A stretch of DNA of 64,000 bases, from NCBI GenBank assembly GCA_947166305.1, contig CAMVDV010000007.1, positions 20,982 through 84,981 on the forward strand, given 5' to 3'. The notes beneath the pieces are model-generated. The model saw nothing but the letters and a program-made list of their open reading frames with translations, did no database searches and had not been told where the DNA came from. Of this stretch, positions 1 through 64,000 are shown piece after piece (the stretch's first letter is position 1; every line of letters begins with the position of its first letter). The position numbers and the translations under genes are program-made. The stretch is from an uncultured Prevotellaceae bacterium. GTDB taxonomy: Bacteria; Bacteroidota; Bacteroidia; Bacteroidales; Bacteroidaceae.

Positions 1-75
1 GCCGACGGCAAGGTAAGGCCCTTCACTTGCCAGCGCACATGCCTCGACTTCGAGACGGACGAAATACCGTCGTGA
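1..75 (+). CDS. C-terminal fragment of a protein of unknown identity, truncated by window edge
   Basis: Frame 1 reads ADGKVRPFTCQRTCLDFETDEIPS then TGA at 73-75. Confidence 0.4.
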   Translation, partial: ADGKVRPFTCQRTCLDFETDEIPS

Positions 76-123
76 CGCATCAACATCATCCCGATACAAC
101 GAAACAAACAAAAATCAACAACT

Positions 124-1032
124 ATGAAAGGAATCGTTTTGGCAGGAGGCTCGGGAACGCGCCTCTATCCCATCACCAAGGGAATCAGCAAGCAACTCAT
201 GCCCATCTACGACAAGCCGATGATCTACTACCCCATCAGCGTGCTTATGTTAGCCGGCATCCGCGAAATCCTCATCATCTCCACGCCCTTCGACTTGCCC
301 GGCTTCAAGCGTCTGCTGGGCGACGGCAGCGATTACGGCGTGAGCTTCACCTATGCCGAGCAACCCTCGCCCGACGGACTGGCTCAGGCCTTCACCATCG
401 GCGCCGACTTCATTGGCTCGGACAGCGCATGCCTCGTCCTGGGCGACAACATCTTCCAGGGCAACGGCTTCAGCAAAATGCTCCGCGAGGCCGTACGCAC
501 TGCCGAGCAGGACAAGAAGGCCACCGTCTTCGGCTACTGGGTGAACGATCCCGAGCGATACGGCGTGGCCGAGTTCGACAAGCAAGGCAACTGCCTGAGC
601 ATAGAGGAGAAGCCTGAGCACCCGAAGAGCAACTATGCCGTCGTAGGCCTCTACTTCTACCCCAACAAGGTGGTGGACGTGGCGCGGAACATCAAGCCCA
701 GCGCACGCGGAGAGTACGAGATTACCACCGTCAACCAGCAGTTCCTTGCCGACGGCGAACTGAAGGTGCAGACGCTCGGGCGCGGCTTTGCCTGGCTCGA
801 CACGGGCACCTTCGACTCCCTCTCCGAGGCTTCCACCTACATCGAAGTGCTCGAGAAGCGCCAAGGCCTGAAGGTGGGCTGTCTGGAAGGCATCGCCTTC
901 CGCAAGGGATGGATTGACGAAGAGCGGATGCGCCAGTTGGCTCAGCCCATGCTCAAGAACCAATACGGCCAATACCTGCTCAAGGTCATCGACGACGTCA
1001 GGCGCTACGGCACCGACTCCGAAGAACTCTGA
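124..1032 (+). CDS. rfbA: Glucose-1-phosphate thymidylyltransferase
   Basis: [46 protein letters not shown] is the classic RmlA N-terminus; full length 302 aa. Confidence 0.97.
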
Positions 1033-1047
1033 CAGCCAAGCCACATA

Positions 1048-1123
1048 GGGCCTATATGCCCTATAAGGCCCACATGCCTCATTCGGCCTATTCAGCCTAT
1101 TCGGCCCATTAGGCTCATAGGCC
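1048..1123. repeat. Degenerate 9-bp tandem array (about 8 units, consensus YGGCCYATT)
   Basis: gggcctata tgccctata aggcccaca tgcctcatt cggcctatt cagcctatt cggcccatt aggctcata ggcc. Confidence 0.85.
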
Positions 1124-1131
1124 AAAAAGCA

Positions 1132-1162
1132 GGGCACACCCACAGCGGGTGTGCCCTTTTTT
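1132..1162. terminator. Bidirectional intrinsic terminator between convergent genes
   Basis: GGGCACACCC-(5 nt)-GGGTGTGCCC, preceded by AAAAA and followed by TTTTTT. Confidence 0.9.
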
Positions 1163-1195
1163 AATGCGAGAGCCCTTCTTATGAAAGGGGAGGCC

Positions 1196-2410
1196 TCAAG
1201 GCCCTTGCTTGATGCTGGCCGAGACAACGGCCGTCCCAGACTTTTCGTATGTGCCGTCCACCCTGATGCCTCGCGAGCCGGAGCCTGTGTTGGCCACGCG
1301 CACCGTGCCCGCCGTGACGTAGAGATTGCCTTTCACTCTGATGCCAGCGCAGCGCGTCTCTTCCTCAGTGATGGGGTCTTCGTACATGTCGCCCGTGGCG
1401 CGTATCTGGATGAGCGTCGGGTTGTTGTCCTCATTGATGGTGAGGTTGCCCGCCACCTGAATGCCTCGGCTGCCGGCACCGCTGGCCGTGATGTTGAACG
1501 TGCCGCCGCTGATGACCATGTCGGCCGGAGCCTTTATGCCCTTCGTGTCGTCGGCTGCCGCAGCAATGGTGAGGCTTCCGCCGTTGATGAAGGTCAGTCC
1601 GTTGTTTTCTTTGTCAGGGTCAGGCGTCACATCGTCGTCGAGAGTCTTTATCTCCACCTGTATGCCGTCGCCCATCTGCCCGCTGATGTTCAGCGTGCCG
1701 CCGTTCATCTTGAAGTATTGGCCGATGTGCATGGCATCGGAGGCAGCACCATTGACGGTGATGCGGCCCGTGCTCTTCTTCAGCAGCAGGTACTCCTTGG
1801 TGGCAATGCCGTGCTTTGCGTTGCCCGTCACCGTGAGCGAACCGCCGCCGCTCACTTCCAGGTGCCCCTTGCAGTAGAGGGCTGCCTTCTGCAATCCCCC
1901 GGCCATGTCGGCCAGCACGTTCTCCGTGCCGTTCACAAGGATGAGGTCGACGCGCTTGCCGCACTGGATGTCGATGGCCGCACCGCGCTGGCTTACCAGG
2001 TTGACACCGTTGAGATAGAACTTACACTTGAGCGGTCCGTCGTAGGTGAGCGAGCCGTCAGGACTCTCGCCCTGCACCACGAACTCCAGCTCGTCCGCCG
2101 TGTTCGTGCTCACCAAGTTGACATGGGCCGCATCCACGCTGGCTGTCACGCCAGGCGCATGGCCCAGGTCCACCATCGCCGTGTCGCCCGCAAAGGTGAC
2201 GCTCACGGTGTGAATGACTTTGATGCTGTCCACCGTGCTCACACTAAAGGTGTTGTCGCCCACGGTGAGGGTCTCGCCGTCGTCCGAGACCAGCAGTTCG
2301 GAGGTGGTGAAGCGTTGGCTATCCTCACCACTCCAGATGCGTATCTGCTCCTGAGCCAGCATTGTGTCGGCACAAGCCAAGAGCAGAGAGCAGAGAAATA
2401 CTTTCCTCAT
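1196..2410 (-). CDS. Secreted carbohydrate-binding beta-helix-like protein (Cthe_2159/DUF4353-like)
   Basis: Signal peptide MRKVFLCSLLLACADTMLAQ, then repeated GGSLTI/GIxVxGNLTI strand motifs. Confidence 0.75.
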   Translation of the reverse strand: MRKVFLCSLLLACADTMLAQEQIRIWSGEDSQRFTTSELLVSDDGETLTVGDNTFSVSTVDSIKVIHTVSVTFAGDTAMVDLGHAPGVTASVDAAHVNLVSTNTADELEFVVQGESPDGSLTYDGPLKCKFYLNGVNLVSQRGAAIDIQCGKRVDLILVNGTENVLADMAGGLQKAALYCKGHLEVSGGGSLTVTGNAKHGIATKEYLLLKKSTGRITVNGAASDAMHIGQYFKMNGGTLNISGQMGDGIQVEIKTLDDDVTPDPDKENNGLTFINGGSLTIAAAADDTKGIKAPADMVISGGTFNITASGAGSRGIQVAGNLTINEDNNPTLIQIRATGDMYEDPITEEETRCAGIRVKGNLYVTAGTVRVANTGSGSRGIRVDGTYEKSGTAVVSASIKQGP

Positions 2411-2464
2411 TGTCTTCTTTCGTTAGTTGATGTCTTCCGTAAGGGGGCTTTCCTGCCCGAACCC

Positions 2465-2920
2465 TTACTTCCTGACTTTGATTGTCTTCTCGCCCAGACG
2501 TACAACATAGACGCCTGCGGGCAGTCCCTCAAGGCTGATGTTGGCGCCCTTCTTCACGTTGGCGACGCTCACCAGTGCCCCGTTTGTGCTAAAGACACGG
2601 AGCAGCCCGTCGCTTCCTACAGCCAGTTTGCCCTCGCCGAAGGCCAGTTCGTCCGTCTGCTCGGGCAGTGCCTCGATAGCCGTAGCGTCGTCTGTCCAGC
2701 CGAACGTTATCTTTCCCAGAGCGGAGATGGGGATTGTGACGCTACCCTCGTCCGTCGTCACCACCATCTTGCTGTCCTCGAAGGAGATTCTCTGCACGAT
2801 GGGCAACGGAATGATTTGCTCCGAGCCTGTAGTGCCAATGCTGATGGTCCTTGTGTCGTCGGCCATCATCGTGCCACCCAACATCATGAGAAGGGCAGCC
2901 AGAATGTTTCTTGTCTTCAT
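2465..2920 (-). CDS. Secreted hypothetical protein with T9SS-like C-terminal tail
   Basis: Signal peptide; C-terminus GLPAGVYVVRLGEKTIKVRK. Confidence 0.7.
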   Translation of the reverse strand: MKTRNILAALLMMLGGTMMADDTRTISIGTTGSEQIIPLPIVQRISFEDSKMVVTTDEGSVTIPISALGKITFGWTDDATAIEALPEQTDELAFGEGKLAVGSDGLLRVFSTNGALVSVANVKKGANISLEGLPAGVYVVRLGEKTIKVRK

Positions 2921-2984
2921 ACCTTAACTATTATATATATAATGTATATGTGTTTTGCAAATAACTCTGCGGGATGCGAGCGCA

Positions 2985-3854
2985 TCAGAAGCTGAATTTG
3001 TACCCTACGTTTATGGCGTGTCGCTTCTCATCCTGCCGCACGACCTCGTTATCCTCAATGTCATAGACATAGAAGGTGGCGATATATGCCAGGGACACCT
3101 CGTGCTTCTTGCGGAACTTATAGGAGCATCCGGCACTGGCGCGCACCTTTTGGAGCAACATGTGGTCGCCTACGCTGACACTGTTGTGCGTCTCGGCCGA
3201 AACGAAGGGCGTGAAGGGGAAACGCTTCTTGTCGTACTCTATCTTTATGCGTGAGCGGAGCACCTGATCGGTGAGCCCCGGCTTCAGTTCCGACTCTTCC
3301 TCATAGGTATCTTCGGGCACGATGTATTCAATTTCGTTCCAGTCTTCGTCGAAATCAAGGTGCTTCACATAGGTCGTACGGTATTTCTGTTTGGTGACAT
3401 AGCGTGCCCTGCTGCGTGTCTGCTGATAGCGTTCGCGCAGAGAGACCTTGAGCCATCCCAGGAACTTCACGCTGCCCGTGGCCTCGGCGTAGAAGCGATG
3501 GCGCGGAAACCAGTACTGTGGCGTGAAATTATAACCGACGGTCCACTCGTCGTCGCCTTCCGTTCCTTCGTTCTTGTCCTTGCGTTTGTCCGGCCGGCAA
3601 GTGTAGAGGAAGTTATAACCCACGCCGAGCTTGAGGAACTTGAAGGGCTTGTAGCTCGTGCTGAGCCCTGCCGAGAAGCGCGACTTGTTCTGGGCTCTGT
3701 ACTCAAGGTCGAGCCCTACGTCCCACTTCTTCGTGATGGACTTCTCCAACCCCAGTTCCGTCCAGACGCCCACGTCGTCGTCTTCCGCCATCATGCAAGG
3801 CACGAAGTGCGGAAGAAAAAGCAGCAGGGCAAGTAAGGGCAGGCGATGTTTCAT
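2985..3854 (-). CDS. DUF2490-like outer-membrane beta-barrel protein
   Basis: Signal peptide, alternating amphipathic strands, terminal aromatic YKFSF. Confidence 0.7.
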   Translation of the reverse strand: MKHRLPLLALLLFLPHFVPCMMAEDDDVGVWTELGLEKSITKKWDVGLDLEYRAQNKSRFSAGLSTSYKPFKFLKLGVGYNFLYTCRPDKRKDKNEGTEGDDEWTVGYNFTPQYWFPRHRFYAEATGSVKFLGWLKVSLRERYQQTRSRARYVTKQKYRTTYVKHLDFDEDWNEIEYIVPEDTYEEESELKPGLTDQVLRSRIKIEYDKKRFPFTPFVSAETHNSVSVGDHMLLQKVRASAGCSYKFRKKHEVSLAYIATFYVYDIEDNEVVRQDEKRHAINVGYKFSF

Positions 3855-4567
3855 AGACGAGGCATCTTTGTCATTTCTTCAATACTGTTCCCACGGTCGG
3901 CAGGCTCGTCGTAGAAGATGCGGATGAGGCAGGCATCCTTCAGGAAGTCCACGAGTCCTATCTCGATGCGGTCAATCTTCAGGCCCGTACGCTTCTCCAG
4001 GTCGGCGATAAGCTCGGCGCGTTTGTCGGGAGCGATGAGGCTTACGTTGTCATACTTAATATACTTGCTGCAGGAATTGCTCACGAGCTTGCTGCTCTCG
4101 AAGAGCCATGCCATGCCGAGGAATACGAGGTTGACGAAGACGATGGTGACGATGCCGAAGCCATCCCAGTAGTCTGCCTTGGGATGATACTCGGCCCGTC
4201 CGAGCGCATTCACCACGCTCAGGGCGATGAGCATGAAGAGATATGTCATCTCACGAATGGGCACAGCCTCCGTACGGAAGCGCATGATGCCGAAGATGGC
4301 GAACAGTCCCATGGCGGCACCTATGTTCATGCCGTCGCCTTCCATCAGGCTTACGAGCAGGAAGATGCTCATGGACATGAGGATGAAGATGAACATATAG
4401 TCGCGTCGATGGCTTCGTGGGAAATAGAAGCAGCGCGCTATGAGTGTGACGGAGATGAGGTTGACCACAAAGCGCATCACCAGCGAGATGAAGTGCTGTG
4501 GGTCGAAGAGGGTGAGGCCTATCAGATTGCCCAGATCGTAGTTTATTTGCTGAAAGAATTCCATCAT
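3851..4567 (-). CDS. DUF4956 membrane protein
   Basis: Multi-TM N-terminal half; RMxFVVNxxSVTLIARCFYFPRSHRRDYMFIFILMSMSIFLL and GIMRFRTEAVPIREMTYLF motifs; 4-bp overlap with the downstream gene. Confidence 0.8.
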   Translation of the reverse strand: MMEFFQQINYDLGNLIGLTLFDPQHFISLVMRFVVNLISVTLIARCFYFPRSHRRDYMFIFILMSMSIFLLVSLMEGDGMNIGAAMGLFAIFGIMRFRTEAVPIREMTYLFMLIALSVVNALGRAEYHPKADYWDGFGIVTIVFVNLVFLGMAWLFESSKLVSNSCSKYIKYDNVSLIAPDKRAELIADLEKRTGLKIDRIEIGLVDFLKDACLIRIFYDEPADRGNSIEEMTKMPRL

Positions 4568-4598
4568 AGGTTATTTGTTTTGCTTTATGTTTATTTCT

Positions 4599-5456
4599 TT
4601 ATCCTTGTAGTCTTTGTCCGGCAAGCTTGCTGAATGTGACGAGCCGCTCGCGGAAGTTGTTCTTCTTGATGCCTTTGTTTGTCAGGACTGTGCCGATGCA
4701 GTATTTGCTGAAGCCGCTAGGCTTGATGCGGAGCTCGCGGAGGATGTCGAGCACAGGGCTGTAGACGTTGCCGTCACGTTTCAGCTCTACGATGACAAGC
4801 CCCCCGACGTTTGCGTCGCTGCCCGTCTCCAGGTTGTGGAACTGGACGTCGTAGTCGATGGTGAGGCGTTCGGTCTTGCCGTAGTTGACGAGCGTGATGC
4901 GGTGGAACTGGTTGCGGACTGTGGGGTGGAGGTCTGCGAGGCTGAGTTTGACACGCTCTTGGAGGAACTCTTCATTGCCGTTCCCTCCCGTTATCTCCTG
5001 GCTTGGCACCTCCACTCTCTTCTTCTTCGTGCGGCCGTGATTGTTCTTCGTCTTCACCTCGAGGAAGGTGGTGTTGCTGTCCATGTAAGTGCGGACGCGC
5101 ACCTTTTGCCTCGGGCTTCGGCCGTTGTGGTGTGTCAGATAGAAGATATGCCCTTCGGTGTCCCAGTACGTCGTCATGTAGTTTGCCACCATGCTTCCGT
5201 TGAGCAGCTGGGCATAGTACTTTCCTTGCGCCAATTCCAACAGGCGGGCGAGCGTCTGCTTGTTGGTCACGAACTTTGTGTCCGTTCGGTTCATGAGACG
5301 TATCTCCTTCATTTCCTCCAGCGTGATGGGCTTCAGATTGGCAAGAAGAGCGTCTATGCGGGCGTCTATATCCATCTTTTTTTGCATTCTTCGGTACAAA
5401 TGTAGGTTTTTTTTCGTAAATATGGACGTGTTGCTTTGTTTTTTTAACAAAAACAT
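4599..5456 (-). CDS. Polyphosphate polymerase (VTC) domain protein
   Basis: NRTDTKFVTNKQTLARLL, YWDTEGHIFYLTHHNGRSPRQKVRVRTYMDSNTTFLEVKTKNNHGRTKKKRV are VTC-type motifs. The start may be internal (MQKKMDIDARIDALL). Confidence 0.85.
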   Translation of the reverse strand: MFLLKKQSNTSIFTKKNLHLYRRMQKKMDIDARIDALLANLKPITLEEMKEIRLMNRTDTKFVTNKQTLARLLELAQGKYYAQLLNGSMVANYMTTYWDTEGHIFYLTHHNGRSPRQKVRVRTYMDSNTTFLEVKTKNNHGRTKKKRVEVPSQEITGGNGNEEFLQERVKLSLADLHPTVRNQFHRITLVNYGKTERLTIDYDVQFHNLETGSDANVGGLVIVELKRDGNVYSPVLDILRELRIKPSGFSKYCIGTVLTNKGIKKNNFRERLVTFSKLAGQRLQG

Positions 5457-5517
5457 ATACTTTTGCTAAAGAAATACTACGAAAAGTTAAGTTTCAAACC
5501 ACTTAAATCAAACAAAT

Positions 5518-6078
5518 ATGATTGACGTTAAGGAAACCCTCGGTCTGGCCGAGGAGAAGATGGAAGAGGCAGTGATGTACCTCGAAGAGGCTTTGGCGCA
5601 CATCCGCGCAGGCAAGGCCAACGTGAAGATTCTTGATGGCATCCGTGTGGACAGCTACGGCAGTCTGGTGCCGCTGAACCAGGTTGCGGCCGTCAACGCT
5701 CCCGATGCGCGCTCCATCACTATCAAGCCTTGGGACAAGAGTATGTTCCGCCCCATCGAGAAGGCTATCATAGACAGCAACGTGGGCATCACTCCCGAGA
5801 ACAACGGCGAGATTATCCGCCTGGGCATCCCGCCCCTGACGGAGGAAAGGCGCAAGCAACTTGTCAAGCAGTGCGGCAAGGAGGCGGAGCAAGCCAAGGT
5901 GAGTGTGCGCAACACGCGCCGCGAAATCATCGAAAAGCTGAAGAAGGGCATCAAGGACGGCCTTTCGGAGGACCTGGAAAAGGACGCCGAGGCCGACATG
6001 CAGAAGATGCATGACAAGTTCATCAAGAAGGTCGACGAGCTGTACGCCGCTAAGGAAAAGGAGATAATGACCGTCTGA
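5518..6078 (+). CDS. frr: Ribosome recycling factor
   Basis: Full-length 186 aa with [38 protein letters not shown]. Confidence 0.97.
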
Positions 6079-7013
6079 TGCGCGGCCTTGTCGTTAGGAC
6101 CACCGGCAGTTGGTACACCGTTAGGACAGATGGCGGCGCGCTGCTCGACTGCAAGGTGAAGGGTTCGTTCCGGCTCAAAGGCATCAGGAGCACCAACCCC
6201 GTTGCCGTGGGCGACCGCGTGAGCGTGGTGCCTGGCGCCGACGGGCAGACTGCGCTGATCGACGGCATTGAGGACCGCCGGAACTACATCATCCGTAAGG
6301 CCTCCAACCTGTCGAAGCAGAGCCACATCATCGCAGCCAATGTGGACATGGCGGCTTTGATTGTCACCATCGCCCACCCCGAGACGAGCACTACCTTCAT
6401 TGACCGCTTCCTGGCAAGCGCCGAGGCGTATCGCGTCCCCGTGCTCCTTGTCTTCAACAAGGCCGACCTCTATGGGCCGGAAGAGCAGAGGCTGCTCGAG
6501 CAAACGATGGCGCTCTACCAGGGCATAGGCTACACCTGTCTGTCCTGCTCGGCCGAGACCGGCAGCGGCATCGACGCGCTGCGGGCGGAGCTGACGGGCA
6601 GGACGACCCTGCTGAGCGGCAACAGCGGCGTGGGGAAGAGCACACTGCTCAACCTGCTGGTGCCCGATGCGGAGGCAAAGACCGCCGAAATCAGCGCGGC
6701 TCACGACTCGGGGATGCACACCACCACCTTCTCGCAGATGTACTTCATGGCAGAGGGCGGTTCGCTCATCGACACGCCGGGCATCAAGGGATTCGGCACG
6801 TTCGACATGGAGCCGGAAGAGGTCTCGCACTACTTCCGCGAGATATTCCGCACGTCGGAAAACTGTCGGTTCGGCAACTGCACGCACACCCACGAGCCGG
6901 GCTGCGCCGTCCTCGAGGCCGTGGCCAACGGGACGATTGCCGAAACGCGCTTCGCCAGCTACCTATCCATGCTCGAGGACAAGGAGGAGGGCAAGTACCG
7001 AAGCGCATTCTGA
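6078..7013 (+). CDS. rsgA: Small ribosomal subunit biogenesis GTPase RsgA
   Basis: [24 protein letters not shown] and C-terminal zinc motif [14 protein letters not shown]; overlaps the frr stop (TGATG). Confidence 0.96.
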
Positions 7014-7020
7014 CAGGCGA

Positions 7021-7098
7021 TGTCCGTTGCTTCATCATCATGAAGCAATTGCTGCATCATGTATAAGCAATTGCTGCAACATGATGAAGCAATGAGAA
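7021..7098. repeat. 22-bp-period array, AAGCAATTGCT family
   Basis: AAGCAATTGCTGCATCATGTAT (7043-7064), AAGCAATTGCTGCAACATGATG (7065-7086), partial third unit; degenerate unit at 7021-7042. Confidence 0.8.
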
Positions 7099-7136
7099 CC
7101 CTACAGGGTTTTGGGAAAGACAAAATGCTGAAGAAA

Positions 7137-7937
7137 ATGGAAAAGCTTAATGTCATAAAGGTAGGAGGCGGCGTAGTGGAGAATGCCGCCTCGCTCAGTT
7201 TGCTCCTGGAGCAGTTCGCGCAGATGCCCGGCCGCAAGGTCCTGGTGCATGGCGGCGGACGGTTGGCCACGTCGGTGGCAGCCAGCCTCGGCATCGAGAG
7301 CCGCATGGTGGGCGGACGGCGCATTACCGACGAGGAGATGCTCCGCGTGGTGACGATGGTCTATGGCGGCCTCGTGAACAAGAACATCGTGGCCGGACTG
7401 CAGGCAAAGGGCGTCGCTGCCATCGGGCTGACGGGCGCCGACGGCGACATCATCCGCAGCCATCGCCGGCCACCCAAGCGCGTCAGGATGGACAACGGCA
7501 CGGAGCAGACGGTGGACTTCGGTTTCGTGGGCGACGTCGACAAAGTGGATGCCGGGCTTCTCTCCCAGCTCATCGAGGCCGGACGCGTGCCCGTCATCGC
7601 TCCACTCACGCACGACGGCCGGGGGAATATCCTCAACACCAATGCCGACACCATCGCCTCGTCCGTAGCCATCGCCCTCGCCGAGCACTACGACACCACG
7701 CTCACCTTCTGCTTCGAAAAGGCCGGAGTGCTCCGCGATGCCGACGACGACGGCAGTGTCATCCCGCTCATCACGGAGGAACAGGCTGCCGGACTCGTCC
7801 GCGACGGCATCATCTCCGGCGGCATGATACCGAAGATAGAGAACGCCTTCAGTGCCATCCGCAGGGGCGTCGGGCAGGTCGTCATCACACACTCCGAGGA
7901 CATCGGCGGACATCACGGAACGATGTTGAAAAGTTGA
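7137..7937 (+). CDS. argB: Acetylglutamate kinase
   Basis: MEKLNVIKVGGGVVEN, VLVHGGG, NTNADTIASSVAIAL. ATG at 7137 preferred over the ORF-track start at 7059, which lies in a repeat. Confidence 0.93.
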   Translation: MEKLNVIKVGGGVVENAASLSLLLEQFAQMPGRKVLVHGGGRLATSVAASLGIESRMVGGRRITDEEMLRVVTMVYGGLVNKNIVAGLQAKGVAAIGLTGADGDIIRSHRRPPKRVRMDNGTEQTVDFGFVGDVDKVDAGLLSQLIEAGRVPVIAPLTHDGRGNILNTNADTIASSVAIALAEHYDTTLTFCFEKAGVLRDADDDGSVIPLITEEQAAGLVRDGIISGGMIPKIENAFSAIRRGVGQVVITHSEDIGGHHGTMLKS

Positions 7938-7970
7938 AAAGTTAAAAGGTTAAAAAGTTAAAAGGGGAAA
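7924..7970. repeat. 8-bp word array GTTRAAAA covering the argB stop codon
   Basis: gttgaaaagttgaaaagttaaaaggttaaaaagttaaaagg. Confidence 0.85.
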
Positions 7971-8056
7971 CATTAACCCCCCAAGCCCTCACCTCAAAAA
8001 AAATTCACCCTTACCTGTAACTTTTTGCGTGCTGAATCGTCTATATTAACAGAGAG

Positions 8057-8554
8057 ATGGAAAACATCAGCTTCCGGACCACCGTTTTGCCGCTGAGCGA
8101 CAGGCTCTTCCGCCTGGCTCTGCGCATCACGATGAACAAGGCAGAGGCCGAAGACGTGGTGCAGGACACGCTCCTCCGAGTGTGGGAGTGCCGCGGACAA
8201 TGGGAGCAGATAGGCAGTCTCGAAGCCTTCGCCATCGCCACCTGCCGCAACCGCGCACTCGACGTCAGTAAGCGTGCCGGACGAAACGCTCGCTCGCTCG
8301 ACGAGATAGACGGCGGCCAACGCTCAACGGCCAACGCTCAATCAGAGCTGGAGGCACGCGAAGAAATCTCTCTCATCCGCCGTCTCATGGACGAACTCCC
8401 CGAGCTGCAACGCACCATCATGCTGCTGCGCGACATCGAAGGACAGTCGTATCAGGAGATTGCCCAAGCCCTCAGCATCAGCGAGACACAGGTGAAGGTC
8501 TATCTCCACCGCGCCCGGACGAAGATCAGAGACGGATTAGGGAATAGAGATTAG
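8057..8554 (+). CDS. ECF-type RNA polymerase sigma factor
   Basis: Region 2 EAEDVVQDTLLRVWE; region 4 LRDIEGQSYQEIAQALSISETQVKVYLHRARTKIR. Confidence 0.95.
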   Translation: MENISFRTTVLPLSDRLFRLALRITMNKAEAEDVVQDTLLRVWECRGQWEQIGSLEAFAIATCRNRALDVSKRAGRNARSLDEIDGGQRSTANAQSELEAREEISLIRRLMDELPELQRTIMLLRDIEGQSYQEIAQALSISETQVKVYLHRARTKIRDGLGNRD

Positions 8555-8592
8555 GGATTGTTGGATTAGAGATTAGGGATTAGGGAATAGGG
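8534..8592. repeat. GATTAGGGA/GAATAGGG short-word array covering the sigma-factor stop codon
   Basis: gattagggaatagagattagggattgttggattagagattagggattagggaataggg. Confidence 0.8.
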
Positions 8593-8684
8593 CTTGGCTG
8601 ATTCGGCCTGTAGGAACGCGCCGTGGTGCGTCCGCCACCCGAGGATTAGAGACTGAAGCATCAAAAATTCTTCAAATAAGGAAA

Positions 8685-9170
8685 ATGGATTACAAATACA
8701 TAGAACAGCTGTTGGAGCGATACTGGGAGTGCCAGACGACGCTCGAGGAGGAGGCCATCCTGCGCAACTTCTTCCGTCAGGACGACGTGCCCGCAAGCCT
8801 TCTGCCCTATCGCCAGCTCTTTGCCGAGCAAGATGCACTGGCCGAGGAGCACCTCAGCGAAGGCTTTGCCGAGAAGATGCTGCAGCTCGTGGGAGAAGAC
8901 ACCGCCACGCAGGTGTGCAAGGCTCGCCGCCTCACCATCATGCGCCGCCTGCGTCCCTTCTACAGGGCAGCCGCTGCCATCGCCATCCTCCTCACCATCG
9001 GCGACGCAGCACAGCAAAGCTTCACCAACGACGAAGCAGCCGAGGTGGAACAAATGGCTGAGAGCGTCGCCGGCGACACCCTGCGAGGCATCACCACAGA
9101 CCAGCCCGAGAGGCAGGCTGCAGCCCTCGCCACCAGCACGGCCGACTCGCTCGATGCCAAGACACGCTGA
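8685..9170 (+). CDS. Putative membrane partner of the ECF sigma factor (anti-sigma-like)
   Basis: Immediately downstream of the sigma gene; one hydrophobic segment (FYRAAAAIAILLTIGDAA) after a cytoplasmic-type N-terminus. Confidence 0.55.
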   Translation: MDYKYIEQLLERYWECQTTLEEEAILRNFFRQDDVPASLLPYRQLFAEQDALAEEHLSEGFAEKMLQLVGEDTATQVCKARRLTIMRRLRPFYRAAAAIAILLTIGDAAQQSFTNDEAAEVEQMAESVAGDTLRGITTDQPERQAAALATSTADSLDAKTR

Positions 9171-9238
9171 ATCATTTCTTTTTTCATTTATACTTGCATA
9201 TTAAAACAATCATTTCTCAGTACACCTGTAGAAGCAGG

Positions 9239-9270
9239 AAAGGGCAACCGTGAGGCTGCCCTTTTTTCTG
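9239..9270 (+). terminator. Intrinsic terminator
   Basis: AGGGCAACC...GGCTGCCCTTTTTT. Confidence 0.65.
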
Positions 9271-9363
9271 TGACTTCCTGCAAGATGTCTGTAAAGACAA
9301 AGGCCAGGAGCACTCCCGGGGACTGCCACGGTTCCTCCTGCCGAAGGGGATGAAACAAAAAAA

Positions 9364-9393
9364 GGCACGCATGGTAGCGCTACCATGCGTGCC
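9364..9393 (-). terminator. Perfect 30-bp palindrome, likely terminator of the minus-strand MFS operon
   Basis: GGCACGCATGGTAGC/GCTACCATGCGTGCC; minus-strand reading is followed by TTTTTTT. Confidence 0.8.
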
Positions 9394-9408
9394 TTTTCTA
9401 TAAACTTT

Positions 9409-9470
9409 GCCTGCGGCGATGTCTGTTTCAGCCTGTGGCGTTTGCCGACATCGCCTGCTGCGTTTCAAGC
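9409..9470. repeat. 22-bp-period array (degenerate)
   Basis: gcctgcggcgat at 9409, gcctgtggcgtt at 9431, gcctgctgcgtt at 9453: exact 22-bp phasing. Confidence 0.65.
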
Positions 9471-10622
9471 CTTGCCTCCCTTGAGCCAGAAGCCCAGCAA
9501 GTAGAGTATGCCGAGGGACAGGACAAGTATGGCTCCAACCTGGCCCGTGGCATCGCTTGCGAAGCCCATCAAGGGCGGGAATATCATGCCTCCCACGAGT
9601 CCCATGATGAGCAATCCGCTCACTTCGTTCTTCTTCTCCGGCGCTGCTTGCATGGCACGCGCAAAGATGATGCTGAAGGGATTGCCGTTGCCGAAGCCCA
9701 TCAAGGCCACGCTGGCATAGATGGCGGCCGTGCTCTGCCCGTAGATGAGGCCAACGACGGACACCACCATCATCAGAACGCTCACGAGCAGGAAGGTCCA
9801 GTCCTTGAGGAAACTCATGATGAAGCTGCCCGAGAAACTGCCAGCAGCCTTTGCCACGAAGTAGATTGTGCCGATGATGGCGGCCTCGTTCAAGTCGATG
9901 CCGGTGCGCTCCATCAGTATCTTCGGGGCGGTGATGCTCATGCCTACGTCGATACCGACATGGCAGATGATGGCCACAAAGCAGAGCAGGATGAATGAAT
10001 CCTTCAGCAAAGCGAAGGCTCCGGCAAACTGTTCGCCCACCGACTTCTGCTCTTGTGCGGCAGGCTGTTCGCTGATGCGAGTGCCGAAGAGCAGCAATGT
10101 GGTCAGAACTCCCACGCCCAGATAGATGGGATAAAGCACTCTCCAGCCGAAGCCGAAAGCATTCGTCGTAGCTCCCCACGAGGCGATGATGGGAGCAAGG
10201 AACGATGCGATGCTCTTGATGAACTGTCCGAAAGTCAAGGTGCTGGCTGATGCGCCGCCCTTCATCACCGTGTCAACCAACGGGTTCAGCGAGGTCTGCA
10301 TGATGGCGTTCCCTATGCCAAGAAGCGAGAACGAGAGCAGCAACATCGGAAAGCTCAGGGTGAACATGGGCACAACCATTGCAGCCAATGTCAGCACAAG
10401 GCTCAGCAGAACCGTGTTCTTGCGGCCGATCTTGTTCATGAGCAAGCTCGTGGGGATGCTGAAGATAAGGAACCAGAGGAACACAAGCGAGGCGAGAGTG
10501 TTGGCCAAAGAGTCCGAAAGGCTCAAGTCGGCCTTTACATAGTTGCTGGCAATCCCGACCATATCGACAAAGCCCATGGCGAAGAAGCACAGCATGACGG
10601 GGAGGAGTTTCTTGTAGTTCAT
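9465..10622 (-). CDS. Sugar MFS transporter
   Basis: MNYKKLLPVMLCFFAMGFVDMVGIASNYVKADLSLSDSLANTLASLVFLWF; 12 TM-like segments. Confidence 0.9.
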   Translation of the reverse strand: MNYKKLLPVMLCFFAMGFVDMVGIASNYVKADLSLSDSLANTLASLVFLWFLIFSIPTSLLMNKIGRKNTVLLSLVLTLAAMVVPMFTLSFPMLLLSFSLLGIGNAIMQTSLNPLVDTVMKGGASASTLTFGQFIKSIASFLAPIIASWGATTNAFGFGWRVLYPIYLGVGVLTTLLLFGTRISEQPAAQEQKSVGEQFAGAFALLKDSFILLCFVAIICHVGIDVGMSITAPKILMERTGIDLNEAAIIGTIYFVAKAAGSFSGSFIMSFLKDWTFLLVSVLMMVVSVVGLIYGQSTAAIYASVALMGFGNGNPFSIIFARAMQAAPEKKNEVSGLLIMGLVGGMIFPPLMGFASDATGQVGAILVLSLGILYLLGFWLKGGKA

Positions 10623-10702
10623 AGTGTCATTTACTATTTAACCATTTACCATTTACTATTTACCATTTTATTCCCCCTAAAGGGGGACAGGGGGTCTTCT
10701 TC

Positions 10703-11800
10703 TTATCTGTCCAGTTCGTTCAAGGCAAAAGCGTAGGCACCGTACATGATGGACGTGCTGGCACCGTTCTTGCTCAAGCCCACGCAGACGCTTCGCTGGC
10801 GAAGATAAGGCTGCACGTTGGCCGTGCGAGGCACGATGACGCTGTCCATGCCTAAAGAAAGGAACCACTGACGGTCGGCTGGGTCTTCCCAATTGTACGT
10901 CTCCATCTGCAGAATCGGGAAACGACTTCCGCCGAAAGTGCCCACGCTGCCATGCAAGGCGTCCATCACTCCGGGCAGGATGTACTTGCCTGCACCGGCC
11001 AGTCCGCCGCCAATGCTGACGATGCCGTCGGCAATGTCGAGGGCTGTGGCAATGGCTTCGCCTGCCACCTGACCAAGTTCGCGGAAGCTCTGACGTGCTG
11101 CGTCGGCGTTGCCCGGCTGCTCTCCCTCGGCAATGAGGAAGATGTCGTAGGGCGTCAGCTCGTCAACAGGCTCGTCTGAAAGCTCGTGATAGACACGGCG
11201 AACGGCACGGATGCTGACGCTTTCCTCTGCTATCAAGTCGGGATACTTGTTGTTTCTCATGCACCAAACGTCGCCGCCGCAGCCGTTGTCGCCTCGCAGC
11301 AAAGTGCCGTCGATGACGACTCCGCCGCCAAAACCTGTGCCGAGGGTGATGCCGATGAGATTCCTGTAGCGCCGCTGGTTGCCGGCTTCCTCGAGGGCAG
11401 CATTCACTTCGGGCAGCAATCCGGCAAGCGCTTCACCATAGGCAAAGAGGTTGCCATCGTTGTTGATGAAGACGGGCACTTTGAAGACGCTCTCGAGATA
11501 AGGCCCGAGTGCAATGCCGCCACGGAAGGCAGGGAAATTAGGCAAGTCGCCAATGATGCCGTGTTCGTAGTCGGCAGGGCCGGGGAAAGCAAAGCTGATG
11601 GCAGACGGTTTGCCCTTCATCTTCTTCAAGACGAGGCGGAAACCTTTCTCGAGCGTGTCGAGACAGCCTTCGATGTCGTCGCTGACGGCATCCAGGCGAA
11701 TGGGTTCTACAATCTCCTTGTATCCCTGCATGGCAGAGAATACGAAGTTCGTGCCGCCAGCATCAAGGGTCAGCACGATGCGGTTGTCGTTGGTATACAT
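10703..11800 (-). CDS. ROK-family sugar kinase
   Basis: LTLDAGGTNFVFSAM, GITLGTGFGGGVVIDGTLLRGDNGCGGD; likely start MYTNDNR at 11800. Confidence 0.9.
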   Translation of the reverse strand: MYTNDNRIVLTLDAGGTNFVFSAMQGYKEIVEPIRLDAVSDDIEGCLDTLEKGFRLVLKKMKGKPSAISFAFPGPADYEHGIIGDLPNFPAFRGGIALGPYLESVFKVPVFINNDGNLFAYGEALAGLLPEVNAALEEAGNQRRYRNLIGITLGTGFGGGVVIDGTLLRGDNGCGGDVWCMRNNKYPDLIAEESVSIRAVRRVYHELSDEPVDELTPYDIFLIAEGEQPGNADAARQSFRELGQVAGEAIATALDIADGIVSIGGGLAGAGKYILPGVMDALHGSVGTFGGSRFPILQMETYNWEDPADRQWFLSLGMDSVIVPRTANVQPYLRQRSVCVGLSKNGASTSIMYGAYAFALNELDR

Positions 11801-11843
11801 GGTTGTTGTTGTTATGGGTTCGTTATGATGTTGTTTCAACTTT

Positions 11844-11910
11844 CGTTATGACGTTATCTCGTTATGACGTTATCTCGAATTTCGTTATAACGTTATTTCG
11901 TTATGACGGG
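11844..11910. repeat. 8-bp word array CGTTATNN
   Basis: cgttatga cgttatct cgttatga cgttatct ... cgttataa cgttattt cgttatga. Confidence 0.85.
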
Positions 11911-11917
11911 GTTTGCC

Positions 11918-13735
11918 TTAAACTCTCACTGAGGCCTTGATGGTCATGCATTCTCCGCCGAGGGGTTTGATAACGTAGCGTCCCACGCAGGCCGGGATGA
12001 TGAAGGTCTCGGCATAATGTACTTCAAAGGGAGCAAATGCACCCGAAGGGCTTTCGACGACGGCTGCCTCACCGTCCACGAGGTTGAGGACGTTCACGCC
12101 GCCCTTCGTATCGTGTTCTACGGGACGGGAGAAGGTGTGACGCCGTGTCTCGATGAACTCGTTGGGATGCAAGCCGGTGCGTTCCTCCTTGATGCCTGGC
12201 TCTTCGTGGAGCACTTCGAAATGATTGGCAATCTCTCGCTTGACGAATGGCGTGGTGCGATTCCACTGGATGACGTGCTTGCCGCGCTCCACGTTGATGG
12301 GCCTCGGCTTGCCGTCAAGTCCGAGTCGTGCCCAGTCCCAAAGCTTGAAGGTGAAGATACTTGGCGTTGAGCTTATCTCGAGCACCATGCTGTTTGCACC
12401 GGAACAATGGATGGTGCCGGCAGGGATGAGGTAGTGGTCGTGCTTTTTGGCAGGCAGCTTGTTGACGTACTTCTCTGCGTCGAACAGAATTTCTCCCCTT
12501 TGTGCAGCTCGAAGGTCTTCTATCATCTGCACTTTGTCGATGCCTTCCTTCAGGCCGAGATAGACCACGGCATCTTCTCCGGCATCCAGGAGATAATAGC
12601 TTTCGTCCTGAGTATAGGGCAGACCGAACTCTTTGTAAGCAAACTCGTTGGTGGGATGCACCTGTAGGCTGAGGTTTCCTCCGCCGATGGTGTCGAGGAA
12701 GTCAAAGCGGATGGGGAACGACTTGCCGAATCGATGCCACACTTGTTCGCCGAGAAGCTGGTGAGCGTGAGCCAGCACGACGTCCTGCGAAGGCAGTTCG
12801 AAGAGCGTGCCGTCGCCTTCCAGATAGAGGCTGTTCTCCTCGGGCACACAGTCGAAGCACCAGCCATAGTTCACCTCCTCGCGTGGAAGGTCGCAGACTT
12901 CCTTCATCCATTGTCCGCCCCAAGGTGCGGGGTCGAAGAAGGGGACGACGCGGAAGGGCTTCTGCGACGTGCGTTCCAAGCCCTGACGCATCTGTCCGTC
13001 GGTGATCATCTTAGGTTCGTCGCGGCGGTTCGAGTCAATCCAGAACTGGATGCTTCCGCTTTGCATCAGCTCGTCCTTGTAGCGGTCCAGGATGTTCCAG
13101 TCGTTGAAGTAACCTCTCTTATATTGCACGGAGGGACTGTCGTCGCGATTGTCGATGCCGAGCGCCTTCACTTCGTGGCGACGGAAGCGCTGCTGAATCT
13201 CCCATCGCGCCATGTCGGCATAGACCGTAGGAAAGGTGAAATGAAAAGATGAAAATGTGGAATCGTGAAAATGTGATTTTTTGAATTTGTCAATTTGTGA
13301 AATTGTCAAATTGTCAAATCGTGAAATTGTCAAATCGTGTAGCTTCTGCGCGACAAAGGCAGCGCCCGAGCCGATGACGATGCAGGGCCTGTCATTATGA
13401 ATTGTAAGTTGTGAATTATGAATTGGCCCGAAGTACTCTTCCAGGCGAATGTTCGACATATATCCGAACAGCACGTCGTCGGTCATGAAGCGTTCCGTGA
13501 GCTGCCGAAGCTCCTGCTCCGGCCGCATCAGCGAGCGCGTGTCGATGATTTGACGTCCCGTCTTGCTGAAAGCTTCGATGAAGTCTTCTTCGTAAGTGCC
13601 GCTGTAGAGGTCGACGACCCACACGGGTTCGTCGGCCCAAGCTGCACTGAGCGTCTCGACGATGCTGTCCCAACCTCTGATTACCTTGCCCTCGATGTGC
13701 GTGGAGGGCTGCTTGTCGTAGTTGCTTTTTCTCAT
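11918..13735 (-). CDS. manA: Class I mannose-6-phosphate isomerase with long N-terminal region
   Basis: DTIGGGNLSLQVHPTNEFAYKEFGLPYTQDESYYLLDAG, GTIHCSGANSMVLEISSTPSIFTFKLWDW. Confidence 0.88.
   Translation of the reverse strand: MRKSNYDKQPSTHIEGKVIRGWDSIVETLSAAWADEPVWVVDLYSGTYEEDFIEAFSKTGRQIIDTRSLMRPEQELRQLTERFMTDDVLFGYMSNIRLEEYFGPIHNSQLTIHNDRPCIVIGSGAAFVAQKLHDLTISRFDNLTISQIDKFKKSHFHDSTFSSFHFTFPTVYADMARWEIQQRFRRHEVKALGIDNRDDSPSVQYKRGYFNDWNILDRYKDELMQSGSIQFWIDSNRRDEPKMITDGQMRQGLERTSQKPFRVVPFFDPAPWGGQWMKEVCDLPREEVNYGWCFDCVPEENSLYLEGDGTLFELPSQDVVLAHAHQLLGEQVWHRFGKSFPIRFDFLDTIGGGNLSLQVHPTNEFAYKEFGLPYTQDESYYLLDAGEDAVVYLGLKEGIDKVQMIEDLRAAQRGEILFDAEKYVNKLPAKKHDHYLIPAGTIHCSGANSMVLEISSTPSIFTFKLWDWARLGLDGKPRPINVERGKHVIQWNRTTPFVKREIANHFEVLHEEPGIKEERTGLHPNEFIETRRHTFSRPVEHDTKGGVNVLNLVDGEAAVVESPSGAFAPFEVHYAETFIIPACVGRYVIKPLGGECMTIKASVRV
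13234..13341. repeat. In-frame A/T-rich 8-bp word array inside manA
   Basis: gtcaattt gtgaaatt gtcaaatt gtcaaatc gtgaaatt gtcaaatc gtg, translated DLTISRFDNLTISQIDKF. Confidence 0.85.
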
Positions 13736-13847
13736 ACCTTATATATATATTGTGCCGCAAAGATAAAAAAAAACTCCCTCACCTGCAAGAGATGAGGAAG
13801 AAATGTGGTCAAATTTCATCTGAATTTGTCAGATTGACCGATTGGAA

Positions 13848-14309
13848 TCACTCCAGCCCGTGGATGGTCTCAGAGTTCTTGATGACCTCGATGTCATCCT
13901 TCTGCTGCTTGCGCTTTGGCACGAGCTGGAACGTTGCTTCCTGCCTGAGGTGCTTGAACCTGCTGCCCGGCGTCCATCGGATGTTGACATCCTTGATGTT
14001 CTGCGCAGAGAAGTCGTCCGTGGTGACAGCACCTTTCGTGTTGAGCTCCACATGGAAGTCGCCCAGGTCGCCGAGCTTCACCTTGTTGCCAGCCAGCATC
14101 TGCTCGCGCAGGCAGGCTACCGAGTCGGTCAGGACGCCCTTGATGGTTCCCTTCGAAAAGGGAGAGTTGTGGTCGGCAACGTGCTGGCAGAACGCGTCAA
14201 GGTCGAGAACCTCATCCACCTGTGCCGAGCCATAAGCCTTGGTCTCCTGAATTTGTGCCTTCTTCGTGCCAGGTTTTGAACTCATGATAACGATACTGTA
14301 CTTAATCAT
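13848..14309 (-). CDS. HU-family DNA-binding protein
   Basis: KGTIKGVLTDSVACLREQMLAGNKVKLGDLGDFHVELNTKGA, Bacteroidales HU-like; start codon uncertain. Confidence 0.85.
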   Translation of the reverse strand: MIKYSIVIMSSKPGTKKAQIQETKAYGSAQVDEVLDLDAFCQHVADHNSPFSKGTIKGVLTDSVACLREQMLAGNKVKLGDLGDFHVELNTKGAVTTDDFSAQNIKDVNIRWTPGSRFKHLRQEATFQLVPKRKQQKDDIEVIKNSETIHGLE

Positions 14310-14375
14310 AATGGTAGTGTTTTTAAGTGATTAATAATTAGTTGGTTGATGATTTTTGTGAGAAGAGCAGAAACT

Positions 14376-14441
14376 ACTCGTTAGTAAATGGCAAATTACT
14401 CGTTAGTAAATGACGAATTACTCGTTAGTAAATTGCTATCG
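14376..14441. repeat. 22-bp-period array, ACTCGTTAGTAAAT family
   Basis: ACTCGTTAGTAAATGGCAAATT / ACTCGTTAGTAAATGACGAATT / ACTCGTTAGTAAATTGCTATCG. Confidence 0.9.
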
Positions 14442-14804
14442 ATGCACAAGTAGCAGACAAACCATTCGTGCGAAGTCGGCCAGGCTCACACAGGCTTCGG
14501 ACTGTCTTTTGCAGTGCCCTCACGTTGTTATATACGGCATCACCCCCGTTTTGTTAACAGCAGAGGGCAGAAATTATTCAGAAAAAGGAGAAAAAGACGA
14601 ACAATTCGCCTTTTTTATCCCAAATCGTTCATTTGAATTACCTGGCAGGAGCGCTGACAGGCATCGTCAGCCTCGTGCTCGAAAAGAAAAAGAAGAACGG
14701 CAAGTGACCCAAGGGAACAAACGACCGTCCCCTGTGCGGCAGAAGCACTTCAGTTTTCTGACTCTATTTTTTCATTTTTCGTTTTTTATTTTTCATTTTT
14801 TTAG

Positions 14805-14812
14805 TAACTTTG
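14805..14812 (+). promoter_or_regulatory. Bacteroidales -7 promoter element
   Basis: TAACTTTG matches the TAnnTTTG consensus; about 340 nt upstream of the next ATG. Confidence 0.5.
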
Positions 14813-15150
14813 CCCACGGAAACAAGAAAAAGAACGGAAAACACGAAGGTCCTGCCCAGGGCAACCTCCAACGCAGAAAGTCATTGACAGACACAACATA
14901 TCATAAGCAGTAACGACTAAAACTTCAGAACAAGAAACAGACATCAGCGACAACAGTCAAGGCAGCAGGCCGCACCAGGTGCGCTGCGCCCCAAAGGGAC
15001 AATCAACAAACTTCTATTCATTCAATCAACAACCAACGGAGAAGCGCGTCCTGAAGTCCCGTTCGCAGTCTTATCGATAACCTGAGCTTTCTGCTCTTGT
15101 TCTCCTCTACAAAACAGAACATATCTATTTCACTTAATACTTTAATTGTA

Positions 15151-17763
15151 ATGAAAAAGGTTTTTTTACTATCTTCACTCCTATTTTGCTTCTTGGTGGC
15201 TAATGCACAGTTTAGCGGCAATGGTTCAGGAACATCAGCAGACCCGTATCAGATAACGAATGCAGACGAACTATCTGAAATGAGAAATGCTTTGTCTGCC
15301 TGCTATCAATTAATGAACGATATTGACCTGACTGAATGGATAGAAGAGAATAATCCTACACAAGGATGGAAGCCCATAGGCACTTCAAGCGCTCCTTTTC
15401 ATGGAATCCTTAATGGCGCAAATCATTCCATCAGAGGATTGTACATTAATCGTCCGAATGAAGATTATGTTGGATTACTCGGAGTATTTTATGCCCCCTA
15501 TGGTCAAGACAATGTTCCTACCATCTATAATCTAAACTTAGTCAAGCCCCGCATTACGGGGAAAAACGGTACTGGCGCGTTGGCTGGTGTTGCTGAGGGA
15601 GAAAGTAGTAACTCCCATTTTTACATTAATAAGATTACTGTCATAGAACCATCAATTGAAGGCAATGATTCTGTTGGTGGAGTTGTTGGGGCAATAAAGG
15701 CTTGTTTTTTAAATAACCTTTCCGTGATTAATCCCATGGTTGTTGGCAAGGGAAGCGCAGGTGGAATTGCAGGGTATTACAGATACGCAAGTTATGATTG
15801 GAGCAGTGAGGTAGCTAACTGTATTGTTAATGGAGGATGTGTGTCTGCCGAACAAACGAGTGGTGGAATTGTTGGCAAGGCCATCAATGGCACAGAATAC
15901 TCTCTTATTGCAACAATAAAAGGCAATTATTGCTCGTCGAAGGTTACAGGCTATTTGGCAGGAGGAATTGTCGGACAGGCTGATGGCTCGGGATATAAGT
16001 CATCAACATATGGGTCGACAGTGAAGGAATCGATTCCTAAAATCGATGATAATCATTTTGCCGGAAGTATAGAAGGAACACATGTAGGAGGTATCCTTGC
16101 CTCTTTGAAGGATAACAATTTAGCTTCGACTCTACATCTTAGGCGAAATATCTGTAGCGGTAAAATTTACGGGCTTCACACTTGCAATGGTATTGTCGGA
16201 GAAAGCACCTATGGAAATCCTCCTGCTCATTATTATGATGTTACCAATAACGTCAATGTCTCTGACACCATTTCTGTTTCCAAAGGACAAGTTAACCCTT
16301 ATCGTATCTCCAGTGATGAAAGGGTAAAATCTAATTATGGTCTTGCTACAACGATAATGGTGGCCCAAGGAAATGAGTACATGGTTTCAGAAGATAATGA
16401 ATTACAGGGAACCAGCTATGGAATGAGGACTTTAATGAGAAAATCTACTTACATAGGTTTTGGATTTGACTTCGATAGTCAATGGGCAATTAACGATGAG
16501 AAATCCTATCCATATAACATCAATCAATGTCCATACCCTATTATCACCTCATTCACTTGTGGAAAGAATTCTACAATCAGTGGAACTGCCGACAATCCTG
16601 AAGCCGCAATTGTTAACGGGCAGGTGTTTGTTATTTGCAATGGAGTATTATCAACGGGCATAGTCCAGGACGGAAAATGGCAGGTGGAATTAGGAGAAGT
16701 AGATTATGGAACAGAGGCACAAGTCTGTGTAATGACCAATAACTCGCAGCCCTCAATACTTTCTTCGGGAAAAGCGGGGATAAGTGGAGGAGACAACACG
16801 TCAATTCCTGATGAAGAGGACACCGATATTTCACAGCTTGACAATGTCATCTACCTTGAGAAGGCTGATCTGCAGGCTGGCAGTACTGCTACGCTTTCTT
16901 TCCGCATGAAGAACTCAGCTGCGATTCGCGGTTTCCAGTTCGACCTCTACTTACCCGATGGCGTGACAGTTGTAAAGAACAGCAAAAACAAGATTCAGGG
17001 GGCGTTGAGCAGCGGACGCTTGCCTGTGGACGACGAGCACACATTGACTTTAGTGGAGCAAGCCGACCATGCCATCCGTTTCCTCTGTAATTCGGAATAC
17101 GCAGAGACATTCACAGGCAACGAAGGCGAGATAGCTACCTTGCAGATACAAATTGACGAAGGGATGCCTAACGGCGATTATCCTTTTGTTATTAAAAATA
17201 TGAGCCTCAATGAGATCAATGCCAGCGTGTATTACAATCACAATTATGTGCAGACTTCATTAACGGTGCTCGGTGGAAAACAGTGTGCCAAGCCCACCAT
17301 CAGTTATGCTGGCGGGAAGCTGACGTTCACTTGCGAGACAGAAGGCGCAATATGCCACTCCACCATCACCGACACGGACATTGCATCCTACAGCGGCAAC
17401 GAGGTACAGTTGGGTGTGACGTACAATATCAGCGTCTATGCTACGAGGGAAGGTTACGCTGATAGCGAGGTGGCGACTGCTACGCTCTGCTGGATAGATG
17501 CCGAGCCAAGGACAGAAGGACTGGCAGAAGATGCCGTGACGGAAGTAAAAGCTCTGCCCGTACTCATTCAGACGCAAGGCGGCACTATCAGCGTCCGGGG
17601 CATCGACGACGGCATGGAAGTCTCTGCCTATAGCGTTGACGGTAAGAAGGAAGGCTTTGCCATCAGTGAGGCTGGCCTGGCTGTCGTCAATACGAACCTG
17701 ACCTCAGGCAGCATCGCCGTCATCAAGATAGGCGAGAAGGCTATCAAAGTTCAGATAAAGTAA
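15151..17763 (+). CDS. Secreted multidomain protein: GLUG-like repeats, cohesin-like domain, T9SS-like tail
   Basis: MKKVFLLSSLLFCFLVANAQ signal peptide at 15151; repeated GG(I/V)VG motifs; C-terminal LDNVIYLEKADLQAGSTATLSFRMKNSAAIRGFQFDLYLPDGV and GSIAVIKIGEKAIKVQIK. Confidence 0.75.
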   Translation: MKKVFLLSSLLFCFLVANAQFSGNGSGTSADPYQITNADELSEMRNALSACYQLMNDIDLTEWIEENNPTQGWKPIGTSSAPFHGILNGANHSIRGLYINRPNEDYVGLLGVFYAPYGQDNVPTIYNLNLVKPRITGKNGTGALAGVAEGESSNSHFYINKITVIEPSIEGNDSVGGVVGAIKACFLNNLSVINPMVVGKGSAGGIAGYYRYASYDWSSEVANCIVNGGCVSAEQTSGGIVGKAINGTEYSLIATIKGNYCSSKVTGYLAGGIVGQADGSGYKSSTYGSTVKESIPKIDDNHFAGSIEGTHVGGILASLKDNNLASTLHLRRNICSGKIYGLHTCNGIVGESTYGNPPAHYYDVTNNVNVSDTISVSKGQVNPYRISSDERVKSNYGLATTIMVAQGNEYMVSEDNELQGTSYGMRTLMRKSTYIGFGFDFDSQWAINDEKSYPYNINQCPYPIITSFTCGKNSTISGTADNPEAAIVNGQVFVICNGVLSTGIVQDGKWQVELGEVDYGTEAQVCVMTNNSQPSILSSGKAGISGGDNTSIPDEEDTDISQLDNVIYLEKADLQAGSTATLSFRMKNSAAIRGFQFDLYLPDGVTVVKNSKNKIQGALSSGRLPVDDEHTLTLVEQADHAIRFLCNSEYAETFTGNEGEIATLQIQIDEGMPNGDYPFVIKNMSLNEINASVYYNHNYVQTSLTVLGGKQCAKPTISYAGGKLTFTCETEGAICHSTITDTDIASYSGNEVQLGVTYNISVYATREGYADSEVATATLCWIDAEPRTEGLAEDAVTEVKALPVLIQTQGGTISVRGIDDGMEVSAYSVDGKKEGFAISEAGLAVVNTNLTSGSIAVIKIGEKAIKVQIK

Positions 17764-17784
17764 TGCTCTTATACAACAAATAAA

Positions 17785-17818
17785 AGAGAGGGCTGTTCTA
17801 TGTTGAACAGCCCTCTCT
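17785..17818. terminator. Strong hairpin between convergent genes
   Basis: AGAGAGGGCTGTTC-TATGTT-GAACAGCCCTCTCT, 14-bp perfect stem. Confidence 0.85.
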
Positions 17819-17853
17819 ACATTATTATATTATAGAACTATATTTAGACAAGA

Positions 17854-20535
17854 TTATGCTGTGAGCAGTTCGATGAGTTTGGTCACGGCGGCGTGGAGGC
17901 CGTCGAGGTTCTTGCCGCCGGCTGTGGCGAAGTGGGGTTGGCCGCCGCCGCCGCCTTGCATCAGCTTGGCTGCCTCGCGGATGTTCTTGCCAACGTTGAT
18001 GCCAGCGGCCACTGCGCTGTCGGAAGCTGCTGCGGTGAGCAAAGGCTTGCCGCCTGCCACTGAACCAATCACGACGAGGCTATTCTCTACCTCTGCACGA
18101 AGCTGGAAGGCAATGTCCTTGACGAAGTCGGCATCGAGAGGCGTGATGGCACTCATGACGGTGATGCCGTTCACTATCTGCTGTCCTGCCAGCATCTCCT
18201 TCTTCAGCTCGGCAGCCTTCTCGCGCATGGCGTCCTCCACTTGCTTGCGGAGTTCGGCATTGTCGTTGATGGCTTTCTGAATGGTGCCGACCAGGTCGGG
18301 AGCATTGTTGAAGAGGGCGCGCAGGCTGCAAATCATGTCCTGCTGCTTGTCGATGGCTTCCTCTACGGCGCGACCCGTGATGGCTTCGATGCGACGAACG
18401 CCGGCTGCGATGCTACTCTCCGAGACGATACGCACCATGCCAATGCAGCCCGTGCTGCTGGCGTGGCAACCGCCGCAGAACTCGATGCTCGAACCGAACT
18501 GAATGACACGCACTTTGTCGCCATACTTCTCGCCGAAGAGGGCGATGGCACCCAGCTTCTTGGCTTCCTCAATCGGCGTGTCGCGGTATTCCTGCAGAGG
18601 CAGGTTCTGACGGATGCGGTCGTTGACGAGGTGTTCCACTTGGCGCAACTGTTCGGGCGTTACCTTCTCGAAATGAGAGAAGTCGAATCGCAGATAGTCG
18701 GGCGTCACGAGCGAGCCTTTCTGCTCCACATGGTCGCCGAGAACCTCCTTGAGGGCTTGGTCGAGCAGATGGGTGCAGGTATGATTGGCCTCGATGGCAC
18801 GGCGACGTTCCACATCGACGCAGGCCATGAACTCGGCTTCGGGGTGCTGCGGGATGCGCTCCAGCAGATGGACGGTCACGCCGTTCTCCTTCTTGGTGTC
18901 AATCACTTTGATGGTTTCCTCTTCGTTCACGATGACACCCGTGTCGCCTACCTCGCCGCCCATCTCGCCGTAGAACGGAGTTTGGTCGAAGATTGCTTCG
19001 AAGACGACACCTTTCTTCTGCTTGACCTCGCGATACTTGACGATGTGGCAGGTGTATTCCGTGAAGTCGTAGCCAACAAACTTCTGCTCTGATTGACCAT
19101 TATTAGCGTCGGAATTGTCGATGGCCGATGATGGATGGCCAATGACTACCCAGTCGCCAGCCTCTACCTTGGCGGCACCTCGGGCACGTTCTTTCTGCTT
19201 CTGCATCTCGACGTTGAAGCCTGCTTCGTCCACCGTGAGTCCGTTCTCGCGGCAGATAAGTTCGGTGAGGTCGAGGGGGAAGCCGTAGGTGTCGAAGAGC
19301 GTGAAGGCCTTCTCGCCTGCGATTTCTGTCTTGCCTGCTGCTTTTGCCTCCTTCATGACGCCGTCCAAGAGGCGGATACCCGTGTCGAGCGTGCGGAGGA
19401 AGCTTTCTTCCTCTTCTTTCATTACCTTCGAGATGAGCTCCTTCTGTGCCTCGAGTTCGGGATAAGTGGCTCCCATTTCTTGGATGAGGACAGGCAGGAG
19501 TCGATAGATGAAGGCTTGCTTCTGGCCGAGGAAGGTGTAGGCATAGCGTACGGCGCGACGCAGGATGCGGCGGATGACGTAGCCTGCCTTGGCATTACCG
19601 GGGAGTTGTCCGTCGGCAATGGAGAAGGCGATGGTGCGAAGATGGTCGGCCACGACGCGCATGGCGACGTTCACTTCTTCGGAGCAATCAGAGCTCTCCG
19701 AGCTGTCGGAGCAGTATTTCAGTCCGGTAAGGCTCTCGATGGCGCGGATGATGGGCTGGAAGACATCGGTGTCATAGTTCGACTGTTTGCCCTGAATGGC
19801 ACGGACGAGGCGCTCGAAGCCCATGCCTGTGTCGATGACATTCATGCCGAGCGGTTCGAGATGTCCGTCGGCCTTGCGTTCGTATTGCATGAATACGATG
19901 TTCCAAATCTCGATGACTTGCGGGTCATCCTTGTTGACGAGCTCGCGTCCGGGCACTTTGGCTTTTTCCTGAGGCGAGCGGCTGTCGAGGTGAATCTCTG
20001 AGCATGGTCCGCAAGGCCCTGTGTCGCCCATCTCCCAGAAGTTGTCGTGCTTGTTGCCATTGATGATGTGATCGGCAGGAACGTGCTTGAGCCAGTAGCC
20101 AGCCGCCTCGTCGTCGCGGACGAGTCCCTCTTCGGGGCTGCCCTCGAAGACGGTGACGTAGAGGTCCTGGGGATTGAGTTTGAGCACATCGACGAGGTAT
20201 TCCCAAGCCATGTCGATGGCTCCTTCCTTGAAGTAATCGCCAAACGACCAGTTGCCCAACATCTCGAACATGGTATGGTGATAGGTGTCGTGCCCAACCT
20301 CTTCCAGGTCGTTGTGCTTACCGCTTACGCGGAGGCACTTCTGGCTGTCGGCTCTGCGGCGAGGTTCGGGGTCGCGCTGTCCGAGGATGATGTCCTTCCA
20401 CTGGTTCATGCCGGCGTTGGTGAACATCAGCGTCGGGTCGTCCTTCACAACCATGGGTGCCGACGGCACAATCTTGTGTCCCTTCGACTCGAAATAACGG
20501 AGAAACGAGTCGCGTATCTCATTTGCTGTCATCAT
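17854..20535 (-). CDS. alaS: Alanine--tRNA ligase
   Basis: [85 protein letters not shown]. Confidence 0.97.
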
Positions 20536-20777
20536 ATCTTTAGTGTTTTTACGATTTTACTATCTACGATTTTACTTTCCTTTTGAACCTATTCTTTACT
20601 GACTTACAGTTAAAATGTCTGCAAATGTACGAAAAAAATATGAATAAAGAACCATTTATAATGTTTTAACCAAGTTTTTTTTGTACTTTTGTAGGCGAAA
20701 TCAAGAATAATGAATCAAAGGCTTCCCGATTTGGAGGACGAATTGTTTGATTTTGAACTCAAGGGGAACGCAACAAT

Positions 20778-20865
20778 AACGGCGAAGGGTTATTCAAAAA
20801 ACGGCGAAGGATTATGTCAACAATGCTGAAGGGTTCTGCCCACAACGGCGAAGGATTATTTCCGG
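20778..20865. repeat. 22-bp-period array, AACGGCGAAGGRTTAT family
   Basis: AACGGCGAAGGGTTATTCAAAA / AACGGCGAAGGATTATGTCAAC / AATGCTGAAGGGTTCTGCCCAC / AACGGCGAAGGATTATTTCCGG. Confidence 0.9.
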
Positions 20866-21020
20866 CACCCAGCAGCAGGCAAAGACATTGAAAATGCTAA
20901 AGAGGGAAGAGGGAAAAGGGAAAAGTGAATCATTTGCTGCCGCCCCAGCAAATTGTGAATTTGTGAAATCGTAAAATCGTCAAATATAGTAAAATCATCA
21001 AATAGTTAATATACAAGATT

Positions 21021-21365
21021 ATGCCCTACAATCCTAACAAAGAGCTGAAGAAATACTACGGCATAGCCGAGGTGGCGGAGCAGTTCGGCGTGGCCGAGTC
21101 GCTGCTGCGCTACTGGGAAAAGGAATTTCCCAACATCAAGCCCCGCAAGAGCGGCCGCGGCGTACGTCAGTACACAAAGGAGGACATCGAGGAAGTGCGC
21201 ATCGTCTACAACCTGCTCAAGGTGAGAGGCATGAAGATAGCCGCAGCCAAACAGGTGCTCAGCAAGAACAAAAAAGCCGCCACCGACACGTCGGAAATCA
21301 TCGACCGCCTGGAATCCATCAAGGCCGAACTGAAAGAAATCAGCCGCGAGCTGGGCGAACTCTGA
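21021..21365 (+). CDS. MerR-family transcriptional regulator
   Basis: KKYYGIAEVAEQFGVAESLLRYWEKEFPNIKPRKSGRGVRQYTKEDIEEV. Confidence 0.92.
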   Translation: MPYNPNKELKKYYGIAEVAEQFGVAESLLRYWEKEFPNIKPRKSGRGVRQYTKEDIEEVRIVYNLLKVRGMKIAAAKQVLSKNKKAATDTSEIIDRLESIKAELKEISRELGEL

Positions 21366-21367
21366 AT

Positions 21368-21477
21368 CGTCGGCAGCGGCGACGGACATCTCCGCGTGCC
21401 GCGATGAGGATTTCCGCGTGCCGCGATGAGGATTTCCGCGTGCGGAGATTGGCAACGCCGCGTCCGTCACGTCCGCC
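21368..21477. repeat. 22-bp-period array, YCGCRNGCG family (5 units)
   Basis: CGTCGGCAGCGGCGACGGACAT / CTCCGCGTGCCGCGATGAGGAT / TTCCGCGTGCCGCGATGAGGAT / TTCCGCGTGCGGAGATTGGCAA / CGCCGCGTCCGTCACGTCCGCC. Confidence 0.9.
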
Positions 21478-21504
21478 CCACCCTGCCAACATCCTGAAAA
21501 ACAA

Positions 21505-21535
21505 AAAGCGAAGCCTACAGACTTCGCTTTCTTTT
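21505..21535 (-). terminator. Terminator downstream of tRNA-Val
   Basis: AAAGCGAAG...CTTCGCTTT hairpin flanked by A/T tracts. Confidence 0.75.
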
Positions 21536-21537
21536 GT

Positions 21538-21611
21538 GGGCGCTGAGGGATTCGAACCCCCGACCCTCTGCTTGTAAGGCAGACGCTCTGAACCAGCTGA
21601 GCTAAGCGCCC
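21538..21611 (-). tRNA. tRNA-Val (anticodon UAC)
   Basis: Minus strand gggcgcttagctcagctggttcagagcgtctgccttacaagcagagggtcgggggttcgaatccctcagcgccc; cloverleaf with anticodon loop CTTACAA. Confidence 0.95.
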
Positions 21612-21775
21612 TCAACTGCCACTTCCTCGGCAAAAGCAGTGCAAAGGTACGGCAATCCGCCGACATCTGCAAACTTTCAGCCAAAAAAGTTCCCTCATCC
21701 GACACTAATCGTTAAGTAACACTAAATTTTGAACCGTTTTTTACGGAAAAGAGAGGAAATTAACGGAAAAAACCG

Positions 21776-21783
21776 TATCTTTG
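21776..21783 (+). promoter_or_regulatory. Bacteroidales -7 promoter element upstream of the ara operon
   Basis: TATCTTTG, 44 nt before the araD ATG. Confidence 0.6.
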
Positions 21784-21827
21784 CACATGACAGCGCCGAC
21801 CATCGGACAAACTAAACCTAACCAACT

Positions 21828-22526
21828 ATGCTGGAAGACCTCAAACAAAAAGTATTCGAGGCAAACCTCGAACTCGTCAGGCACGGACTCGTCATCTTCA
21901 CATGGGGCAACGTCTCAGGCATCGACCGCGAGAAAGGACTCGTCGCAATCAAACCAAGCGGAGTCCAATACGACAAGATGAAAGCCGAAGACATGGTGGT
22001 CGTAAGCCTCCAGACCGGCGAAGTGATCGAAGGCAACCTCAACCCAAGCAGCGACACCCCCACACACCTCGTCCTCTACCGTGCATTCCCACACATCGGA
22101 GGCATCGTACACACACACTCCACCTACGCCACAGCCTGGGCACAGGCCGGGCGCGACATCCCAAACATCGGCACCACTCACGCCGATTACTTCTACCAAG
22201 ACATCCCCTGCACACGCGACATGACGCACGACGAAGTGTTCGGCGACTACGAAAAGGAGACAGGCAACGTCATCGTAGAGCGGTTCCACACCCTCTCACC
22301 CGACGACACACCAGCCGTACTGGTGCGCAATCACGGCCCCTTCGCATGGGCCGGCACACCGGCCGACGCCGTGCACAACGCCGTAGTGCTCGAGCAAATC
22401 GCCAAGATGGCATACATCTCTTCCACCCTGCTTCACGGCACACCCCCGATGAACAAACTGCTCATCGAAAAACACTACACACGCAAACACGGCCCGAACG
22501 CATACTACGGGCAAACAAAAAAATAA
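21828..22526 (+). CDS. araD: L-ribulose-5-phosphate 4-epimerase
   Basis: [61 protein letters not shown]. Confidence 0.95.
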
Positions 22527-22550
22527 CAACCCCTAACCTTAACAAACAAC

Positions 22551-24089
22551 ATGAAAACATTCGAAAACCTTGAAATCTGGTGGGTGACTGGCGCACAGTT
22601 GCTCTACGGAGGTGACGCCGTCGCCACAGTCGATGCACACTCAAAAGAAATGGTGGCAGGACTCAACGCCGCCGGAAACATTCCGGTCAACATCGTGTAC
22701 AAAGGCACGGCCAACTCAAGCAAAGAAGTCGAAACCGTCATGCAAGCCGCCACTGCCGACGAGAAATGCATCGGCGTCATCACCTGGATGCACACCTTCT
22801 CACCAGCCAAGATGTGGATCAAAGGTCTGCAAGCACTGCGAAAGCCATTGCTACACTTCCACACACAGTACAACGCCGAAATTCCCTGGAGCACCATCGA
22901 CATGGACTTCATGAACCTCAACCAAAGCGCACACGGCGACATAGAGTTCGGCCACATCTGCACCCGGATGCGCATCCCGCGCAAAGTCGTATGCGGCTAC
23001 TGGAAAGACCCCGAACCACAAAGGAAAATCGCCGTCTGGGCACGCGTCGCAGCCGGCGTGGCCGACGCTAAGAAAGTTCGCTGCCTGATGTTCGGCATGA
23101 ACATGAACAACGTAGCAGTCACCGATGGCGACCGCGTAGAGTTCGAACAACGACTCGGCTATCATGTCGACTACTATCCCGTCAGTTCCCTCATGGAGTA
23201 TTACAAAAAAGTGACCGACAAGGAAGCCGACGAACTCGTCGAGGAATACAAGAAACGCTACACAATACAGATAGGCGAAAGCGGCGAACAGGTTTACTGG
23301 GAGAAAGTGAAGAACTCCGCAAAAGCCGAGATTGCCCTTCGCCGCGTACTGAAGGACGAAGGAGCCACAGCCTTCACCACCAACTTCGACGACCTGGGCG
23401 ATGCCGACACCGACGCACCCGACTTCCGCGGATTCGACCAAATACCCGGCCTCGCTTCGCAGCGACTCATGGAGGAAGGCTACGGCTTCGGCGCAGAAGG
23501 CGACTGGAAGACTGCCTGCCTCTTTCGCACCCTCTGGGTCATCCAGCAAGGCATGCCATCGGGTTGCTCGTTCCTTGAGGACTACACGCTGAACTTCGAC
23601 GGCGAACGCAGCTCGTGCCTGCAGAGCCACATGCTCGAGATTTGCCCGCTCATTGCAAGCGACAAGCCTAAGCTCGAGGTTCACTTCCTCGGCATCGGCA
23701 TCCGCAAGCAGCCGACAGCCCGCCTCGTCTTCACATCAAAGACAGGCCACGGCATCAAGGCAACCGTGGTGGATCTGGGCAACCGGTTCCGACTCATCTC
23801 GCAGGAGGTGGAGTGCATCGAGCCAAAGCCTATGCCTCATCTGCCCGTTGCAAGTGCCCTGTGGGTGCCGCAGCCGTCGTTCGAGGTCGGTGCAGGAGCT
23901 TGGATTCTTGCCGGCGGAACGCACCACTCGGCCTTCTCCTACGACATCACCGAGGAGTACTGGGAGGACTTCGCCGAGATAGCTGGCATCGAATATGTCA
24001 AGATAAACAAGCAGACGGACACCTACGAGTTCAAGCAGATGCTGCGCAACAATGAGGTTTACTATATGTTGAACAAAGCCTTGAAGTGA
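22551..24089 (+). CDS. araA: L-arabinose isomerase
   Basis: WWVTGAQLLYGGDAV, CIGVITWMHTFSPAKMWIKGL, HFHTQYNAEIPWSTIDMDFMNLNQSAHGD. Confidence 0.97.
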   Translation: MKTFENLEIWWVTGAQLLYGGDAVATVDAHSKEMVAGLNAAGNIPVNIVYKGTANSSKEVETVMQAATADEKCIGVITWMHTFSPAKMWIKGLQALRKPLLHFHTQYNAEIPWSTIDMDFMNLNQSAHGDIEFGHICTRMRIPRKVVCGYWKDPEPQRKIAVWARVAAGVADAKKVRCLMFGMNMNNVAVTDGDRVEFEQRLGYHVDYYPVSSLMEYYKKVTDKEADELVEEYKKRYTIQIGESGEQVYWEKVKNSAKAEIALRRVLKDEGATAFTTNFDDLGDADTDAPDFRGFDQIPGLASQRLMEEGYGFGAEGDWKTACLFRTLWVIQQGMPSGCSFLEDYTLNFDGERSSCLQSHMLEICPLIASDKPKLEVHFLGIGIRKQPTARLVFTSKTGHGIKATVVDLGNRFRLISQEVECIEPKPMPHLPVASALWVPQPSFEVGAGAWILAGGTHHSAFSYDITEEYWEDFAEIAGIEYVKINKQTDTYEFKQMLRNNEVYYMLNKALK

Positions 24090-25678
24090 ACATGGATGCA
24101 AAGCAGACAATCGAAAGTGGCAAAGCCATCCTTGGCATAGAGCTTGGCTCCACACGCATCAAGGCTGTCCTGACTGACCAAGCGGGCAAACCCCTCGCGG
24201 CAGGTGCCTTCGAGTGGGAGAACCAATTGGCCGACGGCCTGTGGACCTACAACATTGACTCCATTTGGGAAGGGCTGCAGGCGTGCTATGCAGACCTCCG
24301 CAAGGACGTGGGCAGTCGGTATGGCTGCGAGATAGAAAGCCTTGCCGCCATGGGCTTTTCGGCGATGATGCATGGCTACATGGCTTTCGACGAAAGGCAG
24401 AAGATTCTTGTCCCCTTCCGCACTTGGCGCAACACGAATACTGGTCGTGCCGCTGCCGAGCTCTCCAAGCTCTTCGACTACAACATTCCTCTTCGATGGA
24501 GCATATCGCATCTCTATCAGTGCATCATCGAAGGAGATGAGCACGTGAAGGATATCAGGTATCTGACCACGCTGGCCGGGTATGTCCACTGGCAGCTGAC
24601 GGGTGAGTTCGTGCTGGGCGTGGGTGATGCCTCAGGTATGATACCTGTTGACCCGGCCACGAAGACCTACGATGCCGCAATGGTTGAGAAGTTCGACCGC
24701 CTCGTTGCTCCCAAGGGCTATCCGTGGAAGTTGTCGGACATCCTGCCTCGGTCGCTTTGTGCAGGCGAGAGTGCCGGTTTCCTCACTGCCGAGGGAGCCA
24801 AGCGCCTCGATGCCTCCGGCCATCTGAAGCATGGCTGCCCCGTTTGTCCACCAGAGGGCGACGCCGGCACAGGCATGGTAGCGACGAACGCCGTAAAGCA
24901 ACGGACGGGTAACGTCTCGGCCGGCACGTCGTCGTTCTCAATGATAGTGCTCGAGAAGCCGCTGAGCAAACCCTACGAGGCCATTGACCTCGTCACCACG
25001 CCCGACGGCTCGCTCGTGGCAATGGTACACTGCAACAACTGCACTTCCGACATCAACGCCTGGGTTGGGCTCTTCCGAGAGTTCCAACAGATGCTTGGAC
25101 TTCCGATCGACACGAACGAACTGTACAACAAACTCTTCAGCAAGGCGCTCGAAGGCGATGCTGACTGCGGAGGACTGATGGCTTTCAACTACGTCAGCGG
25201 CGAGCCCATAACGGGCATGGCAGAAGGGCGTCCGCTCTTCGTCCGCTCGGCGAACGACAAGTTCTGCCTTGCCAATTTCATGCGTGCCCAGCTCTATGGG
25301 GCTATCGGCGTGTTGAAGCTCGGTAACGACATCCTGCTGAAGGAAGAAAAGGTAAAAGTGGACCGCATCACAGGTCACGGCGGATACTTCAAGACTCCGG
25401 GCGTGGGTCAGCGCATACTGGCGGCAGCCCTGGGTTCGCCCATCTCCGTTATGGAGACCGCCGGCGAGGGAGGTGCTTGGGGCATCGCACTGCTGGCAGG
25501 ATACCTCATCGCAGGGAACGGCCAAACTCTTGCCGACTACCTCGATTCGCAAGTCTTTGCCGGCAACACAGGCACTTCGGTGGAGCCGACCGCCGAAGAC
25601 GTCGCCGGATTTGAGAAGTACATCGAGACCTACAAGCGGTGCCTTCCCATCGAGCAGGCTGCTGTCGAGCACAAATAG
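24086..25678 (+). CDS. FGGY-family carbohydrate kinase (probable ribulokinase role in the ara operon)
   Basis: LGIELGSTRIKAVLTDQAGKPLA; GTG start overlaps the araA stop, or ATG at 24092. Confidence 0.88.
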   Translation: MNMDAKQTIESGKAILGIELGSTRIKAVLTDQAGKPLAAGAFEWENQLADGLWTYNIDSIWEGLQACYADLRKDVGSRYGCEIESLAAMGFSAMMHGYMAFDERQKILVPFRTWRNTNTGRAAAELSKLFDYNIPLRWSISHLYQCIIEGDEHVKDIRYLTTLAGYVHWQLTGEFVLGVGDASGMIPVDPATKTYDAAMVEKFDRLVAPKGYPWKLSDILPRSLCAGESAGFLTAEGAKRLDASGHLKHGCPVCPPEGDAGTGMVATNAVKQRTGNVSAGTSSFSMIVLEKPLSKPYEAIDLVTTPDGSLVAMVHCNNCTSDINAWVGLFREFQQMLGLPIDTNELYNKLFSKALEGDADCGGLMAFNYVSGEPITGMAEGRPLFVRSANDKFCLANFMRAQLYGAIGVLKLGNDILLKEEKVKVDRITGHGGYFKTPGVGQRILAAALGSPISVMETAGEGGAWGIALLAGYLIAGNGQTLADYLDSQVFAGNTGTSVEPTAEDVAGFEKYIETYKRCLPIEQAAVEHK

Positions 25679-25744
25679 ACGGAAACCGCCAGGGGCAGAC
25701 ACCCACCGCGGAATGCGACGTGTCCGCCCTTGGCATTCTGCAAC

Positions 25745-25825
25745 ACCGCACGCGACGATGCCAATCGCCGCACGCGGAGATCAGCAACGCCGCACGCGGA
25801 GATTCTCATCGCCGCACGCGGCGTT
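25745..25825. repeat. 22-bp-period array, YCGCRNGCG family (4 units)
   Basis: accgcacgcgacgat-gccaatc / gccgcacgcggagat-cagcaac / gccgcacgcggagat-tctcatc / gccgcacgcggcgtt; degenerate upstream unit. Confidence 0.9.
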
Positions 25826-25881
25826 TTCTGTCCCCCTGCAGTGCATTCTGCATCAAAGCACAATAATTTTGATTTCTTAAT

Positions 25882-25912
25882 TTTGAATTTCGGATTATAT
25901 TGTGTACCTTTG
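25882..25912 (+). promoter_or_regulatory. Bacteroidales promoter upstream of the DUF2723 gene
   Basis: TTTG (25882-25885), 19-bp spacer, TACCTTTG (25905-25912). Confidence 0.75.
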
Positions 25913-25959
25913 CACGCGCTTTTATACATTATATAATATATTATATCACGTTATAAGGG

Positions 25960-28900
25960 ATGAGACATTTCAGACTTATCGACAACCTGATGGGGTGGCT
26001 CACCTTCGCCATTGCAGCCTACGTCTATTGCAGCACGGTGGAGCCCACGGCGAGCTTTTGGGACTGCCCCGAGTTCATAACCACAGCTTACAAGCTGGAA
26101 GTAGGGCATCCACCTGGGGCACCCTTCTTCATGCTCACCGCCAACCTCTTCACGCAGTTGGTCGATGACCCGACAAAGGTCGCCCTCATGGTCAACATGA
26201 TGAGCGCCCTCTTCAGTGCAGCCTGCATCATGTTCCTCTTCTGGAGCATCAGTCACTTGGCACGCAAGCTCGTGGGCAAGGACGGCAGGGTGCAGACCCT
26301 GGCACAGCTCATCACGGTGGAGGCCAGCGCACTGACCGGCGCACTGGTCTATACCTTCAGCGACACCTTCTGGTTCAGCGCAGTAGAGGGAGAGGTCTAT
26401 GCCTACAGCAGCCTGTTCACTGCCGTCGTCTTCTGGCTGATGCTCAAGTGGGAAGACCATGCCGACGAGCCTGGCAGCGACCGCTGGCTCATCCTCATCG
26501 CCTACCTCACGGGTCTCAGCATCGGTGTGCATCTGCTCAACCTGCTCTGCCTGCCTGCCCTCGTGCTCATCTTCTACTACCGCAAGGTGAAGAATGCCAC
26601 CACCAAGGGCGCACTGCTCTCGCTGGCAGGCAGCGGAGTGCTCATTGCCGCCGTGCTCTATGGCATCGTGCCAGGCATCGTCAAGGTGGGCGGATGGTTC
26701 GAGTTGCTCTTTGTCAACACCCTGGGTATGCCCTTCAACACCGGCGTCATCGTCTACATCGCCCTGCTCACGGGCACAGTGCTGTGGGCCATTTGGGAGA
26801 CCATCCGACAGGAGAGCCGCATCCGCATGACGGTGTCCTTCCTGCTGAGCGTGGGAATGCTGGGCATCCCCTTCTACGGCTACGGCTGGAAGAGCATTGC
26901 CTGCGGCATCGTAGTGCTGGCCCTGCTCTTCGTGGCACTCGGATGGAGGAAGGACGGCAAGCACGTCGTCACAGCTCGCCTCATGAACACCTCGCTTCTC
27001 TGTATGCTCATGATCATGATAGGCTACAGCTCCTATGCCGTCATCGTCATCCGTAGCGCTGCCAACACGCCCATGGATCAGAACTCACCCGAGGACATCT
27101 TCACGCTGGGCACCTACCTGAGCCGCGAACAGTACGGCGACCGGCCGCTCCTCTACGGCCCTGCCTACACCAGCCAAGTGCTGCTCAAGCCCGACGGCAA
27201 CTACTGTGTGCCCGTCAGCGAACAGGGTGCACCCGTCTATCAGCGCAAGGAGAAACAGACACCCGACGAGCCGGACCGCTACGAGCTGCAGCGATACAAG
27301 ACAGACTACGTCTATCAGCAGAACATGCTCTTCCCCCGAATGTACAGCGAGGCACACGCCGGAGCCTACGAGAGCTGGATGGGAGGCGTGAAGGGAACCG
27401 TCAAGACCTATGAACGCTGCGGCGAGATGGTGCAGATCAAGACGCCTACACAGCTCGAGAACCTGCGTTTCTTCCTCAGCTATCAGGTCAACTTCATGTA
27501 CTGGCGATACTTCATGTGGAACTTTGCAGGCCGGCAGAACGACCTGCAGGGCAATGGCGAATGGGAGCACGGCAACTGGATTACCGGCATTCCCTTCCTG
27601 GACAACATACGCCTGGGCGACCAGAGCAAACTGCCAAGCGAACTGCGAGAGAACAAGGGCCACAACGTCTTCTACTGCCTGCCCTTGCTGCTCGGACTCA
27701 TCGGCATTCTCTGGCAACTCTTCAAGAACGACGGGGAAGAGCGCGGCGAGGGAGAGAAACAGTTCGGCATCGTCTTCTTTCTCTTCTTCATGACGGGCCT
27801 CGCCATCGTGCTCTATCTCAACCAGACTCCCATGCAGCCTCGCGAACGAGACTATGCCTATGCCGGCTCATTCTATGCCTATAGCATCTGGGTGGGCCTC
27901 GGTGTGGCCGGAATCGCCTACTATTTGCAGAAACTGCTTCGGAACGACACCGTTTGCGCCGCACTCAGTTGCCTCTGTGTGCTCGTTCCTCTGCAAATGG
28001 CGGGACAGACTTGGGACGACCACGACCGCTCCGGCCGCTACACCTGCCGCGACTTCGGCCGCAACTATCTCGAGTCGCTGCCAAAAGGCAACTTCCCCAT
28101 CATCTATACTAACGGCGACAACGACACCTTCCCTCTCTGGTATGCCCAGGAGACCGAGGGCTTCCGCACCGATGCCCGCGTCTGCAACCTCTCATATCTG
28201 CAGACCGACTGGTACATCGACCAGATGAAGCGCCCTGCCTACGACTCCCCTGCCGTGCCCATCCACTGGAGCAGGCTGCAATATGTGGCAGGCACCCGCG
28301 AAGGAGTCACCGTCCGGCCGGGCACTCTCGAACGCTTCATCGAGTCCTTCCAAGGCGACCCCGCCGAGCTGCGACAGCTCCTTGGCGACGATCCCTTCGA
28401 CCTCCGCAACATCATCGACAAATGGGTGCTCAATGAGAACCCAGACTTGCGCTTCATACCCACCGACAGCATCGTGCTCACCGTGGACAAGGAGGCTGTG
28501 CGGCGAAGCGGCATGATGATAGCGGCCGACAGCATTCCCGACAAGATGCACATCAGCCTGAAGGGGAAGCGTGCGGTCTACAAGAGCGAAATGATGATGT
28601 ATGAGATGATGGCCCAGTGCAATTGGGAGCGTCCGCTCTATATGGCTATGACCGTAGGGCCTGAGAACAAGGCCACCGTGCAGGACTTCTTCGTGCAGGA
28701 GGGTCTTGTTTACCGCATCACACCCTTCAACACGGCGAAGAGCGGAAAGAACATCGACACGGAGAAGATGTACGAGAACCTCATGACGCGCTTTGCCTTC
28801 GGCGGCATAGACAAGCCCGGCATCTACCTCGACGAGACGGTGATGCGTATGTGCAGCACGCACCGACGCATCTTCTCGCAGTTGGCGCTGAGGCTCGTGC

Positions 28901-29334
28901 AGGAGGGTAAGCTCGACAAGGCCGAGAAGGTCGTGGCAAAGGCTGAGCAGGCCATCCCGTCGTTCGCCGTGCCTCACAGCTTCAGCAGCGGCTCTCTCGA
29001 CATGGCTCGCGTGTGGGCCACCCTCGGGAAGTACAAGGAGGCAGGCGACATCGCCTATCCCGTGGCACTTCAGGCCAAGGAATACCTCGACTGGTATGCC
29101 GCCTTGCCCGACAACATCCTGCGCATCAGCGAGAAGGACTGCTACTACTATCTCTACCAGATGCACTCGGCGCTGGGCATCCTGGAGAGCACTTCCAACC
29201 CCAAGACACAGGAACTCTCCAAACAGCTCGACCTCTACAACCAGCTCATCCAGGGACGTCTCTACGGAAGCGTCGGCATGAGTCAGGCTGAGCCCGAGGC
29301 CGAGGAGTATGAGGAGGACTCCGTGGAGGAGTGA
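25960..29334 (+). CDS. DUF2723 membrane protein (glycosyltransferase-like)
   Basis: MGWLTFAIAAYVYCSTVEPTASFWDCPEFITTAYKLEVGHPPGAPFFMLTANLF is the DUF2723 signature; about 11 TM segments then soluble C-terminus. Confidence 0.93.
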   Translation: MRHFRLIDNLMGWLTFAIAAYVYCSTVEPTASFWDCPEFITTAYKLEVGHPPGAPFFMLTANLFTQLVDDPTKVALMVNMMSALFSAACIMFLFWSISHLARKLVGKDGRVQTLAQLITVEASALTGALVYTFSDTFWFSAVEGEVYAYSSLFTAVVFWLMLKWEDHADEPGSDRWLILIAYLTGLSIGVHLLNLLCLPALVLIFYYRKVKNATTKGALLSLAGSGVLIAAVLYGIVPGIVKVGGWFELLFVNTLGMPFNTGVIVYIALLTGTVLWAIWETIRQESRIRMTVSFLLSVGMLGIPFYGYGWKSIACGIVVLALLFVALGWRKDGKHVVTARLMNTSLLCMLMIMIGYSSYAVIVIRSAANTPMDQNSPEDIFTLGTYLSREQYGDRPLLYGPAYTSQVLLKPDGNYCVPVSEQGAPVYQRKEKQTPDEPDRYELQRYKTDYVYQQNMLFPRMYSEAHAGAYESWMGGVKGTVKTYERCGEMVQIKTPTQLENLRFFLSYQVNFMYWRYFMWNFAGRQNDLQGNGEWEHGNWITGIPFLDNIRLGDQSKLPSELRENKGHNVFYCLPLLLGLIGILWQLFKNDGEERGEGEKQFGIVFFLFFMTGLAIVLYLNQTPMQPRERDYAYAGSFYAYSIWVGLGVAGIAYYLQKLLRNDTVCAALSCLCVLVPLQMAGQTWDDHDRSGRYTCRDFGRNYLESLPKGNFPIIYTNGDNDTFPLWYAQETEGFRTDARVCNLSYLQTDWYIDQMKRPAYDSPAVPIHWSRLQYVAGTREGVTVRPGTLERFIESFQGDPAELRQLLGDDPFDLRNIIDKWVLNENPDLRFIPTDSIVLTVDKEAVRRSGMMIAADSIPDKMHISLKGKRAVYKSEMMMYEMMAQCNWERPLYMAMTVGPENKATVQDFFVQEGLVYRITPFNTAKSGKNIDTEKMYENLMTRFAFGGIDKPGIYLDETVMRMCSTHRRIFSQLALRLVQEGKLDKAEKVVAKAEQAIPSFAVPHSFSSGSLDMARVWATLGKYKEAGDIAYPVALQAKEYLDWYAALPDNILRISEKDCYYYLYQMHSALGILESTSNPKTQELSKQLDLYNQLIQGRLYGSVGMSQAEPEAEEYEEDSVEE

Positions 29335-29349
29335 TAAAACCGGACTTCT

Positions 29350-29964
29350 GTGTTCATCGAGCAGCCTCCAAGACTATTCCGCTGGTTCTATCCCCACGCA
29401 CTGTGGAGGATAGAACCCGAGCGGCGGGCTGTCTATCTCACCTTCGACGACGGTCCCATCCCTGAGGCCACACCCTTCATCCTCGACGTGCTCGACCGTT
29501 TCGACGCAAAGGCCACCTTCTTCATGGTGGGCGACAACGCCGTGAAGTATCCACACTTGGTGGACGAGGTGAGAAGGAGGGGACATCGCATCGGCAACCA
29601 CACCTTCAACCACCTCTCGGGAGCACGTCACACGCCATGGACGTACCTCTCCAACGTGCTGAAGGCCAACGAAGTGCTCCACACCGACCTTTTCCGGCCA
29701 CCGCATGGATGGATAGGTATGGTGCAATACCGTGTGCTCCGATACTGCGGCCTGAAGGTGGTGATGTGGGACGTAGTGACGCGCGACTACAGCCGCCTGC
29801 TCACGGCCGACGACGTCGTGAACAATGTGAAGCGATACGCACGCCCTGGCAGCATCATCACGCTCCACGACTCGCTCAAGAGCATTGACAAGCTCAAACA
29901 TGCCTTGCCCGAGATTCTGGTATGGCTGAAGCAAGAAGGATATGAGCTCGGCATTATTGAATAG
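29350..29964 (+). CDS. Polysaccharide deacetylase (NodB-like)
   Basis: VYLTFDDGPIPEATPFILDVLDRFDAKATFFMVGDNAVKYP...HRIGNHTFNH. Confidence 0.92.
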   Translation: MFIEQPPRLFRWFYPHALWRIEPERRAVYLTFDDGPIPEATPFILDVLDRFDAKATFFMVGDNAVKYPHLVDEVRRRGHRIGNHTFNHLSGARHTPWTYLSNVLKANEVLHTDLFRPPHGWIGMVQYRVLRYCGLKVVMWDVVTRDYSRLLTADDVVNNVKRYARPGSIITLHDSLKSIDKLKHALPEILVWLKQEGYELGIIE

Positions 29965-30898
29965 CAACGCAGTCAAAGCCCAGGCCAAACGCTTGGGCTT
30001 TGTTGCATGTGGACTGGCTCCGGCAGAGCCCGTGGCTGAGCCTTTTGCCGCACACCTGCGGCGGTGGCTGAGCCTGGGCTACTGCGCCGACATGGACTAT
30101 ATGCGCCGCAACGTCGACAAGCGCCTGGACCCCAGGCTCCTCATGCCCGGCGTGCGCACCATCGTGAGCCTTGCCATGAACTTCATGCCTGCCCGCTTCC
30201 AGCCCGCCATCAGCCTTTATGCTCAGGGAAAAGACTACCACGACGTCCTGCGCGAACGTATGTTCCGCCTCATGGCCGACATGGGTCTGGAGGGACGCGC
30301 CTTCGTCGACACCGCCCCCGTGCTGGAGCGCTACTGGGCATGGCGCAGCGGAGTGGGCGTCATCGCCGGCCCCGGCGGCTTCATCAGCGTGCCGAACTGC
30401 GGACCGACCGTCTTCCTTGGAGAATTATTCCTGACGGAGGAGGCAGACAAGTATGATAGCCCCCTCCCCGCTCCCCCTTTGGGGGAGTGCCTCATTGCCG
30501 CTAAAAACACTTGCCAATTCAACGAGATTGAGGCACTCCCCCAAAGGGGGAGCGGGGAGGGGGCTTTTTGTCCTGCCCTCACCCCCGAGGGCCTCGATGC
30601 ACGACGGTGCATCAGCTATCAGACCATCGAGCACCGTGGGCCTTTGCCCGACGGGTTCCGACTGCACCAGACCTTCTACGGATGCGACCGCTGCCTGCGC
30701 GCCACGCCCGGATTTGCCGAGGCTAAACCCACTGAAGAGCCTGACTTCCAGCCAACTGACGCGCTCCTGGAGATGACGCCCGACGATTGGTTCTCGCTCA
30801 CGGTGGAGCAATATCGGAGCCTCTTCAAAGGCTCTGCCGTGAAGCGCGCCAAGTATGAAGGCCTCATGCGCAACATCGCGTGCTGGCTCAGAAAATAG
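29942..30898 (+). CDS. queG: Epoxyqueuosine reductase-like protein, Fe-S motifs degenerate
   Basis: GADMDYMRRNVDKRLDPR-type N-terminal half, LDARRCISYQTIEHRG, GSAVKRAKYEGLMRNIA. The CxxCxxCxxxCP motif is absent. Confidence 0.8.
   Translation: MSSALLNSNAVKAQAKRLGFVACGLAPAEPVAEPFAAHLRRWLSLGYCADMDYMRRNVDKRLDPRLLMPGVRTIVSLAMNFMPARFQPAISLYAQGKDYHDVLRERMFRLMADMGLEGRAFVDTAPVLERYWAWRSGVGVIAGPGGFISVPNCGPTVFLGELFLTEEADKYDSPLPAPPLGECLIAAKNTCQFNEIEALPQRGSGEGAFCPALTPEGLDARRCISYQTIEHRGPLPDGFRLHQTFYGCDRCLRATPGFAEAKPTEEPDFQPTDALLEMTPDDWFSLTVEQYRSLFKGSAVKRAKYEGLMRNIACWLRK
30458..30565. repeat. Palindromic element (37-bp perfect inverted repeat, 34-nt loop) inside queG
   Basis: Left arm agccccctccccgctccccctttgggggagtgcctca (30458-30494); exact reverse complement at 30529-30565. 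Confidence 0.95.
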
Positions 30899-30976
30899 AC
30901 TTTCTCCCCCTCGCGGCAGCGACATTTCGTTCCTTCTTATGGCTTGTTTCCACACACTCTGCACGGCTCTCCCACA

Positions 30977-31040
30977 CGTCGCAGCCGGAGATTGCAAACG
31001 TCGCAGCCGGAGATTGCAAACGTCGCAGCCTGCGTTTTTT
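30977..31040. repeat. 22-bp-period array, YCGCRNGCG family (3 units)
   Basis: CGTCGCAGCCGGAGATTGCAAA twice identical, then CGTCGCAGCCTGCGTTTTTT. Confidence 0.9.
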
Positions 31041-31092
31041 CACCCCGCTGCCGGTGGCAATCATTCGGCAGTGCAGTAGGCTCATTCTCTGG

Positions 31093-31295
31093 GTAAACCC
31101 AAATCGGTCATTAGAATTTTAGTCAGCGTGCATTTCTTCTTAGAGCAGGTTTTCGTCTTATGTAAGGGAGCAATGCGGGCATTGTGACCGCACATAAGGC
31201 GGAAAGATGCCAAGAAGAAATGTGCGAGGAATAAAATAGAAGTTCTTAGATTCATATCTTTGAGTCCTTCGTTCTAATGACCGATTTGGGGTAAA
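31093..31295. mobile_element. MITE-like element, 193 bp, 19-bp perfect terminal inverted repeats, 5-bp target duplication
   Basis: GTAAA | CCCAAATCGGTCATTAGAA ... TTCTAATGACCGATTTGGG | GTAAA; additional internal inverted complementarity. Confidence 0.7.
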
Positions 31296-31381
31296 GCAAT
31301 CCCCCATTCGAGCACCACGGGAGGACGTGTCAAAATACCAATATAGATACAATAAGACTTCCTCTCTCCACTCGTAGCACG

Positions 31382-32101
31382 TCAGCCCAATCCGATATGG
31401 CTGAGGAAGCGCCGGGAGTCGCAGTTCATGATGAGCCCTTCGGGGAACTCCGTCTCCTGCAGGAGCGGTCGGAGAAAGTCAAAATTCCCGATGGAATGGG
31501 AGAAATGTGCATCGCTCGAGAGGATGACGGGCACTTCGTATCGCTTGCAGAGGCGCAGGATTTCGAGGTTGTTGGCGCGTGCCGACAGCTTCTTCCGGAC
31601 GGGGTTGAGGCTGCTATTGTTGATTTCGAGCAGTGTGCCCGTGTCCTTCGCCGCCAGGACAATCGGTTCGAAGAGGAGGTCAGCGGTGCCGTCGCCCGGG
31701 TGAGAGATGATGTGTGTCCACGGATTGCGTATGGCGTTGATCATGCCCTGGGTGTTCTCTTCGATGCTACCCCCCTGCCAGCAGAGCGCATGGATGCCGG
31801 CGATGCGCACCTCGAGCAGCGGATAGATGGTCTCATCGAGGTCGAGTGTGCCCTTGGTGTCCAGTATGTTCAGCTCGGCACCAAGCAGCAGTCGGAGGCT
31901 TCCCCACTGCCTTGGCACCACATGGAGGTTGCGGAAATAGATGGGATGGCAGGTGCCTGGGATGCCCGGAGCGTGCTCCGTAATGCCCAGAACCTCAAGG
32001 TGTTTCTCCTGAGCCGCTGCCACCATCTCCTGCAGGGTGCTGAAGGCGTGACCGCTCATCACGGTGTGCGTGTGGACATCAAGTTTCGAGTCGTAATTCA
32101 T
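31382..32101 (-). CDS. PHP-domain phosphatase/hydrolase (YcdX-like)
   Basis: KLDVHTHTVMSGHAFSTLQEMVAAA, ITEHAPGIPGTCHPIYFRN, ISHPGDG. Confidence 0.9.
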   Translation of the reverse strand: MNYDSKLDVHTHTVMSGHAFSTLQEMVAAAQEKHLEVLGITEHAPGIPGTCHPIYFRNLHVVPRQWGSLRLLLGAELNILDTKGTLDLDETIYPLLEVRIAGIHALCWQGGSIEENTQGMINAIRNPWTHIISHPGDGTADLLFEPIVLAAKDTGTLLEINNSSLNPVRKKLSARANNLEILRLCKRYEVPVILSSDAHFSHSIGNFDFLRPLLQETEFPEGLIMNCDSRRFLSHIGLG

Positions 32102-32111
32102 AGTTCGCAGT

Positions 32112-33737
32112 TCATAATAAAAACGTGTCGGGCGTAAACTCGTCCGTAAAGGTGTGTCCCCCTAAAGGGGGTTGGGGGGTCTGTAGCGTGACACTATAGG
32201 CATGGAGCATGAGCCTCGCCGCGGGCTTCCCGTACAGGCGGTCGCCGACGATAGGGTTGCCCAGGCCAAGCGGATGGGCGCAGTGGACGCGCAGCTGATG
32301 CGTGCGGCCCGTCGTGGGACAAAGCTCCAAGAGTGCATGGCCCGCCCTGTTTTCCAGCACTCGATAATGTGTCTGTGCCGGCTTGCCGTGCACCTCGTCC
32401 ACCATCTGCCTCGGCCTGTCGTCGATGTCGGGCCGCAGGGGAAGGCTGATGTCGCCTTCCTCGCCGACAGGCATCGCCTTTTCGAGCAAGGCATAATACA
32501 CTTTGTGGATGCGCCTTTGCAGGAAGAGTTTTTGCAGTTCCCTGTACTTCTCCTCCGTCAATGCCACGAGCATCAAGCCGCTTGTGTCCATGTCGAGCCG
32601 ATGCGCCACGAGGGTAATTTTTGCCGATGGAATGGCGCTTTTTAGCACATCCTGCACGTTTGGCAAGTCCTCCTTGCCCGGCACGGACAGCATTCCTGCG
32701 GGCTTGCTCACCACGGCCAGTTCGCCGTCGTTATATATGATGTGGAGTCTGTCAGCCAACGCCTCTAGGTTTGCAAGCAAAGGGTTCGGCTCTACGTTGA
32801 GTCCGCCAAGCATGTGGCGCAAGATAGGACGGCACTTGCTGTGGCAGGCGGGGTAGTAGTGACCGTCAAGCCTTACCTCTCCTGCCGGTGACTCACCGAC
32901 CCAAAACTCGGCCATGCACAAGGGTTGCAGGCCTTCGCTGTAGGCCGCCTGCAACAATCGCGGTGCACAACACTCTCCAGCCCCCGAGGGTGGAACGTCC
33001 GGCGCAAACAGTTCGGGCAAAGACTTCACTTCGCCCCGGGCATTGAGGAACGCAAACTGACGGAACAACCACTGCTGCAAGGACTTACTGCGCTCTTGCC
33101 GTTCCTTCTGCAGGCTCGCGATTTCTTCCTGCACGGCTCGCAGCGATGACTCATCATCAACGATGCGTTGCTCCCAAGCCTGCTTAATCCGACGGAACTC
33201 GGCCTTCTCATATTGGCTCTGACGGACAAGGTTTTCCTCCTCGTCCGCTTCAATGGCGACAGACTTCCTGCGCCGTGCATCGCGCTCAGCCTTGTGGCGT
33301 TGCATCATTTGCTTGTAGGCGGCAAGCTCCTCGGCCATCTTTTCGCGCAGAGGACTCGGCCGGTGTTTGGCTTCAAGCAATGCGATTCGACGATTGATGG
33401 CACTGATGGCGGCCTCTTCCTCTTGGAAATAACAGCCCGGAGCCATGAGGTCGAAGACAGGCGGGACGAAGTATTCGTGCTGTGTCCGTGCGTCGAGTGT
33501 GCCGGAGAAAGCAGCAAAAAAGCCCATTCCATCGCGTTTTTTTACCACAAGCACACCGAACATTTTGCCTTTACGAAGCTCTTCGTGCCACTCCACGCGC
33601 TGCTTCAGATAGCGACGCACCTCGTCGGCCGCAGCCACACAAAGCGGGTGAGGCTCGTAGCAGAAAGGGTAAGTGAACTGCTCCGGCGCAGGGATTCCGG
33701 CGACGGAGGCTGGGAGAGGATGCAACGTCACAGCCAT
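32112..33737 (-). CDS. RluA-family pseudouridine synthase with N-terminal extension
   Basis: LAVVSKPAGMLSVPGKEDLPNVQDVL, LVAHRLDMDTSGLMLVALTEEKYRELQKLF, TGRTHQLRVHCAHPLGLGNPIVGDRLYG. Confidence 0.92.
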   Translation of the reverse strand: MAVTLHPLPASVAGIPAPEQFTYPFCYEPHPLCVAAADEVRRYLKQRVEWHEELRKGKMFGVLVVKKRDGMGFFAAFSGTLDARTQHEYFVPPVFDLMAPGCYFQEEEAAISAINRRIALLEAKHRPSPLREKMAEELAAYKQMMQRHKAERDARRRKSVAIEADEEENLVRQSQYEKAEFRRIKQAWEQRIVDDESSLRAVQEEIASLQKERQERSKSLQQWLFRQFAFLNARGEVKSLPELFAPDVPPSGAGECCAPRLLQAAYSEGLQPLCMAEFWVGESPAGEVRLDGHYYPACHSKCRPILRHMLGGLNVEPNPLLANLEALADRLHIIYNDGELAVVSKPAGMLSVPGKEDLPNVQDVLKSAIPSAKITLVAHRLDMDTSGLMLVALTEEKYRELQKLFLQRRIHKVYYALLEKAMPVGEEGDISLPLRPDIDDRPRQMVDEVHGKPAQTHYRVLENRAGHALLELCPTTGRTHQLRVHCAHPLGLGNPIVGDRLYGKPAARLMLHAYSVTLQTPQPPLGGHTFTDEFTPDTFLL

Positions 33738-34285
33738 AGCACGCCCTCCGGCCCTTCGTTGAAGAGCAAATCGACGATGCTGAGATCACGTAAGAAGCCG
33801 TGACGCGAGGCAAACATCTGGTAGTAAGGAGTCGTCTCCCCGCTGCTTGAACTCAAAAGGGGAGCGCCTTCAAAAGCAACGGTCCGTGCGACGGGCTTCT
33901 TTATGTCAAGCAACGAAGCGACCAGAGCCATGAGGTCTTCGTTGAAATCGGCAAGGAATTCCCACTTCTTTTCATAGAACGGGGCGAAATCATCTGCGTA
34001 GTATTCGAAGAAAGGCGACTGCCTGTAACTGCTCACGAAAGCAGTCCAGTGCTGATGACGCCAGTTGCCATGATCGCTGATGCGCACGTCTTTCATCATC
34101 GTCTTACCTTCCGTCTTCACCACAGGAACGGTGAGAGCGAGCGCACCTTGTGGGCTGTCGATCCAACAACGGTTGCGAAGCGTCTGTTTCGCAAAGTGGT
34201 CGCAGACCTCGAGGCGCACTTCGTCGGCACGATTGTAGGCCTGATAGTGCGAGACAGGCGCAAGGTAACAGCAAGGCAAGACCAC
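33728..34285 (-). CDS. WbqC family protein
   Basis: CCYLAPVSHYQAYNRADEVRLEVCDHFAKQTLRNRCWIDSPQGALALTVPV. Confidence 0.88.
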   Translation of the reverse strand: MVLPCCYLAPVSHYQAYNRADEVRLEVCDHFAKQTLRNRCWIDSPQGALALTVPVVKTEGKTMMKDVRISDHGNWRHQHWTAFVSSYRQSPFFEYYADDFAPFYEKKWEFLADFNEDLMALVASLLDIKKPVARTVAFEGAPLLSSSSGETTPYYQMFASRHGFLRDLSIVDLLFNEGPEGVLWL

Positions 34286-34297
34286 GGCGAAGGGCCT

Positions 34298-35737
34298 TTA
34301 CTTGATGTTATCCACGAGGGAGAAGATGCGGTTCCAACGGATGTGATGTCCACTGAACCAAGGACGATCCACGTCTGTGCTGAGCCAAATAAAGATAGGT
34401 TTGCCCACGATGTGGTCTTCTGGAACGAAGCCCCAATAGCGAGAGTCGGCCGAGCAGTGACGATTGTCGCCCTGCATCCAGTAATAATCCATCTTGAAAG
34501 TATATTCCGTGGCCTTCTTACCATTTATATATATGTCGCCCTCGGGCGTGACGCGGAGGTCGTTGCCCTCGTAGACGCGGATGGGACGTTCGTAGATGGC
34601 GATGTTTTCCATGCTGAGCTTGATGCTTTCGCCCTTCTTAGGAATCCAAATCGGTCCGTAGTTGTCCTGCGTCCAGCCTGTGTAGGCATTCTGCGGATAA
34701 AGGCTCTCGGTGTCGTTGTTGACAACAGGCGTGATGCTGGCGACGTAGGGTTCAAGGCCTTTCCTTGCCTCCTCGGTGAGAGGAATGTTGCCAGACTGAT
34801 ACATGTCCTGCACATCCTTCATGCTCAGTCCGAGCTTGTAGATGAGTTCTTCCGGCAGGTAGCTGGAGTTCATCTCGACGTGATAGTTGAACTGCACATT
34901 CTTGGGGGCAGGGTTCTCCTTGCCGTCAAGATAGATGACTTTGTTGCGAATCTCGAGCGTTTGTCCTGGCAAGCCGACGCAACGCTTCACATAGTTCTCA
35001 CGGCGGTCAACGGGACGCCAGCCGATTTCTCCAAACTCCTGAGGCGAAAGACGTATGTACTGACGCCCGAGTTCATAGAGCATACTGTAGTATTTACGTT
35101 GCTCGGCAGTCGTCATCTCCTTAGGATTGGCGTATGTTCCCGTCTGCTGGTGGTAGAGTTGTGCGCCGATGCCGTAGCAAAGAGCGTAGTATTCGGTCTG
35201 ATACCTCACGTTGGAAACGATGCTGTCGCCAGCAGGGTAGTTGAAGACGACGATGTCGTTGAGCCCGACAGGCTTAGGCGTGACGCGTTTGTACTCCCAT
35301 TGTGGCCACTCGATGTAGCTCTTTCCTCCGAAGGGAAGGGTGTGCTGGCACATCGGCATGTGCAGAGGTGTCTGCGGAACTCTGGGGCCGTAGCTCATTT
35401 TGCTCACAAGGAGATAGTCGCCCACGAGCAGGCTTTTCTCCAACGAGCTTGAGGGAATCGTGTAGTTCTGAAAGAAGTAGATGTTGACGAAATAGACGGC
35501 AACGAGTGCGAAGACGATGGCGTCCACCCAGCTCATCACGGTCTTGACGATGGGGTTCTCTGCTTCTTTCCACCAAGTCCACGGGATGCGGCGCGTGACG
35601 TAGGCGTCGAAGATGAACGGAACTGCGATGATTCCCCACCAGGCGTCCACCCAGTAGAGGAAGACGATGAAGAGGACAATAAAGATGATGGCCTTGGCCC
35701 AGTCTTTTTTTGTTGCTTGATATTTCTTTTTTTCCAT
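34298..35737 (-). CDS. lepB: Signal peptidase I
   Basis: YTIPSSSLEKSLLVGDYLLVSKMSYGPR, YVKRCVGLPGQTLEI, GDNRHCSADSRYWGFVPEDHIVGKP. Confidence 0.95.
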   Translation of the reverse strand: MEKKKYQATKKDWAKAIIFIVLFIVFLYWVDAWWGIIAVPFIFDAYVTRRIPWTWWKEAENPIVKTVMSWVDAIVFALVAVYFVNIYFFQNYTIPSSSLEKSLLVGDYLLVSKMSYGPRVPQTPLHMPMCQHTLPFGGKSYIEWPQWEYKRVTPKPVGLNDIVVFNYPAGDSIVSNVRYQTEYYALCYGIGAQLYHQQTGTYANPKEMTTAEQRKYYSMLYELGRQYIRLSPQEFGEIGWRPVDRRENYVKRCVGLPGQTLEIRNKVIYLDGKENPAPKNVQFNYHVEMNSSYLPEELIYKLGLSMKDVQDMYQSGNIPLTEEARKGLEPYVASITPVVNNDTESLYPQNAYTGWTQDNYGPIWIPKKGESIKLSMENIAIYERPIRVYEGNDLRVTPEGDIYINGKKATEYTFKMDYYWMQGDNRHCSADSRYWGFVPEDHIVGKPIFIWLSTDVDRPWFSGHHIRWNRIFSLVDNIK

Positions 35738-35762
35738 TGCTTAGTGCGGGTTGTTGGAGGGA

Positions 35763-35807
35763 TGGGAGTTATGGGAATTATGGGAATAATGGGAGTTATG
35801 GGAGGGG
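35763..35807. repeat. 9-bp tandem array ATGGGARTT (5 units)
   Basis: atgggagtt atgggaatt atgggaata atgggagtt atgggaggg. Confidence 0.9.
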
Positions 35808-35812
35808 GAGAC

Positions 35813-36529
35813 TCAGAACTTGAACAGGTCGTCCATGGTGAGCAGGCCTGTGTGGTCCTTGGTATATTCAGCGGCGAGGACTGCTCCCATCGCGAAGCCT
35901 CGGCGGCCATGAGCGTCGTGGGTGATGCGAATCATGTCCTCGGGCGAGTCGTAGGTAATGGTGTGAATGCCGGGGACCTCCGTCTGGCGGATGTCGTCGA
36001 TGCGGAGCACGCCGGGTTTTGTCTCGTGGAGTCCCCAACGTTCCTTGCGGTCGATGTTCGCCACTATCTGTTCTGCCAGCGTGATGGCCGTGCCCGAGGG
36101 GGCGTCGAGCTTGTGGACGTGGTGCGTCTCTACGAGGTTGACGTCGTACTGCTCAAAGCGGTTCATGATCTTGGCCAAGTAGGCATTGACGGCCGAGAAG
36201 ATGGCGACGCCCACACTGAAGTTGCTGGACCAGAAGAGCGTCTTGCCTCCGTCGGTGCAAGCCTTGCAGACATCGGCCTCGTGGTCCTTTTTCCATCCGG
36301 TGCTTCCGCTGACCACCTTGACGCCTGCTGCCCAGGCTTTGAGGAAATTGTCGTAGGCAGTCCAGGGCGTTGTGAACTCGATGGCGACGTCTGCACTGGC
36401 AAAGGCGGGGCTATCGAAGTCTTGCTGATTGTCAACGTCGATGGTGCAGACGATCTCATGTCCGCGCTGCAGGGCTATTTCTTCTATCATACGGCCCATC
36501 TTGCCGTAGCCTATGAGTGCTATTTTCAT
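35813..36529 (-). CDS. dapB: 4-hydroxy-tetrahydrodipicolinate reductase
   Basis: MKIALIGYGKMGRMIEEIA, NFSVGVAIFSAVN, ETHHVHKLDAPSGTAI. Confidence 0.95.
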   Translation of the reverse strand: MKIALIGYGKMGRMIEEIALQRGHEIVCTIDVDNQQDFDSPAFASADVAIEFTTPWTAYDNFLKAWAAGVKVVSGSTGWKKDHEADVCKACTDGGKTLFWSSNFSVGVAIFSAVNAYLAKIMNRFEQYDVNLVETHHVHKLDAPSGTAITLAEQIVANIDRKERWGLHETKPGVLRIDDIRQTEVPGIHTITYDSPEDMIRITHDAHGRRGFAMGAVLAAEYTKDHTGLLTMDDLFKF

Positions 36530-36623
36530 ACGTTATCTGATATTTTTCCTGCAAAAGTACGGCTTTTCGTGCAATTTTATGTACTTTTGTTTCACAAAAT
36601 AAGTTAACAAGGCTAAAATACGC

Positions 36624-37847
36624 ATGGAAAGGCTGCTACACTATGTGTGGAAGCACAAGATATTGCCTCTGAAGCCACTCCTGACGGAAGACGGGCAGGA
36701 AGTCGAGGTCATCGACCCTGGCTTGCACAACAGAAACCAGGGACCAGACTTTTTCAATGCCAAGATAAAGCTCGGTCCGACGATGTGGGCGGGCAATGTG
36801 GAGGTGCATCTACGCTCGTCGGACTGGTACAGACACCACCATGAGACGGACGAGGCCTACAACAGCGTGGTCCTTCACGTCGTGGGAGAAGTGGACGCGG
36901 AGGTGGTGACGCAGGACGGCAAGACGCTGCCGCAGCTCCGCCTCGACGTGCCCGACGACATCCGCCTGCGCTATGAGGAGCTTTGCCGCACGGAGGATTA
37001 TCCGCGATGCCACACGGTCATCCCGACGATTCCGCCCTTGAAGGCCCATCAGTGGATGGACGCTTTGCTCGTGGAGAGGCTGAAGGAGCGGTCGGAGAAG
37101 GTGGCGGAGCGCGTGGAGCGTACAGGCGGCGACTGGGAGCGCGCCACGTTCGTCACGCTGAGCCGCAGCTTCGGGTTCGGTCTCAACGGCGATGCTTTCG
37201 AGCGTTGGGCCATGCGCATCCCGCTCTCGGCGGCTGGAAAGCATCGCGACGACCTGCTACAGGTGACGGCCCTCTTCCTCGGCATGGCCGGCCTCATCGA
37301 CAAAGCCGGAGGCTCCGACGACAGCCAGCGAACGGAGCGACTGCGGCAGGAGTTTGCCTTCCTCCAGCACAAGTTCGGCCTCACCGACACGATGCAGCAG
37401 TCCGACTGGAGCTTCCTTCGCACCCGCCCTGGCAATTTCCCGTCCCTTCGCATCGTGCAGATGGCCGAACTCTACCACTCGGGAAGGGCACAGATGAGCC
37501 GCCTCGTGGAGGCGAAGAACGTGGAGGAACTGCACACCTGCCTGCAGGTGAGGGGCATGACGGCAGCAAGCCGACGCCTGCTCATCATCAACACGGTGGT
37601 GCCCCTGCTGTTCGCCTACGGACGTCATGCCAGCCGCGAGGACATCTGCCAGCGCGCCATCCGGCTGCTCGAGACGTTGCCCGCCGAGAACAACTACATC
37701 ATGCGGCAGTGGCACGAATGCGGACTTACGGCCCTCACGGCTGCCGACAGCCAGGCTCTGCTACAGCTCAAACGACAGTATTGCGACCGGACGGACTGCC
37801 TCCGATGCCGCTTCGGATACGAATACCTCAAGGCCAGCCGGCAATGA
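36624..37847 (+). CDS. DUF2851 family protein
   Basis: ERLLHYVWKHKILPLKPLLTEDGQEVEVIDPGLHNRNQGPDFFNAKIKLG. Confidence 0.9.
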   Translation: MERLLHYVWKHKILPLKPLLTEDGQEVEVIDPGLHNRNQGPDFFNAKIKLGPTMWAGNVEVHLRSSDWYRHHHETDEAYNSVVLHVVGEVDAEVVTQDGKTLPQLRLDVPDDIRLRYEELCRTEDYPRCHTVIPTIPPLKAHQWMDALLVERLKERSEKVAERVERTGGDWERATFVTLSRSFGFGLNGDAFERWAMRIPLSAAGKHRDDLLQVTALFLGMAGLIDKAGGSDDSQRTERLRQEFAFLQHKFGLTDTMQQSDWSFLRTRPGNFPSLRIVQMAELYHSGRAQMSRLVEAKNVEELHTCLQVRGMTAASRRLLIINTVVPLLFAYGRHASREDICQRAIRLLETLPAENNYIMRQWHECGLTALTAADSQALLQLKRQYCDRTDCLRCRFGYEYLKASRQ

Positions 37848-37932
37848 CCCGACGAGGCAGCCGCCAACGCCGCAGGCGACGGCGGGAAATGAAAAAATGA
37901 AGAAATGAAATAATGAAGGCGGGGGCCGAAAA

Positions 37933-38020
37933 CGCCGCAGGCGACGATGCCAATCGCCGCACGCGGAAACCGCCAACGCCGCACGCGACGATGACCATCG
38001 CCGCACGCGGAGTCCTGAAC
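37933..38020. repeat. 22-bp-period array, YCGCRNGCG family (4 units)
   Basis: CGCCGCAGGCGACGATGCCAAT / CGCCGCACGCGGAAACCGCCAA / CGCCGCACGCGACGATGACCAT / CGCCGCACGCGGAGTCCTGAAC. Confidence 0.9.
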
Positions 38021-38050
38021 CATCACAAACGAAAACACAACCCACTCAAT

Positions 38051-38461
38051 ATGAAAGATTACGCCTACACACTCCGCATGAAGGTGCGCGACTATGAATG
38101 CGACATGGAAGGCATCGTCAACAATGCCAACTACCAACACTACATGGAGCACACGCGCCATGAGTTCCTGCTCTCGGCAGACATCAGCTTCGCCGAGATG
38201 CTGGAGCAGGACATCGTCTCCGTGGTGGCACGCATCGCCATCGACTACAAGACGCCGCTACGCAGCCGCGACGAATTTCTCTCTTGCCTCAACATCCGTC
38301 AGGAAGGCGTCCGCTATGTCTTCCATCAGGACATCTATCGCGCCAGCGACATGAAACTGGCTGCACGCGGGAAAGTCGACGTCGTCTGCCTCGTCGGAGG
38401 CAAACTGAACCGATGCCCGCAACTGGAGGAGAAACTGAAACTCTACGGCATAGCGCTATGA
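38051..38461 (+). CDS. Acyl-CoA thioesterase (4HBT hotdog)
   Basis: MKVRDYECDMEGIVNNANYQHYMEHTRHEFL; start ATG at 38051 rather than in the upstream repeat. Confidence 0.9.
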   Translation: MKDYAYTLRMKVRDYECDMEGIVNNANYQHYMEHTRHEFLLSADISFAEMLEQDIVSVVARIAIDYKTPLRSRDEFLSCLNIRQEGVRYVFHQDIYRASDMKLAARGKVDVVCLVGGKLNRCPQLEEKLKLYGIAL

Positions 38462-39585
38462 CCGAACAGGAGACGCTCTACACCATCGCGCTCACGCAGG
38501 TGCCTTCCCTCAGCCTCGCCAACCTGCATCAGCTCATCGACGGACTGGGTTCTGCCACAGCCATCTACGAGAACCGACGCTCGCTCGGCGAACTCCTGCC
38601 GGCTGCACAGAAGAAGACACTCGCCGCACTGGCCGCAATGGACAGCCATCTCAGCCGCGCAGAAGAGGAGATGCTGTTCTGCCAGAACGGACGAATCCAG
38701 TGCCTCGGCCTCACCGACGACCGCTATCCTCAGCGCCTGCGCGACTGCCCCGACGCGCCCGTCGTACTCTACTACCGCGGCACGGCCGACCTCAACAGCC
38801 GACACATCGTCAGCATGGTGGGCACGAGGCAAATCACTCCCTACGGACAAGACCTCTGCCGCACTTTCATCCGCGACCTCCGCCAGCTTTGCCCCGACGC
38901 ACTCGTCGTGAGCGGACTGGCCTACGGCGTGGACATCCACTGCCACAGGGCAGCACTCAGCGAAGGCCTCGACACCGTCGGCGTGCTGGCACACGGCCTC
39001 GAACAGATCTATCCCCGCCTTCACCGCGACACCGCCAAGCAGATGGCAGGGCAAGGCGGACTGCTCACCGAGTATATGTCGCACGCCATCATCGACAAAC
39101 GCAACTTCGTGCAACGCAACCGCATCGTGGCAGGAGTGGCCGATGCCGTCGTGGTGGTGGAAAGCGCCACACGCGGCGGTTCGCTCATCACCGCAGATAT
39201 CGCCCTCAGCTACGACAGGCAGGTGTGGGCCTTCCCAGGTCGCGTCTTCGACAACTACTCGGCAGGATGCAACCGTCTCATCTTCGAGAACAAAGCCACT
39301 CTGCTCACCGGTGCCGAAGACTTCTGCCAAGCCATGGGATGGACCGACGAGGCGCAACACCGCAAACAACTCGCCGACGGCATACAGCAAGAGCTATTCG
39401 CCGACTTCTCCGACACCGAGAGGCGCATTCTCCAAGCCCTCGCCGGCGGCGACAGCAAGCAAATCAACGTCCTCGCCGTGGAGACAAACATCCCCGTCGG
39501 CGAACTCTCCAGCCATCTCTTCACGCTCGAAATGAAAGGAGCCGTGCAGATGCTCGTAGGCGGAAAGTACAAACTCGCACGCTGA
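38458..39585 (+). CDS. dprA: DNA-processing protein DprA
   Basis: VSMVGTRQITPYGQDLCRTFIRDL, VVSGLAYGVDIHCHRAAL, GGSLITADIALSYDRQVWAFPGRVFDNYSAGCNRLI; ATGA overlap at 38458. Confidence 0.95.
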   Translation: MTEQETLYTIALTQVPSLSLANLHQLIDGLGSATAIYENRRSLGELLPAAQKKTLAALAAMDSHLSRAEEEMLFCQNGRIQCLGLTDDRYPQRLRDCPDAPVVLYYRGTADLNSRHIVSMVGTRQITPYGQDLCRTFIRDLRQLCPDALVVSGLAYGVDIHCHRAALSEGLDTVGVLAHGLEQIYPRLHRDTAKQMAGQGGLLTEYMSHAIIDKRNFVQRNRIVAGVADAVVVVESATRGGSLITADIALSYDRQVWAFPGRVFDNYSAGCNRLIFENKATLLTGAEDFCQAMGWTDEAQHRKQLADGIQQELFADFSDTERRILQALAGGDSKQINVLAVETNIPVGELSSHLFTLEMKGAVQMLVGGKYKLAR

Positions 39586-39684
39586 ACGACACGCTCTCCG
39601 TTCCCCTCGCAAGGCAAACATCTGACACATCCACAAAGGAAGCAGGGAAAATTTTGCAAAGAAGTAAAATTTTCCTACAAAAAG

Positions 39685-39715
39685 TTTGCAGTTACGGAAA
39701 ATAATCCTAACTTTG
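39685..39715 (+). promoter_or_regulatory. Bacteroidales promoter
   Basis: TTTG (39685-39688), 19-bp spacer, TAACTTTG (39708-39715). Confidence 0.75.
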
Positions 39716-39720
39716 CATAC

Positions 39721-39786
39721 GGCAATCCCAATAAAGGGATTAAGGCAAGGGTTCTGACTCGAACGGTCGGGATTCTTCTTTTTTTC
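39721..39786 (+). ncRNA. Candidate small RNA or attenuating leader upstream of greA
   Basis: Follows the promoter; AATCCC can pair with GGGATT at 39736 or 39769, the latter followed by CTTCTTTTTTTC. Confidence 0.5.
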
Positions 39787-39888
39787 ACACTTCGCCGGAA
39801 AAGGAAGACCGCCACGTTCCATGCCACTCAACCCTCGCCCACACATTACTATATATAATAATGTATAACTAACAAAAAGAAAAAATAA

Positions 39889-40356
39889 ATGGCTTACATG
39901 ACACAAAAGGGCTACGACGAGCTCGTAGCCAAACTGCAGCACATGGAGAGCGTGGATCGTCCTGCCGCAAGTGCTGCCATCGCCGAGGCCCGCGACAAAG
40001 GAGACCTCTCAGAGAATGCAGAGTACGACGCTGCAAAAGAACATCAGAGCAAGCTCGAGACGGAGATTGCCATGCTCAAGAAAACCATCATCGAGGCTAA
40101 AATCATCGACACGACACACCTCGACACCAGCACAGTGCAAATACTCTCCACCGTCGAACTGCGCAACGTGAAGAACAAGATGACGATGAAGTACACCATC
40201 GTCAGCGCCACGGAAGCAGACCTCAAAAGCGGAAAGATCAGCGTGGAAACCCCCATCGCCAAAGGCTTGCTCGGGAAGAAGGTGGGCGACATCGCCGAAA
40301 TCAAAGTCCCGCAAGGCACAATCCAGCTCCAAGTGATGAGTATCAACTTCGACTGA
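39889..40356 (+). CDS. greA: Transcription elongation factor GreA
   Basis: MTQKGYDELVAKLQHMESVDRPAASAAIAEARDKGDLSENAEYDAAKEHQ. Confidence 0.97.
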   Translation: MAYMTQKGYDELVAKLQHMESVDRPAASAAIAEARDKGDLSENAEYDAAKEHQSKLETEIAMLKKTIIEAKIIDTTHLDTSTVQILSTVELRNVKNKMTMKYTIVSATEADLKSGKISVETPIAKGLLGKKVGDIAEIKVPQGTIQLQVMSINFD

Positions 40357-40416
40357 CACGCCGTCACGGCAAACAATAAATAGTAAATAGTAAATCGTCA
40401 AATCGTAAATATACAC

Positions 40417-40812
40417 ATGGCCAGCATCTTTTCACGCATCGTGGCAGGCGAAATCCCCTGCTACAAGATAGCAGAAGACGACAGATATTTCGCCTTCCTC
40501 GACATCAACCCCTTGCAGAAGGGTCACACCCTCGTTATTCCCAAGCGCGAGGTGGACTACATCTTCGACCTCGACGACGATGAACTCGCCGGACTCCAAG
40601 TGTTTGCCAAGAAGGTGGCACGCGCCATCAAGAAGGCCATCCCGTGCATCAAGGTCGGACAGTGCGTGCTCGGACTGGAAGTGCCACACGCCCACATCCA
40701 CCTCGTCCCCTTGCAGACGGAGGCAGATATGCGCTTCGGCGGACAGCATCTACAGCTCACGCCCGAAGAGTTCAAGCAGATAGCCGACAGCATCCGCAAG
40801 GCTTTCCAGTGA
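40417..40812 (+). CDS. HIT family protein
   Basis: MASIFSRIVAGEIPCYKIAEDDRYFAFLDINPLQKGHTLVIPK; VPHAHIHLVPL. Confidence 0.95.
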   Translation: MASIFSRIVAGEIPCYKIAEDDRYFAFLDINPLQKGHTLVIPKREVDYIFDLDDDELAGLQVFAKKVARAIKKAIPCIKVGQCVLGLEVPHAHIHLVPLQTEADMRFGGQHLQLTPEEFKQIADSIRKAFQ

Positions 40813-40878
40813 ATCAAATGTCGTTAGAACGATATCACGTTATAACGTCATAACGAATAAAAACTAAGACAAAACATC

Positions 40879-41571
40879 ATGAAAGCAAGAATCTTCACCG
40901 CCGCAGCGTTGCTTTGCATCGCTCTCGGCACTCAGGCACAGAAACATGAATTTGCAAACTGGAAGCGCTATGCAGGTGCCAACCGCGAACTTGGCGCACC
41001 GGCCAAGGGCGAGAAGCGCGTCGTCCTGATGGGAAACTCCATTACCGACGGCTGGCCAGGCACGAGGCCCGACTTCTTCAAGGACAACAAACTCATCGGA
41101 AGAGGCATCAGCGGACAGACTTCCTACCAGTTCCTCCTGCGCTTTCGTGAGGACGTGATCAACCTCCAGCCCAAGGTCGTCGTCATCAACTACGGCACAA
41201 ACGACATCGCAGAGAACACAGGTCCGTACAACGAGGACTTGACCTTCGGCAATGTCCTCTCGATGGTAGAGCTGGCACGCTACCACAAGTGCAAGGTCAT
41301 CCTCACAAGTTGTCTGCCGGCAGGCGGGTTCAGTTGGCGACCTTCCATCACGGACAGCATGGACAAGATACGCAGCCTCAACGCTCGCGTCAAGGAGTAT
41401 GCCCAGAAGAACAAGATTCCGTATGTCGATTACTTCAGTGCCATGGTCAATGCAGAAGGCACAGCCATGCGCTCAGACCTTGCCAACGACAATCCCGGCG
41501 TACATCCCAATGCCGAAGGCTACAAGGTGATGGAGAGCCTTCTTCTGCCAGTCATTAAGAAGCTTAGATAA
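40879..41571 (+). CDS. SGNH/GDSL hydrolase, secreted
   Basis: VVLMGNSITDGWPG, GRGISGQTSYQFLLRF, GTNDIAENTGPY, DNPGVHPNAEGY. Confidence 0.93.
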   Translation: MKARIFTAAALLCIALGTQAQKHEFANWKRYAGANRELGAPAKGEKRVVLMGNSITDGWPGTRPDFFKDNKLIGRGISGQTSYQFLLRFREDVINLQPKVVVINYGTNDIAENTGPYNEDLTFGNVLSMVELARYHKCKVILTSCLPAGGFSWRPSITDSMDKIRSLNARVKEYAQKNKIPYVDYFSAMVNAEGTAMRSDLANDNPGVHPNAEGYKVMESLLLPVIKKLR

Positions 41572-41579
41572 GAAATCGC

Positions 41580-42656
41580 ATGACAGACAATAAGTATTGC
41601 CTCATCCTGGCAGGTGGCAACGGGAGCCGCCTCTGGCCAATCAGCCGCACGGTCAAGCCCAAACAGTTTCTCGACCTCTTTGGCACGGGCAGGACTCTCT
41701 TGCAGCAGACCTACGATCGCGTCAGCCAGTTCATCGATCCTAAACATATCTACGTCAGCACAAACATGACGTATCTGCCGATTGTCTATGAACAATTGCC
41801 CGAACTGGACGACAAGCATATCCTGGAAGAACCGCTGCGAAGGGGCACACTGGCTGCCGTGGCATGGGGATCTGTGTTCATCGCTAAGCAAAACCCACAG
41901 GCCACGCTCTTCGTGACGCCTTCTGACCAACTCATCCTCGACGAGGAAAAGTACCGGCAGGACGTGCTCGACGGACTGCAATTCGCCAGTGAAAACGAGG
42001 GACTCCTCGTGATGGGCATTGCACCGACACGCCCCGAGACAGGCTACGGCTACATCCAAATGAACGATGACAAGCCGCTCAGCCACGACATCTTCCCCGT
42101 GAAGTCGTTCACCGAGAAGCCCGACACCGAGTTTGCCAACGTCTTTCTTCAGGAAGGGAACTTCCTCTGGAACACCGGCCTGCTGTGTTTCAGGACAAGC
42201 ATCATGCTGGACAATCTGTTCATGCTCGTGCCTGAGTATCGCCTCGAGATACCTCGCATGATGGCAGAAGCCGAGAGCGACGACCCGAAGTTGGTGCCTG
42301 AGAGCTTCAACGTACTGCCCAACTACAACATGGACGTCAGCATCCTGGAGCGCAGCGAGCACGTCTATGTGCAACGTGGGCACTTTGGTTGGGCCGACCT
42401 TGGCACATGGGCAAGCATTGGGAAGGACGTGCCGGGCGATGCCGACGGCAATGTCCTGCTCGACACAGAAGCAAGGCTCTACGAATGCTCGGGCAACATC
42501 ATCCGCTTGCCCAAGGGTCACACGGCCGTGGTCAAAGGCTTGCACGACTATGTCATTGCCGAAGAGGGCGAGTTCCTGATGATTTGTCCCCGCGAAGATG
42601 CCGCTGCGATGCGACGCATGCACACCGATACGAAGTTCGGCGACACTAAGAATTAA
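41580..42656 (+). CDS. manC: Mannose-1-phosphate guanylyltransferase
   Basis: YCLILAGGNGSRLWPISRTVKPKQFLDLFGTGRTLLQQTYDR; FTEKPDTEFANVFLQEGNFLWNTGL. Confidence 0.95.
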   Translation: MTDNKYCLILAGGNGSRLWPISRTVKPKQFLDLFGTGRTLLQQTYDRVSQFIDPKHIYVSTNMTYLPIVYEQLPELDDKHILEEPLRRGTLAAVAWGSVFIAKQNPQATLFVTPSDQLILDEEKYRQDVLDGLQFASENEGLLVMGIAPTRPETGYGYIQMNDDKPLSHDIFPVKSFTEKPDTEFANVFLQEGNFLWNTGLLCFRTSIMLDNLFMLVPEYRLEIPRMMAEAESDDPKLVPESFNVLPNYNMDVSILERSEHVYVQRGHFGWADLGTWASIGKDVPGDADGNVLLDTEARLYECSGNIIRLPKGHTAVVKGLHDYVIAEEGEFLMICPREDAAAMRRMHTDTKFGDTKN

Positions 42657-42743
42657 TTCATAATGCTCAGTTCATAATTCATCATGAAGCCCTGTGCTTT
42701 GGACTTCACGAAGGAGAGAATTATGAATTGGGCATTATGAATT
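42655..42743. repeat. 26-bp near-perfect inverted repeat at a convergent gene junction
   Basis: aattcataatgctcagttcataattc (42655-42680) versus gaattatgaattgggcattatgaatt (42718-42743); two mismatches, both G.U compatible. Confidence 0.85.
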
Positions 42744-42748
42744 TTGAA

Positions 42749-43471
42749 TTACTCTGAGTCCGAGATTGACCAAGCGCTGCGCACAGGCTTGTCGTCCCGG
42801 ATGATGTCTTCCGTCCAGTTGGGTTCCCTGAAGAACTCATTCGGGCGGAAGACGTGTAGTTTATAGAACTTGGTGAGGTTGAGTCGCAGTTCGGTCGTGA
42901 TGGCAGGCTTGAGCTGGAAGGGCTTGCCTTGCTTCCAGGCGATGGCCTGAATGCAGAGATGTTCCAGGTCGTTGACTTCCTGGCGGTCGAAGGCTTCCAC
43001 GAAGAGCTTGCTATTAGGCTCCACGATGCCCGAGAAGCGCATTCGCCAACCGGCTCCTTCGGCACTGAGCAGGCTGACCTGCATATAGTAGTTGCTATCG
43101 TTGACAAGGTAAGACTCGAAGCCTGTGCTCGAGATTTCCTTCACTTCGTCGGGGAGAAAGGACAGATAGAGGTTGAGGCGCTCGCCTTCGCGACGTTCGA
43201 GGGGGACGGGCTTGAACGTTGTCGGCTTTTCCTGCTCTTGCTCCTCGTCTTCTTCTCTTTTCCGCGATATGGGTTTTGACAGCGGCTTCCTCACCTCTTC
43301 CTCTGTGGAGAGGTCGGGCGTGGCATCGGGCACCACGATTACATCCTTCACCTGCATGGGTATCTCGAAGCCGTCTGCGTCCTCGACCAGGACAATGTTC
43401 TTTCCTTGAAAACCACTCACCGTGCCTCCTCCCACCTCGGAGAGGAAGCGCACTTTGTCGCCTATCTTCAT
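42749..43471 (-). CDS. DUF2027 domain-containing protein
   Basis: MKIGDKVRFLSEVGGGTVSGFQGKNIVLVEDADGFEIPMQVKDVIVV; ORF-track extension upstream is repeat-derived. Confidence 0.88.
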   Translation of the reverse strand: MKIGDKVRFLSEVGGGTVSGFQGKNIVLVEDADGFEIPMQVKDVIVVPDATPDLSTEEEVRKPLSKPISRKREEDEEQEQEKPTTFKPVPLERREGERLNLYLSFLPDEVKEISSTGFESYLVNDSNYYMQVSLLSAEGAGWRMRFSGIVEPNSKLFVEAFDRQEVNDLEHLCIQAIAWKQGKPFQLKPAITTELRLNLTKFYKLHVFRPNEFFREPNWTEDIIRDDKPVRSAWSISDSE

Positions 43472-43540
43472 CGTTTCTGTGTTTTTTCGGTGCAAAGGTA
43501 CGAAGAAAGATGTGATTCTGCAAGCAACGGCATGAGAAAA

Positions 43541-43628
43541 CGCCGCCTGCGACGATGCGAATCGTCGCGTGCGGCGTTGCACGTTTCCGGCTGCGGCGAT
43601 GCTGATCGTCGCAGGCGAAGTTTTTCTG
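43541..43628. repeat. 22-bp-period array, YCGCRNGCG family (4 units)
   Basis: CGCCGCCTGCGACGATGCGAAT / CGTCGCGTGCGGCGTTGCACGT / TTCCGGCTGCGGCGATGCTGAT / CGTCGCAGGCGAAGTTTTTCTG. Confidence 0.9.
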
Positions 43629-43652
43629 CCCCGTCTGCGGGAACGCAACTCC

Positions 43653-44522
43653 TTACAGTTCTGCGTCGCTGCACTGGAAGGTGGTGCCTCGGCGGATGTC
43701 GCCCGTCTGCAGGCCGAGCTTCAGCCACTTCATGCGCTGCTTGCTGGTGCCGTGGGTGAACGTCTCGGGCTGTGAGTAGCCACGGGCCTTTTCCTGCAGG
43801 TAGTTGTCGCCGATGACTTGTGCGCAGTTGATGGCCTCTTCGAGGTCGCCCTCCTCGAGGCTTCCGAACATCTTATTGTCGTGGTATGCCCACACGCCGG
43901 CGTAGAAGTCTGCCAGCAGCTCGAGGCGGACGCTCAGCTTGTTGGCCTCGGCTTCGCTGAGGCGCGACATCTGCTGGTGAACCTTGCCGAGCGTGCCCAG
44001 CAGGTACTCGACGTGGTGGCCCACCTCATGCGCGATGACGTAGGCATAGGCAAAGTCGCCGTCGGCTCCCAACTGCTGTTTCATCGAAGAGAAGAAGGAG
44101 AGGTCGATGTAGAGGCACTGATCGGCCGAGCAGTAGAAAGGCCCCATGCTGGCAGACCCGCCGCCGCAGCCGGTCTGCACGCTGCCGGTGTAGAGCACCA
44201 TCTTGGGCGGTTCGTAGGTGCGGCCCAGTTTCTTGAACTCCTCCGTCCACACGTCTTCTGTGCCGGCGAGTATTTGTTTTGAGAACGTGGCCAGTGCCTG
44301 TTCCTCTTCCGTGAACTCGCGTCCGCCGTCCGCCTGCTCGGTGACGACGCCTTGGGTCACTACGTTGCTGATGATGTCGTTGAGGTCCAGACTTCCCTTC
44401 GAAAGGAATGTCATCACCAGGGCAATGATGATGCCCACGATGCCTGCTCCGCCAGCCTTGGCAGCCGTCATGCCGCGGCGGTCGTCCACGTTCGAACTTT
44501 CTCTTCTTCCTGTCAGTTTCAT
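43653..44522 (-). CDS. Neutral zinc metallopeptidase (YpfJ family)
   Basis: KLTGRRESSNVDDRRG, YVIAHEVGHHVEYLLGTL, FTHGTSKQRMKWLKLGLQTGDI. Confidence 0.95.
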   Translation of the reverse strand: MKLTGRRESSNVDDRRGMTAAKAGGAGIVGIIIALVMTFLSKGSLDLNDIISNVVTQGVVTEQADGGREFTEEEQALATFSKQILAGTEDVWTEEFKKLGRTYEPPKMVLYTGSVQTGCGGGSASMGPFYCSADQCLYIDLSFFSSMKQQLGADGDFAYAYVIAHEVGHHVEYLLGTLGKVHQQMSRLSEAEANKLSVRLELLADFYAGVWAYHDNKMFGSLEEGDLEEAINCAQVIGDNYLQEKARGYSQPETFTHGTSKQRMKWLKLGLQTGDIRRGTTFQCSDAEL

Positions 44523-44628
44523 AAGTTTATTAGTTTAGGATTAAGTATGTTTCGCTTGCAAAGATACGAATTATTCTGCATTCTCCGTGCGCTGTTCCCT
44601 ATTTTTTTCGTATCTTTGCAGCCGATTT

Positions 44629-46035
44629 ATGGAAACGAAGCACATTCACATACGCGACTACGACTACCCTCTGCCCGACGACCGCATCGCAAAGTTCCCA
44701 CTCTCGGAGCGCGATGCAAGCAAACTCCTTGTCTACGACGGCGGACGCATCAGCGAGACTCACTTCCGCTCGCTGCCCGAATTGCTGCCCGAAGGCAGCC
44801 TCATGGTGTTCAACAACACGCGGGTCATCCAGGCTCGCCTGCACTTCCGCAAGAAGACAGCACAGCCTCCTTCAGGGGAAGACCCTCGTGCAGAGGAAAT
44901 CGTCAATAGTAAATTGTCAAATAATACATGCCTTGGTGCCCTCATCGAAGTGTTTCTCCTGGAGCCGGCACAGCCCGCTGAGTATCAGGAGAACTTCGCC
45001 GCCAAGGGTCACTGCTCGTGGTATTGCCTCGTGGGCAACCTCAAAAAATGGAAAGAAGGCAAGCTCGAGAGGGATTTCGAAATTCAAAATTCAAGATTCA
45101 AACTCACGGCGGAACGCATCGGGGCACACGGCACAAGCCAAGAGATAAGGTTCGAATGGCAAAAGACCCCCCTGCCCCCTTCAGGGGGAGAACTGGGCGA
45201 CGGACAGAAGTCCCCCCTAAAGGGGGCGGAGGGGGTCTCCTTTGCCGAAGTCATCGACGCCATCGGCGAGCTTCCCATCCCGCCCTATCTCAACAGAAAG
45301 ACTGAGGAAAGTGACAAGACGACCTACCAGACCGTCTATTCCAAAATAAAAGGTTCGGTGGCAGCGCCCACGGCTGGGCTCCACTTCACCGAGCGTGTCC
45401 TCAAGGACATCGAACGCCGGGGCATCGAGCGCGAGGAGGTGACGCTCCACGTCGGCGCCGGCACCTTCCGACCCGTCAAGAGCGAAGACATCGGAGGGCA
45501 CGACATGCACACCGAACACATCGCCGTGCATCGCCACACCATAGAGCGTCTGCTGGCACACGGCGGCGAGGCCATCGCCGTCGGCACAACCAGTGTGCGC
45601 ACACTCGAAAGCCTCTACTACATGGGAGTGATGGCAGACCCCTCTAAATCTCCCCTTAAAGGGGAGACTTCCTGCGCTGATAGCTCCCTCCCTTTAAGGG
45701 AGGGCTGGGGTGGGTCCGGACTCCACGTTCCCCAATGGATGCCGTATGAGTACGACAATTCGCTCTCCACGGTGGAAGCCCTCGAAGCCCTGCTCCGCTA
45801 CATGGACGAGCGAGGCGAGCAAGTGCTACATGCCAGCACACAAATCATCATTGCTCCCGGATACAAGTACCACATCGTGCGCCGCATGATCACGAACTTC
45901 CACCAGCCGCAGAGCACGCTTCTGCTGCTCGTCAGCGCCTTCATCGGCGACGCATGGCACGATGTCTACGACTACGCCCTTAGCCACGACTTCCGATTCC
46001 TCAGCTATGGCGACAGTTCCCTGCTCATTCCTTGA
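44629..46035 (+). CDS. queA: tRNA preQ1(34) S-adenosylmethionine ribosyltransferase-isomerase with repeat-derived insertions
   Basis: YPLPDDRIAKFPLSERDASKLLVYD, IPPYLNRKTEESDKTTYQTVYSKIKGSVAAPTAGLHFTERVL, LHVGAGTFRPVKSEDIGGHDMHTE, NFHQPQSTLLLLVSAFIG. Confidence 0.95.
   Translation: METKHIHIRDYDYPLPDDRIAKFPLSERDASKLLVYDGGRISETHFRSLPELLPEGSLMVFNNTRVIQARLHFRKKTAQPPSGEDPRAEEIVNSKLSNNTCLGALIEVFLLEPAQPAEYQENFAAKGHCSWYCLVGNLKKWKEGKLERDFEIQNSRFKLTAERIGAHGTSQEIRFEWQKTPLPPSGGELGDGQKSPLKGAEGVSFAEVIDAIGELPIPPYLNRKTEESDKTTYQTVYSKIKGSVAAPTAGLHFTERVLKDIERRGIEREEVTLHVGAGTFRPVKSEDIGGHDMHTEHIAVHRHTIERLLAHGGEAIAVGTTSVRTLESLYYMGVMADPSKSPLKGETSCADSSLPLREGWGGSGLHVPQWMPYEYDNSLSTVEALEALLRYMDERGEQVLHASTQIIIAPGYKYHIVRRMITNFHQPQSTLLLLVSAFIGDAWHDVYDYALSHDFRFLSYGDSSLLIP
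45163..45241. repeat. G/C-rich palindromic element inside queA (in frame)
   Basis: gacccccctgcccccttcagggggag ... gtcccccctaaagggggcggagggggtctcc, translated KTPLPPSGGELGDGQKSPLKGAEGVS. Confidence 0.9.
45637..45716. repeat. Second G/C-rich palindromic element inside queA (in frame)
   Basis: gacccctctaaatctccccttaaaggggagact ... agctccctccctttaagggagggctggggtgggtc. Confidence 0.9.
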
Positions 46036-46091
46036 GGCGGGCGAGCAGCACATTTTCTGCCCTTTTGCTTGCAGCATTGGGGAAATAAGCG

Positions 46092-46099
46092 TACCTTTG
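46092..46099 (+). promoter_or_regulatory. Bacteroidales -7 promoter element
   Basis: TACCTTTG about 80 nt upstream of ATG 46182. Confidence 0.55.
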
Positions 46100-46181
46100 C
46101 AGCAGAGATAACACATCGAGTACAGAATAATCATTTCGCTTACATTATATAATGTATAACCCAACACAAAACCAAACGACA

Positions 46182-48425
46182 ATGAAAAGGGCATTATCTC
46201 TCCTGCGAGCAGGCATATTGCTGCTCGCGACGACGACAACAACAGCTTGGGCGCAGAGCACCGACCCGCTTGTGGGTGGCTTCACACCCACAGGAGGCAC
46301 GCTTGGCGTGATTAGCGAAAACTACGCCTTCCTGTTCGACGGCGACAAGAGCACGAAGTGGTGCGTCACGGACTGCAACTTCACGGACGACAACGTGGTG
46401 TGCGTCGAGTTCTACGCCGACGTTCCCTTCGTGCCGACGGGCTATGTGATGACCACAGGCAACGACTGCGCCGAGAACCCGGGCCGCAACCCTTCCCAAT
46501 GGGAAATCTTTGCAAAGCTTGACCCCGACCGCGGCTGGGTGCAGCTTGCCCACGTCATGAACGACAACGTGCTGCAAGACGTCAACGGGCAGGACTTTGA
46601 GTTCGAACTTCCCAACCACGAGACGGCGTTCAAGTACTTCCGCCTCGAGATTGAAGGCGTGAAGAGCGGCAATGTCTTCCAGCTCGCGGAGTTCCAGTTC
46701 AGAGGGCATCAGCACGTCACCGACCTCTCGACCATCACCGAGAACTTCGTTGCGCCCGACGGCGAGATACTCACCGGCACGCTCGACGGCCAGCAAAAGG
46801 TTTCCATTGCCGACGGTGCCCGCGTGACACTCAACGGCGCAACCATCCACGGCAAGGACTTGGCAATCTGTCCTTGGGCAGGCCTCACCTGCGAGGGCGA
46901 CGGGACAATCATCCTTGCCGAAGGCACCACGAGCGAGATAGAGGGATTCTACCATGACTTTCCTGGCATCTATGTACCTGTGGGCAAGACGCTGACCATA
47001 CGCGGCGACGGCTCGCTCATCGCGTACAGCTATAACTCAATAAACCATCTCGCTGGTAACAGCGCAGGCATCGGTGGCGGCACCTACACTGGTCCTGATT
47101 GCGGCAATATCAACATCGAGGGCGGCAACATCAAAGCATACGGCGGTGGCGGTTGTGCCGGCATCGGTGGAGGTATTGGAAAATCCTGCGGGGACATTAC
47201 CATCAGCGGCGGCACCATCTATGCAAAGGGCGGAATGACTGCCCCCGGCATTGGCTGTGGCGAGATACATTATGGAAGTGACATCCCTGGCTCCTGCGGC
47301 AACATTACCATCACCAACGGCGTAACGAGTGTCACAGCTCGCTCTGTGACGGGAAACAACGCCATCGGTACCGGAGGCGGCGGCACATGCGGCACTGTCA
47401 CCATCGGCGATGTCGTGACAGGCGTCATCGAACAGAACCCCTTCTACACCTTCCCCTACACGGTTTCCTTCGACGCGGGCGGCGGCACGGGCGAGATGCC
47501 GGCGATGCACTTCATGTATAATGTCGCAAAGGAGTTAAACAGCATTAACTTCGTCCGCGACGACTATGCCTTCGCCAAGTGGAGCACTGAGACAGACGGA
47601 GGCGGCACAACCTACGAGAACGGACAGAACGTCTGCAACCTCGTCTCCGAACAAGGCTCGAACGCGACGCTCCACGCGCAGTGGCAGCCGTACACGATGA
47701 CCTACGGCACGCCCTACATCATGACGCAGGAGCGCTTCGTGCCCTACGCCACCTTCACGAACACGTTCGACGCGGAAAGCGTCGGCAAGTACCAGCCGTG
47801 GTTCCTGCCCTTCGACTACACCATCACGGCAGAGGACACGCAGTCGTTCCGCTTCTTCAAGATATACATGATTGCCAACGCGCCGAAGCCCGGCGAAGGC
47901 CCTGAGGACGAAGTGTGGGTGTTCCTGACGCGTCTCGGCGAAGGCGACGTGCTCTATGCCAACATGCCCTACGTCTATAAGCCCACGCAGGCAATCGGCG
48001 AATACCGCTTCACCGCAGAGGAAACGAACTTGAAGCCGAAGAACGACGATGTGCTCATCACGATGCAGACCGCTGAGGACACTTACACCATTAGCGGCAT
48101 ATACGACAACAAGAAAGTCAATGGCGAATGGAACGACATTTACTGCTTCAACGCCGACGGCAGCCTTAGTTTCATGCATGACTGGGGCTTGACGGTTCCG
48201 TCCCTCCAGTGGGCACTGAAGGGGAAGAGCAAGAGCGACCACACACCAAGCTATGCGCCCCTGATACGCTTCTTCGGCGAAGAGACCGACGACCCCGATG
48301 GCATCGTCAGGATAAGCCGCGATGATGCAGCCTTCTGGTACGACATCCTTGGTCGACGCTCGGGCAGCAAGCCCTCACGGAAAGGGCTATATATCCACGG
48401 CAGCAGAAAGGAAATAATCCGCTGA
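46182..48425 (+). CDS. Secreted discoidin (F5/8 type C)-like / InlB B-repeat-like protein
   Basis: Signal peptide MKRALSLLRAGILLLATTTTTAWAQ; DGDKSTKWCVTDCN..., GRNPSQWEIFAK discoidin-like; VSFDAGGGTGEMPAMHF...ATLHAQW InlB-like; tail GLYIHGSRKEIIR. Confidence 0.75.
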   Translation: MKRALSLLRAGILLLATTTTTAWAQSTDPLVGGFTPTGGTLGVISENYAFLFDGDKSTKWCVTDCNFTDDNVVCVEFYADVPFVPTGYVMTTGNDCAENPGRNPSQWEIFAKLDPDRGWVQLAHVMNDNVLQDVNGQDFEFELPNHETAFKYFRLEIEGVKSGNVFQLAEFQFRGHQHVTDLSTITENFVAPDGEILTGTLDGQQKVSIADGARVTLNGATIHGKDLAICPWAGLTCEGDGTIILAEGTTSEIEGFYHDFPGIYVPVGKTLTIRGDGSLIAYSYNSINHLAGNSAGIGGGTYTGPDCGNINIEGGNIKAYGGGGCAGIGGGIGKSCGDITISGGTIYAKGGMTAPGIGCGEIHYGSDIPGSCGNITITNGVTSVTARSVTGNNAIGTGGGGTCGTVTIGDVVTGVIEQNPFYTFPYTVSFDAGGGTGEMPAMHFMYNVAKELNSINFVRDDYAFAKWSTETDGGGTTYENGQNVCNLVSEQGSNATLHAQWQPYTMTYGTPYIMTQERFVPYATFTNTFDAESVGKYQPWFLPFDYTITAEDTQSFRFFKIYMIANAPKPGEGPEDEVWVFLTRLGEGDVLYANMPYVYKPTQAIGEYRFTAEETNLKPKNDDVLITMQTAEDTYTISGIYDNKKVNGEWNDIYCFNADGSLSFMHDWGLTVPSLQWALKGKSKSDHTPSYAPLIRFFGEETDDPDGIVRISRDDAAFWYDILGRRSGSKPSRKGLYIHGSRKEIIR

Positions 48426-48464
48426 GCGTGCCGCAGGTTCGCTATATGCAGCCTGCATAAAAAA

Positions 48465-48515
48465 AGTTGAAAAGCTGAAAAGTTGGAAAGTTAAAAAGAG
48501 AAAGTTGAAAAGGAT
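48465..48515. repeat. GTTRAAAA 8-bp word array
   Basis: aagttgaaaagctgaaaagttggaaagttaaaaagagaaagttgaaaagg. Confidence 0.8.
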
Positions 48516-48614
48516 TTAGGCAAATATCATACCATTACAAGGCTCTTTCGTGCAAAAAAGTGCAATTAAGCAACATTTTTCTGCGGGAGAGCCTCTGTCC
48601 TGAGGAAGAAGTCG

Positions 48615-48622
48615 TATCTTTG
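48615..48622 (+). promoter_or_regulatory. Bacteroidales -7 promoter element upstream of the GH115 gene
   Basis: TATCTTTG 28 nt before the ATG. Confidence 0.6.
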
Positions 48623-48650
48623 CACGAGACACTCTAAATAGGTATAAGAT

Positions 48651-51600
48651 ATGAACATCAGACGCTCTCTTACGGCAGCTATCTGCCTAATGCTTTATTT
48701 CGTCGGCTTTTGTGCGGACGCCCTGTCTGCGCTCCCTGCCAATGCCTCGGGCGGCCTGCAGGTCGTGACCTCGCCCACCGACGGCTGCTTCCCCATAGCG
48801 GGGCAGACGACTTCCGACAAGGCCATCATCCTCTACGACGCCAACGACGCTGAGGTGGTGCAGACGGTCATCGACTGTCTGATATCCGACCTCAAGGCTG
48901 TGACGCGCAAGACCTTCATAAAATACAAGACGGAGCCTTCGTCGCTGAAGAATCCCATCATCGTGGGCACCATCGGGCAGTCGAGTCATGTCGACAAGCT
49001 CATTGAGGAAGGCAAGCTGGACGTGTCGGACGTGGAGGGACGCTGGGAGGTTTTCGGCCTTCAGGTGGTGGACGCGCCGATGGAGGGTGTGGACAAGGCC
49101 CTCGTCATCTTCGGCTCGCAGCCCCGCAGCACGGCCTACGGTGTGTTCCACCTCAGCCGCTTGATGGGCGTGTCGCCTTGGATATGGTGGGCCGACGTTG
49201 CGCCTTCCACGAAAACGCAACTCTACGTGACGCCAGGACGCTTTGTCTCCAAGTCGCCATCGGTCAAGTTCCGAGGCATCTTCCTCAACGATGAGGACTT
49301 CGGGCTGCTTCCTTGGGCCAAGAAGAAGATGGACAGTGCGTATGGGAACCTCGGCCCTAACACCTACGCCGCCATCATGGAGCTGCTGCTTCGCCTTCGT
49401 GCCAACACGCTTTGGCCTGCCATGCACGCCGGAAGCCGTGCCTTTTGGGACCAGAAGGCTAACATCCCGCTCATCATGAAGTACGACATCTACATGGGCT
49501 CCAGCCATTGCGAGCAGATGCTCCGCGACAATGAGTGGGAATGGAACCGCTATGGCGGTCACTACAACGATGACTGGCGGTGGGGAACGAACAGGGAGAT
49601 GATAAAGCGCTACTGGGCTGAGCGCGTGGGCGAAAGCCGTGGGAAGAATGCCATCTACACGCTTGGCATGAGAGGCGTACACGACTCGGGCATCAACGGC
49701 TACAATTCCACCGCCGAGCGCGTGGCTGCTCTCACCGACATCATTGCCTATCAGCGACAACTCCTTGCCGACAGCATCGGCGACCCCACGCAGATTCCGC
49801 AAATCTTCATTCCCTATAAGGAAGTGCTCGACTGCTATAATGCCGGACTCCAAGTGCCCGACGACGTCACCCTGATGTGGGTGGACGACAACCACGGGTA
49901 CATCCGCCAGATGCCTACGCTGCAGGAGCAGGCACGGAGCGGCGGCAATGCCATCTACTACCACCTCTCCTACTGGGGCTCGCCTGACTCCTACCTCTGG
50001 CTCAGCACCATCTCGCCCTCCCTCTGCAGCTTCGAGCTGAGCAAGGCTTATGACCAGGGCATCCGGAACCAGTGGATTATCAACGTCGGCGACATCAAGC
50101 CTGCCGAGGAGGAACTGGAGTTCTGCATGGATCTGGCTTGGGACATCGATAGCTGGACGCCCGACAATGCCTGGAAATATACACGGGAATGGGCGGCACG
50201 GACTTTCGGAGAAGACCTTGCCGACGAGATTAACGACATCAAGATGACGTTCTATCGGCTCGGCATCGCTGCCAAGCCGGAGCACGTCCAGCTTTGTCAT
50301 TTCGATTATTCCAATGCTCAGATCGACGCACGCATCGCCGAGTATCAAGATCTCTACCAGAGAGCCGTGGCTCTGCGCTCACGCATCCCGTCGTCACTCC
50401 GCTATGCTTACTATGAACTCGTGGAGTATCCTGTCTGTGCCTGCACTGACCAGAACATCAAACTGCTGCGTGCAAGGCAGAGCTTCGTGTACGCTTGGGC
50501 CGGACAGGGCGAGAAGGCTCTCTCCTACTCCACTGCCGCGGAGTCGGCATTCGAGGAGATAAAGACGCTGACCAACAAGTACAACAACGGCATAGCCGGT
50601 GGCAAGTGGCAGGGAATGATGGACTATAAGCCCAACAACTGGAGCCAGCATCTGATGCCGGCGGTGGCTTCTGCGACAGACGTGGCAGGCAGTCAGAGCA
50701 GCATCCTTGAGCCTGACATCTGCATCGTAGGCGGAGGGAGCTTCGTGCAGGCTTCGCCGTCGGTGAAGAGGCTGAAGGGTCTTGGCATCACCGGCACGTC
50801 GGCAAGCATCTGGCCGCTCGACATGACGAAGTACACCGATGCCGCCTCTGCGCCCTACGCCGAGTACAGTGTGACCGTGCAGAAGGGGCTGAACGTCATC
50901 CAAGTGCGCTGTCTGCCCACTTTCCCCATTAACACCGGCTACGACCTGCGTGCCGCCATCTCCGTCGACGGCAGTCCTGCCTCCATTATCTCCATAAAGC
51001 TTTCGGCCATGACGGACAACTGGGACGAGACCGTGGCACAGGGCTACATCCCTGCCGCCGTGCACTATGTGAGCACGGAGCAGAAGAATGTCACCGTCCG
51101 CGTGAGCTTCATGGACCCTGGCCTCACGGTGAGCGCCGTGGCAGGCTTGCCTTTTGCTGCCGGCGAGGAAGACCTCACGGGGCTTATCACGAACCCTGAC
51201 TTCGAGTACGGCGCGGGCGGACAGCTCAATCCGCAGGGCGGACTCGTCCGAGGCGTGCCCCAAGGCTGGCGAGCCACGGGCACGATGAACGGCAACTCCT
51301 GGGGCATCAACCAGGATGCCAAGCATCTCTACGGCATCAACACCTACTGGGCGAGTGCCAAGCCCATGCCAAACGTCTATGAACTCTCGCAGACCATCCC
51401 CGCCTCCAAGCTCGGTGCAGGCACCTACCTCGTGACCTGTCTGCTCGGGACGCAGAAGGACAAGCTGGCCACCTGCCGCCTCTTTGCCAACAAGAACGTG
51501 CAGTACTACGGGAAGGAAAGCGACTACAAGGAGTCGATGCTGACGGCGGGCGAGCAGAACACGTTCGCCGGCTACGGAGCATCCGGCTCGGGAAAGATGA

Positions 51601-51935
51601 CACTCAAGCAGATGGCCGTGATGGTGACGCTCGAGGACGGCGAAAGCCTCAAGCTGGGCATCCGCTCGAGCAACTACAAAACCGACGGAACGCGCTCCTC
51701 GGGCGACAGCCACGGATGGTTCAAGGTGGACCACTTCCGCCTGCAGCGCATCGACGCAAAGGAGATTCCGTCCGGCCTGAAAGACCTGAATGTCAGCAAC
51801 GACGTGAAAGACCTGAAGGAACAGTGCTACGACCTGAGCGGCCGAAAGCTCGGTGAGCTGCCTCGAGGAAGCCGACAGAAGGGACTTTTCATCGCCAAGA
51901 AGGCCGACGGAGGCTTCGTGAAACTGATCCGCTAA
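48651..51935 (+). CDS. Glycoside hydrolase family 115 protein (alpha-glucuronidase family)
   Basis: STAYGVFHLSRLMGVSPWIWWADVAP, KFRGIFLNDEDFGLLPWAKK, GNLGPNTYAAIMELLLRLRANTLWPAMH, YYHLSYWGSPDSYLWLSTISP. Confidence 0.93.
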   Translation: MNIRRSLTAAICLMLYFVGFCADALSALPANASGGLQVVTSPTDGCFPIAGQTTSDKAIILYDANDAEVVQTVIDCLISDLKAVTRKTFIKYKTEPSSLKNPIIVGTIGQSSHVDKLIEEGKLDVSDVEGRWEVFGLQVVDAPMEGVDKALVIFGSQPRSTAYGVFHLSRLMGVSPWIWWADVAPSTKTQLYVTPGRFVSKSPSVKFRGIFLNDEDFGLLPWAKKKMDSAYGNLGPNTYAAIMELLLRLRANTLWPAMHAGSRAFWDQKANIPLIMKYDIYMGSSHCEQMLRDNEWEWNRYGGHYNDDWRWGTNREMIKRYWAERVGESRGKNAIYTLGMRGVHDSGINGYNSTAERVAALTDIIAYQRQLLADSIGDPTQIPQIFIPYKEVLDCYNAGLQVPDDVTLMWVDDNHGYIRQMPTLQEQARSGGNAIYYHLSYWGSPDSYLWLSTISPSLCSFELSKAYDQGIRNQWIINVGDIKPAEEELEFCMDLAWDIDSWTPDNAWKYTREWAARTFGEDLADEINDIKMTFYRLGIAAKPEHVQLCHFDYSNAQIDARIAEYQDLYQRAVALRSRIPSSLRYAYYELVEYPVCACTDQNIKLLRARQSFVYAWAGQGEKALSYSTAAESAFEEIKTLTNKYNNGIAGGKWQGMMDYKPNNWSQHLMPAVASATDVAGSQSSILEPDICIVGGGSFVQASPSVKRLKGLGITGTSASIWPLDMTKYTDAASAPYAEYSVTVQKGLNVIQVRCLPTFPINTGYDLRAAISVDGSPASIISIKLSAMTDNWDETVAQGYIPAAVHYVSTEQKNVTVRVSFMDPGLTVSAVAGLPFAAGEEDLTGLITNPDFEYGAGGQLNPQGGLVRGVPQGWRATGTMNGNSWGINQDAKHLYGINTYWASAKPMPNVYELSQTIPASKLGAGTYLVTCLLGTQKDKLATCRLFANKNVQYYGKESDYKESMLTAGEQNTFAGYGASGSGKMTLKQMAVMVTLEDGESLKLGIRSSNYKTDGTRSSGDSHGWFKVDHFRLQRIDAKEIPSGLKDLNVSNDVKDLKEQCYDLSGRKLGELPRGSRQKGLFIAKKADGGFVKLIR

Positions 51936-51950
51936 GGGGGAGAGACGAAA

Positions 51951-52035
51951 CGTCGCGTGCGGCGATGGCAATTTCCGCGTGCGGCGACGGGCATCGTCGC
52001 GTGCGGCGTTGGCCATCGTCGCACGCGGCGTTTTC
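51951..52035. repeat. 22-bp-period array, YCGCRNGCG family (4 units)
   Basis: CGTCGCGTGCGGCGATGGCAAT / TTCCGCGTGCGGCGACGGGCAT / CGTCGCGTGCGGCGTTGGCCAT / CGTCGCACGCGGCGTTTTC. Confidence 0.92.
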
Positions 52036-52038
52036 ATT

Positions 52039-53001
52039 CTACTCGAACGAAAGATACGGACGGAGCCTGTCGATGTCGCTTGGACGGAAGGCGTCGAGGC
52101 GCGAAAGCTCGTCGATTGAGCGCAGATTGCCCTTGTCCTGGCGGTGCTCGAAGATGGCCTTGGCCTGATAGAAGCTCAGATAGGGATGGCGCATCAACTG
52201 CCTCACGGAGAGCTTGTTGACAGGAATCTTCCTGACCTCCACGGGCGTGAGCGTCATATACTTCAGCACCGTGTCGGGCATCTCGATGGCCTCCATGGCC
52301 TGCTCCACGTTGACAAAGCCACCAAGCGTCTGCCTGTAGGCCACGATGCGTGCGGCCCGCTTGCTGGCGATGCCGGGGATGAGCTTCAGCATGGCAGTGT
52401 CGGCCGTGTTGATGTCAACGGTCTCGCCGGCAGAAAGCTTGGGCATTAGTCCCACTCCAGGCCTCTCTGAATCTCCGCTCAAAAGGGAGACTTTGGGCAC
52501 AGAGTCGGCCCTTGCTTCCGTCGTCATGCTTTCTTTCTCCTCCTCCAGAGGGGAGTGAGAGGGGGCACGGAGGCGTCGGTGAGGTTCAACAAAGCGGAAC
52601 CTCTCCTCTATCCTAATGTAAGGCCGGAGCCTCTGCCACTGCTCGTTGGTGAGATACGGCACGTTCATGAAGTCCTCCGGCGTGTGGTAACGTCCCAACC
52701 TGGCGCGGTAGCGATAGATACTCCTCACCTGCCAGGGCGACAACCCCAGCCGGAGCAAGGCGGTGCTGTCGGCCGTGTTGGGGTCAAAGGGGAACGTCTC
52801 CACCTTGCGCTCAGGCTCGGCATAGGTGAAAGGCTTGGCCGGAGCATTAGACCACGCTCGCCGTTCCACCACTTCCTGCGAAGGAGATTGGGGAGTCCTG
52901 CCCTTCCAGACGGCTATTGCCACAATGCCCAGGAGCAGCACCCATTCGAGCAAAAGCAGGGCACGGCGCTGAGCCTTGGTCAGTGTGGGCAAGCGTCTCA
53001 T
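52039..53001 (-). CDS. Helix-hairpin-helix (ComEA-like) protein
   Basis: ETVDINTADTAMLKLIPGIASKRAARIVAYRQTLGGFVNVEQ; N-terminal TM segment. Confidence 0.88.
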   Translation of the reverse strand: MRRLPTLTKAQRRALLLLEWVLLLGIVAIAVWKGRTPQSPSQEVVERRAWSNAPAKPFTYAEPERKVETFPFDPNTADSTALLRLGLSPWQVRSIYRYRARLGRYHTPEDFMNVPYLTNEQWQRLRPYIRIEERFRFVEPHRRLRAPSHSPLEEEKESMTTEARADSVPKVSLLSGDSERPGVGLMPKLSAGETVDINTADTAMLKLIPGIASKRAARIVAYRQTLGGFVNVEQAMEAIEMPDTVLKYMTLTPVEVRKIPVNKLSVRQLMRHPYLSFYQAKAIFEHRQDKGNLRSIDELSRLDAFRPSDIDRLRPYLSFE

Positions 53002-54350
53002 CAGAAAAGCTCGTGGACGAAGACTGCCGCAATAGCCAGCGGCGCCACAAAACGTATGATGAAATAGTACAGACGGAACAGGCGGAAACGCAACTTGCCA
53101 CCGTTCGTCAGCTCACTCTCCACAAGGCTGCGGTCCAGATACCAGCCCGTGAAGAGACAAATCACGATGCCTCCCAACGGAAGGATTATTTTGGAAGAGA
53201 CGAAATCGAACAGCTCGAAGATGTTCAGCCCGAACAACGTCAGATGACTCCACGGGCCAAACGACAGCGAACACGCCACGCCGAGCGTCATGCACGAGAA
53301 AGAAACTGCCGCAGCAGCCTTGCGACGCGACATATGAAAGGCTTCCAGGACGTAGGCCGTCACACTCTCATGGAGCGACATCGCACTGGTCAGAGCCGCC
53401 AGCAGCAACAGCATGTAGAAGAATCCGGAGAAGGCATATCCTAACCACGGCAGGTGGCCAAAGGCGATATTGAACACGCTTGGCAGCGTCTTGAAGACCA
53501 ATCCCGGCCCAGCCGTCACGTCTACTGCCTCCACACTGAACACGGCAGGAAAGATAATGAAACCGCTCAGCACCGCCACCATCGTGTCGATGATGCTCAC
53601 ACCCGCCGCCGTCTTAGGCAAATTCGTGTCCGGTCGGAAGTAAGAAGCATAGGTGCAAAGGCAACCCATGGCAAGGCTCAGCGAATAGAACGCCTGCCCC
53701 ACGGCACTCAGCACTACGCTTCCCGTCAGCTTCGCCAAGTCGGGCTTAAGCAAGAAGCGCAACCCTTCCTTGGAACCAGGCATACCAAAAGAGCACACCA
53801 CCAGTATGCCGATGATGAAAAGCAACATCGGCATCATCAACTTCGAGAACCTCTCTATGCCCGACTGCACGCCTCGCGCTATGATGAAGTGCGTGAGGAA
53901 CATGAACGACGCGCCCGTCAACACCGGCAACCAAGGGTCGCTCACATAAGTATCAAACACTGCGTTGTAATCACGGTCTGCCATGAGTCGTCCCGACACA
54001 GACTGAATCAGATAATAGAGCGTCCATCCACTCACGATGATGTAGTAGGAAAGAATCATAAACGCCACGAAAACGCCTGCCACACCCTCGATGCGCCACC
54101 ACTTGCCGGGTGCCAGTTTGCTGAACGCCGTGATGGTGTTGGCATGAGTATGACGGCCGATGAGGAACTCACTCATCATGACGGGAATGCCAATCACGAG
54201 GATACAGAGCAGATAGACCATGATGAAAGCGGCACCGCCGTTGTTGCCGACTTCCGTCGGGAAACGCCAGACGTTGCCAAGCCCCACGGCCGAACCTGCC
54301 GCAGCCAGCACTGCGCCTATCTTACTGCCAAAGTTATGTCGTGTTTCCAT
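53001..54350 (-). CDS. Sodium-dependent transporter (NSS family)
   Basis: FGSKIGAVLAAAGSAVGLGNVWRFPTEVGNNGGAAFIMVYLLCILVIGIPVMMSEFLIGR. Confidence 0.95.
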   Translation of the reverse strand: METRHNFGSKIGAVLAAAGSAVGLGNVWRFPTEVGNNGGAAFIMVYLLCILVIGIPVMMSEFLIGRHTHANTITAFSKLAPGKWWRIEGVAGVFVAFMILSYYIIVSGWTLYYLIQSVSGRLMADRDYNAVFDTYVSDPWLPVLTGASFMFLTHFIIARGVQSGIERFSKLMMPMLLFIIGILVVCSFGMPGSKEGLRFLLKPDLAKLTGSVVLSAVGQAFYSLSLAMGCLCTYASYFRPDTNLPKTAAGVSIIDTMVAVLSGFIIFPAVFSVEAVDVTAGPGLVFKTLPSVFNIAFGHLPWLGYAFSGFFYMLLLLAALTSAMSLHESVTAYVLEAFHMSRRKAAAAVSFSCMTLGVACSLSFGPWSHLTLFGLNIFELFDFVSSKIILPLGGIVICLFTGWYLDRSLVESELTNGGKLRFRLFRLYYFIIRFVAPLAIAAVFVHELF

Positions 54351-54365
54351 AAGTTACTTATTATA

Positions 54366-55745
54366 TTATAGAAAGAGTTCATTGAGGAAAATAACTACGA
54401 TTCCGACCGGCGCCACCCAGCGAATGAGCACAAGCAACAGTCGCAAAGTGCGGGCGGAGAGTGCGCCGCCACCTGTCAGCTGCTGCTCCACGAGCTTTCG
54501 CTCCATGCGCCAGCCCACGAAGACGGTAATCAAGAAGCCTCCAATCGGCATCAGGAACTTCGTGACCATCATGTCGAAAAGGTCGAAGAAGCCGTAGCCG
54601 AACACCGTCACCCCCTTCCACGGACCAAAAGAGAGCGAGCAGAAACTGCCAAGCACGAGGCAGATGACGGTCACAACGGAAGCGGCCGCACGCCGACTCA
54701 GCCTGAAGTGTTCGCCGACGAAGGCCGTACATATCTCATGCATGCTGATGCTGCTCGTCAGCGCTGCCAGCAGAAGCAGTACATAGAAAAGCAGGGCGAA
54801 GACATAGCCTGCAAGGGACATCTCGCCAGCAAGCATGGAGAAAACGTTGGGGAGCGTGATAAAGACGAGGCCGGGACCTGCGTCGGGAGCTATGCCCACG
54901 CTGAAGACCGTGGGGAAGATGATGAAGCCACTGAGCACGGCCACAAAGGTGTCGATGATGCAGACGTTCCTTGCCGACGGCACAAGCCTTGTGTCCTGGC
55001 TGAAATAGGACGCGTAGGTAATCAGACAACCAAGCCCGACGCTCAGAGAGAAAAAAGCCTGACCCATGGCGCTGAGCACGACGCTGGGCGTCACCTTGCT
55101 CAGGTCGGGCTTGAGGAGGAAGCGAAGTCCGTCGGCAGTGCCCGGGAGAGTCATGGAAAAGCCCACGAGGACGACAATGATGACGAGCAGCATGGGCATC
55201 ATCAGCTTGGAGAAATACTCGATGCCGCGCTCGATGCCACGCGAAACGACGAAATGCGTCATCAACATGAAAACGGTGAGATAGGCGATGGGCAGCCAGG
55301 AATCGGAGACGAAGCCCTTGAAGGATGCTTCATAATCGGTCGTAAACTGGCCATGAACCACAGAGTGTACGCCTTGAAGCTGTCCGAGGAATGCCTGCAC
55401 GGTGTAGTGGAGCGTCCATCCTGCCACAACAGAATAGAAGGAGAGGACGTGGAATCCGCCCACGACGCCCATGATGCCAGCCACCACCCAAGGCTTGCCG
55501 GGTGCGAGACGCTGGAAGGCTCCGATGGCATTGCTGCGGGAGGAGCGCCCTATGACGAACTCGCTCACCATGACAGGCATGGCAAGCAGGAAGATGGCGG
55601 CAAGGTAGATGAGGATGAAGGCAGCCCCTCCGCCCTTTCCTACCTCGGTGGGAAAGCGCCAGATGTTGCCGAGGCCGACTGCCGATCCTGCCGATGCAAG
55701 CACCGCACCAAGTTGGCTGCCGAAATTTCCGCGTTCTGATTTCAT
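54366..55745 (-). CDS. Sodium-dependent transporter (NSS family), paralogue of its neighbour
   Basis: FGSQLGAVLASAGSAVGLGNIWRFPTEVGKGGGAAFILIYLAAIFLLAMPVMVSEFVIGR. Confidence 0.95.
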   Translation of the reverse strand: MKSERGNFGSQLGAVLASAGSAVGLGNIWRFPTEVGKGGGAAFILIYLAAIFLLAMPVMVSEFVIGRSSRSNAIGAFQRLAPGKPWVVAGIMGVVGGFHVLSFYSVVAGWTLHYTVQAFLGQLQGVHSVVHGQFTTDYEASFKGFVSDSWLPIAYLTVFMLMTHFVVSRGIERGIEYFSKLMMPMLLVIIVVLVGFSMTLPGTADGLRFLLKPDLSKVTPSVVLSAMGQAFFSLSVGLGCLITYASYFSQDTRLVPSARNVCIIDTFVAVLSGFIIFPTVFSVGIAPDAGPGLVFITLPNVFSMLAGEMSLAGYVFALLFYVLLLLAALTSSISMHEICTAFVGEHFRLSRRAAASVVTVICLVLGSFCSLSFGPWKGVTVFGYGFFDLFDMMVTKFLMPIGGFLITVFVGWRMERKLVEQQLTGGGALSARTLRLLLVLIRWVAPVGIVVIFLNELFL

Positions 55746-55847
55746 GGGATCACTGTTCGTGGTTCACTTTTGTGGCTATGCAAAAAACTTTGCACAAAGG
55801 TACGAAAAAATATGAACTCAAAGGTACATTTTATAAGATAAAAGTCG

Positions 55848-55855
55848 TATCTTTG
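55848..55855 (+). promoter_or_regulatory. Bacteroidales -7 promoter element
   Basis: TATCTTTG 28 nt before the vanZ-like ATG. Confidence 0.55.
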
Positions 55856-55883
55856 CATTAAAATTGCATAAAAGTACCAGAAT

Positions 55884-56273
55884 ATGCTTCATAAATATCT
55901 GTTTCGTTATCCTGTGACGCTGCTTTTGGCCGTAGTGATTGTCTTGCTTTCCATGCTTCCGATGCCCGACCTGAAGGTGGGAGTGGAGGTTCCGCTTGCC
56001 GACAAATGGACACACATGGTGATGTACGGCGTGCTGACGCTGGTGGTGTGGGTGGAGTATCGCCGCAGTCACGACCGTCCGGACTGGCCGCGTCTGCTGT
56101 TGCTGGCTTTTGTGGCTCCCATCGTCATGGGCGGTGCCTTGGAACTGGCACAGGCAAACCTGACCACTTGCCGTAGCGGTGAGTGGCTCGACTTTGTGGC
56201 CAACACCATTGGTGTCTGCCTGGGAGCGCTGGGCGGACTGGCGATGAAGAAGGTTAAAAAGTTAAAAGGTTAA
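55884..56273 (+). CDS. VanZ family protein
   Basis: LSMLPMPDLKVGVEVPLADKWTHMVMYGVLTLVVWVEYRR. Confidence 0.88.
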   Translation: MLHKYLFRYPVTLLLAVVIVLLSMLPMPDLKVGVEVPLADKWTHMVMYGVLTLVVWVEYRRSHDRPDWPRLLLLAFVAPIVMGGALELAQANLTTCRSGEWLDFVANTIGVCLGALGGLAMKKVKKLKG

Positions 56274-56358
56274 AAAGTTAAAAAGGGGAAATCCCCCGGC
56301 TTCCCCTTCGCTCCTTTCTTTTTAACTTTTTAACTTTTTAATTTTTCACCTTTTCAAC
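56250..56358. repeat. Inverted GTTAAAAA word arrays spanning both stop codons of a convergent gene pair
   Basis: aaggttaaaaagttaaaaggttaaaaagttaaaaaggggaa ... ttccccttcgctcctttctttttaactttttaactttttaatttttcaccttttc. Confidence 0.9.
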
Positions 56359-57146
56359 TGCTGTACGGGGAAGTCGAAATAGGTGTCGGGGAATGGCTCG
56401 TCGCTGAGTGTGAAGTGCCACCACTCGGTGGGGAACGGTTTGAATCCGTGGCGCATCATGGCTTCGCGCAGTATCATGCGGTTGCAAAACTGTTCGCGCG
56501 AAATGCTCCGTCCGGCGGGGCTGGCTGTGTTCTGGCCTGTGTACTCGCCCGTCTCGGGGTCTCCGCAAAAGTCAGGATGGCTCTCGGGACCGAACCAATC
56601 GAACGTCCCTCCCATGTCGACTTCCTTTTCCTTCTGCATATCGAAGAGCGTGAGGTCAACGGTGGAGCCTCTCGTATGCCCGCTTTTGGCACAGATGTAC
56701 TCGCGCTCGAAGAGGACGCTCTTGTCGAGGTCGGGATAGAAATAGCGTCGCATGAGCGTGTCGGGAATGTTCTCCGCCCATCGCCAGAAGTGGTCAACGG
56801 CACGCTGCGGGCGGTAGGCATCGTAGATCTTCAGGCGGTAGCCCATCTCCCTGAGTTCGTCGCTGACTGCCCGAAGGCTGTCGGCGGCCTGACGTGTGAG
56901 CAGGGCTGTGGGCTCGAGATAGCCGTCGATGCGTGTGCCGACGAAGTTGTATGTGCTGAAGTACCTGATTTCCAGTATGGCATCGGGTACAGCATCGGTC
57001 AACGTCACGAACTGGCTGGAGTCTTCCGTCGGGTTGGAAGGACGGTTCTGAAGGTGATTGACGAGACGGACGCCAGCATACGCGAGCACGATTGGCAGGG
57101 CGATGGCCACCAGCAGATACAAGTTTCTTTTCTTCATGATATTCAA
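56346..57146 (-). CDS. M15 family D-alanyl-D-alanine dipeptidase
   Basis: LEIRYFSTYNFVGTRIDGY, YDAYRPQRAVDHFWRWA, SGHTRGSTVDLTL, EWWHFTL. Confidence 0.93.
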   Translation of the reverse strand: MNIMKKRNLYLLVAIALPIVLAYAGVRLVNHLQNRPSNPTEDSSQFVTLTDAVPDAILEIRYFSTYNFVGTRIDGYLEPTALLTRQAADSLRAVSDELREMGYRLKIYDAYRPQRAVDHFWRWAENIPDTLMRRYFYPDLDKSVLFEREYICAKSGHTRGSTVDLTLFDMQKEKEVDMGGTFDWFGPESHPDFCGDPETGEYTGQNTASPAGRSISREQFCNRMILREAMMRHGFKPFPTEWWHFTLSDEPFPDTYFDFPVQQLKR

Positions 57147-57176
57147 TGATTACGTTGTTTTGACAGGGTGTCTGAA

Positions 57177-57264
57177 ATCGCAGCACGCGGAGATGGTCAT
57201 CGCAGCGTGCTGCGTTTGGCATCGCAGCGTGGGGCGTTGGCCATCGTCGCGTGCGGCGTTTGAC
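57177..57264. repeat. 22-bp-period array, YCGCRNGCG family (4 units)
   Basis: ATCGCAGCACGCGGAGATGGTC / ATCGCAGCGTGCTGCGTTTGGC / ATCGCAGCGTGGGGCGTTGGCC / ATCGTCGCGTGCGGCGTTTGAC. Confidence 0.92.
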
Positions 57265-58706
57265 TACTTCACCAGAATCTTCTTGCGCAGGAAGATGTAG
57301 AGTCCGCTGTCGAGCTGATGCACTTGCTCCTGAGTAGCGTTCTTCATGACCAGAATGCCTTCGGGAGTATAGACGTCGGCGGGTGTGTCGGCAGTCGTCT
57401 CCTCGCTTTCTCCGATGCCCGAAGCCGTGTCGCTGGCAGGGAACATCAGCATCAGGGCGGGCATTCCGCTGCCTCCGTAGCTCTCAACAACATCGGTTGC
57501 CGACGTCTTCTTGGCGAAGTTGCCCATTTGCAGACCGCGCTCTGCATCCATGTTGACGTAGGCGCGCTGGATGTTGCGCTGGATGTGAGAGAGATACTTC
57601 CTGGTGAGCGACTCGCTCAGGCCACAGTCGTAGATGAGCGTGCGCATGTACTGGGCATAGATGGCTGCGTAGATGCCTTGCTCGTAGCCTGTTTCGTAGC
57701 GGAGGATGCCGCCCGTGCACATGCTGTTGATGACGTAGTTGGCGGCACGCTGGGCTTTGGTGAGATAGCTCACCTCGTGGGTGAGAAGATAGAGCAGGCA
57801 GCTGGCTCCGATGTAGGTGGCCTGGTTGTAGAGGTGGTCGCTGTACTCAGGTCCGCCTCCATGTATGCCGTCGGCCACACGTCCGTTGCTGACGAGCGTC
57901 TGGTCAGCCCAGGCATATATCTCCTTCGCCTTCTCGAGATACCACTCCTTGGTCTGCCTCGTCGGGCGAGATGAAGTGGGTGCCGTGCGACCTTCGGGCA
58001 CAAGTCTGTGGAGCAGGCAGGCAGCGATGACGGTCGGGAAGTTGATGCATGCCGAACGGAAATCGCCTGGCTGGTGAGGATTGGCGTGGTCGATGGGTTG
58101 CCATTCCCAGAACATGCCGCCTCCAGACTTGCCTTCGAAGCGTGCAGGGTCGGCATAGGAGCCGTCGTCGCCCACCTTGGCCGAGCCGTACCACACGCGG
58201 CAGAAGCTCCTCTCGCTGTAGGTGAGATACTCCGTCCTGCCGAAAGTCTCGTAGGCACGCGCCAAGGCACACGTCCACCACATGATGTCGTCGTAGACAA
58301 ACCAGCCGTTGTTCGTGTTGCTATTATCGAAGTCGAAGTTCACATAGTGCGATTTCTCGCCTCGGTATATCTTGTCGTGCAGCGCCTTGTACTTTCTGGT
58401 TCGCGTCTCGTCGCCCTCTGCCTTGGCACGGTTGTAGGCATTGATGACCATGTCGTACATGATGGCCTGGCACCAGATGGCCGCAGCGCAGCCCGACACA
58501 TCGTTGTCCCTGTAGCCGTTGCCGCGGTGGTCGGCATTGGGTTGCTCCGTGTCGGCCTTGTAGATGTTGCGCGTCTTGTCGAGGAAGGCAGTGTTGAAGT
58601 CATCGTAGGCCTTCCATTCGGCCTCGTCGTCGTAGGTGATGTTCACCTGGGCACAAGCAAGGCTTGTCCATGCCAGCAGAGGGAGGAGGATTGATAAGTG
58701 CTTCAT
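57264..58706 (-). CDS. Glycoside hydrolase family 76 protein (alpha-1,6-mannanase family), secreted
   Basis: YDDIMWWTCALARAYETFGRTEYL, GGGMFWEW, KEWYLEKAKEIYAWADQTLV; T9SS-like tail. Confidence 0.88.
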   Translation of the reverse strand: MKHLSILLPLLAWTSLACAQVNITYDDEAEWKAYDDFNTAFLDKTRNIYKADTEQPNADHRGNGYRDNDVSGCAAAIWCQAIMYDMVINAYNRAKAEGDETRTRKYKALHDKIYRGEKSHYVNFDFDNSNTNNGWFVYDDIMWWTCALARAYETFGRTEYLTYSERSFCRVWYGSAKVGDDGSYADPARFEGKSGGGMFWEWQPIDHANPHQPGDFRSACINFPTVIAACLLHRLVPEGRTAPTSSRPTRQTKEWYLEKAKEIYAWADQTLVSNGRVADGIHGGGPEYSDHLYNQATYIGASCLLYLLTHEVSYLTKAQRAANYVINSMCTGGILRYETGYEQGIYAAIYAQYMRTLIYDCGLSESLTRKYLSHIQRNIQRAYVNMDAERGLQMGNFAKKTSATDVVESYGGSGMPALMLMFPASDTASGIGESEETTADTPADVYTPEGILVMKNATQEQVHQLDSGLYIFLRKKILVK

Positions 58707-58792
58707 TGATGATGCTTTTTTTTGCTTAAGAGGGCTTATAGGGTCCGTTGCCCTATAAGCCCTGTAAGGTGTGTTGGGTTCACCTGAGTGTT

Positions 58793-61093
58793 TTACTTCT
58801 TTTTCTTTCCTTTGGCAGCCTGCTTGTACTCCTTGCTGAAGGAATAGGGAGCAGCCTCTGGGTTCGTGCCTCTCTGTCGGTTAGGCTCGGCCTGCATGTT
58901 GTAGTCCATCTTCATGCCTGCCACGACGTCGGTGTGCTTGACGTAGTTCTTGTCGTAGGCCACGCCGTTGACCTTGAGGCTACCGACGTAGCGGTTGGCA
59001 TCGCTCTGCTGCGGCGCCGTAATCACCACGTCCTTGCCGTTCTCGAGGTGCAACGTCATCTTCTTGAAGTAAGGTGCACCGAGCACATACTCTCCGCTGC
59101 CTGGGCAAACGGGATAGAATCCCATGGCTGTGAAGATGTACCAAGCCGATGTCTGCCCGTTGTCCTCGTCGCCACAATAGCCGTCGGCGTGAGCGTTGTA
59201 CATTCTGTTCATCGTCTCGCGCAACCAGTACTGGCTCTTCCAAGGCTCGCCGCTGTAGGCATACATATATATCATGTGCTGAATGGGCTGGTTGCCGTGA
59301 GCATAGTTGCCCATGTTCATGATTTGCATCTCACGAATCTCGTGGATGACGCCGCCATAGTAACTTTCGTCGAAGATGGGCGGAAGGATGAAGACGCTGT
59401 CGAGCATCTGATTGAACACAGCCTTTCCTCCCATGAGGTCGATGAGTCCCTGCGGATCGTGGAAGACACTCCACGAGTAGTGCCAGCTGTTTCCCTCGGT
59501 GAAAGCGTCGCCCCACTTGAAGGGATTGAAGTTGGGTGCCCAGTCGCCGTTGGCAAGCTTGCCGCGCATCAGGTTATAGTTCTTGTCGAAGAGGTTCTTG
59601 TAGTTGAAGGCACGCTCGGCATACACCTTGATTTCCTTCTCCGGTTTGCCGAGAGCCTGACCGAGTTTGTAGATGCTCCAGTCGTCGAAGGCATACTCCA
59701 GCGTGCGTGCAGCACTCTCGTTGATGCTGTCGTAGGGAACATAGCCGAGCTTGTTGTAAGCCTGCCATTGCTTGCGACCGCTCGTGGTGCGAGGCAAGTC
59801 GGCATTGGCGCCGTGCTTCACAGCTTCCCAAAGCGCGTCGATGTCATAACCGCGAATGCCTTTGAGGTAAGCGTCGGCCACAACGCTCGCAGAGTTGTTG
59901 CCCACCATGCAGGCACGATGTCCGGGAGCACTCCATTCGGGCAGGAATCCACTCTCCTTGTAAGCGTTCGCCCAGCCTTCCTGCATCTTCTGGCTCATGC
60001 TCGGGTACATCAGGTTCACCAATGGGAAGAGCGCCCGGAAGGTATCCCAGAAACCTGTGTCGGCGAAAAGGTAGCCAGGCAGGACCTGACCGTTGTAGGG
60101 ACTGTAGTGAACGACTTCGCCCTTCGCGTTGATTTCATAGAAACTGCGGGGGAAGAGCGTGCTGCGATAGAGACAACTGTAGAAAGTGCGGAGGCGGTCG
60201 ACGTCGCTTGTGTCGTCCACATCAATGACGCTCAGCACCTTATTCCACTCCTGCCTGCCGGCCTCGCTTATCTCTTCGAGACTCTTGCCTCCCAGTTCCT
60301 TGAGGTTCTGCTCGGCCTGCTCGATGCTGATGAACGAGCTGGCGACACGAACGTTGATTTGTTCGCCGCGCTTGGTCTGGAATCCTACGGCAGCCGCCGC
60401 GTGCTTGCTCTTCATCTCAAGGTTGCGGCTCTCCTTACCCTCGTCGGCTGTGGAATGATAGAAGAAGGGACGGTCGAATTTCAAGACGAAATAGTTCTTG
60501 AAACCTTCGGGCACGCCGCCGCTGTTGCGCGTCGTGTAGCCCACAACCTTGTTCTCGCCGGGAATAACCTTGACGTAGGAACCATGATCGAAAGCATCGA
60601 CGATGACGAAGTTCTTGCCTTCGGGCATCGTGAAGCGGAAGATGGCGGCACGACTTGTAGGAGCTATCTCGGTGGTGATGTCGTAGTCTGCAAGATATAC
60701 CTTATAATAATGTGGCTTGCTCACTTCTGCCTTGTGGCTGAACCAACTGGCACGTTTGTTCTCATCGAAGACAGGTGCGTCGCCAGCCTCGGGCATGATG
60801 TTGAACATAGCGTAGTCGTTCATCCAAGGGCTTGGCTGGTGGGTCTGTTTGAAGCCACGTATCTTCTCGGCATCATAGGTGTAGCACCAGCCATTGCCCA
60901 TCATTCCTGTCTGCGGAGTCCAGAAGTTCATGCCCCAGGGAAGAGCGATGGCGGGATAGGTGTTGCCCGTGGAGAGTCCACCCGTGGAGTGTGAACCGAC
61001 AAGGGGATTGACGTACTGCACGGGATCGTCTATTGCGTAAGTTCCCGTGAAAAAGGATAATGCGGCAAAGGCTGCCAGGATGTGCTTCTTCAT
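58793..61093 (-). CDS. GH92 family glycosyl hydrolase (alpha-mannosidase family), secreted
   Basis: VNPLVGSHSTGGLSTGNTYPAIALPWGMNFWTPQTG, FVIVDAFDHGSYV, YCGDEDNGQTSAWYIFTAMGFYPVCPGSGEYVLGAP. Confidence 0.96.
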   Translation of the reverse strand: MKKHILAAFAALSFFTGTYAIDDPVQYVNPLVGSHSTGGLSTGNTYPAIALPWGMNFWTPQTGMMGNGWCYTYDAEKIRGFKQTHQPSPWMNDYAMFNIMPEAGDAPVFDENKRASWFSHKAEVSKPHYYKVYLADYDITTEIAPTSRAAIFRFTMPEGKNFVIVDAFDHGSYVKVIPGENKVVGYTTRNSGGVPEGFKNYFVLKFDRPFFYHSTADEGKESRNLEMKSKHAAAAVGFQTKRGEQINVRVASSFISIEQAEQNLKELGGKSLEEISEAGRQEWNKVLSVIDVDDTSDVDRLRTFYSCLYRSTLFPRSFYEINAKGEVVHYSPYNGQVLPGYLFADTGFWDTFRALFPLVNLMYPSMSQKMQEGWANAYKESGFLPEWSAPGHRACMVGNNSASVVADAYLKGIRGYDIDALWEAVKHGANADLPRTTSGRKQWQAYNKLGYVPYDSINESAARTLEYAFDDWSIYKLGQALGKPEKEIKVYAERAFNYKNLFDKNYNLMRGKLANGDWAPNFNPFKWGDAFTEGNSWHYSWSVFHDPQGLIDLMGGKAVFNQMLDSVFILPPIFDESYYGGVIHEIREMQIMNMGNYAHGNQPIQHMIYMYAYSGEPWKSQYWLRETMNRMYNAHADGYCGDEDNGQTSAWYIFTAMGFYPVCPGSGEYVLGAPYFKKMTLHLENGKDVVITAPQQSDANRYVGSLKVNGVAYDKNYVKHTDVVAGMKMDYNMQAEPNRQRGTNPEAAPYSFSKEYKQAAKGKKKK

Positions 61094-61094
61094 A

Positions 61095-61853
61095 TTAAAG
61101 TTCCTTTATCTTGACGTTCTTGAACCAAACTTCATCGCCGTGGTCTTGGAGCAGGATGCGTCCGTCGCGGTTGCCGAAGTTCGGCCAGTTCTTGTACTTA
61201 CTGTAGGCGACGAGCGCGTTCCACTCCTGGTTGTTGCGTTCATATTCGAGGAGTTTCACGCCGTTGAGCCAGTGCTCCACATGACCATCCTTGACGATGA
61301 CGCAGGCGGTGTTCCACGTTGTGATGTCGAAGGGCTTCTGTTCGGGTGCAGGGATGAGGTCGTAGAGCGAGCCGAGCTTGCGGTTTCCCTTCACGCCGAG
61401 CTTGGCATCGGGGTGACGGAGGTCGTCGAGAATCTGGAACTCGCAGCCTATGGCACTGCCTTCGCCCATGTTCATGTCGGGATCGACGAAGTATTTGATG
61501 CCGCTGTTAGCGCCTTCTGTTATCTTGAAGTCAACCTTCAGGATAAAGTTGTGGTAGTTTTTCTCGGTGACGATGTCGCCTCCGTTGCCGCTCTCGGCTC
61601 CGTTGGCTTTCTCCACCTTGAGGATTCCTTCCTCGATGCGCCATCCTTTCTGCGGGAAGGTCTGGAGCTTGGCGCCTCGCCAGCCGTTGGTTGTCTTGCC
61701 GTCCCAGAGGAGTTTCCATCCTTCGCGCTGCTCCTGTTCGGTGAGGACGTTGTCGGTGGTGGGCACGGGAGCGGGCTGTGCTGCTACTTTCTTTACTTTT
61801 GCCGATGCAGGAAGCAGGGCCAGCATCGACAGGGCTATGATAATCTTTTTCAT
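61095..61853 (-). CDS. DUF1080 (3-keto-disaccharide hydrolase) family protein, secreted
   Basis: [62 protein letters not shown]. Confidence 0.93.
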
Positions 61854-61871
61854 CTTTCTTGTTTGTTATTT

Positions 61872-61905
61872 CGTTATGACGTTATAACGTTATTTCGTTA
61901 TGACG
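61872..61905. repeat. 8-bp word array CGTTATNN
   Basis: cgttatga cgttataa cgttattt cgttatga. Confidence 0.85.
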
Positions 61906-61923
61906 ATTTTCCCATAAGGGAAT

Positions 61924-63360
61924 TTAGTCAATCTTATAGAACTCTTCCCAGCCCTTGCGTGGCGGCATACCGCTGAGCATGGCGTTGGCGAAGGCATTGT
62001 TTGTGAACTGCTTGGTGCGTGGGTCGAAGAAGAGCTGGGTGTTGAGTCTCTGTGCGATGACGCCGAGGCAGAACACCTGGCAGAGCACGCCTGCTATCTG
62101 GAAGGGCGAGCGTGTCTTCTCCTGACCCATGCATGCACGGAGGAAGTTGACGTAGTGGTTGCTCGGGCTCTTGGGCACTTCGGGCAACTTGCCTTCCATC
62201 TCTTTCGCCTTTTCCTCAGGGATAATCTTGAGGGTGCTGCCGTGGCTGCCTCCCTTGAAGATGAGGTCGCGGCTATAGATTATCTTTCCCGGGCTGACCT
62301 TTGCGGCTGCATTCTTGAAATCGTTCTGTCCGCTGGCCGGAATGTTGGCTGCCATCTCGCTCTTGCCGTAGCCTGCGGGCAGGGGAGGCAGGTTGTCCAC
62401 GCCGTCGTACCATGTGATGTCGCAAGGAGGCATACCGTCGCGTGCGCCGAAGCGGAAGAGGATGGTGCTGGAATAGGGGTAGAAGAATTCGTTATGGTAC
62501 TTGGCATGTTTGAGCGTGACCTCGTATGGCAGGCCGAGATGCAGGAACTCATGGACGGTGTCGAGTATGTGAGCGCCCCAATCGCCGAGGGCTCCCATGC
62601 CGAAGTCATACCAGCTGCGCCAGTCGCCCTGATGGAAGAGGCGGCTATAGTTGTGGTATCTGACGCCGCAGTGCCAAGTGTCCCAGTCCATGCCTTCGGG
62701 GATGGTGTCGCCCTCGGGCATCTGCTTCATGTTCCAGTCGTACTTGTGCCAACGCCGGGCCTCGTTCATGTGGGCGGTGACTGCTGTGACATCCTTGATA
62801 ATGCCAGCCTCTTGCCATGCCTTGAACTGGAAATAGTTGGCCTCGGAGTGGCCTTGGTTGCCCACCTGCGTGGCAAGTTCGGGGTGACGGTTGGCCATCT
62901 CGATGAGGAGCTCGCCCTCCTGGAAGGTGCGGATGAGGGGCTTCTCGCAATAGACGTGCTTGCCGGCCTTCATAGCGGCCATGCAGACGAAGAAATGGGA
63001 GTGGTCGGGCACACTGATGGCCACGGCGTCGAACTTGTCGGCGTACTCGTCGAAGAGCTTACGGAAGTCGGTGAACCGCTTAGCGTCGGGGTACATGCCC
63101 AACACCTTCTGGCACTGTTTGCCCTGAAGGTCAACGTCGCACAGCGCCACGACGTCCACCATGCCGGTCTTGGCGAACTCCTCGATGTTCTGCTGACCGC
63201 GGTTGCCGATGCCGATGTAGGCAATCTTCACTTTGTCGCTCTTGGGAGCCGTGGCGGGCTGCACTTTCTTCTTGCCGGCGGCCAGCACCTCGGAGGGAGC
63301 CAGAGCAGAGCCTGCTGCAAGCAGACCAACTCCCTTGAGGAAATCTCTTCTTGTTGACAT
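61924..63360 (-). CDS. Gfo/Idh/MocA family oxidoreductase with Tat-like signal
   Basis: MSTRRDFLKGVGLLAAGSALAPSEVLA; VKIAYIGIGNRGQQNIEEF; GKHVYCEKPLIRTFQEGELL. Confidence 0.95.
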   Translation of the reverse strand: MSTRRDFLKGVGLLAAGSALAPSEVLAAGKKKVQPATAPKSDKVKIAYIGIGNRGQQNIEEFAKTGMVDVVALCDVDLQGKQCQKVLGMYPDAKRFTDFRKLFDEYADKFDAVAISVPDHSHFFVCMAAMKAGKHVYCEKPLIRTFQEGELLIEMANRHPELATQVGNQGHSEANYFQFKAWQEAGIIKDVTAVTAHMNEARRWHKYDWNMKQMPEGDTIPEGMDWDTWHCGVRYHNYSRLFHQGDWRSWYDFGMGALGDWGAHILDTVHEFLHLGLPYEVTLKHAKYHNEFFYPYSSTILFRFGARDGMPPCDITWYDGVDNLPPLPAGYGKSEMAANIPASGQNDFKNAAAKVSPGKIIYSRDLIFKGGSHGSTLKIIPEEKAKEMEGKLPEVPKSPSNHYVNFLRACMGQEKTRSPFQIAGVLCQVFCLGVIAQRLNTQLFFDPRTKQFTNNAFANAMLSGMPPRKGWEEFYKID

Positions 63361-63605
63361 AATGTAACTTGTTTAGTGTAAATTTGTACTATCTGCCCAC
63401 AAAGTTAGCAAAAATAATCCTATGTGCAAGCATTTTGCAGTTAAAAAATGTGCAATGCCGCAGGTTTTTCGGTTTCGGAGCGTTCGGGCAGAAGAAAAAT
63501 GGAGCAGACGGAGGGACGATGTGGCCTGCCCCGATGCAAAATACGCGACAGCGTAGCGCTCCCCGCGCCAAGCCCTCGCGCCGAACATCGCCTGCCCTTA
63601 TGTTT

Positions 63606-63671
63606 GACCCATGCGCATGGAACGATGGACCCATGCGCATGGGTCGATGGTTCCATGCGCATGGGTCAAAC
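63606..63671. repeat. 22-bp-period array of CCATGCGCATGG palindromes (3 units)
   Basis: GACCCATGCGCATGGAACGATG / GACCCATGCGCATGGGTCGATG / GTTCCATGCGCATGGGTCAAAC. Confidence 0.93.
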
Positions 63672-63754
63672 CCCACCGCCTGCCCTTCCGGGCACCAGGC
63701 TGTGCCGGACGGCACACCACGGCAGGCCGCCAGACGCAGGAGGCAACAAAAAAA

Positions 63755-63776
63755 GGCACTGCCCGAAAGCAGTGCC
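63755..63776 (-). terminator. Intrinsic terminator of the minus-strand small ORF
   Basis: GGCACTGC-CCGAAA-GCAGTGCC; minus-strand reading followed by TTTTTTT. Confidence 0.85.
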
Positions 63777-63817
63777 CCAAACAAATTAAAAACTAAATTC
63801 AGTGCTTATGAAGACAC

Positions 63818-63979
63818 CTACCAGTCAATGTCCCAGGTGCCGTCGCCGGCATCCTGTTCCTTGACATATTCTTCGCTGCCGGACTCGTCCGACACCGTGA
63901 TGCTTGTCACCGTGAGAAGGCCGTCGGCCATCTCTGCCACGTCAACTCTGACGGAGGGGATAATATATGTCTTTCTCAT
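63818..63979 (-). CDS. 53-aa small protein, absent from the supplied ORF track
   Basis: MRKTYIIPSVRVDVAEMADGLLTVTSITVSDESGSEEYVKEQDAGDGTWDIDW, followed by a hairpin terminator. Confidence 0.75.
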   Translation of the reverse strand: MRKTYIIPSVRVDVAEMADGLLTVTSITVSDESGSEEYVKEQDAGDGTWDIDW

Positions 63980-64000
63980 AAATTACGCTTTATATCATTT

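Follow-up and report, generated by a model that had tools for sequence, protein, structure and literature searches.

The focal array (51951..52030) sits between two genes that converge upon it, a glycosyl hydrolase family 115 (GH115) gene on its left (48690..51935, + strand) and a helix-hairpin-helix (HHH) protein gene on its right (52039..53001, − strand). It comprises four quasi-palindromic cores of 14 bp, in the order CGTCGCGTGCGGCG, TTCCGCGTGCGGCG, CGTCGCGTGCGGCG, CGTCGCACGCGGCG, with 8-bp linkers and with T-tracts that point outward at both edges. Like the other arrays described here, it is given without a strand. The window, by which we mean the whole 64-kb stretch of DNA that was analyzed, had been credited in an earlier note with twelve period-22 arrays, and an array was present at every one of the twelve positions. 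TRF called 10 of the 12 at period 22 with scores of at least 77, and an autocorrelation scan picked up the array at 43541..43628. The array at 9409..9470 is a weak and degenerate one of three units, lying just past a canonical terminator (about 9365-9396).

The main, or GC, family accounts for the arrays at 21368..21477 (downstream of the ORF at 21021-21365), 25745..25825 (four units, the last being CGGCGTTTT), 30977..31040 (between convergent QueG-like and PHP genes), 37933..38020 (downstream of a DUF2851 gene), 57177..57264 and, more weakly, 43541..43628. Other families supply four arrays: a TTGC..CATG..GCAA family at 7021..7098 (three units); a TTACTCGTTAGTAA family at 14376..14441 (three units) and a AACGGCGAAGGATTATT family at 20778..20865 (four units with little palindromy), both in gaps called divergent; and a GACCCATGCGCATGGGTC family at 63606..63671 (three units with GTTTG..CAAAC edges). 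In the copies of this last family that we read (63606-63671 and loci L032, L034 and L040), the half-sites flanking a linker are one of GAC and one of GTT type, and its arrays usually end in GTTTG..CAAA.

A second class of repeat shares the window. These are AT-rich tandem repeats of period 7-8 (GTTAAAAA, CGTTATGA, TTGTCAAA), found at 7925-7963, 11820-11908, 13265-13335, 56250-56283, 56318-56359 and 61872-61905; repeats of period 8 number about 5 per 100 kb genome-wide. GGATTAG heptamers are repeated at 8534-8592.

Period and phase of the arrays

Autocorrelation across the window gave eight period-22 clusters with more than 75% self-match over 40 bp, and none at periods 21 or 23; the other matches fell at periods 8, 9, 16, 18, 24, 39 and the harmonic 44, mostly at 8 and 44. 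For the rest of the genome, the period statistics come from stretches of sequence together with whole-genome pattern searches. A 400-kb sample, drawn from other contigs of the source genome's 2.94-Mb assembly, contained 15.8 period-22 arrays per 100 kb against 0-0.5 at periods 19-21 and 23, and with a looser threshold 464 kb yielded 85 period-22 arrays against 0-4 at seven control periods. The excess is strong and the neighboring periods are almost empty. Extrapolated, the sampled rate suggests some 500 arrays in the whole genome. The core of the main family, CGCCGCACGCGNNG, has 187 copies genome-wide and its reversed control none. The expectation that the arrays would be nearly all intergenic held overall, with 4 of the 85 sampled arrays overlapping called genes.

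Each main-family unit joins a core of 14 bp, which reads CGYCGC-AC-GCGRCG either directly or as the reverse complement, to an 8-bp linker. Across 43 arrays and 167 units, the center reads AC 81 times, GT 70 times, and the symmetrical AT and GC once each; since nearly all centers are asymmetric, the units have a polarity, and they flip in place. Thirty of the 43 GC-family arrays have exactly four units. In all families, 3-5 units predominate, and the median array length is 78-86 bp under a detection scheme that requires about 58 bp and that shorter arrays would escape.

How rigid is the spacing? We searched the whole genome for pairs of main-family 9-mers separated by 2-32 unconstrained bases, so that unit spacings of ~11-41 bp were allowed. 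The search returned 128 direct and 15 inverted pairs, and reversed controls returned none. All 100 direct pairs among the matches listed (of 128) span 31 bp, a unit spacing of 22 bp, and all 15 inverted pairs, each of which appears on both strands, span 32 bp, which again puts the centers 22 bp apart. This exact phase lock upholds the geometry behind the earlier proposal that successive units present the same face of the DNA. Dyad symmetry exceeds that of column-shuffled controls in a profile test of 182 arrays (mean z 1.9, SE 0.10), which replaced a consensus-only test that proved too weak; taken one by one, about half of the 182 fail to reach p<=0.05 for palindromy. T-tracts pointing outward mark the outer edges, where T has frequencies of 0.65, 0.85, 0.73 and 0.47, compared with 0.26, 0.81, 0.37 and 0.07 in internal linkers. 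One linker motif, TTGSCA, is enriched across families (9.6/kb vs 2.2/kb in the genome), the figures averaged over families being only 21% vs 6%.

Gene ends, and the turnover of sequence between species

In gaps of 60-800 bp, arrays occupy 36 of 73 convergent gaps (49%), 94 of 346 codirectional gaps (27%) and 9 of 87 divergent gaps (10%), as judged from gene calls made by a purpose-written codon-based script, in which single gene contexts may be wrong. The difference between divergent and convergent gaps is significant (p=5e-8). A canonical terminator lies outside the array at 15 of 72 convergent ends that have an array and is present at 35 of 74 that do not (p=0.0009), and this shortage of canonical terminators supports a role for the arrays in ending transcription units. 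The corresponding trend in codirectional gaps is non-significant (p=0.08).

Arrays of this kind are found in uncultured rumen and gut MAG loci labeled Bacteroidaceae, Bacteroidales or Prevotellaceae. The 182 arrays form 31 families under average linkage (single linkage merged most of them), and 41 of the 44 GC-family arrays come from the source genome (G000). Each species has its own dominant families, and several coexist within one genome. Arrays are fewer in more distantly related members of the genus, and 296 kb from 16 other families within the order gave two weak matches, both statements resting on small samples per genome.

When the orthologous gaps of about 15 related MAGs are compared, many prove to contain an array that has period 22 but is unrelated in sequence. 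The focal GH115-HHH gap has CGTCGCGTGCGGCG units here, GGTTAACC in genomes G012 and G024, and AAGGTACGTCGATTTGCCCAAC in G005. In G005, too, the gap corresponding to 57177..57264 carries CCCCTATAGGGG units instead, and that corresponding to 63606..63671 carries CCCTATAGGG units. The QueG-PHP gap has other unit families in other species, and the DUF2851 gap has at least seven unrelated period-22 unit families across species. Pooling syntenic genomes, an array is present in 10 of 17 orthologous gaps whose window counterpart has an array and in 2 of 53 whose counterpart has none (p=2.6e-6), a co-occurrence that is due in part to the preference of arrays for transcription-unit ends in every species and that comes from comparisons sharing phylogeny. 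Among the MAG loci, the fraction of orthologous array pairs that are unrelated goes from 0 of 5 at flank identities of at least 90% to 44% at 85-90% and 95% at 80-85%. Turnover proceeds site by site: L114 and L131 have different families at one site and matching families at another, and within L114 two unit types share a single register. One orthologous site in G012 and G024 differs by an exact 14-bp microinversion with arms TTAACC..GGTTAA (TATTTGGCAATAAT vs ATTATTGCCAAATA). This turnover, the substitution for terminators and the inversions in place go beyond what the earlier note had observed. Its central idea, that period and not sequence is the defining trait, gains support from unrelated families that keep one period and from the turnover at orthologous sites. 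Related species keep an array and its spacing at a given gene end while its sequence is exchanged, and this pattern suggests that geometry, rather than sequence, defines a DNA element serving as boundary or terminator.

Over short distances, the arrays are constrained. Between G012 and G024, nine arrays have 5.5% substitutions against 11.6% in their 60-bp flanks (p=9e-6), a figure that leaves out replaced arrays (L114/L131); with these included, the array-flank difference has p=0.09. Counted separately over gaps, arrays show 3.3% and the remaining intergenic DNA 9.5% (p=3e-7). Between close relatives, arrays are kept 2-3 times better than flanking DNA, with indel depletion reaching only p=0.06, and homogenization between units could contribute part of the signal.

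Lattice on DNA, hairpins in RNA, or repeats without a task

Our preferred reading, to which we give a probability a little below one half (about 45%), is that the arrays are boundary or terminator elements at the ends of transcription units, each a putative protein-bound lattice on double-stranded DNA. With usually 3-5 dyad-symmetric sites per array and a center-to-center distance of exactly 22 bp, close to two helical turns, putative protein dimers would line up in a row along a single face of the DNA. The resulting lattice might stop or pause RNA polymerase arriving from either side, or might instead act as a topological barrier, and would thereby replace an intrinsic terminator. Several families per genome would call for several proteins or for one protein that reads shape; in the 464-kb sample, no expanded family of DNA-binding paralogs offered a candidate. 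We infer that a protein binds the arrays and blocks polymerase, and the turnover of sequence may mirror shifts in binding specificity among coexisting families.

The strongest rival operates in RNA. Tandem hairpins could serve as bidirectional intrinsic terminators or as stabilizers of 3' ends, and the sequence could turn over since any palindrome would suffice. The gene-end location and the partial exclusion of other terminators suit this explanation. So do the outward T-tracts at the edges, which are strongest in convergent gaps (58% with >=4 T of 5, a stronger capping than in codirectional ones), and the folding of arrays, which is better than that of period-preserving column shuffles (mean z -1.9). 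The mismatches speak differently. On the transcript strand of 68 codirectional palindromic arrays, G-U (130) is not above C-A (139), whereas terminator-like hairpins of the same genomes, detected by a scheme that scores G-U and C-A alike, show 76 vs 41 (difference from arrays p=0.003). Half-sites within units showed no covariation in the 43 main-family arrays and their 167 units, and unit orientation relative to transcription has no strand bias (52 vs 43). With no wobble signature, no covariation and no strand bias, the palindromy looks to be maintained in double-stranded DNA. In codirectional arrays, moreover, T-caps are as common at the entry edge as at the exit edge, and hairpins have no need of an exact 22-bp spacing. 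We consider the RNA explanation unlikely, though a contribution from RNA at convergent arrays may be real, given that pairing is better in terminal units (20/82) than in internal ones (20/162; p=0.03) and that T-caps are strongest there. Of the two options the earlier note had left side by side, cooperative protein binding fits better, and repeated RNA hairpins fare poorly on wobble, covariation and orientation. Compared with intrinsic (bidirectional) terminators, the arrays have the same gene-end location, palindromes and edge T-tracts, and at convergent ends they partly substitute for canonical terminators; they differ in their multi-unit fixed register, in lacking wobble preference and covariation, and in their entry-side caps.

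A second rival, which we rate as improbable, holds that these are selfish mobile repeats of REP or MITE type with a preference for inserting at gene ends, whose species-specific families spread and displace one another. High-copy families that are species-specific are what it would predict: 57 copies of the exact GC tandem pair were counted in G000, against one in G012 and none in 39 other genomes. One genome also houses multiple families. REP/BIME repeats are indeed the nearest kind by location and style. Like REP, BIME and REPIN elements, the arrays are short, palindromic, high-copy and intergenic, in partly species-specific families, lying for the most part downstream of genes in unidirectional or convergent arrangement and depleted upstream. 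Those elements belong to GTAG and CGTC super-families, the CGTC REPs having stems of 8-9 bp and occurring mostly as head-head dimers, rarely in clusters (PMC3733652, PMC2817692, PMC3116915). The defining REP features that we tested are absent from the arrays, whose units are tandem at a strict 22-bp center spacing, neither carry an unpaired GTAG/CGTC end tag common to families nor form head-head dimers, and occupy positions that outlast the family. RAYT-linked mobility was rejected, as the RAYT transposase family (PF01797) has no match in array-bearing G005, G008, G012, G016 and G024 (72-92% complete); G000 has two marginal matches, at 23.8 bits (cut-off 23). The GC family has no match in viral contigs, and arrays of G024 with closely pairing flanks in G012 are nearly all present in G012 too. 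Retention of an array at orthologous sites while its family changes, and the constraint on arrays, also weigh against mobility.

Nor do other named repeats fit. BrickBuilt, a minisatellite/MITE of Porphyromonas gingivalis, is made of tandem 23-nt repeats with a leader, a tail and terminal inverted repeats, in 19 copies of 84-991 nt and variable unit number (PMC4596501). The arrays resemble it in being tandem, intergenic and in Bacteroidales; unlike it, they have period 22 (23 being nearly absent), usually 3-5 units and dozens of unit families, and the orthologous gaps and flanks that we compared share no BrickBuilt-style leader or tail. CRISPR was ruled out, in agreement with the earlier note, as units are contiguous with 8-bp linkers and there are no unique spacers. 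Among curated Rfam RNA families, tRNA gave the sole match in the window. Neither of the outcomes that the earlier note would have taken as refutation, a lack of period-22 excess and a match to a named family, was obtained, and we found no description of such arrays in the open-access literature, of which our coverage was partial. They belong to the broad kind of dispersed intergenic palindromic repeats. Bacterial repeat families are normally recognized by sequence; what is conserved here is the place, the period and the symmetry, and searches by sequence therefore miss the arrays.

The remaining rival, that slippage and palindrome template switching build and homogenize 22-bp arrays at tolerant gene ends as a by-product without function, would account for the microinversion between palindrome arms, the flips of orientation in place and the mixed unit types in one register at L114, but we think it just as improbable as mobility, since arrays evolve more slowly than their flanks, unit number clusters at 3-5 (and at four in the GC family) and one period is common to unrelated families in many species; the earlier judgment that slippage alone would not suffice is sustained.

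Protein-binding repeats of 22 bp are known from plasmid iterons (such as R6K), the TnsB sites of Tn7 and the end sites of phage Mu. These share with the arrays a row of sites about two helical turns long, binding by one protein being a feature of the known systems; they are tied to a replicon or a transposon end, whereas the arrays lie at hundreds of chromosomal gene ends and in many families. The Tn7/Mu-type domain Mu-transpos_C (PF09299) had no match in 31 genomes, a search in which control genomes were equally silent. A wider version of the protein reading, which we hold more tentatively, is a boundary system of the chromosome that passes on position and 22-bp dyad spacing, whereas the recognized sequence changes fast, rather as in centromere satellites, with rapidly evolving putative DNA-binding proteins capping transcription units in both directions. 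Were the protein reading true, the arrays would point to a new layer in how gut and rumen bacteria end their transcription units or organize their chromosomes, and would offer a bacterial model of rapid co-evolution between DNA sites and their binders.

Repeats of other kinds at and beside array sites

Loci L104, L102 and L116 contain tandem repeats of period 21, which in L104 and L116 lie beside period-22 arrays. L106 carries GGATTAG heptamers at the site downstream of the DUF2851 gene (at about 17660) where other species have a 22-bp array, and in its QueG-PHP gap (10888-11210) a ~41-bp tandem repeat, GCTCGCGGGGCTCCCGC, takes the place of a period-22 array. In several species, a GTGGGCGCTGAGGGATTCGTTCCGGC-like stretch adjoins the arrays, as downstream of 4413 in L105 and at the same site in other MAG loci.
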